DNA from: Candidatus Nanopelagicales bacterium
Lineage (GTDB): Bacteria > Actinomycetota > Actinomycetes > S36-B12
DNA: 64,000 bases
NCBI GenBank assembly: GCA_018609125.1
Contig: JABAYF010000028.1
Span: forward strand, 1 to 64,000
Reading direction: 5' to 3'
The position numbers and the translations under genes are program-made. The notes under the pieces are model-generated. The model did no database searches and was not told the DNA's origin. It saw nothing but the letters and a program-made list of their open reading frames with translations. Positions 1 through 64,000 of this stretch are shown piece by piece. How positions within the stretch are numbered: the first letter of the stretch is position 1; every line of letters starts with the position of its first letter.

Positions 1-970
<970 letters not shown>

Positions 971-1045
971 ACAAAAAGCTTAATGCTTCGCGTCCACTAT
1001 GCGGTTCCCGAGATACGGTCGGGAATCGATTGATATCTCCATAGA

Positions 1046-1163
1046 GTTTCGGTGACCATAGCGAGAGGGAAACGCCCGGTTCCATTCCGAACCCGGAAGC
1101 TAAGCCTCTCAGCGCCGATGGTACTGCGTGGGTGACTGCGTGGGAGAGTAGGACGTCGCCGGA
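1046..1163 (+). rRNA. rrf: 5S ribosomal RNA
   Basis: About 118 nt beginning GTTTCGGTGACCATAGCG and ending near GTCGCCGGAC. The standard 5S core is visible (CCCGGTTCCATTCCGAACCCGG near 1074-1096 and GATGGTACTGCG near 1118-1129). It lies about 75 bp after the 23S end, as expected for an rrn operon, and is followed directly by an intrinsic terminator. Confidence 0.95.
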
Positions 1164-1173
1164 CATACTTTGT

Positions 1174-1208
1174 AAAAGGGCCGTTTCCTTCAGGGAGCGG
1201 CCCTTTTT
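1174..1208 (+). terminator. Rho-independent terminator of the rRNA operon
   Basis: An inverted repeat AAAGGGCCG ... CGGCCCTTT with a loop of about 14 nt is followed by T residues, 10 bp after the 5S gene. It closes the rRNA operon. Confidence 0.85.
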
Positions 1209-1279
1209 CATTGTCCTGGTTTCGCCCTGTGTGGGATCCGAAGTCAGTGCAGTCAGAGCGACTACGAGAGGATGAACAC

Positions 1280-2218
1280 ATGCCGGATGAATCTAAGGAT
1301 CGACCAGGCCCGTCTTCGTCGCGGTCCGGATCGGGGCAGGGCCGTCCCGGAAGGCCTGCCACGAACCGACCTTCAGATGGTAGGCCTTCAGCGGGAGGTT
1401 CATCAGGGTCAAAGGGGTCCTCGGGTAAGTCTAGTGATCGTCGCCCAGCGCAATCGCGGCCGCGACCTAAGGTGACATCGGGATCCAGTGGTAGCGATCG
1501 ACCCCGCGGTGAGCGGCCGGGTGGCGATCGACCCGCAAGTGATCGTCCCCGCGACATTGGCCCAGTTATCCCCGAGGGCATCACCGGCGAAGAACTCGAT
1601 GTCACGGTTACCGCAGAGCTTCGTACGCTGCCGGAGGAGTTGCGAGAGAGGGTAGCGCGACTCCTCGTCGCTTCCGCCCAGGCGATTGATGAGGATCCCG
1701 CACAAGCTCTTGCGTTTGCCCAGGCTGCCAAGAAGCATGCCGCTCGGGTAGCGGTGGTGCGCGAGGCGGTTGGCTTGTCGGCATACGCGGCCGGGGAGTT
1801 CGCCCTGGCCCTCAACGAATTGCGCACGGTTCGGCGTTTGACCGGAAGCGATGAGTTGGTGGCTGCCATGGCCGATGCTGAACGGGGTCTCAACCGCCCT
1901 GCCAAAGCCCTTGAGTTACTCACCTCGGTCAACGAAGCGGCATTGAGTGAACCCACGCGCATTGAGATGCGATTGGTTGCCGCCGGCGCTCGGGCTGATC
2001 TTGGTCAGGATGAGGCAGCCTTGTTGACCCTGCAAATTCCTGCGCTCACCGCGCCCTACTGGGATGAACCGTATGTGCGCTTGCGCTACGGATACGCCGA
2101 TCATCTGGCTCGCCAGGGTCGGGTTGAGGAAGCGGCCACCTGGTTTGAGCGCATCGCACGTCAAGACACAGAGCAGTTCACCGATGCCGACGTGCGCTGG
2201 GCGGAACTTTCTGGTTAA
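1280..2218 (+). CDS. TPR-like protein with long basic, disordered N-terminal tail
   Basis: Predicted 312 aa. The ATG at 1280 is chosen over an upstream ATG at 1211 because GAGAGGA sits 7 nt before it and 1211 falls right beside the terminator. Residues 1 to about 95 are low-complexity Ser/Gly/Arg/Pro/Asp with repeated S-D-R-P and G-D-R-P steps. The rest is Ala/Leu/Glu-rich helical repeat sequence of tetratricopeptide type (ALAFAQAAKKHAARV, EEAATWFERIARQD). By position, just before a HAD phosphatase and the tlyA block, it resembles the mycobacterial TPR protein Rv1691; that equivalence is inferred from memory. Its function is unknown, probably scaffolding or binding. Its TAA stop overlaps the stop of the converging glycosylase gene in a TTAA. 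Confidence 0.8.
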   Translation: MPDESKDRPGPSSSRSGSGQGRPGRPATNRPSDGRPSAGGSSGSKGSSGKSSDRRPAQSRPRPKVTSGSSGSDRPRGERPGGDRPASDRPRDIGPVIPEGITGEELDVTVTAELRTLPEELRERVARLLVASAQAIDEDPAQALAFAQAAKKHAARVAVVREAVGLSAYAAGEFALALNELRTVRRLTGSDELVAAMADAERGLNRPAKALELLTSVNEAALSEPTRIEMRLVAAGARADLGQDEAALLTLQIPALTAPYWDEPYVRLRYGYADHLARQGRVEEAATWFERIARQDTEQFTDADVRWAELSG

Positions 2219-2856
2219 CGCCGCTCGAGTTCGCGCCAGCAGTACCAGGCGGCCACACTGCGATACGGGCTGAGGGCGTCAGCCACCACGTCGAAGCCGG
2301 CCATGCCGGGGTCTCCCTGCGCACCGTGCAGCATGTTCCAACCTTTTCTCACGCCTAGATCCCCGGCCGGCCACACGTCGCGACGGCCGAGGGTGAAGAT
2401 CATGAACATGTGCACCGTCCAGGTGCCGATCCCCCACAGTGAGGTCAGGGCGGCCATTAATTCTTCGTCGTCACCGCGTTCAGCCAGGCCGTCCAGGTCA
2501 AGATTGCCCTGCTCAATTGCACCTGCCAAGCCTTGTATGGTGCGAACCTTCGCGCCGCTTAATCCCACGGCCCGAAGTTGTTCCGGGTTTGAGTTCAACA
2601 GCACATCAGGACGCAGCTTGCCCCCGGCGTGCGTGATGAGTCGGGCGCTGATGGTGCTTGCCGCCGTGGTGGAAAGTTGTTGGGAAACAACGCAGGTCAC
2701 TAACGAAGCGAAAGGGTCATCGCGGTCGGTGGAAACTCCGATGGGACACTGGCCGGCGTGGGCGATGATGGCCGAGAAGGCGGGATCATTACTGGTGAGG
2801 TGGGCGTTAGCCTGCTCCAAAGCCTTGATGCCGGCTAGTTGTTTAGCGCGCGACAT
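2215..2856 (-). CDS. DNA-3-methyladenine glycosylase II (AlkA-like, HhH-GPD)
   Basis: About 213 aa from ATG 2856, which has GGAGA 8 nt upstream; an in-frame ATG at 2889 would overlap the upstream gene by 47 bp. The sequence has the HhH-GPD architecture: SLVTCVVSQQLS near the start of the fold, a helix-hairpin-helix stretch with LWGIGTWTVHMFMIF, then DVWPAGDLGVRKG carrying the catalytic Asp. Family members excise alkylated bases from DNA in base-excision repair. The short N-terminus lacks the extra AlkA domain, as in compact bacterial homologues. It follows the MBL hydrolase gene with a 14-bp overlap, so the two are probably cotranscribed. Confidence 0.85.
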   Translation of the reverse strand: MSRAKQLAGIKALEQANAHLTSNDPAFSAIIAHAGQCPIGVSTDRDDPFASLVTCVVSQQLSTTAASTISARLITHAGGKLRPDVLLNSNPEQLRAVGLSGAKVRTIQGLAGAIEQGNLDLDGLAERGDDEELMAALTSLWGIGTWTVHMFMIFTLGRRDVWPAGDLGVRKGWNMLHGAQGDPGMAGFDVVADALSPYRSVAAWYCWRELERR

Positions 2857-3820
2857 TCGCTGCGTCTCCGCTGGTTGAACCGGGTCCATCCTGGGTGTCT
2901 AGCCAACGGCTGATCCCCACCACGTTGGCTGCGGTTGACGACAGTGCTTCCCATTTGTCTGGGTCAGCAGTGGTCGGTGTGTGGTTCGGGCGCCGTGTGC
3001 GTTCGGCCACCATCGCCACCGCATGGTCGAGGTCAAGCTGTTCCTGTCGGGCCGAGCGAACCAGATCTACCCATCGAATCAACTCTTCGCGGGAGCGTGC
3101 CAACACATCGCGCACGTCGTTGACAGGACCGTAGTGACTAAAGAGAAGTCGCTGCGGATCGATGCGGCGCATGTGATCCATGGAAGCAAGGGCCAGATCG
3201 AGGTCGAAATCTGGTGGGGGAGTAGCGGGTCGAACATCGGCGGTTTCTGGAATGTAGACACCTGCCGCATCACCGGTGTAGAGATCGCCGGTGTGTGAAT
3301 CGACGAGGCCGATGTGGTGAGACGCGTGCCCGGGTGCATGGAAGGTGTCTAGCCGCCGCCCGCCACCAAGGTCGATCCACCCGGTGTCTGCCAAGGCCTG
3401 AACTCGGCTTGCCTCAGTGGGTTTGAGGTCGCCGAAGAGGGTATCCATGACGGAGCCGAAAACGCGGTGGGCGCTGGCTACAAGGCGCGTGGGATCCACG
3501 AGATGCCGCGCGCCGCGTTCGTGTACGACGACTTGGGCTGCGGGGAACATGGCGGCGATATCGCCGACCCCGCCGGCATGGTCAAGGTGAATGTGAGTAA
3601 CGACGACGGTGGCTAAATCTTGCGGCCCCACCCCGAGGTGTTCCAGTGCCTGCGCTACGACGGGGGCGCTCAGTGCGGTGCCTGTTTCGACCAGGCAGGG
3701 ACGCTCACCTCGTATGAGATAGCCGGCCGTGATGCCCTCGTAGCCGCCCATGCGTGTGTCAATTTCGAAAACATCGTCGCCCAGCTCGGTAATGACATCC
3801 ACAGGCGCTCCCTTGATCAT
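2843..3820 (-). CDS. MBL-fold metallo-hydrolase
   Basis: 325 aa. The metallo-beta-lactamase signature is plain: VVVTHIHLDHAGG (H-x-H-x-D-H, residues about 73-85), a further metal His in FHAPGHASHHIG, the bridging Asp in LYTGDAAGV and a final His in LLFSHYGPV. This predicts a binuclear-metal hydrolase of the glyoxalase-II/YycJ-like superfamily. The substrate is not predictable. It reads away from the SSB-like gene and overlaps the downstream glycosylase gene by 14 bp. The C-terminal 60 residues are low in recognisable motifs. Confidence 0.85.
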   Translation of the reverse strand: MIKGAPVDVITELGDDVFEIDTRMGGYEGITAGYLIRGERPCLVETGTALSAPVVAQALEHLGVGPQDLATVVVTHIHLDHAGGVGDIAAMFPAAQVVVHERGARHLVDPTRLVASAHRVFGSVMDTLFGDLKPTEASRVQALADTGWIDLGGGRRLDTFHAPGHASHHIGLVDSHTGDLYTGDAAGVYIPETADVRPATPPPDFDLDLALASMDHMRRIDPQRLLFSHYGPVNDVRDVLARSREELIRWVDLVRSARQEQLDLDHAVAMVAERTRRPNHTPTTADPDKWEALSSTAANVVGISRWLDTQDGPGSTSGDAANVAR

Positions 3821-3911
3821 CAGTCAACAGTGTCACGACAGATCTGTGCAGAAGGTGATGTGCTCGGCCATCGTATGCCTGTCAGGACGGACACAGAAAT
3901 GGGTGGACGCT

Positions 3912-4280
3912 ATGCGCAAAAGAGCCAATCAAGAACAATCGACCGGACCAGGTAGTGCACTACCCGACCAGGGCAGCAGTTTGACCCTCGTGGGGAGGAT
4001 TTCTGGTGTGGAAGAAAAGGTCATGCCCAGTGGTGATGAGATCACCACGTTTCGAGTCGTGGTCGACCGACCCCCCAAAGATCGTGGCCCGTCGGGGAAA
4101 GTCCGGGTCGACACCATTCCGTGCAGTGCCTGGACCAAACGGGTGCGCGGTGTTATCGGTCGATGTGCGGCCGGAGACTTAGTGGAAGTGCACGGTGTTT
4201 TGCGTCGAAGGTTCTTCCGGGCTCAGGGAGTCCCCACCTCCAGAATTGAGGTTGACGTGCGCGCTGTTCGTCGACTGTAG
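3912..4280 (+). CDS. Single-stranded DNA-binding (OB-fold) protein
   Basis: 122 aa from ATG 3912, with GGGTGGA just upstream; the open frame extends back to 3750 but lacks a better start. The sequence LTLVGRISG...TFRVVVDR...DTIPCSAW...GDLVEVHGVLRRR follows the SSB OB-fold strand pattern. It has no acidic C-terminal tip, so it is unlikely to be the main replicative SSB and resembles short accessory SSB-like proteins of actinobacteria. It stands alone between a divergent MBL gene and a TPR gene. Confidence 0.75.
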   Translation: MRKRANQEQSTGPGSALPDQGSSLTLVGRISGVEEKVMPSGDEITTFRVVVDRPPKDRGPSGKVRVDTIPCSAWTKRVRGVIGRCAAGDLVEVHGVLRRRFFRAQGVPTSRIEVDVRAVRRL

Positions 4281-4304
4281 TTCCCAGCGCGGGCGTGCAA
4301 TCAT

Positions 4305-4763
4305 GTGTTGGTGAGTGATTCAACGCAGGGAGTGCCGGACGGTGACGTACACCAGTGGTTTACCCGATCCAGGGCCCTTGTCGACTCCGGTGACGCCAAC
4401 GCAGCGCTGCTGCTCATTGACCGCGTCTTAGCTGAGGATCCCCAGTCCACGGCCGCATTAGAAATCAAGGCGCGCGCACTGTTTGACTCTAAACAATTTC
4501 ATGAGGCTGCCGAGGTGTTCACCATTTTGACCGAGCGCAGCCCCGACGATGACTACGCCCGCTATGGCCTAGGTGTATCGCTGTGGCGCTTGCAGCAGTT
4601 TGTCGAAGCGCTGGAACAATTATCTATGGCTGCGGTCATGAGTCCGGATCAACGCAGTTACTCAACCGCCCTCCAACAAGTACGGGCAACGATCAACGCA
4701 AGAGTTGAGGCGGGCCTTGCGCTCACCGGCCCCATCGACACGCCACGACGGGAACACAACTAG
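4305..4763 (+). CDS. Small tetratricopeptide-repeat protein
   Basis: 152 aa; a GTG at 4305 or 4311 could be the start. Residues about 15-120 form tandem helix pairs (ANAALLLIDRVLAEDPQSTAALEI, DDYARYGLGVSLWRLQQFVEALEQL) typical of TPR/bacterial transcriptional-like repeats. The stop codon overlaps the GTG start of the HAD phosphatase by one base, so translation is coupled. It may assist the phosphatase or bind a partner protein; no enzymatic motif is present. Confidence 0.75.
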   Translation: MLVSDSTQGVPDGDVHQWFTRSRALVDSGDANAALLLIDRVLAEDPQSTAALEIKARALFDSKQFHEAAEVFTILTERSPDDDYARYGLGVSLWRLQQFVEALEQLSMAAVMSPDQRSYSTALQQVRATINARVEAGLALTGPIDTPRREHN

Positions 4764-5785
4764 TGCTTCACACACAGTTCGATGTTGCCCTCGTTGACCT
4801 AGACGGAGTTGTCTACCTCGGTAACGACCCCGTTTCTCATGCGGTGCCAGCACTGAACGCGGTGGCCACCCAGGGCATGGCGTTGGCCTATGTAACCAAT
4901 AACGCGGGACGCACACCCGACGAGGTTGCCAGCCACCTGTGCGAACTGGGGTTGACTACCTCACCTGAGCAGGTGGTTACCTCGGCCCAAGCAGGTGCCA
5001 AGGTGCTGCGTGAACGCCTAGGCGGTGGCCCGTGGCCGGTGCTCGTCGTGGGTGGGCCAGGAGTCCGGGCGGCTGTCCTGGCGCAGGGGATGGAGCCGGT
5101 GGACTCTGCCGATGATGATCCGGTAGCCGTGCTGCAAGGCTTCGGTCGTGACCTGTGTTGGGCTGACCTAGACGAAGCATCAGCAGCGGTGGGCGCAGGA
5201 GCACTGTGGATTGCCACCAATCCCGATGTGTCGATTCCCACCCCTCGAGGTCGTGCACCCGGCAATGGAGCATTTGTGCACGCGGTGTCCTTGGCAACCG
5301 GACGTTCTCCAGACCAGATCGCCGGCAAACCCCATGCCCCGTTGATGCTGGAATCCATCGCTCGAACGGGCGCGCTTCGCCCGCTGGTCATCGGTGATCG
5401 GCTCGACACCGACATTGCAGCGGCCGCCGGCGTTGGCATTGTGAGTTTGTTGGTGTTCACCGGAGTATCAACGATCAGCAATGTACTGCGAGCCCCGTCG
5501 GGCCAGCGGCCTGACCTCATGGGGCTAGACCTACGCACCCTTTTTGATGTACACCCACCCGTTCATCGCCAGGGTCAGCAGTGGCGGGCGGGGCCGTGCA
5601 GCGGTGGCATCGACGACCGCATTGGTCAGGTGGTCCTCCAGGGCCCGATCGACACCCCGGCGGACTGGGCGACCGCTTGCAGGGTTGCCTGTGCGGTGGC
5701 GTGGGCGACAGCGGCGGCAACCGACCTCGTGGCTCAGCGACTCATTGCTGCCGCAGCCGATCTGGACTCAGACCCGGCGCGATAG
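4763..5785 (+). CDS. HAD-superfamily (subclass IIA, NagD-like) phosphatase
   Basis: 340 aa. HAD motif I is DLDGVVYLG at residues about 11-19, motif II is YVTNNAGR near 43-50, and the Lys motif and motif IV are in AGKPHAPLML and VIGDRLDTDI. The cap type is C2a, as in NagD and p-nitrophenyl phosphatases, so the substrate is probably a sugar phosphate or nucleotide. The last 80 or so residues form an extra Ala-rich segment beyond the HAD core. Gene order (TPR, HAD, small protein, tlyA) matches the Rv1692 region of mycobacteria as remembered, where a glycerol-3-phosphate phosphatase role has been proposed. Confidence 0.88.
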   Translation: MLHTQFDVALVDLDGVVYLGNDPVSHAVPALNAVATQGMALAYVTNNAGRTPDEVASHLCELGLTTSPEQVVTSAQAGAKVLRERLGGGPWPVLVVGGPGVRAAVLAQGMEPVDSADDDPVAVLQGFGRDLCWADLDEASAAVGAGALWIATNPDVSIPTPRGRAPGNGAFVHAVSLATGRSPDQIAGKPHAPLMLESIARTGALRPLVIGDRLDTDIAAAAGVGIVSLLVFTGVSTISNVLRAPSGQRPDLMGLDLRTLFDVHPPVHRQGQQWRAGPCSGGIDDRIGQVVLQGPIDTPADWATACRVACAVAWATAAATDLVAQRLIAAAADLDSDPAR

Positions 5786-5846
5786 CCTGGGAACTGCGAC
5801 CTGGTGAACCGGGTCGAACCTGACGGCGCACGGGAAGGGAACACTG

Positions 5847-6608
5847 GTGCTCGATTCGCTTAAGGGGTACCTCACGATTGCCACGGGTGTCACCGAGGTG
5901 ACCCTCACTCGAGCTCGCGAAGTGGCAGCGGCGTTGGTATCTGAAGGCTTCGGTGGCGGTTCATCCGACGCCGTGGGTGGCGTTCAAGAACTGGCTGATG
6001 AGTTGTGGACCACGGGCAAGGACAACCGCGAGATGCTCCTACAGGTGGTGCGCCTAGAAGTTGACCGCGCCGTGGCGCGCATGGGGTTTGTTCGCGAGGA
6101 CGAACTCGCATCACTTCGCCGCCAGGTAGACCGACTCGAGACGGAGCTAGTGAGAGCGCGCGAAGAGTTGGAGTTCGTGCGGCAAGATGCAGCAGCCGGA
6201 TCAATTTTGGCCGCGGCCGAACACGAAGCCGATGCTCAACTGCTGGCTGACTCAGTTATTGATTCGGCGCGTCGCATGGTCTCCATGACCGGAGCACTGG
6301 CTGCGGTGCCGGGTCTGGCGCAGAGCCCCTGGGCGCGACTGGCCAAGGATCTGGCAACTTCGGCGGCCGACATGATGACCGCCCCGTCCACCGGTGCGGA
6401 AGCACCTGGTGAGGCGGCACCCCCAAAGGCAGCACCTAAAAAAGCAGCCACCAAGACGGCTTCCGCGACGACGACGGCACCTAGCAAAGCACCCGCGAAG
6501 AAAGCTGGTGCCAACAAGGCGGCAGCCAAGAAGGCTGGTGCTAACAAGGCGGCAGCCAAGAAGGCTTCTGCGAAGAAGGCAAACCTGGACAGCGGGACCG
6601 GAGAATGA
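5847..6608 (+). CDS. Phasin/PhaF-like coiled-coil protein with histone-H1-like Lys/Ala tail
   Basis: 253 aa, GTG start with GGAAGGGA upstream. Residues 1-90 are an amphipathic helical region (LKGYLTIATGVTEVTLTRAR). FVREDELASLRRQVDRLETEL (about 83-103) is a leucine-zipper-like coiled coil of the kind found in polyhydroxyalkanoate granule proteins. From about residue 190 the protein becomes a Lys/Ala/Pro tail with repeated AKKAGANKAA units, like histone H1 and PhaF, which should bind DNA. No PHA synthase is in the window, so a granule role is unproven; nucleoid binding is the safer inference. It overlaps the next small gene by 4 bp. Confidence 0.7.
   Translation: MLDSLKGYLTIATGVTEVTLTRAREVAAALVSEGFGGGSSDAVGGVQELADELWTTGKDNREMLLQVVRLEVDRAVARMGFVREDELASLRRQVDRLETELVRAREELEFVRQDAAAGSILAAAEHEADAQLLADSVIDSARRMVSMTGALAAVPGLAQSPWARLAKDLATSAADMMTAPSTGAEAPGEAAPPKAAPKKAATKTASATTTAPSKAPAKKAGANKAAAKKAGANKAAAKKASAKKANLDSGTGE
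6504..6563 (+). repeat. 30-bp tandem repeat, two copies, inside the Lys/Ala tail
   Basis: Two adjacent 30-bp units (6504-6533 and 6534-6563) differ at one third-codon position and encode AGANKAAAKK twice. Near-identity at the DNA level points to recent expansion by slippage or unequal exchange. Confidence 0.85.
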
Positions 6609-6823
6609 GCGACCCTTCAACAGAACCTGCGAGTGAGCATGCCGCTATGCAACAGCGCTTTCCGGTCTCCTTGTCCATCGAGGCCATCGGTGATCAGCGC
6701 GTATTGGCGGCACTCGAACGGTTGACTGACTTAGAACACCTCCCCATTCATGAGCATGCAGACGTCTTCGTGGATGTTCATCGGCGGCTTACCGATGCTC
6801 TCGGTGCAACATCTGACTCCTAA
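6605..6823 (+). CDS. Small conserved hypothetical protein
   Basis: 72 aa; ATG overlaps the previous stop as ATGA. It is acidic, soluble and without Cys or membrane segments. The core SIEAIGDQRVLAALERLTDLEHLPIHEHADVFVDVHRRL is predicted helical. A small orphan gene is also present at this spot in mycobacteria (Rv1693, from memory), which supports it being real. Function unknown; the fixed position before tlyA suggests cotranslation rather than a known role. Confidence 0.7.
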   Translation: MSDPSTEPASEHAAMQQRFPVSLSIEAIGDQRVLAALERLTDLEHLPIHEHADVFVDVHRRLTDALGATSDS

Positions 6824-6844
6824 ATGTAGGTGGAGACGAAAATC

Positions 6845-7639
6845 ATGGCTCGTCGTCGCCTCGATGCAGAATTGGTTCGCCGACACCTGAGCAGATCACG
6901 TGAGGCTGCGCGACTGCTGATCGTTGCCGGGCACGTCCAGGTGGGGGGCTTCGTTATTACCAAGGCAGCATCCATGGTCTCCGATGCCGATTCGATTGTG
7001 GTGGCCGCAGAGTTGGAGCCGCATTATGCGTCTCGTGGCGCGCACAAGCTCCTCGGTGCACTTGATGCGTTCGTTGATGTTGAAGTGAGTGAACTCAGTT
7101 GTCTTGATGCGGGTGCATCTACGGGTGGGTTTACCGATGTGCTGTTGACCCGTGGAGCGGCGACGGTTTTAGCCGTCGATGTCGGTTACGGCCAGCTCGT
7201 GTCTCGGCTGGCTAATGACGAACGTGTCGTCGTTTTTGATCGACTGAATGCACGCCACTTGCAGTTGACTGATCTACCGCATCGTGCAGACCTCACCGTG
7301 GCTGATCTGTCCTTTATTTCACTTCGGCTCGTTCTCCCAGCTTTAGCGCGCGTCACCGCATCCGATGGGCAGATGCTGGTGATGGTGAAGCCACAGTTTG
7401 AGGTTGGGAAAGACCGGCTCGGCCGTGGCGGCGTGGTGCGCGATCCCCAACTTCGTAGCCAAGTGGTCGAATCTGTCGCGCATAGCGCCTACGCTGAGGG
7501 TTGGGGTACTGCGGGAGTGGTGGCGAGTCCACTGCCGGGTCCGCAGGGAAACGTGGAGTACTTCCTGTGGCTGCGGCGAGATGCCGGCCCCGCACAGTTG
7601 TCGGTAATCAATCAAGCGGTAAAGGCGGGACCCATATGA
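6845..7639 (+). CDS. tlyA: TlyA-type rRNA 2'-O-methyltransferase (hemolysin family)
   Basis: 264 aa from ATG 6845, placed 9 nt after GGTGGAG; a GTG 15 bp earlier lacks a site. Residues 1-60 are an S4 RNA-binding domain (RLDAELVRRHLSRSREAARLLI). After YASRGAHKLLGAL comes a Rossmann methyltransferase with the SAM motif CLDAGASTGGFTDVLL, then VDVGYGQL, TVADLSFISL and MVKPQFEVG. The family 2'-O-methylates cytidines in 16S and/or 23S rRNA and governs capreomycin sensitivity in mycobacteria. Its last bases overlap the nadK start. Confidence 0.95.
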   Translation: MARRRLDAELVRRHLSRSREAARLLIVAGHVQVGGFVITKAASMVSDADSIVVAAELEPHYASRGAHKLLGALDAFVDVEVSELSCLDAGASTGGFTDVLLTRGAATVLAVDVGYGQLVSRLANDERVVVFDRLNARHLQLTDLPHRADLTVADLSFISLRLVLPALARVTASDGQMLVMVKPQFEVGKDRLGRGGVVRDPQLRSQVVESVAHSAYAEGWGTAGVVASPLPGPQGNVEYFLWLRRDAGPAQLSVINQAVKAGPI

Positions 7640-8526
7640 GCCAGCACGTACTGCTGGTCATCAACGCCCGTCATGAAGCGGCGGTGGCGATGGCCCACCA
7701 GGTCATTGAAGGTCTGCATCGGGCTGGTATGTCGGTCACGATGACCGACGACGATGCCCTTTCATTGCACGAGATTCCTCATGGTGTGCACGTCGTGCCC
7801 TCCGGTGAGCAGGCCGGAGATGGTTGCCAGTTGGTCGTGGTGCTCGGTGGTGACGGCACGATCCTGCGCGGTGCTGAACTCGCGCGCGGTGGCGATGTTG
7901 CGCTTTTGGGTATCAACCTTGGACACGTGGGTTTTTTGGCTGAGGCCGAGCCTGAGGATCTCACCGATGTCGTCCGAGCGATCGTCGAGCAGGACTGGGA
8001 GGTGGAATCTCGACTAGCTCTTGATGTGACGGTTTTTCAAGACGGGAAGATGGTGGCCAAAACCTGGGCGCTGAACGAAATCAGCTTGGAAAAATCCGTA
8101 CGCGAACGCATGGTGGAGGTGTTGGTCGAGGTCGATGCTCGTCCACTGTCGAGGTGGGGCTGCGATGGGGTGGTGTGTGCGACCCCCACCGGTTCAACGG
8201 CGTACGCGTTTAGCGCTGGCGGGCCTGTGGTGTGGCCGGAAGTGGAAGCACTTGTTGTGGTGCCGCTCAGCGCCCATGCACTTTTCGCCCGCCCGCTGGT
8301 GGTATCTCCACGAAGCACGGTTGCGCTGGAATTGCATGGCCAAAGCCCGGCTGCGGTGCTGTGGGCTGACGGTCGCCGGAGCATTTCCGTGCCGCCCAAG
8401 GCGCGCATTGAAGTGCAACGTCATAATCAGCCGGTGCGATTAGCGCGATTGCGGTTGGCTCCCTTTACCGACCGTCTGGTGGCAAAATTTTCCCTCCCCG
8501 TGCAGGGATGGCGAGGAGCACGGTGA
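7636..8526 (+). CDS. nadK: NAD kinase
   Basis: 296 aa from ATG 7636, which overlaps the tlyA stop by 4 bp; longer open frame upstream is antisense-like overlap with tlyA. Key motifs: GGDGTILRGAEL (71-82) for ATP/NAD binding, the INLGHVGFLAE strand, the NE pair in ALNEISLEK, and CDGVVCATPTGSTAYAFSAGGP. The enzyme phosphorylates NAD to NADP. The order tlyA-nadK-recN is a classic actinobacterial run. Confidence 0.97.
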   Translation: MSQHVLLVINARHEAAVAMAHQVIEGLHRAGMSVTMTDDDALSLHEIPHGVHVVPSGEQAGDGCQLVVVLGGDGTILRGAELARGGDVALLGINLGHVGFLAEAEPEDLTDVVRAIVEQDWEVESRLALDVTVFQDGKMVAKTWALNEISLEKSVRERMVEVLVEVDARPLSRWGCDGVVCATPTGSTAYAFSAGGPVVWPEVEALVVVPLSAHALFARPLVVSPRSTVALELHGQSPAAVLWADGRRSISVPPKARIEVQRHNQPVRLARLRLAPFTDRLVAKFSLPVQGWRGAR

Positions 8527-10298
8527 TTGAGTCCATCACCATCGCTGATCTTGGTGTGATCCAGGCTGCGGAGATGAACTTTGGTCCTGGGCTCACTGTG
8601 ATCACCGGGGAAACCGGTGCTGGTAAGACGATGGTCCTGACCGGGCTGGGCCTGCTGTGGGGCGAACGTGCCGATGCTCAACGCGTGCGTCAAGGTGCGA
8701 GCGAGTCGCGGGTCGAGGGGATAATTCGCATCGATGACCCACACGTACGTGCACAGCTAGATGGTGTGGTTGAACAGGCCGGAGCTGATTGGGATGGCGA
8801 CGATCTCATCCTCGCTCGAAGTGTGACCGCTGAAGGCCGAAGCCGTGCGTACGCGGGTGGGCGAACCGTTCCGGCTGCGGTACTGGGCAAGATCAGCGAT
8901 CTTGTTGTTTCTGTTCACGGACAACACGATCAGGCGCGGCTACTTCAAGGTGGGCACCAGCGAGACACCCTGGATTCCTTTGGTGGGACCCCTGTCTCAA
9001 CGGCTCTGACTTCCTACCGCCACGCCTTTGAACTTCTGCGCGATGCGATTAAGGCCCGTCAACTCCTGCAGGAGCAGACAGCTGCCAGCGAAGCTGTGCA
9101 GGAGGATACGCGTCGACTGCTAGCTGAAATCGATCAGGTGCAACCGACCTCGGGAGAGTCGGAGCGCCTCGCTGCAACAGGGGCCCGGTTGCGCCATGTT
9201 GAAGAATTGGCGGAGCAGATTGGGGCGGCGATGAATTCACTGCGCTCCGATCTTGACGTGTCCAGTCAGAGCGGAGCCGACGATCTGGTGTCACGTGCAG
9301 CCCAGGCTTTAGAGCGGGTAGCGGTACATGATTCGCGGCTTGCAGACGTCGCGCGTGACCTGACGGCCACAAGACGCGAGATAGATGAGGTTGCGCTGAC
9401 ACTGGCTGGTATCGCAGGGGAATTGGTGGATGACCCTGCTGCCCTCGCTGCGTTGGAAGAACGCCGGGCGACGATTTCAGGTCTCACACGTCGGTTCTGC
9501 GCTTTCACATCAACGACTGCCGCAACCGAAGATGAGATCAACGTATGGGCGGCTCAAGCGCGGGAACGTCTCGACGCGCTTGATGGTTCGGCAGCTGACA
9601 TCGAAGAACTAGACACTCGCATTAATGAACTTCGCTTAACGGCATCGGCTGCTGCCACGGTGCTGTCACACACCCGTTCGGCGGCGGCAATTGTGCTGGG
9701 TCAGGAGGTGAGCGTGGAGTTAGCCGCGCTGTCCATGCCCAATGCCCGATTGGAAGTTCAGGTTTCCGTGCGCCCCCCCGGTGATGGGCTACTACTCACC
9801 ATTGGCACCGAGTCTGCCAGCGCTGATCGCCACGGCGTCAACGCAGTCACGTTCCGTTTTGCTACCCGGCCCGATGAACCTGCTCGGGAATTGCACCGGG
9901 GTGTCTCTGGCGGTGAGAGATCGCGCATCATGCTCGCGCTAGAAGTAGTTCTCGCCGATACCCAGCGCATCCCCACCATGATCTTCGACGAGGTCGATGC
10001 CGGCGTCGGTGGTCGTGCCGCCATCGAGGTGGGCCGCCGGCTTGCGCGCCTATCTCGTCAGGCCCAGGTCATCGTCGTCACTCACCTACCCCAGGTCGCG
10101 GTATTTGGTAGTACTCACTTAGTCGTTCAACCAGACGGTGACGGTCAGGTCACAACAGCATCGGTGGTGCAGGTTGCCGGCGACGATCGGCGCCGAGAGC
10201 TGGCCCGCATGCTGGCCGGTTTATCCGAATCATCCTCAGCAGCGGCCCACGCTGCAGAACTCATGGACCTTGCCGCAGCCGAATGGGCGCTGGATTAA
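8523..10298 (+). CDS. recN: DNA repair protein RecN
   Basis: About 591 aa. GTG 8523 overlaps the nadK stop as GTGA and gives VIESITIADLGVI, the usual RecN opening; an ATG at 8508 is a less likely alternative. Walker A is GETGAGKT (about 29-36), followed by a long coiled-coil middle. Near the C-terminus are the ABC signature GVSGGERSRIML and Walker B TMIFDEVDAGVGG. RecN is an SMC-like ATPase that gathers DNA ends during double-strand-break repair. Confidence 0.96.
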   Translation: MIESITIADLGVIQAAEMNFGPGLTVITGETGAGKTMVLTGLGLLWGERADAQRVRQGASESRVEGIIRIDDPHVRAQLDGVVEQAGADWDGDDLILARSVTAEGRSRAYAGGRTVPAAVLGKISDLVVSVHGQHDQARLLQGGHQRDTLDSFGGTPVSTALTSYRHAFELLRDAIKARQLLQEQTAASEAVQEDTRRLLAEIDQVQPTSGESERLAATGARLRHVEELAEQIGAAMNSLRSDLDVSSQSGADDLVSRAAQALERVAVHDSRLADVARDLTATRREIDEVALTLAGIAGELVDDPAALAALEERRATISGLTRRFCAFTSTTAATEDEINVWAAQARERLDALDGSAADIEELDTRINELRLTASAAATVLSHTRSAAAIVLGQEVSVELAALSMPNARLEVQVSVRPPGDGLLLTIGTESASADRHGVNAVTFRFATRPDEPARELHRGVSGGERSRIMLALEVVLADTQRIPTMIFDEVDAGVGGRAAIEVGRRLARLSRQAQVIVVTHLPQVAVFGSTHLVVQPDGDGQVTTASVVQVAGDDRRRELARMLAGLSESSSAAAHAAELMDLAAAEWALD

Positions 10299-10365
10299 CG
10301 GTGCGTGCCGCGACTCAGTTCAAGACCAATTGCGGCCAATGACCTACCTGGGACAGGGTCGCTGA

Positions 10366-10371
10366 TAGCCT
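10366..10371 (+). promoter_or_regulatory. Candidate -10 element for a leaderless pyrG transcript
   Basis: TAGCCT ends 8 nt before the GTG start of pyrG, and no Shine-Dalgarno sequence lies in between. That spacing would put the transcription start at or next to the start codon. No convincing -35 was found. Confidence 0.3.
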
Positions 10372-10379
10372 GAACATCC

Positions 10380-12080
10380 GTGGAGCAACGCCAGGGTGGA
10401 CAGCGGCAGAATTTGGCTACGAAGCATGTGTTCGTCACCGGGGGGGTGGCATCCTCACTCGGTAAAGGCCTGACGGCATCAAGCCTCGGCAACCTCCTCA
10501 CCGCTCGCGGTCTGCGCGTGACGATGCAAAAACTAGATCCCTACCTCAACGTCGACCCCGGCACCATGAACCCCTTCCAGCACGGTGAGGTGTTCGTCAC
10601 CGATGACGGGTCTGAAACCGATCTCGATGTTGGGCACTACGAACGGTTCCTCGACGCAGACCTGCACGGGTCCGCGAACGTCACGACCGGGCAGGTGTAC
10701 TCAACGGTCATCGCCAAGGAACGGCGCGGTGAATATCTGGGCGACACGGTTCAGGTGATCCCGCACATCACCAATGAAATCCAAAGCCGTATCCGGCGCA
10801 TGGCCGGTCCCGATATCGACGTTGTGATCACCGAGGTTGGGGGCACCGTTGGCGACATCGAGTCGCTACCGTTCCTGGAATCGATCCGCCAGATTCGTCA
10901 TGAGGTGGGACGCGACAACGTGTTCTTCCTTCACGTTTCTCTCCTGCCCTATATTGGCCCCTCGGGAGAACTGAAAACCAAACCGACTCAGCATTCAGTC
11001 GCTCAGTTGCGAAATATCGGTGTGCAACCAGACGCGATTGTATTGCGGGCAGATCGACCGGTACCAGAATCCATTAAGCGCAAAGTCTCGCTCATGTGCG
11101 ATGTCGACGAAGAAGCGGTGGTTGCCGCCGCTGATGCGGCCAGCATTTACGACATTCCCAAGGTGTTGCATTCTGAAGGACTTGACGCCTATGTGGTTCG
11201 TCGCCTCGGTCTGCCGTTTCGCGACGTTGATTGGACCCGCTGGGGTGACCTGCTGCGTCGGGTGCACCATCCAGAACACCATGTGAAAATTGCCCTGGTG
11301 GGGAAGTATGTTGACCTACCCGATGCCTACCTCTCGGTCACCGAGGCTTTGCGTGCCGGTGGATTTGCGCATGAGTGTGGCGTTGATATTCGCTGGGTGG
11401 CCAGCGATGATTGTTCGACCGAGGCAGATGCCGCACGCCAACTCGGTGACGTTGATGCAATCTGCGTTCCGGGGGGTTTTGGTGTGCGAGGTATTGAGGG
11501 AAAACTTGGTGCGTTGAAGTACGCCCGCGAGAACAACATTCCCACGCTCGGGCTCTGCCTTGGCCTGCAATGCATGGTTATTGAATATGCCCGCAACATG
11601 GCCGACCTAAGTGATGCTAATTCCAGCGAATTCGACGAATCCACGCCCTACCCCGTGGTGACGACGATGACCGATCAACGTGACGTGGTGGCCGGTGAGC
11701 GCGATATGGGGGGCACAATGCGCCTCGGGCTTTATCCGGCGAAGTTGGCTGACGGCACGATCGTTTCAGCCACCTACGGCCTGCCTTATGTGGATGAACG
11801 GCACCGTCATCGTTTTGAGGTGAACAATGATTACCGCCCGGCCCTGGAAGCCGCGGGCCTGGTTTTCTCCGGAATCTCACCCGATGGTCGACTGGTGGAG
11901 TTCGTGGAGTTACCCGAATCGGTACATCCCTACTACGTGGGCACCCAGGCACATCCGGAGTTTCGGTCTCGACCAACCCGTGCCCACCCGCTCTTTAGCG
12001 GACTCGTCGCTGCGGCGCTTGCGCGCCAACGCGGGATCCTCAACGCCGCGGCCCAGGTCAACACATCGGATGTGCGGTAG
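10380..12080 (+). CDS. pyrG: CTP synthase (glutamine-hydrolysing)
   Basis: 566 aa from GTG 10380. The N-terminal synthase domain begins [20 protein letters not shown] with the P-loop, followed by [11 protein letters not shown]. The C-terminal class I glutaminase has the nucleophile Cys in [15 protein letters not shown] before it, and the His/Glu pair in AHPEF. It converts UTP to CTP with ATP and glutamine. In mycobacteria two genes lie between recN and pyrG; here the gap is only 81 bp. The enzyme is complete and of normal length. Confidence 0.98.
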
Positions 12081-12083
12081 CCG

Positions 12084-12737
12084 TTGGCCACCGACGAAGT
12101 CTGGGATGGCGCGGTCATTGATCAAGCTGAGTTGTGGCCGGTTCACCAACGCCGGGCTCAATTTAAAGGTGCGGTGTGGTCGATAGAAACCGACACGATC
12201 GAAAGCCCCGATGGCGTCGTAGTTGACCGAGATGTGATGCGTCACCCCGGAGCGATCGGTATTGCGGCGCTCGACGATCAGGACCGTGTGCTCTTGATTC
12301 GCCAATACCGTCATCCGATCGCCGGTTACCTATTCGAACTACCCGCCGGCCTGCGTGATCATCCTGAGGAACTTCCCCTACACACGGCCCAGCGTGAACT
12401 CGCTGAAGAGGCGGGGCTCGGCGCTGACACCTGGGATGTGCTGGTTGACTTTTATAATTCGCCAGGAGGATCCGATGAAGCATTCCGCTGTTTCATCGCT
12501 CGAGATTTGGCGGTGTTGTCACAGGGACGGCAGCATTCAGGCGAAGCCGAGGAGGCCCATCTGCCCGCGGTGTGGCTACCCATTGATGAAGCGGTTGACC
12601 TTGTCCTTAAGGGCCGGTTGCACAATCCCACCGCGGTGACGGGTCTGTTAGCGCTCTCTGCTGCCCGCGACCGAGGGTGGACCACGCTGCGTCCGGCCGC
12701 CGAAGCAATGTGGGAGTTGCCGAACGCGTCTGAGTGA
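12084..12737 (+). CDS. Nudix hydrolase, ADP-ribose pyrophosphatase-like
   Basis: 217 aa, TTG start 3 bp after the pyrG stop. The Nudix box runs from the G of AGLRDHPEELP through AQRELAEEAGL, giving G-x5-E-x7-R-E-x2-E-E-x-G. ELPAGL before the box and the SPGGSDE segment after it resemble the ADP-ribose pyrophosphatase (NudF) family, which cleaves ADP-ribose to AMP and ribose-5-phosphate. Position after pyrG is as in mycobacteria (Rv1700). Confidence 0.9.
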   Translation: MATDEVWDGAVIDQAELWPVHQRRAQFKGAVWSIETDTIESPDGVVVDRDVMRHPGAIGIAALDDQDRVLLIRQYRHPIAGYLFELPAGLRDHPEELPLHTAQRELAEEAGLGADTWDVLVDFYNSPGGSDEAFRCFIARDLAVLSQGRQHSGEAEEAHLPAVWLPIDEAVDLVLKGRLHNPTAVTGLLALSAARDRGWTTLRPAAEAMWELPNASE

Positions 12738-12842
12738 GTTGACCGGTGATGGCAAAGGAATGGGGCCGCAGGAGTAGCGTTCGGATGAGGTTTTTGGCGC
12801 AGGGCCGAAATTTAAGTGTTGTACCTAGAAACGGAGCAGGTC

Positions 12843-13955
12843 ATGAAGGTTGGCATTCCTCGTGAGGTCAAAAACCACGAGTATCGCGTGGCGATCACGC
12901 CTGCGGGGGTCATGGAACTGACCCGACATGGTCACGACGTCTTCGTCGAAACCCAGGCGGGTGTGGGTTCGTCGATTCCTGATGAAGAGTTCGTTGCTGC
13001 AGGGGCATCGATTCTGCCCGACGCGGATGCCGTATGGGAGATCGGTGACCTCATCTTGAAGGTCAAAGAGCCCGTCGCTGAGGAGTACCACCGAATGCGC
13101 CGGGGCCAGTTGCTCTTCACCTACCTGCACTTGGCGGCGTCTCGCACCTGTACCGATGCCTTGATCAATGCCGGTGTCACCGCGATTGCCTACGAAACCG
13201 TGGAAAGCCCTGACGGTTCGCTGCCATTGCTGGCACCCATGTCTGAGGTTGCTGGCCGGATGGCTCCGCAGGTGGGCGCCTTTTCCCTGCAGCGTGCCAA
13301 TGGTGGCCGTGGCGTGCTGATGGGTGGTGTCTCTGGGGTTTACGCCGCCAAGGTGGTGGTACTCGGAGCCGGTGTTTCAGGGATGAATGCCGCTGCGATC
13401 GCTCTGGGAATGCAGGCTGAGGTGCTCTTGCTGGACCGAAACATCGCCAGATTGCGTCAAGCGGATGCCATTTACCAGGGCCACATGCAAACCGTGGCCT
13501 CCAACGCCTACGAGGTAGAAAGAGCAGTTCTGGATGCAGATCTGGTCATTGGCGCCGTGTTGGTCGCGGGGGCCAAAGCTCCGATTTTAGTTTCCAATGA
13601 ACTGGTGTCGCGCATGAAACCTGGCAGCGTGCTGGTCGACATATCGGTAGACCAGGGTGGGTGCTTTGAAGATACGCGGCCCACGACCCATGCTGCCCCC
13701 ACCTTCGGCGTTCATGACTCCCTGTTCTACTGCGTCGCCAATATGCCGGGAGCAGTTCCGCATACGTCGACCTACGCGTTGACTAACGTCACACTGCCCT
13801 ACGCTGTGGCGCTTGCTGATCTTGGTTGGGCTGAAGCCCTACGACGCGACCCGTCGTTGCGTCCAGGCCTGAACACCCATGAGGGGCAGATCACGTATGG
13901 CGCGGTCGCCGACGCCTTCGGCCTACCCTCGGTCGCCGTCGCAGATCTCCTCTAG
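12843..13955 (+). CDS. ald: Alanine dehydrogenase
   Basis: 370 aa from ATG 12843 with GGAGCAGG upstream; a TTG 27 bp earlier is less likely. It opens MKVGIPREVKNHEYRVAITP, carries the substrate-binding Lys in LILKVKEP and the catalytic His in FTYLHLAAS. The NAD-binding Rossmann loop is VVVLGAGVSGMNAA. The enzyme interconverts L-alanine and pyruvate plus ammonia using NAD. It is separated from the Nudix gene by a 105-bp spacer with no recognised structure, so it may have its own promoter. The neighbouring xerD gene starts 14 bp after its stop. Confidence 0.96.
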   Translation: MKVGIPREVKNHEYRVAITPAGVMELTRHGHDVFVETQAGVGSSIPDEEFVAAGASILPDADAVWEIGDLILKVKEPVAEEYHRMRRGQLLFTYLHLAASRTCTDALINAGVTAIAYETVESPDGSLPLLAPMSEVAGRMAPQVGAFSLQRANGGRGVLMGGVSGVYAAKVVVLGAGVSGMNAAAIALGMQAEVLLLDRNIARLRQADAIYQGHMQTVASNAYEVERAVLDADLVIGAVLVAGAKAPILVSNELVSRMKPGSVLVDISVDQGGCFEDTRPTTHAAPTFGVHDSLFYCVANMPGAVPHTSTYALTNVTLPYAVALADLGWAEALRRDPSLRPGLNTHEGQITYGAVADAFGLPSVAVADLL

Positions 13956-13969
13956 GCTGGCTCTGGCAG

Positions 13970-14989
13970 ATGGCGGTCAGCGCTTCAGTCTCGTCACCAG
14001 ACTCTGCCCCCACACCAAACACCGCGTTCTCGCGTGCCAGCGATGCCTATCTAGCCCACCTCACGGTAGAACGTGGACTGTCGGTGCACACGGTGTCGGC
14101 CTACGGGCGCGATCTACAGCGGTATATCCAATGGTGTGCCGAGCACGGCATCACCTCGCTGGATGCACTGACGACAGCAGATCTGGGAGATTTCTCCGCA
14201 GCGCTGGCGACGGGGGATGAGGACCATCCCGCGTTGAGTTCGGCGTCAGTGGCCCGTCATGTGGTAACAGTACGGGGATTACATCGTTTCGCTTTGGCTG
14301 AGGGGCTCAGCACTACCGATGCTGCCGCCGCGTGGCGGCCCCCTGCTATCCCGCGTCGCCTGCCCAAGTCATTGACGTATGACGAAATTGAACGACTGCT
14401 TGTGGCCGTGGCACAACCGGTGGGAAGCCAGGGGCTTCGCGATGTGGCCCTGGTTGAGTTCCTCTACGGCACCGGCACGCGAATTGACGAAGCCGTGCGA
14501 CTTGATCTTGACGATGTGGACATGGATGAACGGGTCGTGAAGGTGCGCGGCAAGGGGGATCGGCAACGGCTACTGCCCATGGGTGGTGCTGCTATGTCGA
14601 GTTTGCAGACATATCTCCACGACGGACGTCCCCTGCTGACCAAGGTGGCTACGCCGGCCATGTTCATCAACCTTCGAGGCAGACGCATGAGTCGCCAGAG
14701 TGCCTGGACGGTGGTTGCGGGGGCCGCACGCCGCGCTGGGATCGACCGGCCAGTCTCACCCCACACGCTACGTCACAGTTTCGCCACCCACCTGGTGGAA
14801 AGGGGCGCGGATGTTCGCGTGGTGCAAGAACTGCTTGGCCACGCCTCGGTGACCACCACCCAGATCTACACGCGGGTGACCGTGGAGGCATTGCGCGAGG
14901 TGTATGCCACGACCCATCCACGTGCCCTGGGGCAATCCGGAGCGTCAGCGCAACGTAAGCGGGGGGCATCTGGGATGATCGGGCCATGA
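13970..14989 (+). CDS. xerD: Tyrosine recombinase XerD
   Basis: 339 aa. An N-terminal SAM-like core-binding domain (about 25-125) precedes the catalytic domain with all six residues: Arg171 (GTGTRIDEA), Lys195 (VRGKGDR), His265 and Arg268 (HTLRHSFATHL), His291 (LLGHAS) and Tyr300 (QIYTRV). With XerC it resolves chromosome dimers at dif. No integrase-type attachment arms or element genes surround it, so it is the housekeeping enzyme. The gene overlaps the parA-like gene by 4 bp, tying dimer resolution to segregation functions. Confidence 0.93.
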   Translation: MAVSASVSSPDSAPTPNTAFSRASDAYLAHLTVERGLSVHTVSAYGRDLQRYIQWCAEHGITSLDALTTADLGDFSAALATGDEDHPALSSASVARHVVTVRGLHRFALAEGLSTTDAAAAWRPPAIPRRLPKSLTYDEIERLLVAVAQPVGSQGLRDVALVEFLYGTGTRIDEAVRLDLDDVDMDERVVKVRGKGDRQRLLPMGGAAMSSLQTYLHDGRPLLTKVATPAMFINLRGRRMSRQSAWTVVAGAARRAGIDRPVSPHTLRHSFATHLVERGADVRVVQELLGHASVTTTQIYTRVTVEALREVYATTHPRALGQSGASAQRKRGASGMIGP

Positions 14990-15873
14990 CGACGGCTGAA
15001 TCACCTCAGATTCCACCGAGTGAAGCTTCCGTGCAAACCTCGGCGAAGGTTGGCCCCACCGGTCGACCGCTGCCCGATTTCCCCACCCCCGCGCCACTCC
15101 TTAACCATGGACCGGCGCAGATCATCGCCATGGTCAACCAAAAAGGTGGGGTCGGCAAGACCACCTCAACGGTGAGCCTCGGTGCTGCCCTCGCCGAATA
15201 TGGTCGTCGCGTTCTCCTCGTTGACTTTGACCCGCAGGGCGCGCTTTCTGTTGCCCTCGGGGTTCAGGCGCACCTACTTGATCGCTCGGTCTACAACCTG
15301 CTGATGGAAGACGACTGCAAGGTCGACGATGTGATCGTGTCCACGGCGGTTCCCGGCCTCGACCTCATCCCCAGCAATATCGACCTGTCCGCGGCCGAAG
15401 TGGCCCTGGTCAACGAGGTTGCTCGCGAGCACACTCTTGCTCGGGTGTTGGCCACTGTCGTGGACGCCTACGACTACATCATCATCGACTGCCAGCCGTC
15501 ACTTGGTTTGCTGACCGTCAATGCCTTGACCGCGGCCGACGGTGTGCTTATCCCGCTGGAGTGCGAATACTTTGCGCTACGCGGAGTCAAACTGCTGATG
15601 GACACCATCGCCAAGGTGCAGAGTCGGTTGAATCCGCGCTTGGAAGTTATCGGCGTTGTGGGCACCATGTACGACGCACGTACTCTGCACACTCGTGAGG
15701 TGCTCGCTCGAGTGGTAGACGCGTTTGGTGACCAGGTTTTCCACACGGTCATTAGCCGCACCATCAAATTTCCGGACGCGAGCGTTGCGGGTCAACCCAT
15801 CACCACCTTCGCAGCGCAAAGCCCAGCGGCCAACGCCTACCGGCAGTTGGCTCGCGAACTCATCGATCAGTGA
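14986..15873 (+). CDS. ParA/Soj-family ATPase
   Basis: 295 aa. The deviant Walker A KGGVGKTT is at 53-60, and the following motifs VLLVDFDPQGALSVALG and DYIIIDCQPSLGLLTVNAL are typical of ParA/Soj. It has about 45 extra N-terminal residues rich in Pro and Ser. No parB follows; instead scpA and scpB do. This matches the second, ScpAB-linked ParA paralogue of actinobacteria (Rv1708 type, from memory), so it is not the oriC-proximal partition gene. Probably cotranslated with scpA (GTGA overlap). Confidence 0.93.
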   Translation: MTTAESPQIPPSEASVQTSAKVGPTGRPLPDFPTPAPLLNHGPAQIIAMVNQKGGVGKTTSTVSLGAALAEYGRRVLLVDFDPQGALSVALGVQAHLLDRSVYNLLMEDDCKVDDVIVSTAVPGLDLIPSNIDLSAAEVALVNEVAREHTLARVLATVVDAYDYIIIDCQPSLGLLTVNALTAADGVLIPLECEYFALRGVKLLMDTIAKVQSRLNPRLEVIGVVGTMYDARTLHTREVLARVVDAFGDQVFHTVISRTIKFPDASVAGQPITTFAAQSPAANAYRQLARELIDQ

Positions 15874-16739
15874 GTACAACACCGGTCGTAGATGACGTGG
15901 GTGTTGACACATCAAACCCCCATGCATTCTCGGTACATCTCGACGCATTTCAGGGACCCTTTGATCTTCTACTTTCCCTGATTGCAAAGCACCGCCTTGA
16001 AGTTACCGAACTCGCTCTGCACCAGGTCACCGATGATTTCATCGCTCACATTCGCGATCAAGGTGCCAGCTGGAATCTGGATGAGGCGACGGAGTTTCTT
16101 GTTATTGCAGCCACTTTGCTGGATCTAAAAGCTGCGCGTCTACTGCCCAGTGGTGAAGTGGAAGATGAAGAAGATCTCGCCTTGTTTGAGGCACGCGATC
16201 TTCTCTTTGCTCGACTTCTGCAGTATCGGGCCTTCAAGCAGGTGTCCATCGCTATCGCTGAACGTATGGGCGTAGCCGCGCGTGAGATTCCGCGCACCGT
16301 TGGGCTGGAGCCACACTTTGCAGCTCTTTTACCCGAGGTCTTGTTCAGCATCAGTGTCGACCAATTCGCTCGCCTGGCCGCCGACGCACTAACGCCGCGT
16401 GATGCGGTAGAAGTGGGAGTTGACCACCTGCACCTACCGCTGGTCAGTGTTCGGGAGCAAGCGGCGATCGTGGTCGAAAGACTGCGGCGGTTGGGCACCA
16501 CAACGTTTCGCGCCCTGATTCATGATTGCGACAACACCATGGTTGTCATTGGTCGATTCCTTGCCCTGTTGGAGCTGTATTGCGAACAGATTGTCACGTT
16601 CATTCAGGTGACCCCCCTGGGTGATCTCACCATCCAGTGGACCGGAGACGATGACACCAAAGTAGATGTGGTCGATGAGTATTCCGATCTAGATGACACG
16701 CCAGAACCTGATCCGGCTGGAGAGGCTGAAGATGATTGA
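15870..16739 (+). CDS. scpA: Segregation and condensation protein A (kleisin)
   Basis: 289 aa. The signature VHLDAFQGPFDLLLSLIAKHRLEVTEL begins near residue 20; the middle ATEFLVIAATLLDLKAARLLPS is also standard for ScpA. The C-terminal winged helix is followed by an acidic tail. ScpA is the kleisin that bridges the SMC ATPase heads. It starts inside the parA-like stop and its end overlaps scpB by 8 bp. Confidence 0.95.
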   Translation: MSTTPVVDDVGVDTSNPHAFSVHLDAFQGPFDLLLSLIAKHRLEVTELALHQVTDDFIAHIRDQGASWNLDEATEFLVIAATLLDLKAARLLPSGEVEDEEDLALFEARDLLFARLLQYRAFKQVSIAIAERMGVAAREIPRTVGLEPHFAALLPEVLFSISVDQFARLAADALTPRDAVEVGVDHLHLPLVSVREQAAIVVERLRRLGTTTFRALIHDCDNTMVVIGRFLALLELYCEQIVTFIQVTPLGDLTIQWTGDDDTKVDVVDEYSDLDDTPEPDPAGEAEDD

Positions 16740-17412
16740 TCAGACCGAAGGAAGCGACGCGGTCGACACTGAATTAGACACTGAATTTGACACTGAATTA
16801 GACACTGAATTAGACACTGAGCCAGACATTGAAACGGTGCCGTGGGGCGGCGCCCCGTCGCTGAAGGCCGCGGTGGAAGCGCTTGTTCTCGTTGCCGTGG
16901 AACCGGTGACCACGATCGAATTGGCCCAGGCCACGAGCGAACCAGTCGATGCCGTCACCGCAGCGCTCAGTGAACTAGCAGCGGAGTATCTGGCGGACCA
17001 GCGCGGCTTCGCGATTCGCGAAGTGGCGGGAGGATGGCGGTTCTACACCAGTCCGCAGTGCGCTGATTTGCTCCGGTCCTGGGTGTTAGACGGACAGCAG
17101 GCACGCCTGACCCAGGCGGCGCTAGAAACACTGGCCGTCATTGCCTATAAGCAACCAGTCACCCGTGCGCGAATCAGTGCGATTCGGGGAGTGAACGTTG
17201 ATGGTGTCGTGCGCACGCTGGTGAGCCGAGGTTTGATTACCGAAGTCGGCACTGACCCGGCCAGCCAAGCGATTTTGTACAGTACGACAGAGTATTTTCT
17301 GGAGCGCATGGGAATATCTGCTCTAACAGAGCTTCCCGACGTTTCGGCCTATCTTCCCGATTTGGCCCAACTCGACGAATTTTTGGATGAGGCGAACATC
17401 AGCAATGACTGA
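16732..17412 (+). CDS. scpB: Segregation and condensation protein B
   Basis: 226 aa from ATG 16732, preceded by GGAGAGG, overlapping scpA by 8 bp. The core LKAAVEALVLVAVEPVTTIEL and the second winged helix ALETLAVIAYKQPVTRARI...IRGVNVDGVVRTL are diagnostic. Before the core lies an unusual acidic spacer of five D-T-E-x units encoded by a 12-bp DNA repeat. ScpB pairs with ScpA and SMC to compact the chromosome. Confidence 0.95.
   Translation: MIDQTEGSDAVDTELDTEFDTELDTELDTEPDIETVPWGGAPSLKAAVEALVLVAVEPVTTIELAQATSEPVDAVTAALSELAAEYLADQRGFAIREVAGGWRFYTSPQCADLLRSWVLDGQQARLTQAALETLAVIAYKQPVTRARISAIRGVNVDGVVRTLVSRGLITEVGTDPASQAILYSTTEYFLERMGISALTELPDVSAYLPDLAQLDEFLDEANISND
16765..16824 (+). repeat. 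12-bp tandem repeat, five units, in the scpB N-terminus
   Basis: Units of GACACTGAATTA with slight variation run head to tail and encode the acidic DTEL/DTEF/DTEP series. Length variation in multiples of 12 bp would keep the frame. Confidence 0.9.
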
Positions 17413-18148
17413 TCCGCGCAGCGAAAGTGGTATCCGCCTACAAAAGGTGCTGGCCCAAGCAGGTATCGGCAGTCGCCGGGCGTGCGAGGAACTCATCGAG
17501 CAGGGCCGAGTATCGGTGGACGGAAATGTTGTCCGTGGGCAAGGCCTGCGCGTTGACCCGGAGACCGCAGCTATCCATGTGGACGGTGAACGCGTTCCCA
17601 CGGCAGCCGACACGGTGGTCATGGTGTTGAACAAGCCCCGCGGGGTACTCACCACGATGCATGACGATCTTGGTCGACCCTGTGTGGGTGATTACGTCGC
17701 CGGACGCAATGAGCGGCTGTTCCATGTGGGCAGGTTGGATGCCGATACTGAAGGGCTGCTCCTGCTGACCAACGACGGGCTGCTGTCCCAGCACATCACG
17801 CACCCTTCCCACGGTGTTGCCAAAACCTACCTGGCCACGGTGCCCGGACCCATCGCTCGTGATGTGGGTCGGCGCCTTAAGGCCGGCATCATGATCGACG
17901 ACCGTGTCACCAGCGTTGATTCCTTCGCGGTCGTGCAAGCCCTACCCGGTAGCGCTCTGGTGGAAATCACCCTTCATGAAGGGCGCCACCACATTGTGAA
18001 GCGGATGATGGAGTCGGTTGGACACCCTGTGGAGCGCCTCGTTCGCACTCGGGTCGGCCCGGTGCTGCTGGATCAGCAGCGCCCAGGATCTATCCGCGTA
18101 CTCTCCGGTCCGGTCCTGCGTGCGCTGTATACCGATGCCGGGCTGTGA
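17405..18148 (+). CDS. 23S rRNA pseudouridine synthase (RluB/RsuA family)
   Basis: 247 aa from ATG 17405, overlapping scpB by 8 bp; an ATG at 17387 is the alternative. An S4 domain (GIRLQKVLAQAGIGSRRACEELI) is followed by the RsuA-family catalytic motif GRLDADTEGLLLLTNDG with its Asp, then KTYLATV and EGRHHIVKRMME. The family isomerises uridine in 23S (RluB/RluE/RluF) or 16S rRNA (RsuA). The gene is the fourth in the coupled parA-scpA-scpB run, as in mycobacteria. Confidence 0.93.
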   Translation: MTDPRSESGIRLQKVLAQAGIGSRRACEELIEQGRVSVDGNVVRGQGLRVDPETAAIHVDGERVPTAADTVVMVLNKPRGVLTTMHDDLGRPCVGDYVAGRNERLFHVGRLDADTEGLLLLTNDGLLSQHITHPSHGVAKTYLATVPGPIARDVGRRLKAGIMIDDRVTSVDSFAVVQALPGSALVEITLHEGRHHIVKRMMESVGHPVERLVRTRVGPVLLDQQRPGSIRVLSGPVLRALYTDAGL

Positions 18149-18243
18149 CTCGACGGTAGGCTAAACGGCGGTGCGGTGGCCAGATGGGGTTATCCACATC
18201 GATGTTGTTGATTACGACCCATTCGGCTGAGGAGAAACTCACC

Positions 18244-18606
18244 ATGACAATGCGTGGTGTTCGCGGGGCAGTGATGCTGTCGGCAGATGATGCAGACGAA
18301 ATGCAAGAGGCTGTTTTGGAGTTGCTCACCGAAATGATGGTGCGCAATGACGTGAGTTTTGATGACTTCATCAGCATCCTTTTCACCTCGACCCCTGACC
18401 TGCACTGTGCGTTTCCGGCGGCAGCCACGCGCACGCTCCCACTCGACGATGTGCCCCTCATCTGTGCCCAGGAAATAGATGTGGCAGGCGCTCCGGCGCG
18501 GGTGGTGCGGATTCTCGCCCACGTCGACACTGATCGTCGAAGAGATCAGATCAATCATGTATACCTTCGAGGTGCGCAGATCCTGCGTCAGGACCTGGCG
18601 CAGTGA
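18244..18606 (+). CDS. aroH: Chorismate mutase, AroH type
   Basis: 120 aa from ATG 18244, 9 nt after GAGGAG. It begins MTMRGVRGAVMLSADDADEM, with the conserved Arg of the AroH fold, and includes PDLHCAFPAAATR and VRILAHVDTD. Length equals the Bacillus AroH monofunctional enzyme, which forms a trimer converting chorismate to prephenate. The 4-bp overlap with tyrA couples it to the next step of tyrosine synthesis. Confidence 0.92.
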   Translation: MTMRGVRGAVMLSADDADEMQEAVLELLTEMMVRNDVSFDDFISILFTSTPDLHCAFPAAATRTLPLDDVPLICAQEIDVAGAPARVVRILAHVDTDRRRDQINHVYLRGAQILRQDLAQ

Positions 18607-19700
18607 CGGTCTTTACTGAGGCCGCATTGCCGGGGCGCATTCATGTCATTGGCGCCGGACTCATCGGCACATCCGTGGCCTTGGCGGCTCGGCGGGCAGG
18701 TGTGCAGGTCAGCGTTGAAGATGTGGACAGCAATCACGAGCAACTTGCTGCGCAGCGTTGGGGCAGCGTCTCTACCTTGGACACATCGCCGTCCGCCGAA
18801 CCGGAAATTGTGCTCGTGGCAACCCCGCCGCAGGCGGCTGCTGAAGTTTTGGCTTCCGCATCTTCCCGGTGGCCCGATGCCACCTTGACCGACGTGTCTT
18901 CGGTCAAGGTTCGGCCGCTGCAAGAGGCGATCAATCTCGGTGCCGACCCCAGGCGCTTGGTTGGCGGACACCCGATGGCCGGTGGCGAGATGTCGGGGCC
19001 TGCCGCCGCGCACGCACATTTGTTTGACGATCGTGTGTGGGTGCTGTGCCCAACTCCAGAATCGGATCCAGGCCGGGTAACCCAACTGGAGAATCTGGTG
19101 GGTGCCTGCGGTGCTGTGGTTCTCATCATGCAACCACACACACACGATCATGCAGTTGCTTTAACTTCTCATGTGCCACAGGTGATGTCCTCGATTCTGG
19201 CGGGTGCGCTGGTTAATGCTGACGTTGAATCGCTGCGGCTGGTTGGTCAGGGGTTACGCGACATGACTCGCATCGCGTCTTCTAATCCGGCCATGTGGAC
19301 AGAAATCCTGGAGATGAACGGCACAGAGATCGCCCCGGTGTTGGAGTATGTGATGGCAGAAATTATGAGCCTAACGCGGTCGCTGACCGGTGATGAAGTG
19401 GCTAAGGTCAACATAGACCGCACGCTGAGGTTGGGCGTTGCAGGCCGTGATCGGATTCCGGGGAAGCACGGTGCGGCAGAGCGGGAATTTGCCACGGTGA
19501 CCGTGCAGGTCAAGGACGAGCCTGGGCAATTGGCTGACCTTTTTGTTGCTGCTGGCCGCCTCGGTGTGAACTTAGAAGACGTGCGCATTGAACACGTGCT
19601 TGGACGCCCCAGCGGTCTCATTGATCTCTATGTTCGTCCGCAGTTGGCGACGGTGTTGATGAGCGGTTTGACGGAGCAGGGTTTTGACCTCCGCAGTTGA
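18603..19700 (+). CDS. tyrA: Prephenate dehydrogenase with C-terminal ACT domain
   Basis: 365 aa. NAD-binding loop VIGAGLIGTSVALAA at about 10-24; catalytic-region motif GGHPMAGGE with the conserved His; then VALTSHVPQVMSS. From about residue 290 an ACT domain (VTVQVKDEPGQLADLFVAAGRLGVNL) suggests feedback control by an aromatic amino acid. The enzyme makes 4-hydroxyphenylpyruvate. It is cotranslated with aroH, and the cmk start lies 17 bp inside its 3' end. Confidence 0.95.
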   Translation: MTVFTEAALPGRIHVIGAGLIGTSVALAARRAGVQVSVEDVDSNHEQLAAQRWGSVSTLDTSPSAEPEIVLVATPPQAAAEVLASASSRWPDATLTDVSSVKVRPLQEAINLGADPRRLVGGHPMAGGEMSGPAAAHAHLFDDRVWVLCPTPESDPGRVTQLENLVGACGAVVLIMQPHTHDHAVALTSHVPQVMSSILAGALVNADVESLRLVGQGLRDMTRIASSNPAMWTEILEMNGTEIAPVLEYVMAEIMSLTRSLTGDEVAKVNIDRTLRLGVAGRDRIPGKHGAAEREFATVTVQVKDEPGQLADLFVAAGRLGVNLEDVRIEHVLGRPSGLIDLYVRPQLATVLMSGLTEQGFDLRS

Positions 19701-20460
19701 TGGCTCCGAGGCTGGCGCTAGGCGGTCGAATCCGGCGGTCATGATCGCTGTGGATGGCACTTCTGGTTCGGGTAAATCAAGCACGTGTCGTGAAGTGGCG
19801 CTTCGTCTCGGGGGCCGGTACATCGATACCGGTGCCATGTACCGGGCCATCACCTGGTGGATGTTGCAGCAGGGCGTTGATCCGCAGGACTCCGCGGCCG
19901 TCATTGCCGCGATTGAGGCAGCTCAAGATGAGCGCGGGTCACGATTGCAGCCACGGTTGGAAACGGATCCAAGCAATCCACGCGTGTGGATGGATAACAC
20001 CGACGTCACCGACGAGATTCGCTCCTCGGCGGTATCGAGTGCGGTGAGCACGGTGAGCGCCGTGCCTGAGGTACGTAATTTGTTGATCAACACCCAGCGG
20101 CGTCTTGCCGAAACTGCTCTTGCGCAAGGGTTATGCGTGGTTATGGAGGGCCGCGATATCGGTTCCTTTGTCATGCCAAATGCTGATCTGAAGATTTTCC
20201 TCACCGCTGATGAACAGGTTCGAGCGCAACGGCGCCTGGCGGAGGACACAGCGCGTGGAACGGTTTTCGCCGATGTTCAGGATGCAGACGCGGAGGCGAC
20301 GACCCGAGCGCACCTTGCTGAGCGCGATCATCGCGACTCATCCCGCATGGCATCACCGCTCACCCTCGCTAGCGACGCCATCACGATTGATGGCACGTGG
20401 CTATCTTTGCCCGAGGTTGTTGATTTGATTCTGCAGCAATTGGGATCGGACCGGCCATGA
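19684..20460 (+). CDS. cmk: Cytidylate kinase
   Basis: 258 aa from TTG 19684, chosen because GGAGCAGG lies 4-7 nt before it; the next in-frame ATG is at 19741. P-loop DGTSGSGKSST (residues about 24-34), RYIDTGAMYRAITW, MEGRDIGSFVMPNADLKIFL and the RDHRDSSR lid are all canonical. The enzyme phosphorylates CMP/dCMP. It overlaps tyrA by 17 bp and the acyltransferase-like gene by 4 bp. Confidence 0.96.
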   Translation: MTSAVDGSEAGARRSNPAVMIAVDGTSGSGKSSTCREVALRLGGRYIDTGAMYRAITWWMLQQGVDPQDSAAVIAAIEAAQDERGSRLQPRLETDPSNPRVWMDNTDVTDEIRSSAVSSAVSTVSAVPEVRNLLINTQRRLAETALAQGLCVVMEGRDIGSFVMPNADLKIFLTADEQVRAQRRLAEDTARGTVFADVQDADAEATTRAHLAERDHRDSSRMASPLTLASDAITIDGTWLSLPEVVDLILQQLGSDRP

Positions 20461-21059
20461 CGCGCGCGGCACAGGTGCGCAACCTCTTCGGCCCGCTGCT
20501 GAGGTTGGCGCTTCGGGTGCGCGTGGTGGGTGCCCATCGAGTCCCGACTCAGGGTGGCCTCATTTTGATTTCGTCTCGCACCGGCCTGGTGGACGCCTCA
20601 ATCATTCGGACCAGCCTTATCCGACCCGTGACTGTCCTCGCTCGAGTTGATGGGCAGTCCAACGATGCGGTGAGTGGGCGCGCGCACGACGATCGGCTGG
20701 CGCTGTTCAGGTGGGCGTGTGTTCAGGTGAACCGCGGTGAGGCGATAGCGGGGTTTCCCGCAGATGAACTGCGCCCGAGCCAACAGCACGTGTTGGGTCT
20801 CCTACCCGCCTACGTCAGCGCGTGCACCGGCATGCCGGTGATTCCCCTGTATATCCATGGGGCACGTGGCAGACGTGCCACCGACCCGCCGCGTCCCCGC
20901 TCGGAGGTCACCGTCCTAGTGGGCAATCCGGTGACGTGGGACGTGGTGGAGGACCCGGGCTCTCGATTGCAGATTCTGGGTCGTGTTGAACAACTGCGCC
21001 AGGTTCAGGCTGACCACGACCGTGAAGCACTGGCTCGACTTGGCATCGCTCACTCCTGA
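20457..21059 (+). CDS. PlsC-like lysophospholipid acyltransferase homologue with degenerate active-site motifs
   Basis: 200 aa. The placement between cmk and der and the overall PlsC pattern ([33 protein letters not shown]) mark it as the acyltransferase normally found here. However, the N-H-x4-D catalytic box reads S-S-R-T-G-L-V-D (39-46), so the His is Arg. The FPEGTRS acceptor-binding block reads FPADELRPS (100-108). Catalysis by the usual His-Asp charge relay should therefore fail. Either it is a non-catalytic binding protein or it uses other residues. The reading frame is intact and translation-coupled to cmk. Confidence 0.7.
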
Positions 21060-21114
21060 GCTAGTAGGACAGGGCGGCGATTACCGGTGCGAGTGTGTCA
21101 AGAACAATGCAGGG

Positions 21115-22566
21115 GTGACCGATGACATCGAACCGAGTGTGAACGCGGATCTGGCCGACCTAGACGAGTTGGCCGCGGCTGCACGCGCGGCAGCGGAGGA
21201 AGAATTCGGTGACCTGGAGGAGCTACTCCTCGACGAGATTGAAAGCGACGTGCTCTTACCGTCCGTCGCGGTTGTCGGTAGACCCAATGTGGGTAAGTCG
21301 ACCCTCGTCAATCGCATTATCGGCCGCCGCGAAGCAGTAGTAGAAGACGTTCCCGGGGTGACACGAGATCGCGTGAGTTATCCCGCGATCTGGAATGGTC
21401 GCGACTTCTTGCTCGTGGACACCGGTGGTTGGCAACGAGACGCCCGAGGCATGGCGGGACAAATTGCCGCCCAGGCCGAACGCGCCATCACGATGGCCGA
21501 TGTGGTGATGTTCGTGGTTGACGCAACCGTTGGCGCGCTAGACGCTGACGCTGCGGTGGTCTCGGTCTTGCGGCGTGCCGGGGTCCCGGTGATCCTGGTA
21601 GCCAACAAGGTTGACGATAACCGCACCGAGTCCGATGCCACGGCGCTGTGGTCGTTGGGTCTGGGTGAGCCTTACCCGGTCTCCGCCCTTCATGGGCGTG
21701 GTAGTGGCGACCTGCTGGATGCGGTGGTGGACGCTCTGCCAGAGATAGGGACCACGCGATCTAAGGCCGGCGGCCCTCGGCGCATCGCCCTTCTGGGTCG
21801 ACCCAATGTGGGCAAGTCATCACTACTCAATCAACTCGCTGAGGAGAGCAGGGTCGTGGTGGACGCTGTGGCGGGCACCACGGTTGACCCGGTCGATGAA
21901 CTCATTGTGCTTGGTGGACAGCAGTGGTGGTTCGTTGACACTGCGGGAATCCGGCGACGAGTGAAAGAGGCGAGCGGGCATGAGTATTACGCGTCCCTTC
22001 GTACCCGTGCAGCCTTAGAAAAAGCCGAGGTCGCCGTTGTGGTTATCGATGCTGATGAGCCGATTAGCGAGCAAGATATTCGTATTTTGTCCCTCGTTAT
22101 CGAATCCGGGCGGGCACTGGTGATCGCCTACAACAAGTGGGATCTACTCGACGAGGATCGACGCCACTACTTGGAACGCGAGATTGATCGAGATCTTCAC
22201 ATGGTGGCGTGGGCGCCTCGAGTCAATATCTCTGCTCGCACTGGCCGGCACATGGAGAAGCTTGTGCCGGCGTTGGACGCAGCCTTGACAGGATGGGAAA
22301 CGAGAATCCCCACCTCGCAGCTGAACACGTTTCTTGCCTCCATCGTGGCTTCTCATCCCCACCCATTGCGTGGCGGACGGCAGTCGCGCATCTTGTTCGG
22401 TACCCAGGTGAGCACTCGTCCACCCACCTTCGTACTCTTTGCCACCGGGTTCCTCGAGGCTGGCTATCGGCGCTTCATCGAACGTCGGTTACGGGAGGAC
22501 TACGGGTTTGCTGGTACGCCGATTCAGGTGAATGTTCGAATCCGTGAAAAGCGCCGCAGCCGGTGA
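21115..22566 (+). CDS. der: GTPase Der (EngA), ribosome assembly
   Basis: About 483 aa from GTG 21115; the open frame extends to 20983 inside the previous gene and the ribosome-binding site is weak, so the start is tentative. An acidic Ala/Glu-rich N-terminal extension of about 45 residues precedes two tandem GTPase domains. G1 motifs are GRPNVGKST and GRPNVGKSS, with DTGGW and DTAGIRRR as G3 and ANKVD and YNKWD as G4. The KH-like C-terminal domain follows. Der acts in 50S subunit maturation. Confidence 0.95.
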
Positions 22567-22649
22567 GCTACGCCCGGAGATGATGGGGTAGTGTCGCGTC
22601 GCTTCGATTAATTCAGATCCGGTAACCGGGTGGGAAAATTTCGTAGTGG

Positions 22650-22723
<74 letters not shown>

Positions 22724-22768
22724 CACAAAAAGTTGTTCCAGGGTTGATCCCCTGGGGCATTTTTTGTG
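22724..22768 (+). terminator. Rho-independent terminator after tRNA-Pro (repeat copy 1)
   Basis: CCAGGG and CCCTGG form a 6-bp stem inside a longer pairing of CACAAAAA with TTTTTTGTG. The T run (22760-22765) follows the GC stem. It begins one base after the tRNA. Confidence 0.75.
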
Positions 22769-22838
22769 TCTTGTGGTGTGGGGTCAGGATTTGGGAGGAG
22801 CCTCGCTGGGGGCGAGGCGACGGTTCCTGTCAGCCCGA

Positions 22839-22883
22839 CACAAAAAGTTGTTCCAGGGTTGATCCCCTGGGGCATTTTTTGTG
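22839..22883 (+). terminator. Second copy of the tRNA-Pro terminator (repeat copy 2)
   Basis: Same hairpin and T run as the preceding terminator, displaced by exactly 115 bp in the tandem duplication. Confidence 0.7.
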
Positions 22884-23074
22884 TCTTGTGGTGTGGGGTC
22901 AGGATTTGGGAGGAGCCTCGCTGGGGGCGAGGCGACGGTTCCTGTCAGCCCGACAATGTTTCACGCGGTCACATCACGGGACGCTACCCACCGTGCCTGC
23001 AGTGCACCGACCAAGGAGGCATGCGGTTTGAGCGATTCCCTCCCAATGATGCGCCAGTTCTGTAAAATATTGGC

Positions 23075-23434
23075 GTGCCAACCCCAGTGAGGTACTCCTT
23101 CGCCCCAGCGCCTCATCAAGTGCTTAATGCGTTGAGCGCTGTCTTGGTCGACCGCGGATACGAGTTGACACGATCCTCGACGTGGCAGGTGTCTGCGACG
23201 CGCGGCAGTGTGGGGCGCAATGTCATGTTCGGTGGTTTCGCCCAACGCATGGCCTTTGTGTTCACTATCTATTCAGGCGAAAATGGAGGATCGATCGTGG
23301 ATGGAGGCTGGCTCGAAAGCAGCGCATCCGTGGTGATGGGCGGAGGAATCGGTGTCGCGAAGACGAACTCGGAACTGACCGCCATCTTCGTCAAACTCGG
23401 TTCGCGGACGACAGGTCCTACGCCGGTGCAGTGA
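23075..23434 (+). CDS. Hypothetical protein
   Basis: 119 aa, GTG start. No ribosome-binding site is evident; TAAAAT at about 23062-23067 would suit a leaderless transcript. The protein starts PVRYSFAPAPHQVLNALSAVLVDRGYEL, then has alternating short strands (WQVSATRGS, MAFVFTIYSG, SIVDGGWLES), suggesting a small alpha/beta fold. There is no signal peptide or membrane span. I do not recognise the family. It sits alone between the tRNA-associated repeat and a pseudogene, in the only gene-poor stretch of the window. Confidence 0.5.
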   Translation: MPTPVRYSFAPAPHQVLNALSAVLVDRGYELTRSSTWQVSATRGSVGRNVMFGGFAQRMAFVFTIYSGENGGSIVDGGWLESSASVVMGGGIGVAKTNSELTAIFVKLGSRTTGPTPVQ

Positions 23435-23443
23435 TGCGGACCG

Positions 23444-23666
23444 CTACAGCGTGACGGACCCTCCGATCACGGTTGTGCACCAACCGCCGATCCAGATGTC
23501 CTCACCTACCGTTTCACATACACGCGACCACGCCGACCCAGCACAGTTCCCTGGTTGCGGTGTAGGGAGAGTCGATGCGACCGCTGGGAATGAGCCACTG
23601 GGCCAACGCTGCGTTGAGCGACCCGGTTACCGGATCCTCGGTGAGGCCGGCATTAACCGGGAATGA
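23444..23666 (-). pseudogene. C-terminal remnant of a PhzF-family isomerase gene
   Basis: Reading the minus strand gives FPVNAGLTEDPVTGSLNAAL followed by AQWLIPSGR...SPYTA, the conserved C-terminal lobe of the PhzF/diaminopimelate-epimerase-like family (EDPVTGS is diagnostic). The frame then breaks: QGTVLGRRGRVYV continues in a second frame, and EDIWIGGWCTTVIGGSVTL with a stop in a third. The N-terminal two thirds are missing. It is a decayed gene fragment of about 75 codons. Confidence 0.75.
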
Positions 23667-23713
23667 TCACCGGAATCTGGGTGATGGTCTGACTAGGTCC
23701 TGATGAAGGGCAC

Positions 23714-23748
23714 AAAAAACCATCCCCTCAGGCCGATCAGCTGTAGGG
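23714..23748 (-). terminator. Possible terminator after the NlpC/P60 gene
   Basis: On the minus strand, CCCT-A-CAG pairs with CTG-AGGG across a 9-nt loop. It is followed five bases later by six T residues. The stem is short and overlaps the stop codon region, so this is tentative. Confidence 0.35.
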
Positions 23749-24864
23749 ACGACCGGCCTTAACGAAGTTTGACCAGTACACCGGATGAATGCGAACACCG
23801 GTGGCGGGGGATGAAGCTTCGACGACCATGCCACCACCGATGTACATCGACACGTGACCCACCCGACCCCAACTGGGGTTGTAGTAGAACAGCAGATCGC
23901 CCGGCTGCAGTTCGCTCTGGGAAATCGTGCGTACCTGATTGATCTGGGCGGCCGAGAACGGAGTGAGGGAGACCCCCGCCTGTGCCCAGGCGGCCGTAGT
24001 GAGTTTGCTGCAGTCCCAGGAGTTGGGGGGCTGAGCACCTGGGGGAGTGTTGACATAGGGCTCGCCTACCTGGGCGAGTGCATAGGCCACTGCGATCTGC
24101 GCACGGTCAGAGCCCGCTCCGTTACCGCCGGTGTATCCACCACTTGAGTTACTACCACCTGAACCACTGCTACTGGAACCCCCGCTCGAGGCGGGAATGG
24201 CAGCCGCTGCCGCAGCCGCTGCCGCGCGCTGGGCGGCTTCGCGGCGTTCGCGTTCCTCTGCGAGGCGCTGGCGCTCTTCTTCCTCCAACTGGGCGAGGTA
24301 CCGCTCAGTTTCAGCAATCTTTTCGTCGAGGGCAGCCTTGTTCGCGGTCAGCGTTGCCAGCACAGCTTCAGCCTGTTCTTGCTGCTGGGCCAACCCAGCG
24401 CTGGCCTGGGCAAGTTTGATGCGCGCGGTCTCGCTCTTGCGCAGCGCAGTGTTTTGACCATTGGCCACGATGTCAAGAACAACTGCGGAGTCAAGGAACT
24501 CCTGGGGATCTTCGGCCAGGAGGAGTTGCAGGGAAAAGTCGATGCCGCCGGTGCGGTAGGCAGCTGCGGCGTATCGGCTGATGGTGGCCTGGGTGTCTTT
24601 CAACTCGTCCTTGGCTTTGTCTACCTTGTTCTTCGTCTTTTCTATCTGGGCACTGATCTGCTCGAACTCGTACTGGGCTGTCAGTACCTCTTCGTTCGCG
24701 TAGGCCTGATCCTTGCTCAAAACCTCAAGTTCAGCCTCGATTTGCGCGATGCGTTCGGGTGAGGCGTTGGTGGTGGGAGCGGCGAGCAGGGTGGCGGCCA
24801 CGAGGGCGGCGGTAGAGCCCAGCACGACGAAGGCTTTCACGGATCTACTGCGAAACTGCTGCAC
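23737..24864 (-). CDS. Secreted NlpC/P60 peptidoglycan endopeptidase with coiled coil (RipA-like)
   Basis: 375 aa. A signal peptide (about 1-34, ending PTTNAS) is followed by a long coiled coil (35-215), a poly-Ala run and a Gly/Ser linker (about 213-250). The NlpC/P60 catalytic domain has Cys285 in SWDCSKLTT and His337 in GRVGHVSMYIG. Such enzymes cut the D-Glu-mDAP peptide link and are needed for daughter-cell separation; the coiled coil is the usual autoinhibitory and divisome-binding part. The upstream region carries a GTAACG element that also occurs before the betaine operon. Confidence 0.93.
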   Translation of the reverse strand: MQQFRSRSVKAFVVLGSTAALVAATLLAAPTTNASPERIAQIEAELEVLSKDQAYANEEVLTAQYEFEQISAQIEKTKNKVDKAKDELKDTQATISRYAAAAYRTGGIDFSLQLLLAEDPQEFLDSAVVLDIVANGQNTALRKSETARIKLAQASAGLAQQQEQAEAVLATLTANKAALDEKIAETERYLAQLEEEERQRLAEERERREAAQRAAAAAAAAAIPASSGGSSSSGSGGSNSSGGYTGGNGAGSDRAQIAVAYALAQVGEPYVNTPPGAQPPNSWDCSKLTTAAWAQAGVSLTPFSAAQINQVRTISQSELQPGDLLFYYNPSWGRVGHVSMYIGGGMVVEASSPATGVRIHPVYWSNFVKAGRPYS

Positions 24865-24897
24865 GTATGTCTCCCATCGACCTTACCCAGGTGGGAA

Positions 24898-24926
24898 AAG
24901 TATCTCAACAAGGTAACGGTTATGTC
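24898..24926 (-). promoter_or_regulatory. Candidate MtrA-type site and -10 region of the NlpC/P60 gene
   Basis: In plus-strand reading the block is AAGTATCTCAA (24898-24908) then AAGGTAACGGTTATGTC (24910-24926). On the coding (minus) strand GATACT is a credible -10, with the GTTACC motif in the spacer and -35 zone where an activator would bind. Nearly the same two modules occur at 26876-26908 before the betaine operon. Confidence 0.45.
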
Positions 24927-24989
24927 TCTGATCGAGCAACTTGAGGTGCCCGGGAGCCCGGATTAGCGCTTCAACGCAGGGGAGAATCA

Positions 24990-26864
24990 ATGCTTTGTCC
25001 GACTTGGTACGTTGTCAATATGCCTATCAGCCGGGCAAGCGTTCTCTTAGTTTCTGCGGGTGTAGTTCTTGCCAGTCTGACCCCCATGGTGGCCACCGCG
25101 GCCGCGGAACCCGACCCCGTGTCCATCACCGCGGGGACAGGCGTCAAGCCGGCCTTGGACGATTGGCCCACAGCCAGCGATGAGTTGACTTTTCTTGCTG
25201 TCCTTCCCTATGACCGTTCCGCGCTACGTCGATTTGCCAGGCAGGTCTCGACGCCGGGGAACGCTCGGTTTCGTGCTTTTTCCCAACTATCCGCCGCCGG
25301 ACGTGAATTCGGGGCGAGTCGAGGTGACGTACGAGCCCTGCGCAGTGCCGCTAACGCCGAGGGTGTGCGCGTCGATGTGGCCGACACTCGGTTGACCGCG
25401 TGGCTGAGCGCATCGACGGCTACCTGGGAGCGGCTCTATGGCATGAGCGTGCTCACCACGCCCGCCCAGCCGGAGGGCGTATCGGCGTTCATGCTGGCGC
25501 CACCTGGGCAACGGGGTTTATTTAACGCTGAGGTCCCCGCAGCTCTAGCCGCCTACGTGCCAGCCATGATTCCGGTGTTCAGTTCCACCGAGGCGGGCAT
25601 CACGCGCGCGGGATCGCCTCCGGTCAACAGGGGTGAACCCTTTGGACCCGGCGCGGGCTGCCTTGATGACACGTTGCTTCCTCTTACCTACTCTCCCAAT
25701 CAGATTCATGTTCCCTACGGAACTAAAGACCTGCACGCCGATGGTCTTCGCGGTCAGGGTTCAAAGCTGGCCATCATCGGTATCGGCCAGTCCTACAGTC
25801 CGGGTTTGGCTGAGATCGCTGGAGAGTGCTTTGGCTACCGAATGCCACCACTGGACTTCGTCGGAGTGCCCGGAATCGGGGAGGAGCCCGTTCCTGCTCC
25901 CGGTGTCGCCGGGGTAGAGAGCAACCTCGATGTGCAATCTTCCTCAGGGGTGATTCCCCAAGCGGAGGCAATTTCCTTTGTAGAAGGGTGGGGTTCGATG
26001 TCGTTTATCCGAGACCTCATTGATGCCTATACCGTCACCTTGACCGAGGTCAACCCAGATGTGATCACCCTGTCCTACGGTTCCTGCGACCGGATATTGC
26101 GTGGGACCGGCGACTGGCCTTTTCGCCGTTATATGGATGACGTTTTCGCGATGGCGGGCATTGTGGGTACCTCCGTTCTTGTGGCTGCCGGAGACAGCGG
26201 CACCAGCGGCTGCCTACACCAGGGCCTGCCTATTCCGGGTTTGCGGGCTTCCTACCCCTCGGGATCTCCGTGGGTCACTGCTGTGGGTGGATCTCGCCTG
26301 GTTCTCGGCGCCGATAACGAGCGGGTCAAAGAGGTGGTGTGGAACTCCAGTACCTGGGATCCTGGCAATGACGGCGCCGGTGCGGGTGGACCCACCTCGT
26401 ACCCGGCTCCCTGGTACCAGCGCTCGGTGAGTTCGGCGGATCGCCGCATGACCCCGGACATCGTGGCCCACGCCGCTGAATCGCCGGGGTGGCCCGTTGC
26501 GGTAACCCCGGAACAGTTCGCGGGTTTCATGGGAGTCCCCTTAAAGCCAGGCCAAACCTGGGGGATGGTGTCCGTGGGCGGTACGAGCGCTGCCTCGCCC
26601 TATATCGCGGCCAATATTGCCCTGCTCGCTGCGCAGAGCGGTCGACTCGGGTTTATCAATCCGTGGCTGTATTCGCTGGCGGCGAACTCCTACAACCGTG
26701 CTTATTTTGACATCACCGAAGGCGGCAACCTGGTGGCGCCTGAGGCATCCTGTTGCAAGGCGGTGCGCGGTTATGACGGAGCGAGCGGGCTTGGATCACC
26801 AAAGTTCGGGGCGTGGCGAGACCTCTTGGGGTCCTCGCGGAGCTGGCAAACATCCACTTACTAG
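24990..26864 (+). CDS. Secreted sedolisin (S53 serine-carboxyl peptidase)
   Basis: 624 aa from ATG 24990, five nt after GGGGAGA; ATG 25020 is the alternative. A signal peptide ends near residue 39 (MVATAAA). A pro-kumamolisin activation domain spans about 60-200. The catalytic Glu310 and Asp314 are in GVESNLDVQ, the oxyanion Asp402 in AAGDSGTSG and the nucleophile Ser533 in GGTSAASPY. A C-terminal calcium site is suggested by YFDITEGGN and GYDGASGLGSP. All active-site residues are present, so it should be an active extracellular endopeptidase after self-removal of the propeptide, with an acidic optimum typical of the family. Confidence 0.93.
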   Translation: MLCPTWYVVNMPISRASVLLVSAGVVLASLTPMVATAAAEPDPVSITAGTGVKPALDDWPTASDELTFLAVLPYDRSALRRFARQVSTPGNARFRAFSQLSAAGREFGASRGDVRALRSAANAEGVRVDVADTRLTAWLSASTATWERLYGMSVLTTPAQPEGVSAFMLAPPGQRGLFNAEVPAALAAYVPAMIPVFSSTEAGITRAGSPPVNRGEPFGPGAGCLDDTLLPLTYSPNQIHVPYGTKDLHADGLRGQGSKLAIIGIGQSYSPGLAEIAGECFGYRMPPLDFVGVPGIGEEPVPAPGVAGVESNLDVQSSSGVIPQAEAISFVEGWGSMSFIRDLIDAYTVTLTEVNPDVITLSYGSCDRILRGTGDWPFRRYMDDVFAMAGIVGTSVLVAAGDSGTSGCLHQGLPIPGLRASYPSGSPWVTAVGGSRLVLGADNERVKEVVWNSSTWDPGNDGAGAGGPTSYPAPWYQRSVSSADRRMTPDIVAHAAESPGWPVAVTPEQFAGFMGVPLKPGQTWGMVSVGGTSAASPYIAANIALLAAQSGRLGFINPWLYSLAANSYNRAYFDITEGGNLVAPEASCCKAVRGYDGASGLGSPKFGAWRDLLGSSRSWQTSTY

Positions 26865-26867
26865 CCA

Positions 26868-26893
26868 GTAACGATAAGGTAACGATAAATGTC
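26868..26893 (+). promoter_or_regulatory. GTAACGATAA direct repeat (candidate MtrA-type box) upstream of the betaine importer
   Basis: GTAACGATAA occurs at 26868-26877 and again at 26879-26888, an exact 11-bp period, so both copies lie on the same face of the helix. GTAAC direct repeats are remembered as the core of MtrA response-regulator sites in corynebacteria and Streptomyces. The box starts 4 bp after the sedolisin stop and 169 bp before the substrate-binding protein gene. Confidence 0.5.
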
Positions 26894-27056
26894 GCAGAAG
26901 TATCTCAATAATCTCTCAATTGTCATGTGTTTGTCGCATAACTCCTTGCTGTATGAGGTATGCCCGTTCATAACCACCGAAATGACTATGTGCTGCAAGT
27001 AGTTTGGCTATCGGAGTAAAGACTCTGCACATAAGCAACGGAGGAGAGATACATAC

Positions 27057-28034
27057 ATGCGAGGTCTTGGCATAAAGTTTGCGGCACTCGCCGGCGCATC
27101 AGCGCTGGCCCTCGCCGCCTGTTCAAGTGACGATGGCGGTGGCGACGCTTCGCCGACCGCGACCGGAAACGCCGTCGTGTCCGCGTTCCCCCTGACCGGA
27201 ATTTCAGTGGCGGTGGGCTCCAAGGACTTTGATGAGCAGTTGATCCTTGGTCAGATGGTTGTTCAAGCGTTCGGTGCCGCTGGCGCTGAAGTTGATGACA
27301 AGGTCAACCTCGGTGGCACGAGCGTGGCGCGTCAAGCCCTGGAATCTGGCGATATTGACGTCTACATGGAGTACAACGGCACAGGCTGGACCGTGCATCT
27401 CGGTCAAGAGAACCCCAGCTTCGATCCAGTTGAGCTCACCACCGGAGTACGCGAACTAGATCTTGCCGAGAACGGCATCGTGTGGATCGGCCGGTCACCG
27501 TTTAACAATACCTACGGTTTCGCGTCGAGCCCTGAGGTCACCACAGCCAACGGTGGGGCGTTCACGTTGCAGACCATGATGGAGTACGTCCGGGATAACC
27601 CCGATGCAATCGTATGCATGGAATCTGAGTTTCCTGACCGCCCAGATGGCCTGATCCTGACTGAGAAAGCGACCGGTATTGAGCTGGCCCAGGATCAGCA
27701 ACGCATCTTGGACACCGGCGTCATCTACACCGAGACCGCCAACAACGTGTGTACCTTTGGCGAGGTCTTCACCACCGATGGTCGTATCCCGGCGTTGAGC
27801 CTGACGCTCGTGGAGGATCCAGGCGTCAACATTCTTTACAACGTGTCGGCATCGATGCGTGAAGAGAAGTTCAACGAGGCACCTGAGTCATTCCAGGGCA
27901 TCGTCGATGCGATCTTGGCCCCGCTGAACAACGTGCGCATGGCGGAACTCAACGCGAAGGTGTCGGCTGAAGGCGAAGAGCCGGCCGATGTTGCTCGCGA
28001 GTACCTGATTAGTGAAGGAATTATCGCCGGCTAA
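27057..28034 (+). CDS. Glycine betaine/choline-type ABC transporter substrate-binding lipoprotein
   Basis: 325 aa, ATG after GGAGGAG. Lipobox LALAAC places the lipidated Cys at about 21. The mature part (ISVAVGSKDFDEQLILGQMVVQAF, then DVYMEYNGTGWTVHLG) is the OpuAC/ProX fold of osmoprotectant-binding proteins, near the OpuCC/OsmX branch. It should hold glycine betaine, choline, carnitine or a related quaternary amine. It heads the operon and is separated from the first permease by a highly structured 134-bp spacer. Confidence 0.9.
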   Translation: MRGLGIKFAALAGASALALAACSSDDGGGDASPTATGNAVVSAFPLTGISVAVGSKDFDEQLILGQMVVQAFGAAGAEVDDKVNLGGTSVARQALESGDIDVYMEYNGTGWTVHLGQENPSFDPVELTTGVRELDLAENGIVWIGRSPFNNTYGFASSPEVTTANGGAFTLQTMMEYVRDNPDAIVCMESEFPDRPDGLILTEKATGIELAQDQQRILDTGVIYTETANNVCTFGEVFTTDGRIPALSLTLVEDPGVNILYNVSASMREEKFNEAPESFQGIVDAILAPLNNVRMAELNAKVSAEGEEPADVAREYLISEGIIAG

Positions 28035-28047
28035 TTGCCGCTATGGA

Positions 28048-28146
28048 GCTCCGTGCGGAGCACACCATGTGGGCTAGCCGTTGGCTAGCGGCGATCCATC
28101 GCTGGGTGGGCGCGTAACCCTCGGGAGTTGCGTGCCCACCCAGCGA
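28048..28146 (+). other. Three successive RNA hairpins between the binding-protein and permease genes
   Basis: Perfect inverted repeats: GCTCC/GGAGC with a 4-nt loop (28048-28061); GCTAGCC/GGCTAGC with a 3-nt loop (28073-28089); and the 13-bp TCGCTGGGTGGGC/GCCCACCCAGCGA enclosing 22 nt (28099-28146). No T tract follows the last. They are likely to stabilise the 3' end of the binding-protein mRNA or attenuate read-through, giving more binding protein than permease. Confidence 0.75.
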
Positions 28147-28168
28147 CACTGACGAATCAGGAGTATGC

Positions 28169-28825
28169 GTGGACGGCATCATTAGTTGGTGGGAGTACGT
28201 ATCTAGCCGATGGGACATTGTCCTGGCTACCCTGACGGAAACCTTGACCTATGTTGTTGCCGTCACGGTTTCAGCCGGCTTCGTGGCCATCGTGGTGGGT
28301 GTGGCTACGCGGAATCATCCCTTCGCCAAGGAACTGTCCTTGGCGATCGCTTCGGTGTTTTTAACGATCCCGTCCCTGGCTCTGTTCACGATTTTCATTC
28401 CTGTCGTAGGCCTTGGCTTTGCGCCCTCGTTCATCGCTTTGTTCCTCTACGCGCTTCTGCCGATCCTGCGCAACACCGCATCAGGACTGGACTCGGTCGA
28501 TCCCAGCGTGTTGGAGTCAGCACGCGGAATGGGACTCACGCGTTTTCAAGTGCTTCTCCAGGTACAACTGCCACTGGCCTGGCCGATCATGTTGGCCGGT
28601 ATCCGCGTGTCCGCGCTGCTCACCGTGGGCATTTCAGCTATTGCCACCCTGGTGGCCGGTGGCGGGCTGGGCGATTTCATCAAAAGTGGACTCGCTCGAC
28701 TGCCCCTACCCAATTCACTCGAAGCCATCTGGACCGGCGTGATCTTGTCGCTGGCGCTGGCGTTCACCATTGACGGGCTGCTGCGTTTGCTCGGCCGTGC
28801 CACTACACCGGCAGGCCTGCGCTAA
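28169..28825 (+). CDS. Osmoprotectant ABC transporter permease (OpuCB/OpuCD type)
   Basis: 218 aa, GTG 28169 after AGGAG. Five or six membrane spans are visible (VATLTETLTYVVAVTVSAGF, LAIASVFLTIPSLALFTIFI, IALFLYALLPILRNT, VSALLTVGISAIATLVAG). The EAA-type cytoplasmic loop is ESARGMGLTRFQVLLQVQLPLAWP. Such short permeases pair with a second one to form the channel. Second gene of the importer operon. Confidence 0.92.
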   Translation: MDGIISWWEYVSSRWDIVLATLTETLTYVVAVTVSAGFVAIVVGVATRNHPFAKELSLAIASVFLTIPSLALFTIFIPVVGLGFAPSFIALFLYALLPILRNTASGLDSVDPSVLESARGMGLTRFQVLLQVQLPLAWPIMLAGIRVSALLTVGISAIATLVAGGGLGDFIKSGLARLPLPNSLEAIWTGVILSLALAFTIDGLLRLLGRATTPAGLR

Positions 28826-28868
28826 TGCCTCACCGGTCCGTGCTTTGCCCGATTGACAAGGAGATGCC

Positions 28869-30005
28869 ATGACCCAGCCACTCATTCAGTTGCAAGACGT
28901 CACCAAGAGCTACCCCGGAGTTGATGTGCCCGCGGTGAAGTCGCTCAATCTTGACGTTGAGCCCGGTGAGATTCTGGTGCTCGTTGGACCCTCCGGTTGC
29001 GGCAAAAGCACGACTTTGCGACTCATTAACCGCATGATCGAGCCCACCTCTGGCCGCATCATTTATGAGGGAGCAGACGTTACCAAGGGCGACCCAAATG
29101 CACTGCGGCGTAGGATCGGATACGTCATTCAGCAGGTGGGCTTGTTCCCACACCGCACCATCGCCGAAAACATTGCTACGGTTCCCAAGTTGCTTGGATG
29201 GCCCAAGGCCAAGATTCGAGATCGCGTCGATGAACTTCTCGAGCTAGTGTCGATGGATCCTGCTCTGTACCGCGATCGGTACCCCAATGAACTGTCCGGC
29301 GGGCAAGCTCAGCGCGTTGGGGTGGCCCGAGCGCTCGGCGGCGATCCAGATGTCTTGCTCATGGATGAGCCCTTCGGCGCCATTGACCCGATCACCCGTG
29401 ACCGCTTGCAAAACGAGTTCCTTCGTCTGCAGGGTGAATTGAAAAAGACGATCGTGTTCGTTACGCACGACATTGATGAGGCCGTGAAAATGGGCGACCG
29501 TATCGCTATTTTGCGCGATCAAAGTGAAATTGCGCAGTTGGATCGACCCGAAAACATCCTCACTGAGCCGGCCGATGAATTTGTCGAGAACTTTCTCGGC
29601 TCCGGTGCGATCCTGAAGACTCTGACGTTGCGCCGGGTGCGGGACATCGACCTGGATCCGATGGTCACCCTGAAGCAACCGGTACATCGGGGCGAGGCAT
29701 TAACGGCGATGAACGATGCGAATACGACAACCGCGGTTTTGCTCGACGAGCGCGATCACCCCCTTCGGTGGATCGATGAACGGGCTTTGAACTCCACCAG
29801 GTCCTCACTGGAGACCAGTGGCCGTCCTATCACGGTGCAACTCCAGCCTGAGGACACCCTGCAAGATGCGTTGTCCTCCATGCTGCAATCATCAGCTGGA
29901 ATGTCGGTTGTTGTGGACGGACGAGGTCGCTATCTCGGATGCTGCACGATCGAAAGTTTGGCCGGGCTCTTGCTACCGCATGCCCCGGGAGTGCCATCGT
30001 CATGA
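28869..30005 (+). CDS. Osmoprotectant ABC transporter ATP-binding protein with C-terminal CBS region
   Basis: 378 aa. Walker A GPSGCGKST (about 40-48), Q-loop YVIQQVGLFPH, signature LSGGQAQRVGVARAL, Walker B VLLMDEPFGAID and the His switch VTHDIDEA. After residue about 245 comes a CBS-like regulatory part (QPVHRGEALTAMNDANTTTAVLL; LQPEDTLQDALSSMLQSSAGMSVVV), as in OpuCA and OpuAA, where CBS domains sense ionic strength or cyclic di-AMP. It overlaps the second permease by 4 bp. Confidence 0.94.
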   Translation: MTQPLIQLQDVTKSYPGVDVPAVKSLNLDVEPGEILVLVGPSGCGKSTTLRLINRMIEPTSGRIIYEGADVTKGDPNALRRRIGYVIQQVGLFPHRTIAENIATVPKLLGWPKAKIRDRVDELLELVSMDPALYRDRYPNELSGGQAQRVGVARALGGDPDVLLMDEPFGAIDPITRDRLQNEFLRLQGELKKTIVFVTHDIDEAVKMGDRIAILRDQSEIAQLDRPENILTEPADEFVENFLGSGAILKTLTLRRVRDIDLDPMVTLKQPVHRGEALTAMNDANTTTAVLLDERDHPLRWIDERALNSTRSSLETSGRPITVQLQPEDTLQDALSSMLQSSAGMSVVVDGRGRYLGCCTIESLAGLLLPHAPGVPSS

Positions 30006-30784
30006 CAACCGTGAGGGTGCAGACTGCACCGCAACGAAAACGGCGCTCAATTGCGTCGTGGACCTCTGATCAACTTGACCTCATCGTCACACCGGTGTTG
30101 GCGCTTGTTCTGCTGATTCTGCTGGTGACGGTGTGGACATACTCCACGTTCGATCCCACCACCGAACGCATCTTGGAGCCGGCCCAACTCGCCCGGCAAA
30201 TGTGGGAACAAACTATTTTGGCGTTCTTTTCCACGGTCCTCGTCGTGCTCATTGCTGTTCCCGTCGGCATTCTTGTGACGCGTGGCGGTGCGCCGAGAGT
30301 CAAGAACTCCATGGTCAGTGTGCTCGGTCTAGGGCAGGCAATTCCAGCCTATGGATTGATCGTTCTTTTTTTCGTGTGGCTAGGTCAAGGTGGGCTCACG
30401 GTGATCTTCGCCCTTGCCACATTCGCTTTGCTACCGGTGCTGCGCAACACCATTGTTGGCCTAGAACAGGTAGATAAATCGGTCATCGAAGCCGGTCGCG
30501 GCATGGGCATGACGGGATTTCAATCCCTCACCAAGATCGAATTGCCCTTAGCCGTTCCCATCATCATTGCCGGAATTCGAACCGCGACCGTGATCAACGT
30601 GGGCATGGCATCGCTGGCTTTCTTGATCGGTGGCGGTGGCCTCGGTGAGACAATCAACGCCGGCCTGAAACTCAATCGGCCCACCGCTATCTTCATCGGT
30701 GCGGTTCTTGTGGCGCTGCTGGCTCTGATTTTCGATTTCTTGGGCGGCCTGGCGCAACGGTACTTGCGGCCGAAGGGCCTTTAG
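30002..30784 (+). CDS. Osmoprotectant ABC transporter permease, second subunit
   Basis: 260 aa from ATG 30002, overlapping the ATPase stop as ATGA; the open frame before it lies inside the ATPase gene. A basic N-terminus is followed by six membrane spans. The EAA loop EAGRGMGMTGFQSLTKIELPLAVPI closely parallels the first permease, indicating old duplication. A larger periplasmic loop lies between spans 1 and 2 (YSTFDPTTERILEPAQLARQ). Last gene of the four-gene importer; its end faces a convergent lipoprotein gene. Confidence 0.92.
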   Translation: MTTVRVQTAPQRKRRSIASWTSDQLDLIVTPVLALVLLILLVTVWTYSTFDPTTERILEPAQLARQMWEQTILAFFSTVLVVLIAVPVGILVTRGGAPRVKNSMVSVLGLGQAIPAYGLIVLFFVWLGQGGLTVIFALATFALLPVLRNTIVGLEQVDKSVIEAGRGMGMTGFQSLTKIELPLAVPIIIAGIRTATVINVGMASLAFLIGGGGLGETINAGLKLNRPTAIFIGAVLVALLALIFDFLGGLAQRYLRPKGL

Positions 30785-30795
30785 CGCAGCACGCG

Positions 30796-31251
30796 TTAGT
30801 TTTGCCCCGGGTCTTGTTGCCATCGGCTGGCCACGTCTCGACACTCCAACAGCACCACGTTGCTAGCCGCCTTTAGATTGTCCCAATCTGTCGAAGTGAG
30901 ACCAGCCGTCGGGATCTGGCCGAGCTCAGCTGCCGCGGCGAACTGCACGGCCGCGGATTCCAGAACCCCGGTGGCATCGGCGAGTGACCCCCAACGTGCG
31001 TCCTGTGCTGTTGCTGCCACGGCCGATGCGTGCTGACGAGTGGCCCGTGCCGCGTTCGCCACCAGAGTCTGCGTGTTCAGATCGTTGATGTCACCTTGAT
31101 CGGTTCGACCAGCAGGGGTGGCGGTGGTCTCGTCAGAAGCGCTCAGACCACACGCAGCAGCCGCCAGTCCAACGCTGTCAAGGTCTGCCGATGAGGTGCA
31201 GCCGAGAAGAACCATGAAGGGACCACAGCAGGCGAGCGGCAGCGATCTCAT
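30796..31251 (-). CDS. Putative lipoprotein, function unknown
   Basis: 151 aa from ATG 31251; an in-frame ATG at 31287 would put 12 extra residues before the signal sequence. The N-terminus MRSLPLACCGPFMVLLGC ends in a lipobox with the lipidated Cys at 18. The mature chain is Ala/Thr-rich and helical, ending in a short segment with LLECRDVASRW. I do not recognise a family. It converges on the betaine operon and diverges from ppk2, whose start is 45 bp away. Confidence 0.55.
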   Translation of the reverse strand: MRSLPLACCGPFMVLLGCTSSADLDSVGLAAAACGLSASDETTATPAGRTDQGDINDLNTQTLVANAARATRQHASAVAATAQDARWGSLADATGVLESAAVQFAAAAELGQIPTAGLTSTDWDNLKAASNVVLLECRDVASRWQQDPGQN

Positions 31252-31296
31252 GCAATCCACACTCTCACGGTGCGCTTTGGATGGCACAATGACGTC

Positions 31297-32166
31297 ATGG
31301 CCAAAGGACCAGGGAGCACTCAGGGCAGCGCGAGTTCAACGAAGCGACCGGCGCGCATGCCCAAAAAGCTTTATGAGTCGACCCTTTACGCACTGCAGGC
31401 CCAACTGGTTGAGATGCAGGAGTGGGTCAAGACCAGCGGGTCACGGGTCGTGGTCATCTTTGAGGGTCGCGATGCGGCGGGCAAGGGATCAACCATTAAG
31501 CGGGTCACCGAATACCTCAATCCGCGGATGGCGCGGATCGTCGCCCTCCCCACACCAACAGAACGGGAAAAGACCGAATGGTACTTCCAGCGATTCATTG
31601 AGCATCTGCCCGCGGCAGGCGAAATAGTGCTGTTCGATCGATCCTGGTACAACCGGGCGGGCGTGGAACGAGTGATGGATTTTTGTACGCCGGAGGAATA
31701 CCAGCGTTTCCTGCATCAGGCGCCGATTTTTGAACGACTGCTCGTGGAGGACGGCATCTTTCTGCGAAAGTACTGGTTCAGTGTCAGTAATTCCGAGCAA
31801 GAACGTCGGTTTCAGTCACGTCTGGACGATCCCATGCGGCGGTGGAAACTTTCGCCCATGGACCTAGAGTCCATCCTTCGTTGGGAAACTTATTCGCGCG
31901 CCAAAGACGAAATGATGGTGCACACCGATACCCCCGACGCGCATTGGTTTGAAGTGGAAGCCGACGATAAGCGAAAAGCACGCATTAATACGATTCACCA
32001 TCTGTTGTCGTCAGTTCCTTACCAGCCGGTACAGCGACCAGCCTTAGTCCTCCCTGCTCGCCCGCCCGGTAATGGGTATCAGCGACCACCGCGTGAGCTG
32101 TTCCATCACGTTCCCGACTATGCCAGCACAGTGGTCAAGGCGTCGGAGAAGTCGAAGTCGAAGTAG
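31297..32166 (+). CDS. ppk2: Polyphosphate kinase 2
   Basis: 289 aa from ATG 31297. A short basic tail precedes the PPK2 core: Walker A FEGRDAAGKGSTIKR (55-69), the lid LFDRSWYNRAGVERVMDF (112-129), WYFQRFIEHLPAAGE, and KYWFSVS with SRLDDPMRRWKLSPMD. PPK2 transfers phosphate between polyphosphate and nucleotides, usually GDP/GTP or ADP/ATP. One PPK2 domain is present, so it is class I or III. Its last 32 bp overlap the convergent YihY-family gene. Confidence 0.94.
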   Translation: MAKGPGSTQGSASSTKRPARMPKKLYESTLYALQAQLVEMQEWVKTSGSRVVVIFEGRDAAGKGSTIKRVTEYLNPRMARIVALPTPTEREKTEWYFQRFIEHLPAAGEIVLFDRSWYNRAGVERVMDFCTPEEYQRFLHQAPIFERLLVEDGIFLRKYWFSVSNSEQERRFQSRLDDPMRRWKLSPMDLESILRWETYSRAKDEMMVHTDTPDAHWFEVEADDKRKARINTIHHLLSSVPYQPVQRPALVLPARPPGNGYQRPPRELFHHVPDYASTVVKASEKSKSK

Positions 32167-33076
32167 CCCCCGCGTCCTGGGGGGTGCGGTCGGCGATCAC
32201 TTGTCTAGTGGGTTGCCACTGACCGTTGACCAGCCCGCCAATAAGCATGACGTAGCTAGCGACGTAGAGCACTAACATGATCACGACCGTGCCAGCGAGT
32301 GCGCCGTAGACGGACTGGAAACGCACGGTGAAATTCAGCGCGACACCTAGTCCGACGTAGACGCCCATCAGACCTATGGAAGCGATGACCGCACCGACGA
32401 GCCGCGGTAGATGTGAATTCTTGCCGCCGATCGCATAGGTGAAGATTCCCATCATGACCCCAATCAGAAGAGTGAAGGCAAGGATGGCTAGAGCCAGGAA
32501 ACCTATTGGGCGCCAAAAACTTTCCAATGAAGTGACATAGGCGGAGGTCGTGGTGGTGGCAATGGTGATAGTGGCCAGGCACACGATGAGCAGGTAACTA
32601 GCGCCGAAAGCTCGAAGTCGGGCCAGCAGATATACCCGCGGTGGAAGCGCATACGCCAAGCGCAGCCCACGGGACAGGTTAAAGATTCCAGAAGATGCAG
32701 ACCACGCCGAAACGGATAGTGAAATGATCAGCGCCCAAGACACGGTTGAGGGCGAATTTTGGGCACCAACCTGCACCTGTTGCAAAACGGCTGCTCCGAA
32801 AGATCCCGGGCTGAGTTCGTTGACGCGCGCCACGATGCTGTCGAGTTGTTCGGGTTGCAAGAAAACGCCGAGCAGCGCCAGGGTGGCAATAAGAGCAGGA
32901 AACAACGCAATGATAAACCAAAACGCCACACCCGCTGCGGATAGACCTATCTGTGCTGATCCCTGGCGTGCGATGACTCGCCGAATAAGGATGTAGCCGA
33001 AATCCATTCGTGGATGGCTTTGGGCGAAATGACTCGCGCGCTCAGACAGGTGAATCGTTGCCCAGGGGGTGCGCAC
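32135..33076 (-). CDS. YihY/UPF0761-family inner-membrane protein
   Basis: 313 aa, GTG start at 33076 sharing a base with the preceding stop. Six membrane spans can be read (GVAFWFIIALFPALIATLALLG, ALIISLSVSAWSASSGIFNL, LLIVCLATITIATTTTSAYV, GFLALAILAFTLLIGVMMGI, LVGAVIASIGLMGVYVG, VVIMLVLYVASYVMLIGG). This matches the YihY family once called ribonuclease BN, and no nuclease role is expected. Function unknown. The 3' end overlaps ppk2 head-on. Confidence 0.88.
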   Translation of the reverse strand: MRTPWATIHLSERASHFAQSHPRMDFGYILIRRVIARQGSAQIGLSAAGVAFWFIIALFPALIATLALLGVFLQPEQLDSIVARVNELSPGSFGAAVLQQVQVGAQNSPSTVSWALIISLSVSAWSASSGIFNLSRGLRLAYALPPRVYLLARLRAFGASYLLIVCLATITIATTTTSAYVTSLESFWRPIGFLALAILAFTLLIGVMMGIFTYAIGGKNSHLPRLVGAVIASIGLMGVYVGLGVALNFTVRFQSVYGALAGTVVIMLVLYVASYVMLIGGLVNGQWQPTRQVIADRTPQDAGATSTSTSPTP

Positions 33077-33888
33077 TAGTTGCCTAGTTTCTTGATGAGG
33101 TGACGTGTCATTGCAGATGTTGCTCGCGCTGTTGGATGAAGAATGTCGTCAATTCGTTCACCGGGCAGTGCATACCACGGGTGTTGAGCACATAGTGAGC
33201 GTTGATCAACCGAGCGCGGCCAATCAATGAAGTCTGCGGTGCTGGGTGTTCCACGCCACAGCGCCCGATCAAGGTCTCGCTGTACTGCGGTCATGAGTTG
33301 TGTGCGGTCTTGAGGTAGCAAGTGGGCGCACTGCAGTGGGGAGTGGATCAAGCGTGGGTAGCCCAACACCACGATGTCGGCATCGGGTGCGGCGCTCCTA
33401 ATGCGCTGAATCTGTGCCCGCAGACGTGTCACGAAGCCCGGGAGTTGCGCTCGGGCGGTACGAACAGCCGATTGGCAGGTGGCATGACTGGCAATGAGAC
33501 ACGATCCGGCAAGATTAACGAATCCGATGTCGTTGCCACCCACTTGAATCAAGACCACTTCACTGTTGCGCGGAATGTGGCTGATCGATTGCGCCACCTG
33601 GCTGAGGGTTCCTCCAGGGCAGGACAGGTCTATAAGGGTCGAACCACGTTTGCGGGCGAATCGGTTGGCAAAGGAACGGTCGGAACGGCGGCACCCGTCG
33701 TTCACCGAATACCGGCCGGCACCGATCCCGGCCATAAACGAGTCGCCCAGCGCCACCACCGGGGCCGGGCGAAACGATGGTGCGGCGGGTGCGACTTCAT
33801 CGCCGTGAGCCGGGTTCGCGACCCCGAGCGCCACCACGACTGCAAGCGCCGTAAACAGACCTAAAACAGAGCGAAAATACCGATGCAT
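33076..33888 (-). CDS. Secreted SGNH/GDSL hydrolase
   Basis: About 270 aa from ATG 33888, which begins a clean signal peptide (MHRYFRSVLGLFTALAVVV...NPAHG); a GTG at 33915 is possible. The open frame before that overlaps the preceding gene and is not coding. Block I is VVALGDSFMAG (GDS with the nucleophile Ser), block III is VGGNDIGF, and block V is DDILHPTARA with Asp and His. It should be an exported esterase or lipase-like enzyme; the substrate is unknown. Four or more Cys in the mature part may form disulfides. Confidence 0.87.
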   Translation of the reverse strand: MHRYFRSVLGLFTALAVVVALGVANPAHGDEVAPAAPSFRPAPVVALGDSFMAGIGAGRYSVNDGCRRSDRSFANRFARKRGSTLIDLSCPGGTLSQVAQSISHIPRNSEVVLIQVGGNDIGFVNLAGSCLIASHATCQSAVRTARAQLPGFVTRLRAQIQRIRSAAPDADIVVLGYPRLIHSPLQCAHLLPQDRTQLMTAVQRDLDRALWRGTPSTADFIDWPRSVDQRSLCAQHPWYALPGERIDDILHPTARATSAMTRHLIKKLGN

Positions 33889-33928
33889 GACGGGCACGCT
33901 AGGGGAGGTAGTCACGTCGTGGCCATGT

Positions 33929-34696
33929 CTAGTTCCGGGCCTGTGGAGTCGCGGGCCTGATGAGGTACCTGAGCATGAGTAAGGATTCCGCCTGCAGGAC
34001 GTGGGCGAGTTCTGCTGATCGCGGCCCATCCTGCAGCGGCGAGCCCTGCAGGATTGAAAGCGCCTGTCCATCAACAAGAAGCGGGGCGAGGCTGATGTCG
34101 AGTTCGTCGAGTAGGTCAGCGTGCATCAACTCGCTCAAAACGCTGGGCCCCCCTTCACAATGAATGCGGCGATGCCCGAGTTGGACCAGAGCATCGACTA
34201 TCGCGGCTCCATTGATCTGCGCTGGTGCGCAATCCACGATCTGAGCCACCGATTCAAGCTCGGTGCGCTTTTCGCTCGGTGCCTTCGCCGTGGTGAGAAC
34301 GAGAGGACGGACCATCGGGTCCTGGGGGAATTCGCGTGCCTGGGAAAAAATTCGGTCATTCGCATCAAGATTGAGTTGCCCGCTGACGATCGCTAGCCGA
34401 GGTGGGGTTTGCTGGGCATCGGTCGAGGGGAGTGGCCCATAGTTTTCTGCCCTAACGGTGCCAGCTCCTACGAGGACGACATCGGCGGTGCTGCGTAAAT
34501 GATGGAAGACCTTCTTGTCGGCCACCGGAGAAATAACGCCACTAAGCCCATTTGGACCCTGCGCCTTTCCATCAAGCGTCGAGACCATATTTGCGCGCAC
34601 CCACACCGCGTCTGTGGGCCACGGATAGAGCTCGTTGAGGAAGTCGGAGAGAGTCGCATCGGAGATTTCTTGACCCCGCGGGAACACCAGGCGCAT
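33929..34696 (-). CDS. Pyrimidine reductase family protein (RibD C-terminal/DHFR-like)
   Basis: 255 aa. The pattern WVRANMVSTLDGKAQGP, then STADVVLVGAGTVRAENYG, and RIHCEGGPSVLSELMHADLLDELDISLAPLL is the RibD C-terminal domain of riboflavin synthesis, an NADPH-dependent reductase with a DHFR fold. No deaminase domain is attached. Such stand-alone forms are common in actinobacteria and their role is unsettled. The gene lies 14 bp from the divergent zapE start. Confidence 0.88.
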   Translation of the reverse strand: MRLVFPRGQEISDATLSDFLNELYPWPTDAVWVRANMVSTLDGKAQGPNGLSGVISPVADKKVFHHLRSTADVVLVGAGTVRAENYGPLPSTDAQQTPPRLAIVSGQLNLDANDRIFSQAREFPQDPMVRPLVLTTAKAPSEKRTELESVAQIVDCAPAQINGAAIVDALVQLGHRRIHCEGGPSVLSELMHADLLDELDISLAPLLVDGQALSILQGSPLQDGPRSAELAHVLQAESLLMLRYLIRPATPQARN

Positions 34697-34710
34697 CGGT
34701 CTATCTTTGC

Positions 34711-35772
34711 ATGCGTACCCTCCCTACTGTGGTTGCCCGATTGATTGACCGGAACCCGCAGGTCAGCACTGCACGGTTGCTTGAGCAGCTTCGCCCGCCA
34801 CCGCATTTTTCATCGGTGACCTTTGACACGTATGTACCCGCGGCTGACGAACCTACTCAGGGTGCAGCTGTAGCGGCACTGCGAGCATTCGTGGCCCGAG
34901 CGAGCCCGGCCCAGGACCAAAGTTCCCAGCGACGCCGAGCGCGTCGGTGGCTCCGCGGGGGCGCCCCGCCAGAGGACCGGCCAGGGGTTTACCTTGATGG
35001 GGGATTCGGCGTGGGCAAGACGCACCTGCTGGCTTCAACCTGGCACGCATGGCCGGGGCGGGCAGCATTTGGCACCTTCGTTGAGTACACACATCTGGTG
35101 GGTGCCCTGGGTTTCGCGACCGCTGTTGACATGCTGTGCGGCTATCAACTGATCTGTATTGATGAGTTTGAGTTGGATGACCCTGGCGACACGGTGCTGA
35201 TGGCAAGCCTGCTCGGAAGACTCGTTGATGCCGGTGTGGCATTGGCGGCGACCTCCAATACATTGCCCGACCGGCTCGGTGAGGGCCGCTTCGCCGCTGA
35301 AGATTTCTTGCGTGAAATCCAACGACTTTCTGCCTCCTTCGAGGTGGTTCGCATTGACGGTGCGGATTACCGTCACCGTGGCCTAGCGCAGGCGCCAGAG
35401 CCGCTCAGTGAAGAGGTGTTGCGTGTGCGCGCGGAGGAGGCTGGCGATGAAGCAGTCGTCACGCTAGACGACTTCCGTCAGCTACAGGTTCACCTATCGA
35501 CGCTGCATCCATCCCGCTATGGCGCCCTGGTTGACGGAATTAGTGCGGTGCATTTACAAGACGTGCGAACTCTCACCGATCAGGTGCAGGCTCTGCGCAC
35601 CGTGGTACTCATCGATCGGTTGTATGACCGGGGGATCACGGTGGTAGCGAGCGGGGTGAAACTGGACCGTTTATTTAGCGATTCAATGTTGGCCGGGGGA
35701 TATCGAAAGAAGTACCGACGTGCGCTTTCGCGCATTTTGGTACTTGCGCGTGACGGCGACACGGACACGTAG
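34711..35772 (+). CDS. zapE: ZapE/AFG1-family ATPase
   Basis: 353 aa. Walker A is GVYLDGGFGVGKTHLL (about 92-107). Walker B is LICIDEFELDDPGD, followed by sensor region LAATSNTLPDRLGEGRF and YRHRGLAQAPEPLS. This is the AFG1-like/ZapE family, which in Escherichia coli acts at the Z ring during division. The start is 14 bp from the divergent reductase gene, with no room for a Shine-Dalgarno site, so the mRNA is probably leaderless. Confidence 0.9.
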   Translation: MRTLPTVVARLIDRNPQVSTARLLEQLRPPPHFSSVTFDTYVPAADEPTQGAAVAALRAFVARASPAQDQSSQRRRARRWLRGGAPPEDRPGVYLDGGFGVGKTHLLASTWHAWPGRAAFGTFVEYTHLVGALGFATAVDMLCGYQLICIDEFELDDPGDTVLMASLLGRLVDAGVALAATSNTLPDRLGEGRFAAEDFLREIQRLSASFEVVRIDGADYRHRGLAQAPEPLSEEVLRVRAEEAGDEAVVTLDDFRQLQVHLSTLHPSRYGALVDGISAVHLQDVRTLTDQVQALRTVVLIDRLYDRGITVVASGVKLDRLFSDSMLAGGYRKKYRRALSRILVLARDGDTDT

Positions 35773-35775
35773 ACC

Positions 35776-35806
35776 TTGATCGGCCGGTCTGGTGATGTGT
35801 CATAGT
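35776..35806 (+). promoter_or_regulatory. Candidate promoter of the small GlsB/YeaQ gene
   Basis: TTGATC and CATAGT are separated by 19 bp, and CATAGT ends 6 nt before the ATG at 35813. The geometry fits a leaderless transcript. No Shine-Dalgarno sequence is visible. Confidence 0.35.
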
Positions 35807-35812
35807 GTGCAG

Positions 35813-36067
35813 ATGGAAATCAGCGGCCTTCTCAGCGCTCTCGGCGTCGGCATTGTGATCGGTGTGTTTGGGCGGGTGCTGACCCCGAATATGGCGCCCA
35901 TCGGATGCATCCTGACCGTGATTATTGGTGTCGTTGGCGCACTGCTCGGCTCTTTGGTGGGAGTGGCGGCCGGCTGGGGCTTTTGGGCGACCTTCGCCAT
36001 CCAGGTACTGATCGCAACCATTTTGGTGTCGATCGTCGCCGCGTTGAGTCGACCTCGTCAGCCCTAA
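35813..36067 (+). CDS. GlsB/YeaQ/YmgE-family stress-response membrane protein
   Basis: 84 aa from ATG 35813. Three hydrophobic helices (LLSALGVGIVIGVFGRVL, IGCILTVIIGVVGALLGSLVG, FWATFAIQVLIATILVSIVAAL) with Gly-rich faces fit the transglycosylase-associated GlsB/YeaQ family, often induced by general stress. Function unproven. It converges with the ornithine carbamoyltransferase gene 16 bp away, without a recognisable terminator. Confidence 0.85.
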   Translation: MEISGLLSALGVGIVIGVFGRVLTPNMAPIGCILTVIIGVVGALLGSLVGVAAGWGFWATFAIQVLIATILVSIVAALSRPRQP

Positions 36068-36083
36068 GCGGTGGTGTGTTCCC

Positions 36084-37097
36084 TCACGGTAGCGGCTGCG
36101 AACCCATGGTTGCCGCCATCATTGCTTTGATGGTGTGTAGTCGATTCTCGGCCTGGTCAAACACGATGCTGGCCGGTGATTCGAATACTTCATCGGTCAC
36201 TTCGGCGCCACCGATCAGCCCGAAGTCCTCCTCGATGCGGGCGCCCACCACCGTGTCGGCATTGTGATAGGCCGGTAGGCAGTGCATGAAACGCGAATCA
36301 GACCGGTTGGTCCGCGACATGGTGTCGGCGGTGACTCGGTAGGGACGAAGCAAGGCCACCCGCTCAGCCCAGACCTCATCAGGTTCGCCCATGGATACCC
36401 ACACATCGGTCATGACGAAGGCTGCACCTGGTAGGGCCTGCTCGGGATCTGCGGTGAGTAGCAATCGGGCGCCTGATTCGCTCGCACGTTCCTGTGCCAA
36501 TTCTTGAACATCTGACGTTGGCCAGAGGGATTCCGGGGCCAGGATGCGCACATCGGAGCCCATGATTGCGCCCATCACCAGGAGTGAGTTGCCCATGTTG
36601 TTACGTGCATCTCCGAGGTAGACGTAGCTTAAGGACTCGGGGTCGCTGGCGTGTTCGCCCATGGTGAGGAAGTCGGCAAGCATCTGACTCGGATGCCACT
36701 TATCTGTCAATCCGTTAAGGACAGGAACGGTGGCGAAATCCGCGAGCTCTTCGATGGTCTGCTGGTGGTGTCCGCGAAATTCGATGCCGTCGTACATGCG
36801 CGATAGGACCCGAGCCGTATCGGCGGCTGACTCTTTGACACCGATGTGGGAGGAGGCTGGATCGATGTAGGTACTCGCAGCACCTAGATGGGCCGCGGCA
36901 ACCTCGAATGCACAGCGGGTCCGGGTGGAGGCTTTTTCGAAAATTAATGCAATCGACTTGCCATGAAGAAGTGGCTGGCCGTTGCCTCTCCGACGGTCAG
37001 CCTTAAGGGTCGCGGACAATCGAAGAAGTGCAGAAAGTTCCTCGCGAGAAAAGTCCGCCTCGCGCAGGATGTTCCGGCCGCGCAGATCTACCGCCAT
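36084..37097 (-). CDS. argF: Ornithine carbamoyltransferase
   Basis: 337 aa from ATG 37097, eight nt after CGGAGG; the frame stays open upstream through three tRNA genes, which is not coding. The carbamoyl-phosphate loop is [12 protein letters not shown], with [29 protein letters not shown] and the ornithine loop [12 protein letters not shown]. It condenses ornithine and carbamoyl phosphate to citrulline. It stands away from other arg or arc genes, so anabolic versus catabolic use cannot be settled here. Confidence 0.92.
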
Positions 37098-37123
37098 AGT
37101 TAAACCTCCGGTACACACGTGGG

Positions 37124-37196
37124 TGGGCGATACAGGAATCGAACCTGTGACCTCTTCCATGTCAAGGAAGCGCGCTAACCCCTGCGCCAATCGCCC
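37124..37196 (-). tRNA. tRNA-Val (GAC)
   Basis: Minus-strand cloverleaf with acceptor GGGCGA/TCGCCC, anticodon stem CTTCC/GGAAG around loop TTGACAT (anticodon GAC), and T arm with GGTTCGATTCC. CCA is not encoded. Last of a Gly-Cys-Val trio. Confidence 0.94.
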
Positions 37197-37212
37197 GTGC
37201 GGTTGTGTTACG

Positions 37213-37283
37213 AGGTGGAGACGGGATTCGAACCCGTGTAGACGGCTTTGCAGGCCGTTGCCTCGCCTCTCGGCCACTCCACC
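37213..37283 (-). tRNA. tRNA-Cys (GCA)
   Basis: Minus-strand cloverleaf with acceptor GGTGGAG/CTCCACC, anticodon stem ACGGC/GCCGT with loop CTGCAAA (anticodon GCA), and T-loop GGTTCGAATCC. It lies between tRNA-Gly and tRNA-Val. Confidence 0.94.
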
Positions 37284-37305
37284 GGAGCCCAAAAGGGTCC
37301 CTTCG

Positions 37306-37378
37306 AGCGGACGACGGGATTCGAACCCGCGACCCTCACCTTGGCAAGGTGATGCGCTACCAGCTGCGCCACGTCCGC
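37306..37378 (-). tRNA. tRNA-Gly (GCC)
   Basis: Minus-strand cloverleaf with acceptor GCGGACG/CGTCCGC, anticodon stem TCACC/GGTGA with loop TTGCCAA (anticodon GCC). It is first in transcription order of the Gly-Cys-Val cluster, an arrangement also found in mycobacteria (glyU-cysU-valU). Confidence 0.94.
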
Positions 37379-37478
37379 GTGAGCGGGGTCTCCCACTCGG
37401 CCCCTGACGATAGCCGACTATGCCGCCACGACTGAACGCACCCCCGCACGATTCATCGTGAAGTGTCAAGATAGTGCC

Positions 37479-38555
37479 ATGTCGCGTTTGGCGCCGGTAA
37501 ATGAACCAGTCGCGGTGATGGGCGACCAGGTTGCCACCGACCTAATGGAGGTCACCGACGACCTTGCCCGCCTGTCTCAGGGCGGCCGCTGGGCCGTGGC
37601 GATTCCCTACGCCGGGCCACCGGTGCTTGCACGCTTTTCCTCCTGGGCTCCCGCCGGTGACGTCGGCCTGGCAGGTGCGTGGTCGGGAGTTTCGGCTTGG
37701 GAATCATCCATGAACAAGGTTCAATACTGCGCAGCTATCGAGGCGGTGCGTGGACACATTGAGCGTGGCACGGTGTATCAAACGAATATTTGCCGGATCC
37801 TTACCGCGTCAATCAATGACCCCGGACGCAGTGATATCGCCGGGCTATTTGCGCTGCTGCAATTTGCCCATTCAGCCCCCTACGCGGGAATGCTGCGACT
37901 TCCACGGGAGTCCATTCACATTGCCTGCGCATCGCCAGAACTTTTCTTAAGCCGCGACGGTAACCAACTGGATAGTGGGCCCATTAAGGGAACAGCAGCC
38001 ACATCGGCTGCGTTGCTCGACAAGGACTACGCCGAAAATGTCATGATCGTTGATTTGGTGCGAAATGACTTTGCGCACGTGTGTCTACCGGGGAGTGTCT
38101 CGGTGCCCGAACTTACCGCGGTGCGCTCACACCCCGGTTTGGTACATCTGGAATCACGTGTTCGTGGCGTACTCCACCCCGACCATGATTGGGCAGAAGT
38201 CTTCGCCGCAACCTTTCCGCCCGGGTCCATTACCGGTGCGCCACGATTCACCGCTGAGCAGATCATTGATCGGTACGAAACGGTGCCGAGGCAGTTCTAT
38301 TGCGGTGCTTTCGGCTGGATTGATGCCGATACGCAACAGGCAAGGTTGGCGGTAAGTATCCGCACGTTTTGGCGTCAGGGAGAACGACTGTGCTTTGGCA
38401 CCGGCGCAGGCATCACCTGGTCGTCAGATGCTGCGACCGAGTGGGATGAAACCGTGTTAAAGGCAAGTCGACTCACGGCGGTGGCGCAGATGCACTGGCC
38501 GGACCCGCAGCAGAGCCGGTCGCCGGTGATTGCAACTCAGGGAGCGACGCCATGA
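37479..38555 (+). CDS. pabB: Chorismate-binding enzyme, aminodeoxychorismate synthase component I (PabB-like)
   Basis: 358 aa from ATG 37479; GATAGT (37470-37475) suggests a leaderless start. The chorismate-binding core reads [17 protein letters not shown], then SPELFLSR, the ligand segment [22 protein letters not shown] and [23 protein letters not shown] with the Lys is typical of PabB. It transfers ammonia to chorismate for folate. The shortened N-terminus lacks a full anthranilate-synthase-type regulatory lobe. A glutaminase partner is not nearby; the lyase pabC follows with a 4-bp overlap. Confidence 0.9.
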
Positions 38556-39412
38556 CTCACCGCACGGACGCAACGATGGTGTGGGTGCACGACGAGAACG
38601 GATCAGGTTTGCATGCAGACGGTGCTGCCAGGGTATCGGTGCTTGACCATGGATTCACCGTGGCTGATGGCGTCTTTGAGACGCTCAAGGTAGAGCGTGG
38701 AATGGTCTTTGCGTTGCAGCGACACCTGTCCCGGCTGCGGCGATCGATCGCTGCCATAGGGCTGCCCGAGCCTGATCTTTCCGCAATCGAAAGCGCCGTG
38801 GAGGCCACGGTTGCGGCGAATACAACGTATATCGGTGACCACGCCCGACTGCGCATCACCTATACCGGTGGCCTTGGACCTCTCGGCTCAGATCGGCTTC
38901 GCGGTGTACCCACCTGGGTTGTTGCGGTGGCGCCCACGCGGCCATGGCCGGCGACCGCGATCTTGCACACGGTGGCCTGGCCGCTCAACGAGCGGGGCCC
39001 GCTGGTGGGCATCAAGTCAACGTCCTATGCCGAAAATGTCATGGCGCTGGCAGATGCTCATGCCCACGGCGCGGATGAAGCCCTGTGGCTGAACACGCGC
39101 GGTGAATTGTGCGAGGGGTCGGGCAGCAATATTTTCGTCGTTACGTCAGGTCGGGTATTCACACCGGAGCTAAGGTCAGGCTGTCTGGGCGGAATCACGC
39201 GCGAATTGTTGCTGGAGTGGTGCACTATCAGCGAGGTAGCGCTGACGAAGGCGGACTTGATCGCGGCCGACGAAGTATTCATCACCTCCAGTACCCGTGA
39301 CGTACAGCCGGTATCGGTTGTTGATGGGCGAAAACTTCCGGCCCCCGGTCCGATGACCACGACCGTGCAGGCGGAGTTTGCTCATCGCGCTGGGCTGGAG
39401 CCGAATCCATAG
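38552..39412 (+). CDS. pabC: Aminotransferase class IV, aminodeoxychorismate lyase
   Basis: 286 aa. Fold-type IV PLP enzyme: VLDHGFTVADGVFETLKV near the start, the PLP Lys in VGIKSTSYAENVMALADA, and the phosphate loop GELCEGSGSNIFVV. It should release pyruvate from aminodeoxychorismate to give p-aminobenzoate. Pairing with pabB supports this over branched-chain or D-amino-acid aminotransferase roles. Confidence 0.88.
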   Translation: MTHRTDATMVWVHDENGSGLHADGAARVSVLDHGFTVADGVFETLKVERGMVFALQRHLSRLRRSIAAIGLPEPDLSAIESAVEATVAANTTYIGDHARLRITYTGGLGPLGSDRLRGVPTWVVAVAPTRPWPATAILHTVAWPLNERGPLVGIKSTSYAENVMALADAHAHGADEALWLNTRGELCEGSGSNIFVVTSGRVFTPELRSGCLGGITRELLLEWCTISEVALTKADLIAADEVFITSSTRDVQPVSVVDGRKLPAPGPMTTTVQAEFAHRAGLEPNP

Positions 39413-39494
39413 CCACGCGAGTCGGTGGGGCGAAGAAAGTGGGTAGGTCCCTCACTATGGCCGCAACGGTCCCTGCGGTAGTCTCGGCGCGCTC

Positions 39495-39566
<72 letters not shown>

Positions 39567-39606
39567 CCGGGATAGCATCACTGCTCCGTACTGCAAAGGA
39601 GCACCT

Positions 39607-41610
39607 GTGGCTGACACCGTTCATATCACCACCGTCACTGCCGGCGAGTCCGCTGAGGTTGAGGTAGCAGCCGGATCAACCGGCCTGGACCTATTCGGCG
39701 ACGACCGCAGCATCGTCGTGGCACGAATCAATGGGGAGTTGTGCGATCTAGCCACGGTTTTGGTTGACCGCGACACGATCGAGCCTGTCCTCATTGATTC
39801 CCCCGATGGTCTCGCTGTGCTCCGACATTCCACCGCCCACGTCGCGGCCCAGGCCGTGCAGCACACCTTTCCCGATGCGAAACTTGGTATTGGCCCTCCC
39901 ATCGACAATGGGTTCTTCTATGACTTCGCTGTCGATGCGCCCTTTACGCCTGAGGACTTAAAGGTCTTGGAGAAGCAGATGCAGGTCATCATCAAGGCAC
40001 GGCAGCGTTTTCACCGAAGAATCGTGACGCGCAACGAAGCCGTCCATGAGTTGGCAGGGGAGCCGCTGAAACTTCAACTACTCGATCGTGGCAGCGACGC
40101 CGAGGTGATGGAAGTCGGCGGAAAAGAACTGACCATCTATGACAATATCGATCCTAAGACAAACGCTGTGTGCTGGGGCGATCTGTGTCGAGGTCCACAC
40201 GTGCCCCACACCGGCTACATCGCTCCCAATGCGTTCAAGCTCATGCGTACCGCGGCGGCCTACTGGCTCGGCGATCAAGCCAACGAGCAACTGCAGCGGG
40301 TATACGGCACAGCCTGGCCCGATAAGGAAGCGCTTCAGCAGTACACAACTTTCCTGGCCGAGGCGCAACGGCGTGATCACCGTCGACTTGGCGCCGAACT
40401 CGACCTCTTCAGTTTTCCCGATGAAATCGGCTCAGGGTTGGCCGTGTTTCATCCCAAGGGTGGAGTTGTTCGACGAGAGATGGAGGACTATTCGCGACGT
40501 CGCCACGAAGAGGGTGGCTACGAGACGGTCTACACCCCGCACCTGACCAAGTCGACGCTCTTTGAAACCTCCGGCCACCTTGATTGGTACGCGGAGGGTA
40601 TGTATCCACCCATGGATCTAGATGCCACCTATAACTCCGAGGGCGTCCTCACCAAACCGGCACAGCAGTACTACCTCAAGCCCATGAACTGTCCGATGCA
40701 CAATTTGGTGTTCAGTTCCCGCGGCCGTTCCTATCGCGAACTACCGCTGCGGCTGTTCGAATTCGGCACGGTGTATCGGTATGAGAAGAGCGGTGTCGTA
40801 CAGGGGCTGACTCGAGCGCGCGGATTCACCCAGGACGATGCCCATATCTACTGCACCCATGAGCAGATGCCAACTGAACTGGACAGTTTGCTCACCTTCG
40901 TCCTCAACCTGCTGCGCGACTATGGCCTCACTGACTTTTATCTAGAGTTGTCTACGCGCAACCCGGAGAAAACAATCGGTACCGAAGCTGAGTGGGATGA
41001 GGCAACCGCCGCGTTGCGTGAAGCAGCAGAGAAGCAAGACCTCGAACTGGTCCTTGACGAAGGCGGCGCAGCTTTTTATGGACCAAAGATCTCGGTGCAG
41101 GCCCGTGACGCAATCGGTCGCACCTGGCAGATGTCCACGATACAGGTGGACTTCCAACTACCCCAGCGATTCGACCTGGAGTACCAGGCCAGCGATGGCA
41201 CCAGGCAACGCCCGGTCATGATTCACCGTGCCCTATTCGGCTCTATCGAACGTTTCTTTGCCGTTCTCCTGGAACACTATGCGGGTGCGTTCCCGCCATG
41301 GCTGGCGCCAGTTCAGGTGGTATGTATTCCCGTGACCGATGGGCATGTCGACTACCTGTCTGAAGTCGCTCGTCAACTACGTGCCAAGGGGGTCCGGGTT
41401 GAGGTGGACGCATCCGACGATCGAATGCCGAAGAAGATCCGCACGGCGCAGAAGTTGAAGGTGCCCTTCATGCTGATTGCCGGGGACGACGACGTCGCGG
41501 CAGATGCCGTGTCATTTCGCTACCGCGACGGCACCCAAAACAATGGCGTGCCGATCGCCGATGCGATTGCAGAAATTGTTGCCGCAATCAGCAACCGGGT
41601 GCAGGTGTAG
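39607..41610 (+). CDS. thrS: Threonyl-tRNA synthetase
   Basis: 667 aa, GTG after AAGGAG. A TGS domain (about 1-65) is followed by the editing domain with the HxxxH pair in [12 protein letters not shown] and Cys in [12 protein letters not shown]. The class II core has motif 2 [32 protein letters not shown], and motif 3 with [13 protein letters not shown]. The C-terminal anticodon domain starts near 570. Complete and normal in length. The HIT gene starts 3 bp after its stop. Confidence 0.98.
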
Positions 41611-41612
41611 CG

Positions 41613-42170
41613 ATGAACGTGGACGACCTAGGGGACCGTTGGGAACGCTTGTGGACGCCACATCGCATGGCCTACCTGGCCGGAGAGAGCAGGCCGACAC
41701 ATGATGAGCCGGGCGAAGATTGCCCCTTTTGTCGTGCACCTGGACAGTCAGACTCGGCGGGGCTCATCGTCCACCGCGGCGAACTTGCCTACGCCGTACT
41801 CAACCTTTTTCCGTACAACTCAGGTCATCTTTTGATCTGCCCCTATCGCCATGTGCCGCACTATGACGATCTCAGCGCCGCTGAGGTGGCCGAGGTTGGC
41901 GCACTTACGCAGGTATCGATGCGCGTATTGCGCCGGTGTTCTCGAGCCCATGGGTTCAATATCGGCATGAACCAGGGAAGTGTGGGAGGTGCTGGTATTG
42001 CGGGGCACCTGCATCAACACGTGGTCCCGCGTTGGGGCGGCGACACCAACTTCATGCCCATCATTGCCAGAACAAAGACCATGGCGCAATTGCTCGGCGA
42101 AACTCAACAGTTACTCGCACAAGCATGGGTTGAGGATGAAAACCTGCCCGCCCCTCCCGCCGAGGCCTAG
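41613..42170 (+). CDS. HIT-family protein, Ap4A phosphorylase-like
   Basis: 185 aa. CPFCRA resembles a Cys-x2-Cys metal knuckle near residue 37; NLFPYNSGHLLICPYRH leads to the histidine triad HLHQHVVPRW at about 129-138. Homologues at this position (thrS-HIT-pgsA) in mycobacteria are diadenosine-tetraphosphate phosphorylases (Rv2613c). It should degrade Ap4A, a by-product of aminoacyl-tRNA synthetases, which makes its coupling to thrS sensible. Confidence 0.9.
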   Translation: MNVDDLGDRWERLWTPHRMAYLAGESRPTHDEPGEDCPFCRAPGQSDSAGLIVHRGELAYAVLNLFPYNSGHLLICPYRHVPHYDDLSAAEVAEVGALTQVSMRVLRRCSRAHGFNIGMNQGSVGGAGIAGHLHQHVVPRWGGDTNFMPIIARTKTMAQLLGETQQLLAQAWVEDENLPAPPAEA

Positions 42171-42193
42171 GGCGCAGTCGGAGTCCGGTGTGT

Positions 42194-42979
42194 TCAGGAT
42201 AGACAGTCGCGCAGGAGCTGCAGCAGCGGATCGGTACCGAAGCCCGATGGGTACGAGGCGTGAAAGACCACCGGATACAGGCGACCACCTCGAACGGAAT
42301 CAATAAATTCTCGCTGGACAACTTCGGTGTCAAAGTGATGTCCACTAATGAGTTTCTCGATAAAGTGTGGATCAGCTGATTCGGTGGCGATGCCCTCGAG
42401 GAGCCGGTCGCGGTCATCGGTTATCAAACTGAGGTGTTCTGGCTCAGCAGGAATTACCAGGTACCTGCCATACGCGCCCGATCCTGTCGAGACGGAGTAG
42501 TCATAGATCGACTCGGTCAGTAGATCCAAAATCCCGCCCACCCCCGCTCCATCGGCATAGAGTGGTAACTGGACAGCGACGATGGAGGCGGCCTCGTCCA
42601 GGGCTGCCTGGCAGTGAGTCACGGCGTCTTCGAAATCAGCGTCGGGATCTTCCGAGTGGCTAATGACGATGATGCGCGGAACATTCCTCTCGGCACAGGC
42701 CTCCCACGCGTGAGTGGTGGCATCGTCAATATCTCCGTCGCCCTCCACCGCAGAGACAACGAAAATGACGCACGCGGGTGGATCAACCGGGGTGTTGAAA
42801 TCGGTGATCAAATGCTGGGGCTCGGTTGTCACCCACTCGATGCGCAGGCTCTCAGGCTCAATGGCAGCGAGGGTCTTCATGGAAGTGAGAAGGTCGGAGG
42901 TGTCGAAGTTTTGGGGGCCGGTTATGGCCACGCGCCTAGACTTCAGTTCCTGATCCACATACCTAGCCTGCCACGACAC
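42194..42979 (-). CDS. Pseudo-GTPase: isolated EF-G2-like G domain without P-loop
   Basis: 261 aa, tentative GTG start 42979 (another at 42958). VIFVVSAVEG...HAWEACAERNVPRIIVIS, then ADFEDAVTHCQAALDE, the LPLY and LDLL...YDYS pieces, and DRDRLLEGIATESADPHFIEKL with GGRLYPVVFHAS track the G domain of actinobacterial EF-G-like protein 2 (FusA2, Rv0120c type). The P-loop position reads GPQNFDTSD (21-29) instead of G-x4-GKT/S. The G4 NKxD position reads SHSED (107-111). Switch and DxxG segments are missing, as are EF-G domains II-V. It should not bind GTP normally. The frame is clean, so it is probably a maintained protein of unknown role. It lies antisense between the HIT gene and pgsA. Confidence 0.7.
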   Translation of the reverse strand: MSWQARYVDQELKSRRVAITGPQNFDTSDLLTSMKTLAAIEPESLRIEWVTTEPQHLITDFNTPVDPPACVIFVVSAVEGDGDIDDATTHAWEACAERNVPRIIVISHSEDPDADFEDAVTHCQAALDEAASIVAVQLPLYADGAGVGGILDLLTESIYDYSVSTGSGAYGRYLVIPAEPEHLSLITDDRDRLLEGIATESADPHFIEKLISGHHFDTEVVQREFIDSVRGGRLYPVVFHASYPSGFGTDPLLQLLRDCLS

Positions 42980-43049
42980 CGCTCACGCGACTAACATCAA
43001 GGGTCTGTCCGGCACAGCGCACCAGGCGATACGCAAATGAGGAGACCAC

Positions 43050-43685
43050 GTGCTGAATAATCCGGCGGCGCGCAAAGTGTCAGCGGTGGTGATCGATCCG
43101 GTGGCCCGTCTTCTCCTGGCGCTGCGAATCTCCCCGGATGTTGTCACCGTCGTGGGTACGGTGGGTGCGTGTGCGGGGGCCCTGGTCTTTTTCCCACGCG
43201 GTGACTTTCTCATCGGGGTGCTCGTGATTGTTGCCTTCATCGCCTCGGATCTTCTTGATGGCACCATGGCGCGTCTATCCGGGCGCGCGGGCCCGTGGGG
43301 CAATTTCCTCGACGCAACGATGGATCGGGTTGCCGACGGCTGCATTTTTGGTGCCCTGGTTTTGTGGTCGGCTGCCACCCAAAATTTCTGGGTAACCGCA
43401 GCAGCGCTTATCTGCCTCATTGGCGGGCAGGTGATTTCCTACGCCAAGGCGCGCGCCGAAGCCGTAGGCGCCACCGCCAATGTGGGCATAGCGGAGCGTG
43501 CCGAACGCCTCATTATTGTGTTGGGCGCATCCCTCTTGGCCGGCCTCGGTCTGCCCTATGTGCTCCCTGGAGCACTGATCATCCTGGCATTATTGACCGT
43601 CATCACGATCGGTCAGCGAATGTGGTTCGTGCGTGGCCAACTAAAGACACCCCGTGCGCCTGAACGGGGTGAACACAAGCCTTGA
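43050..43685 (+). CDS. pgsA: Phosphatidylinositol phosphate synthase (CDP-alcohol phosphotransferase)
   Basis: 211 aa, GTG after GAGGAG. The CDP-alcohol signature is complete: Asp67, Asp70-Gly71, Ala74-Arg75, Gly84, Asp88 and Asp92 (SDLLDGTMAR ... GNFLDATMDR). About six membrane spans surround it. In actinobacteria the enzyme at this locus joins CDP-diacylglycerol with inositol-1-phosphate to form PIP, the first step to phosphatidylinositol. The acyltransferase gene starts within its stop codon. Confidence 0.93.
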   Translation: MLNNPAARKVSAVVIDPVARLLLALRISPDVVTVVGTVGACAGALVFFPRGDFLIGVLVIVAFIASDLLDGTMARLSGRAGPWGNFLDATMDRVADGCIFGALVLWSAATQNFWVTAAALICLIGGQVISYAKARAEAVGATANVGIAERAERLIIVLGASLLAGLGLPYVLPGALIILALLTVITIGQRMWFVRGQLKTPRAPERGEHKP

Positions 43686-44605
43686 CGAAAACAAGTTTTT
43701 CCGGCCGCATTACCGACGCTAGTTTTGGCGCCGGTTGGACAATGATCCGCCGAATGCCTGAACCAGTTGCAGCGAAAGTCTTTTCGCAGGCGGGTAACAT
43801 CATGTGGCGTCGTCAAGGACAAAGTGTAAGGCAGTTGCGGGCCAATCTGGCGCGTGTCCTGCCGCCTCATCGTCTCAACGAGCTTGACGATCTCACCTAC
43901 GACGGTATTCAGCGCTACTTGCGCTATTGGCGCGAAGCGTTCCGACTACCCTCAATGTCTGCCGCCGAAGTTGTTGAAAGCTTTACGTTGGACGCCGGCT
44001 TAGACCGCCTTGACGCGATCATGGATGAAGGGAAAGGCGCGGTCATAGCGTTGCCGCACATGGGTAATTGGGATCATGCTGGCGCCTGGGCAACCGCTCG
44101 ATACGGGAGTCTCACCACTGTTGCCGAGCAGCTAAAGCCGGCCAGTCTGTATGACAGGTTCGTCGAATATCGCGAGACGCTCGGTATGGAGATCCTGCCG
44201 CTCGGTGGTACTAATACGGTGCGTGAGTTAGCCGAGCGACTGCGCCAGGGCCGACTGATCTGTCTTCTTGCCGACCGAGATCTGCAAGGCTCTGGCATCG
44301 ACGTGGAATTTTTCGGTGGAGCCGCAACGATGCCCCCGGGCCCGGCCATGTTGTCGCTGATGACCGGTGCACCACTACTTCCGGTCACGACATGGCACAC
44401 CGATGAGGGCACTTCAGCTGTTGTGGGCGCGCCGTTGCGCGTTGATCCAGTCGGAAACCGCGCAGAGCGGACCCGCGCGCTGACACAGCAGTTGGCGATA
44501 GCGTTCGAGGATTCCATCCGTGCCCATCCAGCTGACTGGCACATGATGCAGCGGTTGTGGCACGAAGACGTGCGATTGTCTCGCACACCCGGGAACCACG
44601 GATGA
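43682..44605 (+). CDS. Phosphatidylinositol mannoside acyltransferase (PatA/LpxL family)
   Basis: 307 aa, TTG start overlapping the pgsA stop as TTGA. The HxxxxD acyltransferase box is LPHMGNWDHAG at about 124-134; GRLICLLADRDLQGSGIDVEFFGG and MPPGPAMLSLMTGAPLLPV match the LpxL-like family. Homologue of Rv2611c, which adds an acyl chain to the first mannose of PIM. It sits between pgsA and pimA in a fully coupled operon. Confidence 0.93.
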   Translation: MTKTSFSGRITDASFGAGWTMIRRMPEPVAAKVFSQAGNIMWRRQGQSVRQLRANLARVLPPHRLNELDDLTYDGIQRYLRYWREAFRLPSMSAAEVVESFTLDAGLDRLDAIMDEGKGAVIALPHMGNWDHAGAWATARYGSLTTVAEQLKPASLYDRFVEYRETLGMEILPLGGTNTVRELAERLRQGRLICLLADRDLQGSGIDVEFFGGAATMPPGPAMLSLMTGAPLLPVTTWHTDEGTSAVVGAPLRVDPVGNRAERTRALTQQLAIAFEDSIRAHPADWHMMQRLWHEDVRLSRTPGNHG

Positions 44606-45831
44606 GTCGTGACGAAGGCGCTGCACCGATACCGGGGGTGTCCGGCCAACGAACTCTACGAATCGGAATTGTCTGCCCCTACGCGTGGGATGTCCCCGGG
44701 GGAGTGCAAGCGCACGTGCGCGACCTGGCAGAGACGCTCATGGATTTCGGGCATTTCGTCCGAGTGATTACTCCGGTGCAGGACCCCTCATTGCTTCCTG
44801 ACTACGCCGACGATGGGGGTCGTCCACGTTCGGTTCCCTACAACGGCTCGGTCGCGCGGCTCACCCTTGGTATGCGCGCAACGAATCACGTGCGTCGCTG
44901 GATTCGCGAGGGGGAGTTTGATGTCGTTCATGTTCATGAGCCGCTTGCTCCTAGCCTGTCATTACTCACCTGCTGGGCCGCCGAGGGCCCGATCGTGGCA
45001 ACGTGGCACTCGTCAATCGCCCGCTCGCGTGCCTTAAGTGTGGGTTATTACATTGCGCAGACCGCAATGGAAAAAGTGTCGGCACGAATTGCCGTTAGCG
45101 AGTATGCGCGTCGCACTCTGGTGGACCACATCGGTGGAGATGCGGTGCTGATTCCTAATGGAGTCAAGGTCGCAGATTTCGCCGAGGTCGCACCGTTGGA
45201 GCCACGCAATGGCCGCCGAGTCCTTTTCCTCGGGCGAACCGGTGAACCAAGAAAAGGGTTGTCTGTTTTGTTGCGGTCTTGGCCGGGGTTGAGACATAAC
45301 TTTCCCGACCTGAAGCTGGTCATAGTCGGTGCTGCTGATGAGGCTGATGTGCTAGCTCAACTGCCGGCCGAAGATGCTGCATCGCTCGAGTTTCTTGGAC
45401 CTCTCAGCGATCATGGCAAGGCCCGAGCGCTTCGATCCGCCGATGTCTACGTTGCCCCAAACACCGGCGGTGAATCCTTTGGCATCGTGCTACTAGAGGC
45501 CATGTCTGCCGGCACCCCGGTTGTGGCAAGCGATTTACCCGCATTCAGACGTGTCCTAGACGATGGCCGGACTGGTGCGGTCTTCATCAATGAAGATTCA
45601 AGCGACCTCACCCGCGTGTTGAGCCGTGTGCTGTCGTCATCGGCGGAGCGCGAATCCCTGGCCGCAGCGGGTTCGGCGCGGGCGGCTGAGTTTGACTGGT
45701 CTCACATCGCAGCCGATGTCGTTGCCGTGTACGACTCGGTAGTACAACCGGGTGAAGTCGTTAAGGTTGATTTGCGCGGGCAACTGATGGGCCGTTGGGG
45801 TCAGCGCGGGTCAACGTCAGGGGTCCGCTGA
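44602..45831 (+). CDS. pimA: Phosphatidylinositol alpha-mannosyltransferase PimA (GT4)
   Basis: 409 aa from ATG 44602, overlapping the previous stop by 4 bp. It opens LRIGIVCPYAWDVPGGVQAHVRDLAE, includes VHVHEPLAPSLSLL and the GT4 GDP-mannose site LFLGRTGEPRKGL, and the E-x7-E motif ESFGIVLLEAM. It transfers the first mannose to phosphatidylinositol on the cytoplasmic face. The next gene starts on the last base of its stop. Confidence 0.94.
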   Translation: MSRDEGAAPIPGVSGQRTLRIGIVCPYAWDVPGGVQAHVRDLAETLMDFGHFVRVITPVQDPSLLPDYADDGGRPRSVPYNGSVARLTLGMRATNHVRRWIREGEFDVVHVHEPLAPSLSLLTCWAAEGPIVATWHSSIARSRALSVGYYIAQTAMEKVSARIAVSEYARRTLVDHIGGDAVLIPNGVKVADFAEVAPLEPRNGRRVLFLGRTGEPRKGLSVLLRSWPGLRHNFPDLKLVIVGAADEADVLAQLPAEDAASLEFLGPLSDHGKARALRSADVYVAPNTGGESFGIVLLEAMSAGTPVVASDLPAFRRVLDDGRTGAVFINEDSSDLTRVLSRVLSSSAERESLAAAGSARAAEFDWSHIAADVVAVYDSVVQPGEVVKVDLRGQLMGRWGQRGSTSGVR

Positions 45832-46445
45832 TGTCGATGGGTACGGCAATTCTTATTGCCGCCGTGTTCGTTTTCGCGGTCATCTGTGCGCTTTACCTAA
45901 GCGTGACTGCGGGTCGACTTGATCGCTTACATCGGCGCATTGATAGCTCGCGCGCATCCCTAGACGTTCAGCTTGCGCGGCGACAGGCGGTTGCATCAGA
46001 ACTGGCGGCGAGTGGGCTTCTTGATCCAGCGACGGCCACCGTGATCGCGGCGGCTGCTCACGCCGCCCGTGAGGCAGGTGATCAAGACACACGCATCGCG
46101 GGCGATCCGTTGGTCAACGACGGGAGACGCTGGCTGATAGAAAGTGACCTATCCGGGGTTTTGGCCGAAGTGTTCGACGACTCCTACGAAGTAGCAGAGG
46201 TGATGGCCCTCCCCGGTGGCCATGACATTGTTGTCTCCCTGGCGGGCATCACCCGGCGCGTTCAACTCACCCGACGGTTTCACAACGATGGAGTCCGTGC
46301 ATGTCGGCAGGTGCGCGCCCACCGATTCGTGCGCTGGTTCGGCCTTGCGGGCCGCACGCCGTGGCCGAGTACGGTGGAAATGGACGACACGCCGCCTACC
46401 GGACTTATCTTCGGTCCAGGCGAAGGACGTACCTTAGAGACATGA
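45831..46445 (+). CDS. Membrane-anchored hypothetical protein of the PIM operon
   Basis: 204 aa from ATG 45831. A single N-terminal membrane helix (AILIAAVFVFAVICALYLSV) is followed by a short coiled-coil-like stretch (LDRLHRRIDSSRASLDVQLARRQAVASEL), then a soluble domain. In mycobacteria the gene after pimA (Rv2609c) combines such a membrane segment with a Nudix domain. Here no Nudix box is present, so it may correspond only to the N-terminal half. Function unknown; coupling suggests an envelope role. Confidence 0.75.
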   Translation: MSMGTAILIAAVFVFAVICALYLSVTAGRLDRLHRRIDSSRASLDVQLARRQAVASELAASGLLDPATATVIAAAAHAAREAGDQDTRIAGDPLVNDGRRWLIESDLSGVLAEVFDDSYEVAEVMALPGGHDIVVSLAGITRRVQLTRRFHNDGVRACRQVRAHRFVRWFGLAGRTPWPSTVEMDDTPPTGLIFGPGEGRTLET

Positions 46446-47512
46446 CCATTGATGGCGTTCTTCCAGCGCGGCTGACTTCGCGATCAATTGTTGCCGGGTT
46501 GGGTGCGCTCGCCGTTGTTGTCACGCTTACTTCCTGCGGTGGTGAGCCAGACGTTGAATCGGTGTCGACCACTTCTGCCTCGGCACCGACACCTGCGGTC
46601 CCCTCGCCAACGGAAACCACGCCCAGTCCGATCAGCAATGCTTCCCCGTACTCCGGGCTGCCCAATGGACTCGGCAAACCTGTCCTGGCCGTAAAAATCG
46701 ACAACACCGGTGCTGCCCAACCGCACGCGGGCTTGGAGTTGGCTGATCTGGTTTACGTTGAGGAGGTCGAATGGGGCCTGAATCGACTTCTTGCCATCTT
46801 CTCCACCCAGATGCCCGATGTGCTCGGCCCGGTTCGGTCCGCTCGGGTGAGCGACATTGATATCTTGCAACCCTTCGCAGATGTTGTCTTCGCCTATTCA
46901 GGCGCTCAATCAAAGTTGCTGCCGCAGTTGGCAGCCGCCGATGTGATTGATGCATCAGCCACCGCCAGTTACATCGGCTGGTTCGACGATGCATCGCGTC
47001 GCTCGCCGGTCGATCACATGCTGCGTCCCCTTGAAGTTTTGGGAGTTTTCCCCGATGCTGCAGTATCGAAGGACATCGGGCTCACCTTCGACGATGAGCC
47101 GCCACCTAACGGCTCCCCTGGCAGCTTCGCCGCCGCCTCCTGGGCTGACTCAGAGGTCTCCTTTAGTTGGGACGAGGCAGCAGGTGACTATGTCGTCGGC
47201 ATGAACGGCAACCCGTCGCGGTCCACCCAGGGCGGATCCCAGCGCGCCGCCACGGTGGTGATCCAATCGGTTACCCAGTCAGACTCTGGTTACGGCGATA
47301 AATTTGGCGGTATCACCCCCAAAATTGAGGTGGTTGGCAGTGGCAGCGCGGTTGTTCTGCGCGATGGCAAGTCGTGGTTGGTTACCTGGGAACGTGTCAG
47401 CGCCAGTGACGGAACGACTTTCACCCTTGCCGACGGTAGCCCGATGCCCTTCGCCATCGGACAGACGTGGATTGTGCTGCTCGACGATGTACGAACGGCC
47501 CAGGTTTCATAG
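46442..47512 (+). CDS. DUF3048-domain (YerB-like) lipoprotein
   Basis: 356 aa from ATG 46442, overlapping the previous gene by 4 bp. Lipobox LTSC puts the lipidated Cys at about 32, then a Ser/Thr/Pro-rich linker to about 65. The conserved DUF3048 part reads KPVLAVKIDNTGAAQPHAGLELADLVYVEEVEWGLNRLLAIF and GPVRSARVSDIDI. YerB of Bacillus is a lipoprotein of unsettled function. It ends the PIM cluster. Confidence 0.88.
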   Translation: MTIDGVLPARLTSRSIVAGLGALAVVVTLTSCGGEPDVESVSTTSASAPTPAVPSPTETTPSPISNASPYSGLPNGLGKPVLAVKIDNTGAAQPHAGLELADLVYVEEVEWGLNRLLAIFSTQMPDVLGPVRSARVSDIDILQPFADVVFAYSGAQSKLLPQLAAADVIDASATASYIGWFDDASRRSPVDHMLRPLEVLGVFPDAAVSKDIGLTFDDEPPPNGSPGSFAAASWADSEVSFSWDEAAGDYVVGMNGNPSRSTQGGSQRAATVVIQSVTQSDSGYGDKFGGITPKIEVVGSGSAVVLRDGKSWLVTWERVSASDGTTFTLADGSPMPFAIGQTWIVLLDDVRTAQVS

Positions 47513-47514
47513 GC

Positions 47515-47540
47515 GCGGTGTCTGCGGTGTCTGCGGTGCA
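47515..47540 (+). repeat. 9-bp tandem repeat (GCGGTGTCT), nearly three copies
   Basis: Two full units and six bases of a third lie just after the DUF3048 gene, in the 131-bp spacer before pdxS. Probably a slippage product without coding function. Confidence 0.8.
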
Positions 47541-47643
47541 GCGGGCCTGAACCGGCTGAATTTCCAGGACGGCACTACGATGGAGAAATCGGGAAACACA
47601 CCGGGTATGTGCAGCACATAACGAACCCATCGAAAGGACGACT

Positions 47644-48552
47644 ATGGCCACCGAGAACGCGTCCGAAACAACGCAAACCGGTACGGTTCGCGTGAAGCGG
47701 GGCATGGCCGAGATGCTCAAGGGTGGCGTCATTATGGACGTCGTTGATCAAGAGCAGGCGAAAATCGCAGAGCAGGCTGGCGCGGTAGCGGTCATGGCAC
47801 TGGAGCGGGTGCCCGCTGACATCCGTGCTGAGGGTGGCGTCTCGCGAATGTCTGACCCGGAGATGATCGCCAAAATCGTGGATTCGGTCACGATTCCGGT
47901 CATGGCCAAAGCGCGTATCGGGCATTTCGTTGAGGCACAGATTCTCCAAGCCCTCGGTGTGGACTACATCGATGAGTCAGAGGTTCTCACGCCGGCTGAT
48001 AATGCCCACCACATTGATAAGCGCTTGTTCACCGTGCCTTTCGTGTGTGGCGCTACCAATCTTGGCGAAGCACTACGACGCATTAACGAAGGCGCGACCA
48101 TGATTCGCTCCAAAGGTGAAGCGGGTACCGGCGATGTTTCCAATGCGGTCACGCACATGAGGCGGATCCTTGGTGAGGTGCGGCAGTTGTCGTCGATGTC
48201 ACCGGAGGAGTTATACGCCGCGGCTAAAGACTTCCATGCTCCCTATGACCTCGTTGTTGAGGTCGCAGAACGAGGTTCCCTGCCGGTTGTCTTGTTTACC
48301 GCCGGCGGCATAGCCACACCTGCGGATGCGGCTTTGATGATGCAGATGGGAGCTGATGGCGTGTTCGTCGGCTCGGGCATTTTCAAGTCTGGCGATCCGG
48401 TAAAGCGTGCAGAAGCCATCGTCCAAGCGACCCGGCATTTTCAAGATCCGGCCATGTTGGCAAAGGTTTCCACCGGTCTCGGCGAGGCCATGGTTGGGAT
48501 CAATGTTGCAGAACTGCCGGTACACCATCGACTTGAAGACCGGGGTTGGTGA
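47644..48552 (+). CDS. pdxS: Pyridoxal 5'-phosphate synthase subunit PdxS
   Basis: 302 aa, ATG after GAAAGGA. The TIM barrel carries [22 protein letters not shown], then [21 protein letters not shown], the catalytic Lys region [30 protein letters not shown] and [14 protein letters not shown]. PdxS makes PLP from ribose-5-phosphate, glyceraldehyde-3-phosphate and ammonia supplied by PdxT, encoded next with a 4-bp overlap. Confidence 0.98.
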
Positions 48553-49148
48553 GCTCGTTACTTCGGGTCGGTGTCCTGTCTTTGCAAGGTGATGTGCGCG
48601 AACATCTCTACCGATTGCGAGATACCGGCGTTGAGGCCGTGGAGGTGCGCCACCCAGCGGACTTGACCGGGACGCACGGGTTGGTCATCCCCGGTGGAGA
48701 GTCCACCACGATGTCCATCCTTGCCGAACGCGATGGCTTTTTCGAACCCCTGCAGCAGTATCGTCGCGACGGTCACCCCTGTTTTGGATCCTGCGCGGGC
48801 CTGATTATGTTGGCCGATGAAGTGCTTGACGGCAGGGCGGGGCAGCGAACAGTCGGTGGGCTAGATATTGCCGTGCGGCGAAACGCGTTTGGCCGTCAGG
48901 TGGACTCCTTCGAGTCTGAAATTGATGTGATCGGGCTGTCGCCTCAGCCTTTCCCCGCCATCTTCATCCGCGCCCCCTGGGTCGAACGTGTGGGTTCGGG
49001 GGTGGAAGTTCTCGCAGTGTGGGGTCCGGGCCGTACGCCTGTTGCGGTGCGCCAGGGCCCCTTACTGGCCACCGCGTTTCATCCCGAACTCACCACCGAC
49101 CTAAGGGTTCACCAGATGTTTGTCGATACGATTGCCGCCTATGCCTGA
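48549..49148 (+). CDS. pdxT: Pyridoxal 5'-phosphate synthase glutaminase subunit PdxT
   Basis: 199 aa from GTG 48549 (GTGA overlap with pdxS). [25 protein letters not shown], the nucleophile Cys in [12 protein letters not shown], and the His-Glu pair in AFHPELTTD give the full class I glutaminase triad. It feeds ammonia to PdxS. In mycobacteria a thioesterase gene lies between the two; here they are directly coupled. Confidence 0.97.
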
Positions 49149-49182
49149 ATGGGCGGGTTGAGAACAAAAGAGGGCGGTTGAC

Positions 49183-49938
49183 ATGAGTGGTCACTCCAAA
49201 TGGGCGACGACAAAGCACAAGAAGGCTGTCGTCGACGCCAGGCGAAGCAAACTCTTCGCTCGCCTCATCAAGAACATTGAGGTCGCTGCCCGCCTCGGTG
49301 GGGGTGATCCTGATGGCAACCCGACCCTGTACGACTCGATGCAGAAGGCGCGCAAAAACTCCGTTCCGATCGACAATATTGAACGGGCCGTTAAGCGTGG
49401 GTCTGGCGCGGAAGCTGGCGGTGCGGACTACCAGACAATCATGTACGAGGGTTATGGGCCCGGTGGTGTCGCGGTGCTAGTGGAATGCTTGACCGACAAT
49501 CGCAACCGCGCTGCGTCCGAGGTGCGAGTCGCGCTCACTCGCAATGGCGGCTCTATGGCTGATCCAGGTTCGGTGTCCTACCTGTTCACCCGCAAGGGCG
49601 TTGTCATCGTGAGTTCCGCACCCGGCGTTACTGAGGATTCCTTGCTGGAGGCGGTGCTTGATGCTGGTGCCGAGGAGGTCATCGATCTCGACGGAACATT
49701 TGAGATTCTCAGCGAGGCCACCGACGTTGTTGCGGTTCGAATGGCACTGCAAGTTGCCGGGGTGGACTACGACTCAGCCGAAGCCACTTTCGTTCCGAGT
49801 ATGTCGGTCCCCGTCGATGTTGACGGTGCCCGCAAGGTAATCCAACTCGTGGAGGCATTGGAAGACAGCGACGACGTGCAGGCGGTGTTCAGTAACGTCG
49901 ACATCAGCGATGAAGTTTTGGCCGAACTTGAAGCGTAG
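49183..49938 (+). CDS. yebC: YebC/PmpR-family protein
   Basis: 251 aa. It opens [20 protein letters not shown] and keeps [34 protein letters not shown] and [14 protein letters not shown]. The family has been linked to transcriptional control and more recently to translation of proline-rich stretches. Standard position before ruvCAB. Confidence 0.96.
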
Positions 49939-49998
49939 GCCCACCGTCACCCTCAGCAATGTGACATGGTCGAGGGCAGCAGCGAACTGGGAGGGCTC

Positions 49999-51462
49999 AT
50001 GGCTGGAAGACAACTGACCGGTTGGGATGCTGCAACATGGCGCGCTGCAGCGGCGGATCCATCAATGCGATCCACCGTGGTGGCCCTGGTGGTGCTCGAC
50101 CAGGCCCCGTCATGGAAGCGGCTGCGAAAGCGTGTTGATCGACTTACGCGACTGGTGCCGGTGTTGCGGCAGCGCCCGGTGCGCGGAACTTTCGGTATCG
50201 TTGCACCACGGTTGGCCGTAGACCCTGACTTCGATCTTGACCTCCACCTGCGCCGCTATCGATTGCCCGGGAAAGGTTCCTGGGCCGGACTTCTAGCGGA
50301 AGCGCGTCGGCTTAGCCTGAGTGACTTCGACCATGATCGTCCGCTGTGGGAAATCGTTGTGGTGGAGGGACTTCCCGGTAAACGAGCGGCGGTGATGGTC
50401 AAACTGCACCACGCGATCGCCGACGGTCAGGCCACGGTAATGATCGGTCTATCGCTATTTGAGTTGGCGGCTGAATCCAATCCTGACGAGCCGGCCGCGC
50501 CCCCGCCACCGGAGGCTGAGGAATTCAGCGCTACTGATGTGAGCCTGGCCGATATCGGAGATAATCTTCGCCGTGGTGCTGCCGCGGCGGAACGGGCTGT
50601 GGGGCTGCTGGGCGCTTTCGCGCGCGGAACCGTCAGTGATCCGGTTGGCACCTGGACCGGTGCATGGAATACGGCGGGATCCCTGAGTCGATTTACCGCC
50701 ATGCCGGACGGGCCGCTGTCTCCGCTCATGACACAGCGTTCAACCACTTATCATTTTGCCGCGTTCGACCTACCTTTCGATCAACTTAAGCAGTCGGCAA
50801 AGACGAGAAACCGCAGCGTGAACGATGCTTTCATGGCCGCAGTGGGTGCGGGCCTGGATCGTTATCATGCTCGGCACGAGCAAGTGGCCGATGACCTACG
50901 GTTCAATGTTCCTATCAGTCTTCGTGGAGATCCTGGAGATCGCTCTGGCCAGGCGGCAAATGCTGTCACCATCGCTCGTTTCGCCTTGCCAGTGGCTGGT
51001 CTGAGTGTGAGTGAGCGTATGGACGATGCGGCCGCCGCCGTAACTCACTGGCGAGATGAACCCGCTTTGCGGTTGGCTGACCCCCTTGCCGAGGTGAGTT
51101 GGTTGGTTCCGGTGCCCGTGTTGGCTCAAGCGGCGCGAGCCAGTGACGTAACAACGAGCAATGTGCCCGGCCCGCCGATCCCGCTTTACCTCTCCGGGGC
51201 ACGGGTGGTCGGGATGTACCCGCTAGTGGCAACCATCGGCGCCGCAGTGAGCGTCACCATGGTGACCTATGACGGTTATGCATTCATCGGGATCTCCGCT
51301 GATGATCGTGCGGTGCCTGACCTCACCGAGCTCGTGCAGGATTTACGCGCCGGCTTCGCCGAGGTGAGCGCAGGGCCGGTGGGTGCTGCTGATCCATTTG
51401 CTAAGGCGGGAGCCAAAGACGCCACGCCCATGGCTCGCGCGGTGCGGGTGGCAGGGGACTAG
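49999..51462 (+). CDS. WS/DGAT-type O-acyltransferase
   Basis: 487 aa from ATG 49999 with GGGAGGG upstream; ATG 49966 lacks a site. The catalytic HHxxxDG motif is HHAIADG at 137-143, after DFDHDRPLWEIVVVEGL; the C-terminal block has NVPISLRG and TSNVPGPPIPLYLSGARV. Family members make wax esters or triacylglycerol from acyl-CoA. It lies between yebC and ruvC, a spot not usually occupied by this family in mycobacteria. Confidence 0.92.
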   Translation: MAGRQLTGWDAATWRAAAADPSMRSTVVALVVLDQAPSWKRLRKRVDRLTRLVPVLRQRPVRGTFGIVAPRLAVDPDFDLDLHLRRYRLPGKGSWAGLLAEARRLSLSDFDHDRPLWEIVVVEGLPGKRAAVMVKLHHAIADGQATVMIGLSLFELAAESNPDEPAAPPPPEAEEFSATDVSLADIGDNLRRGAAAAERAVGLLGAFARGTVSDPVGTWTGAWNTAGSLSRFTAMPDGPLSPLMTQRSTTYHFAAFDLPFDQLKQSAKTRNRSVNDAFMAAVGAGLDRYHARHEQVADDLRFNVPISLRGDPGDRSGQAANAVTIARFALPVAGLSVSERMDDAAAAVTHWRDEPALRLADPLAEVSWLVPVPVLAQAARASDVTTSNVPGPPIPLYLSGARVVGMYPLVATIGAAVSVTMVTYDGYAFIGISADDRAVPDLTELVQDLRAGFAEVSAGPVGAADPFAKAGAKDATPMARAVRVAGD

Positions 51463-51564
51463 CAACGCTAACCTCCTCGTACAGGTGTTCGCTCTGCGGT
51501 ATTGCGGTAACTCGCGGTGGCTGAGCAGCGGTAGCTAAGCAAGGGTGCAAGGGAGGTGTCGACG

Positions 51565-52089
51565 GTGAATGAGCCACGGTTGGTCATGGGCATCGATCCC
51601 GGCCTCACCCGCTGTGGAATCGGTGTGATCGCGGTGTCCCCGGGTGCTCGAGTACGGCTCGTGCACGTGGCCGTTATTGGCACACCTGTCTCGGCGCCCA
51701 TCGGGGATCGCCTCGTTGACCTAGAACGCCAGTTAATGGCGTTGATGCAGGCATACCCTCCCCAGCACGTGGCGGTAGAACGCGTGTTCAGTCAGCACAA
51801 CACTGCCTCGGTCATCGACACGGCTCAGGCCGCCGGGGTGGCCACGCTGGTTGCCGCGCGTCAGGGCATTCCGGTATCCCTGCGAACGCCGACCGAAGCG
51901 AAGGCGGCTGTCACCGGAAGCGGTCGGGCTAACAAAGCGCAGGTCACCGCCATGGTCATGCGCATTCTGGCCGTTACCGAAACCATTCGACCTGCCGATG
52001 CAGCCGATGCATTAGCCCTGGCCATCACCGAGGCATGGCGCGGGGATGCCCAGCGGCGTTTGGTTTCTGCGTCGCGAGGTGGTCGGTGA
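51565..52089 (+). CDS. ruvC: Holliday junction resolvase RuvC
   Basis: 174 aa from GTG 51565, eight nt after AAGGGAGG; a GTG at 51556 overlaps that site. The first catalytic Asp is in VMGIDPGLTRCG, the Glu in VAVERVFSQHNT, and the C-terminal Asp pair in PADAADALALAI. Cuts four-way junctions in a RuvAB complex. Overlaps ruvA as GTGA. Confidence 0.96.
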   Translation: MNEPRLVMGIDPGLTRCGIGVIAVSPGARVRLVHVAVIGTPVSAPIGDRLVDLERQLMALMQAYPPQHVAVERVFSQHNTASVIDTAQAAGVATLVAARQGIPVSLRTPTEAKAAVTGSGRANKAQVTAMVMRILAVTETIRPADAADALALAITEAWRGDAQRRLVSASRGGR

Positions 52090-52703
52090 TCTCCTTACTG
52101 CGTGGCCGTGTTTTGGAAGTACATGTGGATTCCCTTGTACTTGATGTCGGCGGGGTTGGCCTACTTGTCTCCTGTACTCCCCAGACAGCGCTGGCGGTTC
52201 GCACGGGTGCAGAAGCCACCTTGGCTACCACGTTGATCGTGCGCGAAGACTCCCTCACGCTGTACGGCTTCGCCACCACCGATCAGCGAGTTGTATTTGA
52301 CGTCGTTCAGTCAGTGTCAGGTATCGGGCCCCGCACGGCGTTGGCTGTCGTCGCCACCATGGATGTTGATGAACTGAGCCGGGCTATCGCCGACGACGAC
52401 CTCACCGCACTGACGCGCGTACCCGGAATTGGTCGCAAGGGTGCTGCGCGGATGGTGTTGGAATTGAAAGATCGACTCCGCCCCGCCACAGGTTCGCCCA
52501 CCAGCTCCGAGGTGGGTTCGCCACCCTGGCAGGGTGATGTTCAGGCTGGTTTGATGTCGTTGGGCTGGAACCAGCGTCAAGCGGATTGGGCGGTCACCCA
52601 GGTGCACAAGGAGCTCAGCCCGACCGATGCGACTGCGCCGCCGGAGATGGCGGAACTACTGAGAGCAGCTCTTCGGCATCTGGACAGATCGGGTTCACCG
52701 TGA
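52086..52703 (+). CDS. ruvA: Holliday junction branch-migration protein RuvA
   Basis: 205 aa from GTG 52086, overlapping ruvC. An N-terminal OB domain ([23 protein letters not shown]), two HhH motifs ([14 protein letters not shown] and [19 protein letters not shown]), and the C-terminal domain III ([18 protein letters not shown]) are present. It loads RuvB on junctions. Overlaps ruvB as GTGA. Confidence 0.96.
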
Positions 52704-53797
52704 CCGAGTGGGATGACCAGGTGTGGGATGCAACGGAAACCTCGGGTGAACGGCTGGTGGCCGCGGCCATGGGTGGTGACGACATTGCCTACGACGGAGC
52801 TTTGCGACCGGATCAACTCAGCGATTTCGTTGGGCAAGACCGAGTCAAGGCGCAGTTGGGGCTGGTGCTTGAGGCCGCGCGCCGACGTGACGTCACCGCT
52901 GACCACGTTTTGCTTTCCGGCCCACCGGGACTTGGTAAGACCACCCTTGCTCAAATCATCGCCCACGAACTTCAGGCACCCTTGCGCCTTACCAGCGGGC
53001 CAGCTTTGCAACATGCCGGTGACCTTGCGGCGGTACTGTCCAGCCTGCAGCCTGGTGAGGTCCTCTTCATTGACGAGATCCACCGCACCGCCCGGGCTGC
53101 CGAAGAAATGCTCTATGTCGCGATGGAAGACTTTCGTGTTGATGTCATGCTCGGCAAAGGGCCGGGTGCCATGGCGGTACCACTAGATCTGTCCCCATTC
53201 ACCCTCGTGGCTGCCACAACCAGAGCGGGTTTGCTGCCCGGCCCGCTTCGGGACCGATTCGGATTTACCGCCCATCTTGATTTTTATGCTCCCGAAGATC
53301 TTGCGTTGATCATTCGCCGTTCGGCAGGCTTATTGCAGGTGACCGTCCGCGACGACGGCATCCACGAGATCGCCCATCGATCACGCGGAACCCCTCGTAT
53401 CGCCAATCGCCTGCTACGTCGCGTGCGCGACTGGGCGCAGGTTCATGGAGATGGCGTCGTCGACATCCAGACGGCGCGAGCCGCTTTGGACCTCTATGAA
53501 GTTGATATTCTCGGCTTGGATCGACTCGATCGGGCTGTTCTCACCATGCTGGTGCGTCGTTTTGGCGGCGGTCCCGTTGGGTTGTCCACTTTGGCGGTAG
53601 CTGTGGGCGAAGAGCCGGAAACTGTCGAAACGGTGGCCGAACCTTTCTTGGTACGTGAAGGGCTGTTGATGCGCACTCCACGTGGGCGGTTGGCGACCCC
53701 TGCCGCGTGGACCCACCTGGGTCTGCAGCCGCCTGCTGGGTTGGCTGATTATCCCGCGCAGGCACCACTGCCATGGGATTCTGCGGGCGAAGGGTAG
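52700..53797 (+). CDS. ruvB: Holliday junction branch-migration ATPase RuvB
   Basis: 365 aa from GTG 52700; open frame before it is inside ruvA. Walker [10 protein letters not shown], Walker [10 protein letters not shown], sensor 1 [11 protein letters not shown] and arginine finger LRDRFGF are intact. The winged-helix end has [17 protein letters not shown]. Hexameric motor of branch migration. Confidence 0.97.
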
Positions 53798-53859
53798 GCT
53801 CAAATGACATCCACCGCCGTTCCCAGGCTCATGATCCCAACGAGACGTTAGGAACCCCC

Positions 53860-54231
53860 ATGGAATCCCTTGGCGCACTGCTCCCGATCCTGCTGATTGG
53901 CGCGGTTTTCTACCTGCTCATTATGCGGCCGGCCCGCAATCGGCAAAAACAGCAGGCCAGCCTGCTCTCTGCGCTCAATCCCGGAGCGTCGATCATGACC
54001 ACGGCTGGGGTCTTCGGCACGATTACCGCTATTGACGATGACAACATCATGGTTGAGGTTGCACCAGGAGTTGAACTTCGGATGGTGCGAGCATCGGTAG
54101 GTCGCGTGCTCGATGAACCGAGCGTGGCTGACGTCACCGACTTCGATGCCGCTGAGATGGACTACGCCGCTGACGAAGTCACAAGCCAAGGTAATCCAGA
54201 CGAGGATAAGTTACGGGATGAGCGCGGTTAG
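53860..54231 (+). CDS. yajC: Preprotein translocase accessory subunit YajC
   Basis: 123 aa from ATG 53860. One N-terminal membrane span (LLPILLIGAVFYLLIMRPARNRQKQQ) and the small domain GASIMTTAGVFGTITAIDDDNIMVEVAPGVELRMVRASVGRVL, then an acidic tail. YajC associates with SecDF, encoded next. Typical for ruvB-yajC-secD order. Confidence 0.93.
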   Translation: MESLGALLPILLIGAVFYLLIMRPARNRQKQQASLLSALNPGASIMTTAGVFGTITAIDDDNIMVEVAPGVELRMVRASVGRVLDEPSVADVTDFDAAEMDYAADEVTSQGNPDEDKLRDERG

Positions 54232-54307
54232 CACTATTGTTACGCCGGCAGTTCCCGTCCGATTCCACTGTGCGCACTGACGCTTAATTCCAAAGGAAAA
54301 CTTCTTC

Positions 54308-55933
54308 GTGGCTCAACCCCCGGCACCATCTCGTCCCATGCGCACGCTGCTGGTCATGCTCATCTTCACCATTGGCATGGCCGTCTGGGCGGCATGGCCT
54401 GGAACACCCAACACCCCTCGTCTCGGCCTTGACCTGCAAGGCGGGACCCAGGTGATTTTAACTCCGTCCTCAGTTGAAGAGGGTCAACAAATCACCGACG
54501 AGCAATTGACCCAGACGGTGGAGATCATCCGGCAGCGAGTCAATGGCATCGGCGTGGCGGAAGCTGAAATTTCAATCCAGGGTGCAGGGGATTCAGCGGC
54601 CATCATTGTGGCTGCACCGGGGGTAAGCCAGGAGCGCTTGGTCGAATTAGTTGGCCGAACAGCGTTGCTGGATTTTCGTCCCGTCTACTCCATCGCTTCG
54701 CCCGTGCCCGTGGGCGACGATACCTCTGCTAGCGCTGATATTTCGGTAGGGGATGACACCTCGGCTATCACGCTGGGCAACGAGATCATTCAGGCGCCGG
54801 AAAACACACCGGAGTTCGCCGCCGAAGTTGCTGCGTTGAATTGCCTGCTACCGGAAAACATTGCCGGTGGCACTCCCGATAACCCGACGGAGTGGTTAGG
54901 CACGTGCGCTGATGACGGTTCCAGCAAGTACACCCTGCAGCCGGCCTTTATTCGCGGAACAAACGTCACCGAAGCATCAGCAGTGTTGCCTCAGCAGGGC
55001 GTAGGTGGCTGGGTCGTCAGTTTGAGTTTTGACTCTGAAGGTGCCGATGCCTTGTCGAGGGCTTCCCAAGAATTGTCTGCACTGCCCGATTGCAGCCTGG
55101 GCGGACCCAACCCATGTAATGCCTTCGCCATCGTGCTCGACGGAGTTGTGGTTTCTTCACCGCGGTTTAACGAACCTATTCTTGGTGGGCAGGCGCAGAT
55201 TGAAGGCAACTTCAATGCTGAAGGGGCCCAAGACCTCGCCAATGTGCTCAATTACGGCGCGCTTCCAGTCACCCTTGAGGTTGCCGAGATCACCAGTGTT
55301 TCGCCCACCTTGGGCAGTGACCAACTCCGCGGGGGCATCATCGCCGGTCTGATTGGTTTGGTCATCATCACCATTTACCTACTTGGCTATTACCGTGCGC
55401 TGGGCATCGTTGCGGTACTTAGTCTCTTCCTTGCCGGTGGTATTACTTATGCGGCGTTCGTCGCCTTGGGCAACACGATCGGTTTCACGCTGACGCTAGC
55501 TGGTATCGCTGGTGCCATTGTGGCCATCGGCATTACAGCTGACTCATTTATCGTCTATTTCGAACGAATACGCGATGAAATCCGCAGCGGTCGATCGCTG
55601 CGTCAGGCGGCAGAATCAGGCTGGGTTCGGGCCCGACGCACGATTATTGCCGCAGATTTCGTCACGCTGCTCGCCGCCATCGTGTTGTATGTGGTGTCAG
55701 TAGGCAACGTTCGCGGCTTTGCTTTCGCCCTGGGACTCACCACCTTGGTTGATGTGCTGATCGCCTTCATGTTTACCCGACCACTGGTCACTGTTTTCGC
55801 TCGTTCGTCGTGGATGCAACGAGGTGGATGGTTGACCGGACTCGATCCGAGCCGCTTTGGCGATAAGGAAGTTGACCTTGCTCCCACGAAAGCACGAACG
55901 CCTGTGGCCGCTGCAGTGAGAGAGGATTCCTGA
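54308..55933 (+). CDS. secD: Protein translocase subunit SecD
   Basis: 541 aa, GTG start after AAAGGAAAA. Span 1 is near residues 12-30; LGLDLQGGTQVILTP and QRVNGIGVAEAEISIQG define the first periplasmic domain. A long periplasmic insertion follows, then five spans with DSFIVYFERIRDEIRSGRSLRQAAESGW. SecD with SecF uses proton flow to complete export. secF starts on the last base of its stop. Confidence 0.96.
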   Translation: MAQPPAPSRPMRTLLVMLIFTIGMAVWAAWPGTPNTPRLGLDLQGGTQVILTPSSVEEGQQITDEQLTQTVEIIRQRVNGIGVAEAEISIQGAGDSAAIIVAAPGVSQERLVELVGRTALLDFRPVYSIASPVPVGDDTSASADISVGDDTSAITLGNEIIQAPENTPEFAAEVAALNCLLPENIAGGTPDNPTEWLGTCADDGSSKYTLQPAFIRGTNVTEASAVLPQQGVGGWVVSLSFDSEGADALSRASQELSALPDCSLGGPNPCNAFAIVLDGVVVSSPRFNEPILGGQAQIEGNFNAEGAQDLANVLNYGALPVTLEVAEITSVSPTLGSDQLRGGIIAGLIGLVIITIYLLGYYRALGIVAVLSLFLAGGITYAAFVALGNTIGFTLTLAGIAGAIVAIGITADSFIVYFERIRDEIRSGRSLRQAAESGWVRARRTIIAADFVTLLAAIVLYVVSVGNVRGFAFALGLTTLVDVLIAFMFTRPLVTVFARSSWMQRGGWLTGLDPSRFGDKEVDLAPTKARTPVAAAVREDS

Positions 55934-57099
55934 TGGGCCTGTTTGGAAACCTCAGTAACCGCTTGTACAGCGGTGAAGCGGCATTTAATTTCGTCGGTAA
56001 CCGCAAGCGCTGGTACATCATCTCTTCGGTTTTACTGATCTTGTCCGTCGGTATCCTGCTGATTCGCGGCTTGAATCTTGGCGTTGAGTTTCAAGGTGGT
56101 GCGGTATACACGGTGCCGAATGCAACTTGTTCGGTGGTTGACGCACGCGAAGCCGCCGCAGGCGTGTTGGGTTCCAGCCCCACCGTAACCGAAACTGGTG
56201 CGGGCCTGATTCGAGTGCAGACTGAACCCCTCGACCAGGCAACGAATCTTGCGGTTGTTCAAACACTGGCTACCGCCTGTGCTGTGCCAGCAGAATCCAT
56301 CGGTGCGCAAGTGGTAGGCCCCACCTGGGGTGCCGAAATCACGTCCAAGGCGATTCAGGCTCTGGTTGTCTTTTTGATTTTGGTCACCATCTTCCTCTCC
56401 ATCTACTTTGAGTGGCGAATGGCCGCGGCGGCACTCGTCGCGCTCGTTCATGACGTGGTGATCACCGTCGGCATTTATGCCCTCACCGGACTTCAGGTGA
56501 CGCCGGCCACGGTTATTGGTGTGCTCACGATCCTTGGCTATTCCTTGTACGACACGGTTGTGGTGTTCGACAAGGTAAAGGAAGACACCAGAGGCATCAC
56601 AGCACAGTCGATGGTCACCTATGGCGAGGCGGCAAATCTCGCGGTCAATCAGACGCTCATTCGGTCGATCAATACCTCGATCACCTCGATGCTGCCGGTT
56701 TTGGCCATCATCGTGGTGGGTGCCGGAATCCTCGGCGCAGGAACGCTGCTTGACCTTGCCGTGGCCCTGGCCATCGGCATCGCCATCGGCACGTATTCCT
56801 CCCTCTTCGTCGCCCCACCGTTCCTGGTTCAAATCAAGGAGAAGCAACCCCAAATCAAGTCACTGGGAATTCGGGTGATGGCTCGCCGGGCGGGTAATGC
56901 CCGGGCGGGTGCGGCCAAGGCTGCCCCGGGTGTCGCCGTTGCCGAGATGGTTACCGAGATGATTGGCACAGACGAAGACGAACAGGTTCAGCCGCAAAAG
57001 CCGGTCAGTGGCGTCAATATGGCCGATGTCACAATCGTGGAGGGTCCACGTACCCAACCCAAGCGCACCCCGCGCGCAAAGCGCACTAAGCGCGACTGA
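55933..57099 (+). CDS. secF: Protein translocase subunit SecF
   Basis: 388 aa. It has GVEFQGGAVYTVPN after span 1, then GAEITSKAIQALVVFLILVTIFLSIYFEWRMA, and the conserved GYSLYDTVVVFDKVKED and INTSITSMLPV segments of SecF. A cytoplasmic basic, Ala-rich tail extends about 70 residues past the last span. Partner of SecD. Confidence 0.96.
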   Translation: MGLFGNLSNRLYSGEAAFNFVGNRKRWYIISSVLLILSVGILLIRGLNLGVEFQGGAVYTVPNATCSVVDAREAAAGVLGSSPTVTETGAGLIRVQTEPLDQATNLAVVQTLATACAVPAESIGAQVVGPTWGAEITSKAIQALVVFLILVTIFLSIYFEWRMAAAALVALVHDVVITVGIYALTGLQVTPATVIGVLTILGYSLYDTVVVFDKVKEDTRGITAQSMVTYGEAANLAVNQTLIRSINTSITSMLPVLAIIVVGAGILGAGTLLDLAVALAIGIAIGTYSSLFVAPPFLVQIKEKQPQIKSLGIRVMARRAGNARAGAAKAAPGVAVAEMVTEMIGTDEDEQVQPQKPVSGVNMADVTIVEGPRTQPKRTPRAKRTKRD

Positions 57100-57150
57100 T
57101 GCGCGTTGGCGCCCTAGACTGAGGACTTCGTCGGCTGAGAGGAGTGCATC

Positions 57151-59442
57151 ATGACCTCGGAAACCAGTGTGCCAGCCGAACCTGCGATCAGCGCCGACCA
57201 ATCCGCGCTCTCCCGTTCCGCTGACACTCCCGGTGGACTTCGCTCGCGCCTGGCTCGGTTTGCTGGCGCTAGCCGTGTACCCGAAACTGAAATTGATCCG
57301 CTGTTGCGCATTTTGCGTAAATATCACCCGCGTTCCGACACACGTCTGGTGGTTCGCGCTTATGAGACGGCCGCCTATCTGCACCGCGAACAATTACGTC
57401 GTTCCGGTGATGCCTACATCACACATCCAGTAGCTGTGGCCTCGATTCTTGCCGAGCTGGGCATGACTGCCCCCACGCTCGCAGCGGCGCTGCTGCACGA
57501 CACGGTGGAAGACACCGGATACAGCCTCGATGCTCTGCGCGAGGACTTCGGAGATGAGGTCGCTCGCCTCGTTGACGGGGTCACCAAGCTGGATCGTGTC
57601 ACATACGGACAGTCTTCGGCGGCGGAGACCGTGCGCAAAATGGTGGTTGCAATGGCACGCGACATTCGCGTGCTCGTCATCAAATTGGCCGACCGCTTGC
57701 ATAACATGCGGACGCTGTCTCATATGCCACCGGAAAAGCAGGAGAGTAAGGCACGAGAGACTCTGGAGATCTACGCCCCACTTGCTCATCGGCTGGGCAT
57801 GAATACCATGAAGTGGGAACTGGAAGATCTCGCATTTGCAACGCTTTATCCAAAAATGTACGAAGAGATCGTACGCCTTGTTGGTCAACGAGCGCCCTCG
57901 CGAGATCAGTACCTCACCTCGGTGCTCGATGAAATTGATGCAGACATAAAGGGTTCCCGCATCAAGGCATCAGTGACCGGTCGGCCCAAGCATTACTATT
58001 CTGTCTATCAAAAAATGATCGTGCGCGGCAGGGACTTTGCCGATATCTATGATCTTCTCGGGGTGCGGATTCTAGTGGAGTCGGTGCGGGAATGCTACGC
58101 AGTTCTCGGCATCATCCATGCTCGCTGGAGTCCCGTGCCTGGGCGCTTCAAGGACTTCATTGCGATGCCGAAATTCAATATGTATCAGTCATTGCACACC
58201 ACGGTGATTGGTCCAGAAGGTAAACCTGTTGAACTGCAGATCCGTACCTGGGATATGCATCGTGCCGCCGAGTTTGGTGTTGCGGCTCACTGGCGCTACA
58301 AGCAGGCGGAGGTCGGCGGCAAGCAAAGCCCCGATGATTTCGGTTGGCTGCGCCAGCTCTTGGAATGGCAGCGCGAAACCGAGGACCCCGATGAGTTTTT
58401 GGATTCACTTCGCTACGACCTCAGTTCAAGTGAGGTGTTCGCTTTCACGCCCAAGGGCGATGTGATTGCGCTTCCGGCCGGAGGCACGGCCGTAGACTTT
58501 GCCTACAGCGTCCATACCGAAGTCGGCCACAGTTGTGTGGGCGCGCGGGTCAATGGCAAGCTCGTTGCGCTTGACTCGACCCTGGAAAACGGCGATGTCG
58601 TAGAGGTTTTCACGACGAAGGCCGAGGGTGCAGGGCCGAGCCGAGACTGGCTGGGTTTCGTTGCTTCGCCGAGAGCCCGAAGCAAAATCAAGGCGTGGTT
58701 TTCCAAGGAGCGTCGCGAAGAGACGGTCGAAAAGGGCAAGGACGCAATCGTCAAGGCGATGCGTAAAGAGAACATGCCTTTGCAGCGACTTATGACTAAT
58801 CAAGCCCTCACCACGATCGCGGCAGAACTGCATCAGCCGGATATTTCTGCACTGTATGCCGCTGTTGGCGATGGCCGGATCCAAGCGTCCACAATCGTTC
58901 GTCAACTCGTTGATGCTGCTGGGGGAGTAGACGGAGCAGCAGACGACGCGGCGGAGGCATTTCGACCGGGTCGACGTCAGGTAAGAGAGCAGTCAGCCGG
59001 TGACGCTGGCATTGAGGTGGCTGGTCAACCCGACGTCTGGGTGAAATTAGCCCGATGTTGCACACCGGTTCCTGGTGATGAAGTCCTTGGATTCGTCACG
59101 CGAGGATCTGGGGTTTCCGTGCACCGAACGACTTGCACGAACGCGCCCACCCTGCAAGCGGAACCGGACAGAATCGTTCCGGTGCAGTGGGTTTCGACTT
59201 CGAGCAGTGTATTCCTGGTCAATATTCAAGTGGAGGCACTTGATCGCTCAAGGTTGCTGTCCGATGTTACTCGAGCGCTGAGTGATCAGCACGTCAATAT
59301 TTTAAGTGCTTCGGTCAACACGGGGCGCGACCGAGTAGCAATGTCTCGTTTCTCGTTTGAAATGGCTGACCCAAAGCACCTAGGTTCGGTACTTAAATCC
59401 ATCCGCGGAATCGAAGGCGTCTACGACGTTTATCGAGTCTAG
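57151..59442 (+). CDS. rel: Bifunctional (p)ppGpp synthetase/hydrolase (RelA/SpoT)
   Basis: 763 aa. The hydrolase HD motif is LLHDTVEDT near residue 112; the synthetase has [24 protein letters not shown] near 330-355. RFKD is typical of bifunctional enzymes. TGS ([17 protein letters not shown]), the zinc-finger/helical region and a C-terminal ACT domain ([21 protein letters not shown]) complete the long form. It makes and degrades the stringent-response alarmone. Its TAG and the convergent gene's stop share the palindrome CTAG. Confidence 0.97.
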
Positions 59443-60953
59443 CGTTTGGACTCAGCAACAGCGCCCTCGGCGGCAGCGATAAAGGTCTCGATGGAGTCCA
59501 TTGTGTCCTGTGCGTCCGCTGCGGCCTTGGCATCTCCGGCAACCCGTGCCGCATCACGCTTCTTTTGGGCCTTTGCAAACGCCTCCCGAAACTTAGCGGC
59601 AGTGTCTGAGGCTCGAGCAACGGTCTCTGGATTGCTTCGACTCCACGCCTCTTGATCCTGAGTGCGGATTGCGTCCTCTACCTTGCGTAGGCGACCTTCG
59701 ATCTGGTCGCGGTTAGCACGAGGGACGAAACCGATGCCCTCCCACCGCTCGCTGATACCGCGCATCGCTTTTTTAGCGGCAGGCACATTCGTAACGGGTA
59801 GCAGCTCTTCGGCTTCGGAGACCAGGGCGAGTTTTTTCTCAAGGTTGGCTTGAAATTCCGCATCTCGCTCGGCATTGGCTGCATCCCGAGCGGCAAAGAA
59901 CACGTCCTGTGCTGCTCGAAATCGCTTCCACAGTGAATCTTCGATTTTCCGTCCGGCGTTGGGTGCGGCCTTCCAGCGATCCATGAGGTGTCGGAATTCT
60001 CGGGTTGTGCCAGCCCAATCGGTTGAGGTGCCGAGTTCGGTAGCCTGCTGAATGAGGGCCTCTTTAGCCGAGATGGCTTCCTTGCGCAGTACATCACGCT
60101 GGCTAAAGTATGTCCGACGTGCCTTATCAAAAGTTGTTCTCGCGGCAGAAAAGCGCTGCCACATGGCTTGTTCGGCGCCGCGTTCGATCCGCGGGGCTGC
60201 CTTCCATAAATCCAAAAGCGCAGCGAATCTTTCACCGGTCGCTTTCCACTGGGTGGAATCGGCGAGAGTCTCCGCCTCAGCCGCAATGAGTTCTCGCTGT
60301 TCGCGAGCCCTTTCACGCAGTGCCTTACGGCGGTCTTGCTCAGTTTGTCGGGCCTCTTCAAGGAGTGCATCTACGTTGTCGCAAGCCTGAGTGAGAACAG
60401 TGATGTCGCCCATAAAGATCGGGGTGATGAGACTGGCTCGCACGTGTGCCAGGACTGTTGCGGCTTGATCTACGGTACCGCGACCATCGTGAAGTCTTTG
60501 GCGGGCAAGATCGATTTCTACGAAAAGGTCGTCGTACTTAACCCCGAAAAAATCAAAACCTTCTTCTACCGTGCCGGCCGCCCATTGGCCAATGGGTACC
60601 TCGCCTTCAGGTGTGCGCAAGAATGCGTTGCCGAGTTCGTCAATCCGACCAAAATCTCGGGGTACGTTGCGAGGGCGGTTGGGTGTGACAGCAGCCGCAG
60701 CCGGCATTGCAGAGGGGCTGGGGGCGATCAGAACCGACGGCGTGGGAACTGGGCTCGCGCTTGTCGAGGCGACCTCGCTGGGTGTGGGCACGGGGGCCTT
60801 TACGGGTTCACTTGAATCGGTGACCACCGTGAGATCAGAGGTGAGATCGGCTGCTGCCACAAGGGGCGCGGGGGAGCCGTCGACGACGGATGAGGCAGGA
60901 GATGATCGCCGGTCATCGTGTTGTGTGTACGTCGCGGGGACATTGGTGTCCAT
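59439..60953 (-). CDS. DUF349-domain protein
   Basis: 504 aa. Residues 1-90 are Thr/Ser/Ala/Pro-rich and probably disordered. From about 100 ([34 protein letters not shown]) an ordered part leads to several DUF349 repeats with the W-x-G/R-x2-E/R-x3-L pattern ([44 protein letters not shown]) and coiled-coil links. Function unknown. It converges on rel with 4 bp of overlap and is common next to rel in actinobacteria. Confidence 0.9.
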
Positions 60954-61227
60954 GTTCGCTCGCCCTTTCGTGCGTTGCTGACATTTAGTCTTGAGAGGTG
61001 GCCACCGTCAGACGCAGCCACATCTTCACCCTGAATGCCCCACCGTAGCCTGACCTTGCTTGGTGCACGGCCGCTGCCCGAAACCGTGTCGTGATCGCGA
61101 CATCAATGTGCGGGGTGAGGAGATGGACTTGGCTTCGATGGCGCCTCGCGCGGGTATAGGTCACGCTCGCGACCCCACAGGGCAGGTAGGCTCATGTGAA
61201 CCACAAGTCGCGACACGGAGGTCCACT

Positions 61228-61929
61228 ATGTTCATCACCGGCTTTCCTGCCGGCGTCTGGGCCACCAACTGCTATGTCCTCGCGGCTGCCGAGGGCGAGG
61301 ACTGCGTGGTCGTTGATCCGGGCCAGGACTCCATGGACATCCTGCGTGAGATCCTCACCGAGCATCGCCTTCGCCCGGCAGCGGTCGTACTCACCCACGG
61401 ACACATCGACCACGTGTGGTCGGTAGCGCCGTTAACCGCCAGCTATGACATTCCGGCCTACATCCATCCCGATGATCGCTACCGGCTTGCTGACCCCGCG
61501 GGTAGCAGTTTCGCCGAGGCACGCGAATCGTTATTGGCGATGACCAAGGGCGAATTGGAGCTCACCGAACCTGACGATGTTCGACCACTGCTCGACGGAC
61601 AGACCATTGACATCGCTGGAGTGTCATTGCGAGTCGACCATGCACCCGGCCACACGGAGGGTTCGCTGACGTTTCGGACCGAGCGTGGGGCCACCCAACC
61701 ACCGGTCATGCTCAGTGGCGATCTACTTTTTGCCGGATCGATTGGCCGAACAGATTTAGCCGGCGGAGATGCAGCAGCGATGGTGCAGAGTTTGATCCGG
61801 GTTGTCTTACCCAGTGATGACGACACGATCGTTATGCCCGGTCACGGGGAACGCACCACCATTGGCGATGAACGCCGCAACAACCCATTCCTGCAGGGTC
61901 TGAGCACTGCGGCAGCAGATGGCGACTGA
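61228..61929 (+). CDS. MBL-fold hydrolase, glyoxalase II-like
   Basis: 233 aa from ATG 61228, six nt after GGAGG; open frame to 61060 lacks support. [13 protein letters not shown] gives H-x-H-x-D-H, with further metal ligands in [27 protein letters not shown] and [11 protein letters not shown]. This is the GloB-like group. The place before hisS matches Rv2581c from memory. Substrate not provable; hydroxyacylglutathione-type thioesters are unlikely in organisms lacking glutathione. The 274-bp gap upstream holds no other gene; TAGGCT at 61187-61192 is a possible -10. Confidence 0.9.
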
Positions 61930-61934
61930 GTTTC

Positions 61935-63212
61935 GTGTCGTCTGATTTTCGTGCGCCTAAGGGGGTGCCGGAGTATTTCCCACCCGTTTCGGCCGGTTTC
62001 CTCTACGTGCGCGACGCACTGGCGGCGCCGGCTCAGCGGTCCGGTTACGGCTACATTGAACTCCCGGTATTTGAAGAAACCGCGCTCTTTGAGCGTGGGG
62101 TGGGGGAGTCAAGCGATGTGGTGTCCAAGGAGATGTATACCTTCACCGATCGGGGTGATCGATCGATCACGCTGCGCCCTGAAGGCACCGCCGGGGTGAT
62201 GCGCGCCGTTGTGGAACACGGTTTACATCGAGGTCCTCTCCCCGTCAAATTGTGGTACGCCGGAGCTTTTTTCCGCGCAGAGCGCCCCCAGCGTGGACGC
62301 TACCGCCAATTGCAGCAGGTTGGGCTGGAGGCAATTGGCAGCACAGCCCCCGCTCTTGACGCTGAAGTGATTGCGCTGGCTAATGAGGGTTTCGCGAGTC
62401 TCGGTCTGCGCAGCTACGAACTACAACTAACCTCACTGGGCTGCGCACAGTGCCGGCCGATTTACCGCGAACTGCTTCGCGCGTTTCTGCTCACTTGCGA
62501 CCTTGATGAAGCAACTCGGCTCAGGGCTGGGCTCAATCCATTGCGGGTGCTTGACGACAAACGAGAAGCGGTGCAACGTCAGTTAGTGACAGCACCGCTA
62601 CCCGTTGATCATCTTTGCGCTGATTGCACCGAACACTTCGCCAGCGTGTGTTCGACGCTGGATCTACTCAATGTGACGTGGGTGGCCAACCCGCGGTTGG
62701 TGCGAGGCCTTGACTATTACACCCGCACCGCTTTTGAGTTCACCCATCGCGGACTTGGCGCCCAGTCCGGCATCGGGGGTGGAGGTCGCTACGACGGACT
62801 GATGGCGTCGCTGGGCGGGTCGGACCTGAGTGGGATTGGTTTCGGGTTGGGTGTGGATCGCACTTTGCTTGCCGTTGAAGCCGAGGGCATCAACCTGCCC
62901 ATCGCGCCTACCATCGACGTCGTGGGGATCGCCACGAGTGTGCTGTCCCAGGATGCCCTGATCCTGATCATTCAACGTTTGCGACACCTGGGTGTCCGTG
63001 CTGACATCGCCTACGATTCGCGTTCGCTGAAGGCAGGTCTAAAGACTGCAAATCGATTGGGCGCGCGGTGGGCGATGATTCTAGGTGATGACGAGTTAGC
63101 CGAAGGCCTGGTCGCCATCAAGGATCTCCGAACAGGTGAACAGGTGCACCACAGCAACGACGCCATAGAACGGTGGGCTCCGTCGCTTCAGTGGCGTGCC
63201 CAGAGCTCATGA
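61935..63212 (+). CDS. hisS: Histidyl-tRNA synthetase
   Basis: 425 aa, GTG start 5 bp after the MBL stop. Class II motifs: [14 protein letters not shown] (HisA-region), [23 protein letters not shown] (motif 2) and GGGGRYDGL with [11 protein letters not shown] (motif 3). [15 protein letters not shown] is the histidine-binding box. The C-terminal anticodon domain begins near 330. Full length. Confidence 0.97.
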
Positions 63213-63270
63213 GCTGCTGGCCAGCGTCGCACCGAAGATGCAGTTTCCACCACCACACAGGGAGCACTCA

Positions 63271-64000
63271 GTGATCAGAACGCACAAGGCCGGCGACCTA
63301 GGGATTGCCGATGTCGGCCACCAGGTGACGCTTGCGGGCTGGATATTGAGTCGGCGTGACCACGGTGGCGTGGCGTTCCTTGATCTGCGAGATGCTAGCG
63401 GCGTCGTTCAGGTGGTTGTTCATGATCCCGAGATTGCGCATGGCTTGCGTGACGAGTACTGCCTTAAAATTGTGGGGGATGTGCAGGCGCGTCCGGAGGG
63501 CAACGTTAATCCCGAACTTGCCTCTGGTGCGATCGAAGTCATGTCCACTCAGTTAGAGGTACTCAGTACCAGCGCTCCGCTACCGTTTCCCATTGATGAC
63601 CGTGTGAGCGTCGGCGATGAAATTCGACTTCGTTACCGGTACCTCGATCTGCGTCGTCCAAGTGCTGGCAATGCGATCCGGATGCGCTCAGCAGCCAACC
63701 GTATTGCCCGAGATGTGCTTTACGAACGTGGCTTTATTGAAGTAGAAACTCCCACGCTCACGCGCTCAACGCCGGAGGGGGCACGTGACTTTCTGGTACC
63801 TGTGCGGTTGCAGCCTGGTCATTGGTACGCGCTGCCCCAGTCACCGCAGCTGTTTAAGCAATTGCTCATGGTGGGTGGATTGGAGCGGTACTTCCAGATA
63901 GCTCGTTGCTATCGCGACGAAGATTTTCGGGCAGATCGACAGCCAGAGTTCACCCAGTTGGACATTGAAATGTCGTTCGTGGAGCAGGCTGATGTGATCG
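63271..64000 (+). CDS. aspS: Aspartyl-tRNA synthetase, 5' part (continues past window)
   Basis: The first 243 codons are open from GTG 63271, preceded by GGGAG. The OB anticodon domain reads [32 protein letters not shown]. The class II core begins at [24 protein letters not shown], with [27 protein letters not shown] and [29 protein letters not shown]. The gene runs off the window end in frame. Whether it also charges tRNA-Asn cannot be judged. Confidence 0.96.

Follow-up and report, generated by a model that had tools for sequence, protein, structure and literature searches.

The HIT-pgsA slot and its antisense gene

In the window, the whole stretch of 64,000 nucleotides that was analysed, an open reading frame on the minus strand lies among plus-strand genes in the order thrS - HIT - [EF-G2 remnant, antisense] - pgsA - patA, with the following features (genera and families are given below by working labels, g and f).

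39607..41610, plus strand: thrS, conserved neighbour upstream of HIT (sequence, locus comparison)
41613..42170, plus strand: HIT-family gene, convergent neighbour of the EF-G2 remnant (profile)
42194..42979, minus strand: ORF of the predicted EF-G2-derived pseudo-GTPase, 261 aa, GTG start (sequence, profiles and model)
42287..42568, minus strand: G' subdomain, approximately residues 138-231, under stronger constraint than any other part in the family (alignment, constraint, model)
42647..42661, minus strand: degenerate G4 (NKxD position) SHSED, residues 107-111 (alignment to full-length EF-G2)
42893..42919, minus strand: degenerate P-loop (G1) GPQNFDTSD, residues 21-29, without Lys (alignment to full-length EF-G2)
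43050..43685, plus strand: pgsA-like CDP-alcohol phosphatidyltransferase, divergent neighbour across a 70 bp gap (profile)
43682..44605, plus strand: lipid A acyltransferase-family (patA-like) gene of the PIM cluster (profile)
44557..45831, plus strand: putative PimA-like glycosyltransferase (named from sequence)

Judged by its sequence, the antisense gene is a descendant of EF-G2. The NCBIfam profile NF009377 (EF-G2) matches residues 57-257 with E=4e-31, although the score of 108 bits is below the curated cut-off of 890, as is that of Pfam GTP_EFTU (19.9 bits against 26.5), and the best PDB chain by sequence is 9k0z_7, M. smegmatis EF-G2 on the ribosome (E=2e-18). Together with a confident EF-G-like model, these matches uphold the derivation from the EF-G2 G domain put forward in the original prediction, which had also described a frame of 261 codons free of stops and lacking domains II-V; indeed, the ORF has no internal stop and ends after the G domain. 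The true start is uncertain, residues 1-10 being modelled by AlphaFold with low confidence.

On alignment with full-length EF-G2, the P-loop GPSGSGKTT reads GPQNFDTSD in the window protein, some 30-40 residues spanning switch I/G2 (the G2 motif being qqRSV in actinobacteria) are deleted, the G3 motif DTPG is replaced by TTEPQ and TKLD at the NKxD position by SHSE, so that the predicted losses of P-loop, switch/DxxG and NKxD are all seen. Of the characteristics of EFG II, the protein thus displays G-domain homology to EF-G2, but neither G1/G3/G4, G2 and switch I nor domains II-V, from which we infer that nucleotide binding and hydrolysis have probably been lost. Since domains III-V are missing, it cannot be a translocase; a translocase or GTPase-switch role is excluded by anatomy, domains and motifs both being absent. 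A separately encoded C-terminal half or domain IV-V piece of EF-G2 was sought in the window genome and not found, matches to domains III-V there being confined to the canonical EF-G, which is intact, and other translational GTPases. The stop codons of HIT and the remnant are 23 bp apart, with no DNA remnants of domains II-V between them. Promoter and terminator scans gave no result.

The scaffold itself is predicted to be retained, as had been proposed. From a 44-row alignment, AlphaFold models the window protein as an EF-G G domain plus G' (pLDDT 90.4, pTM 0.89), and a Foldseek search with this model finds EF-G (TMq 0.77), the best 50 PDB matches listed all being EF-G or EF-G paralogues. Even a 189-aa protein of g7, which lacks the P-loop strand, is modelled as the EF-G G/G' half (pLDDT 91.8), with EF-G2 on the M. 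smegmatis ribosome as its top structural match.

The same slot holds a full-length antisense EF-G2 in other Nanopelagicales families (f4, f5, f7), in the window's own family f1 (genera g3, g6, g8, g12 and two g14 members) and also in Actinopolymorpha, Segeticoccus and Phycicoccus. Full-length antisense EF-G2 is the ancestral state of the HIT-pgsA slot, and the window copy shrank in place. This reverses the earlier picture, in which a gene had been placed into the PIM locus; a newly inserted gene is rejected as an explanation, since full-length EF-G2 is ancestral at the site. The supposedly usual HIT-pgsA junction, which the gene was said to split, is found within f1 only in g11 and g13, two genera that have lost EF-G2 and in which HIT and pgsA are 24-42 bp apart by matched ends. 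Nor does the placement support a connection with the lipid operon, the position being inherited and the HIT-pgsA-patA order being unchanged in both genera that deleted the gene. The proposed survey of the gap in relatives confirmed a conserved slot, but one inherited from full-length EF-G2.

Several further observations concern the locus. In f6 genus g22 (L186, L199), full-length EF-G2 has no HIT, pgsA or thrS match alongside, and it has probably been relocated, while f6 g19 has a truncated form at the HIT-pgsA slot. Roughly 0.5 kb of extra DNA separates HIT from the stop of EF-G2 in g8 (L112-L121) and several g6 genomes (L133-L148); in g3 (L132-L156), the extra DNA is more than 1 kb long and lies between EF-G2 and pgsA. 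In-frame TGA flags in some pgsA matches come solely from stops that lie before the start codon or at the 3' end, the pgsA frames examined being free of internal stops. Upstream of thrS in the window, three minus-strand tRNA genes and one on the plus strand flank a pabB-like/aminotransferase-like pair (37124-37378, 39495-39566). Contigs titled 'Bifidobacterium breve' (L049, L056, L065, L067, L077, L079) carry a pgsA that falls among Nanopelagicales matches and are likely mislabelled MAGs, while L047, titled Rubrivirga sp., has an actinobacterial thrS-HIT-pgsA-patA block.

Truncated EF-G2 in related genomes

Relatives were collected by whole-genome search and anchoring on pgsA; the truncated protein itself, used as query against the genome contigs, retrieved none. 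About 42 genomes, belonging to 11 genera, have an open frame shorter than EF-G2 (about 190-475 aa) in the slot; about 38 of these loci are complete, two contain stretches of N and two are broken off at a contig end.

g1: 261 and 419 aa, and one cut by a contig end
g2: 325-362 aa, twelve genomes
g4 and g5: truncated, 459 aa in g5
g7: 189 and 190 aa
g8: 474 aa, one genome
g9: 228-248 aa
g10: truncated form, cut
g14: 365-408 aa, six genomes
f6 g19: 317-360 aa, ten genomes
f6 g35: 299 aa

In a marker tree (FastTree on HIT, pgsA, patA and thrS), whose deep nodes are weak, truncated forms are nested with full-length ones: g1 groups with g8 (support 0.99), truncated and full-length forms are mixed inside g8 (0.98) and inside g14 (1.0), g5 groups with g12 and g3 (0.99), and g2 and g4 form a further clade. 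Assuming that lost domains do not return, this nesting implies at least five independent truncations, the alternative being horizontal replacement of truncated by full-length genes.

The EF-G2 of one g5 genome (G007, L147) ends after about 459 aa with every G motif intact and is an apparent intermediate, in which C-terminal truncation precedes loss of the GTP switch. The sister of the window genome, G003, retains a domain II remnant. These two forms suggest an order of loss in which domains III-V go before the switches, followed by domain II or the P-loop.

Selection on the truncated proteins

The truncated family is kept by purifying selection. Across close truncated pairs dN/dS is 0.02-0.27, with g2 at 0.14-0.27, g7 at 0.07, g9 at 0.17, the C-terminal part of g4 at 0.12, the closest g14 pairs at 0.02-0.03 and f6 g19, whose dS is high, at 0.08-0.09; for comparison, pairs of full-length EF-G2 give 0.07-0.19. 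Binomial p values for the truncated pairs range from 3e-4 to 2e-74, and, since it is at silent positions of the minus-strand frame that substitutions accumulate freely, the constraint acts on the EF-G2-derived protein. Under simulated neutral drift of 0.3 substitutions per site, the window ORF stays open in 0.8% of runs.

The window copy is more divergent. It has 38% identity to that of G003, at a saturated dS of 2.07 and a dN of 0.60 (ratio about 0.29), and the comparison with G001 is likewise saturated (pS 0.75), so that it is chiefly other genera that supply the dN/dS evidence. A dN/dS well below 1, the decisive test named in the original prediction, is accordingly borne out for the family but blunted by saturation for the window copy, where, its sister comparisons being saturated, we infer selection; weak selection on this copy is possible.

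Constraint is unevenly distributed along the protein. In the comparison with G003, the G1-G3 third has a pN of 0.60, the G4 half one of 0.32 and G' one of 0.40; the N-terminal third of the window protein displays no detectable constraint (pN 0.60-0.73), and constraint looks to set in only from about residue 70 onward. Pooled across the pairs, pN/pS amounts to 0.25 for G1-G3, 0.24 for the G4 half, 0.11 for G', 0.16 for G5 and 0.21 for domain II. Of the positions at which at least 90% of full-length EF-G2 proteins agree, the window protein keeps 6/32 in G1-G3, 12/23 in the G4 half, 15/22 in G' and 4/7 in G5. Throughout the truncated set P139 and H182 are invariant and G149, L153 and L193 nearly so, all of them in G'. 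In f6 g19, the best-kept stretch begins ahead of G', at the G4-side helix, and covers that helix and the initial part of G'; in L188 and L189-L191, the segments RADFDE...LPID.DDE...DPEHIA.TSSAREDLF are far better kept than the remainder, including the former nucleotide site.

A possible role without the GTP switch

The window gene is very probably a maintained pseudo-GTPase. Decay, with the frame open by chance on the way to deletion, would be compatible with the complete loss of EF-G2 in g11 and g13, with the divergence from G003 at saturated silent sites and with an N-terminal third that looks unconstrained; it is nevertheless quite unlikely given the low dN/dS in close truncated pairs of other genera, the open frames in about 38 complete loci, the compact and confidently predicted fold, a codon-position GC (0.64/0.43/0.66) resembling that of the neighbouring genes and truncations that end just past the G domain in unrelated genera (261, 248, 189 aa). 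Retention for regulation of the pgsA-patA-pimA operon, as a protein or as an antisense transcription unit, would explain a divergent gene 70 bp from pgsA in a conserved slot, but is very improbable: the slot is the ancestral EF-G2 position, constraint falls on the protein reading frame, HIT-pgsA-patA is intact in genomes without the gene and g3 has extra DNA between EF-G2 and pgsA.

For the maintained protein, the reading we moderately favour is an in-place EF-G2 remnant working as a nucleotide-independent binding module through G', with bL12 as its likeliest partner. Domains II-V, the switch regions and the nucleotide motifs of full-length EF-G2 have gone, and what is very probably kept is a folded protein; its active surface would be made up of G' and the half of the G domain next to it and would need no nucleotide. 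The likeliest contact would be made through G' with the C-terminal domain of ribosomal protein bL12, by which the protein might occupy or modulate the ribosomal stalk outside the translocation cycle. That G' is the working surface is somewhat probable, even though its constraint could be purely structural, while bL12 as the partner is a tentative proposal by analogy: the acidic (negatively charged) G' region of EF-G makes contact with L7/L12, and EFG II conserves this region, its G' tip being more conserved than that of EFG I (PMC3150367). In complete truncated members the two G' helices are still acidic (net -3 to -9); as the proteins are acidic throughout (-28 in 262 aa), this helix is not specific evidence for bL12.

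The same acidity would suit a scaffold that binds a partner other than the stalk, such as canonical EF-G, an alarmone enzyme or RNA, as would the conserved stretch of f6 g19, according to which the surface may exceed the bL12-facing helix; we consider this possible though not likely. Some members might instead be reduced regulators that bind guanine nucleotide without hydrolysis, as nucleotide sensors, since most g14 members, and g10 in similar form, keep GxxxSGKT-type P-loops and TKLD, and the 459-aa g5 protein has all motifs. However, P-loop Lys and NKxD are missing in the window protein and in other g1, g2, g4, g7 and f6 g19 members, and switch I and DxPG even in g14, which makes this reading unlikely. 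A generalization of the binding-module reading, that small nucleotide-independent ligands of the ribosomal stalk have evolved recurrently in freshwater actinobacteria from EF-G2 trimmed to G/G', as GTP-free regulators of factor recruitment, is rather doubtful at present.

The window protein shares common descent, the G/G' fold and, in many actinobacteria, the slot with actinobacterial EF-G2/FusA2 (EFG II; M. smegmatis, PDB 9k0z), but consists of domain I only and is devoid of G1-G4, whereas full-length EF-G2 has five domains with conserved G1, G3, G4 and G5 (PMC3150367). According to a passage in PMC3832671, citing Seshadri 2009, M. smegmatis EF-G2 has no ribosome-dependent GTPase activity, and a non-GTPase role of EF-G2 may therefore, by analogy, predate the trimming. 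This repeated natural deletion removes the translocation domains and the GTP switch while selection continues to act on the G' region; a function of EF-G2 that does not depend on the switch is thereby set apart from its GTPase, and G' becomes the place to look; that EF-G2 is repeatedly cut to its front end in freshwater actinobacteria, with the remainder preserved, points to a job free of the GTP switch. In the literature searched, with limited coverage, no truncated EF-G-derived pseudo-GTPase was found; a survey of translational GTPases kept only proteins that reached two thirds of the usual length and had G1, G3 and G4 intact (PMC1780047), filters by which proteins of the window type would have been removed. 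With pseudo-GTPases in general the window protein has in common a predicted G-domain fold that selection probably retains after loss of the nucleotide motifs. Bacteroides EF-G2 (fusA2; PDB 8dmf) is also a specialised EF-G paralogue beside canonical EF-G, but is full-length and belongs to a separate EFG II branch; it is induced on carbon limitation (PMC6989115).
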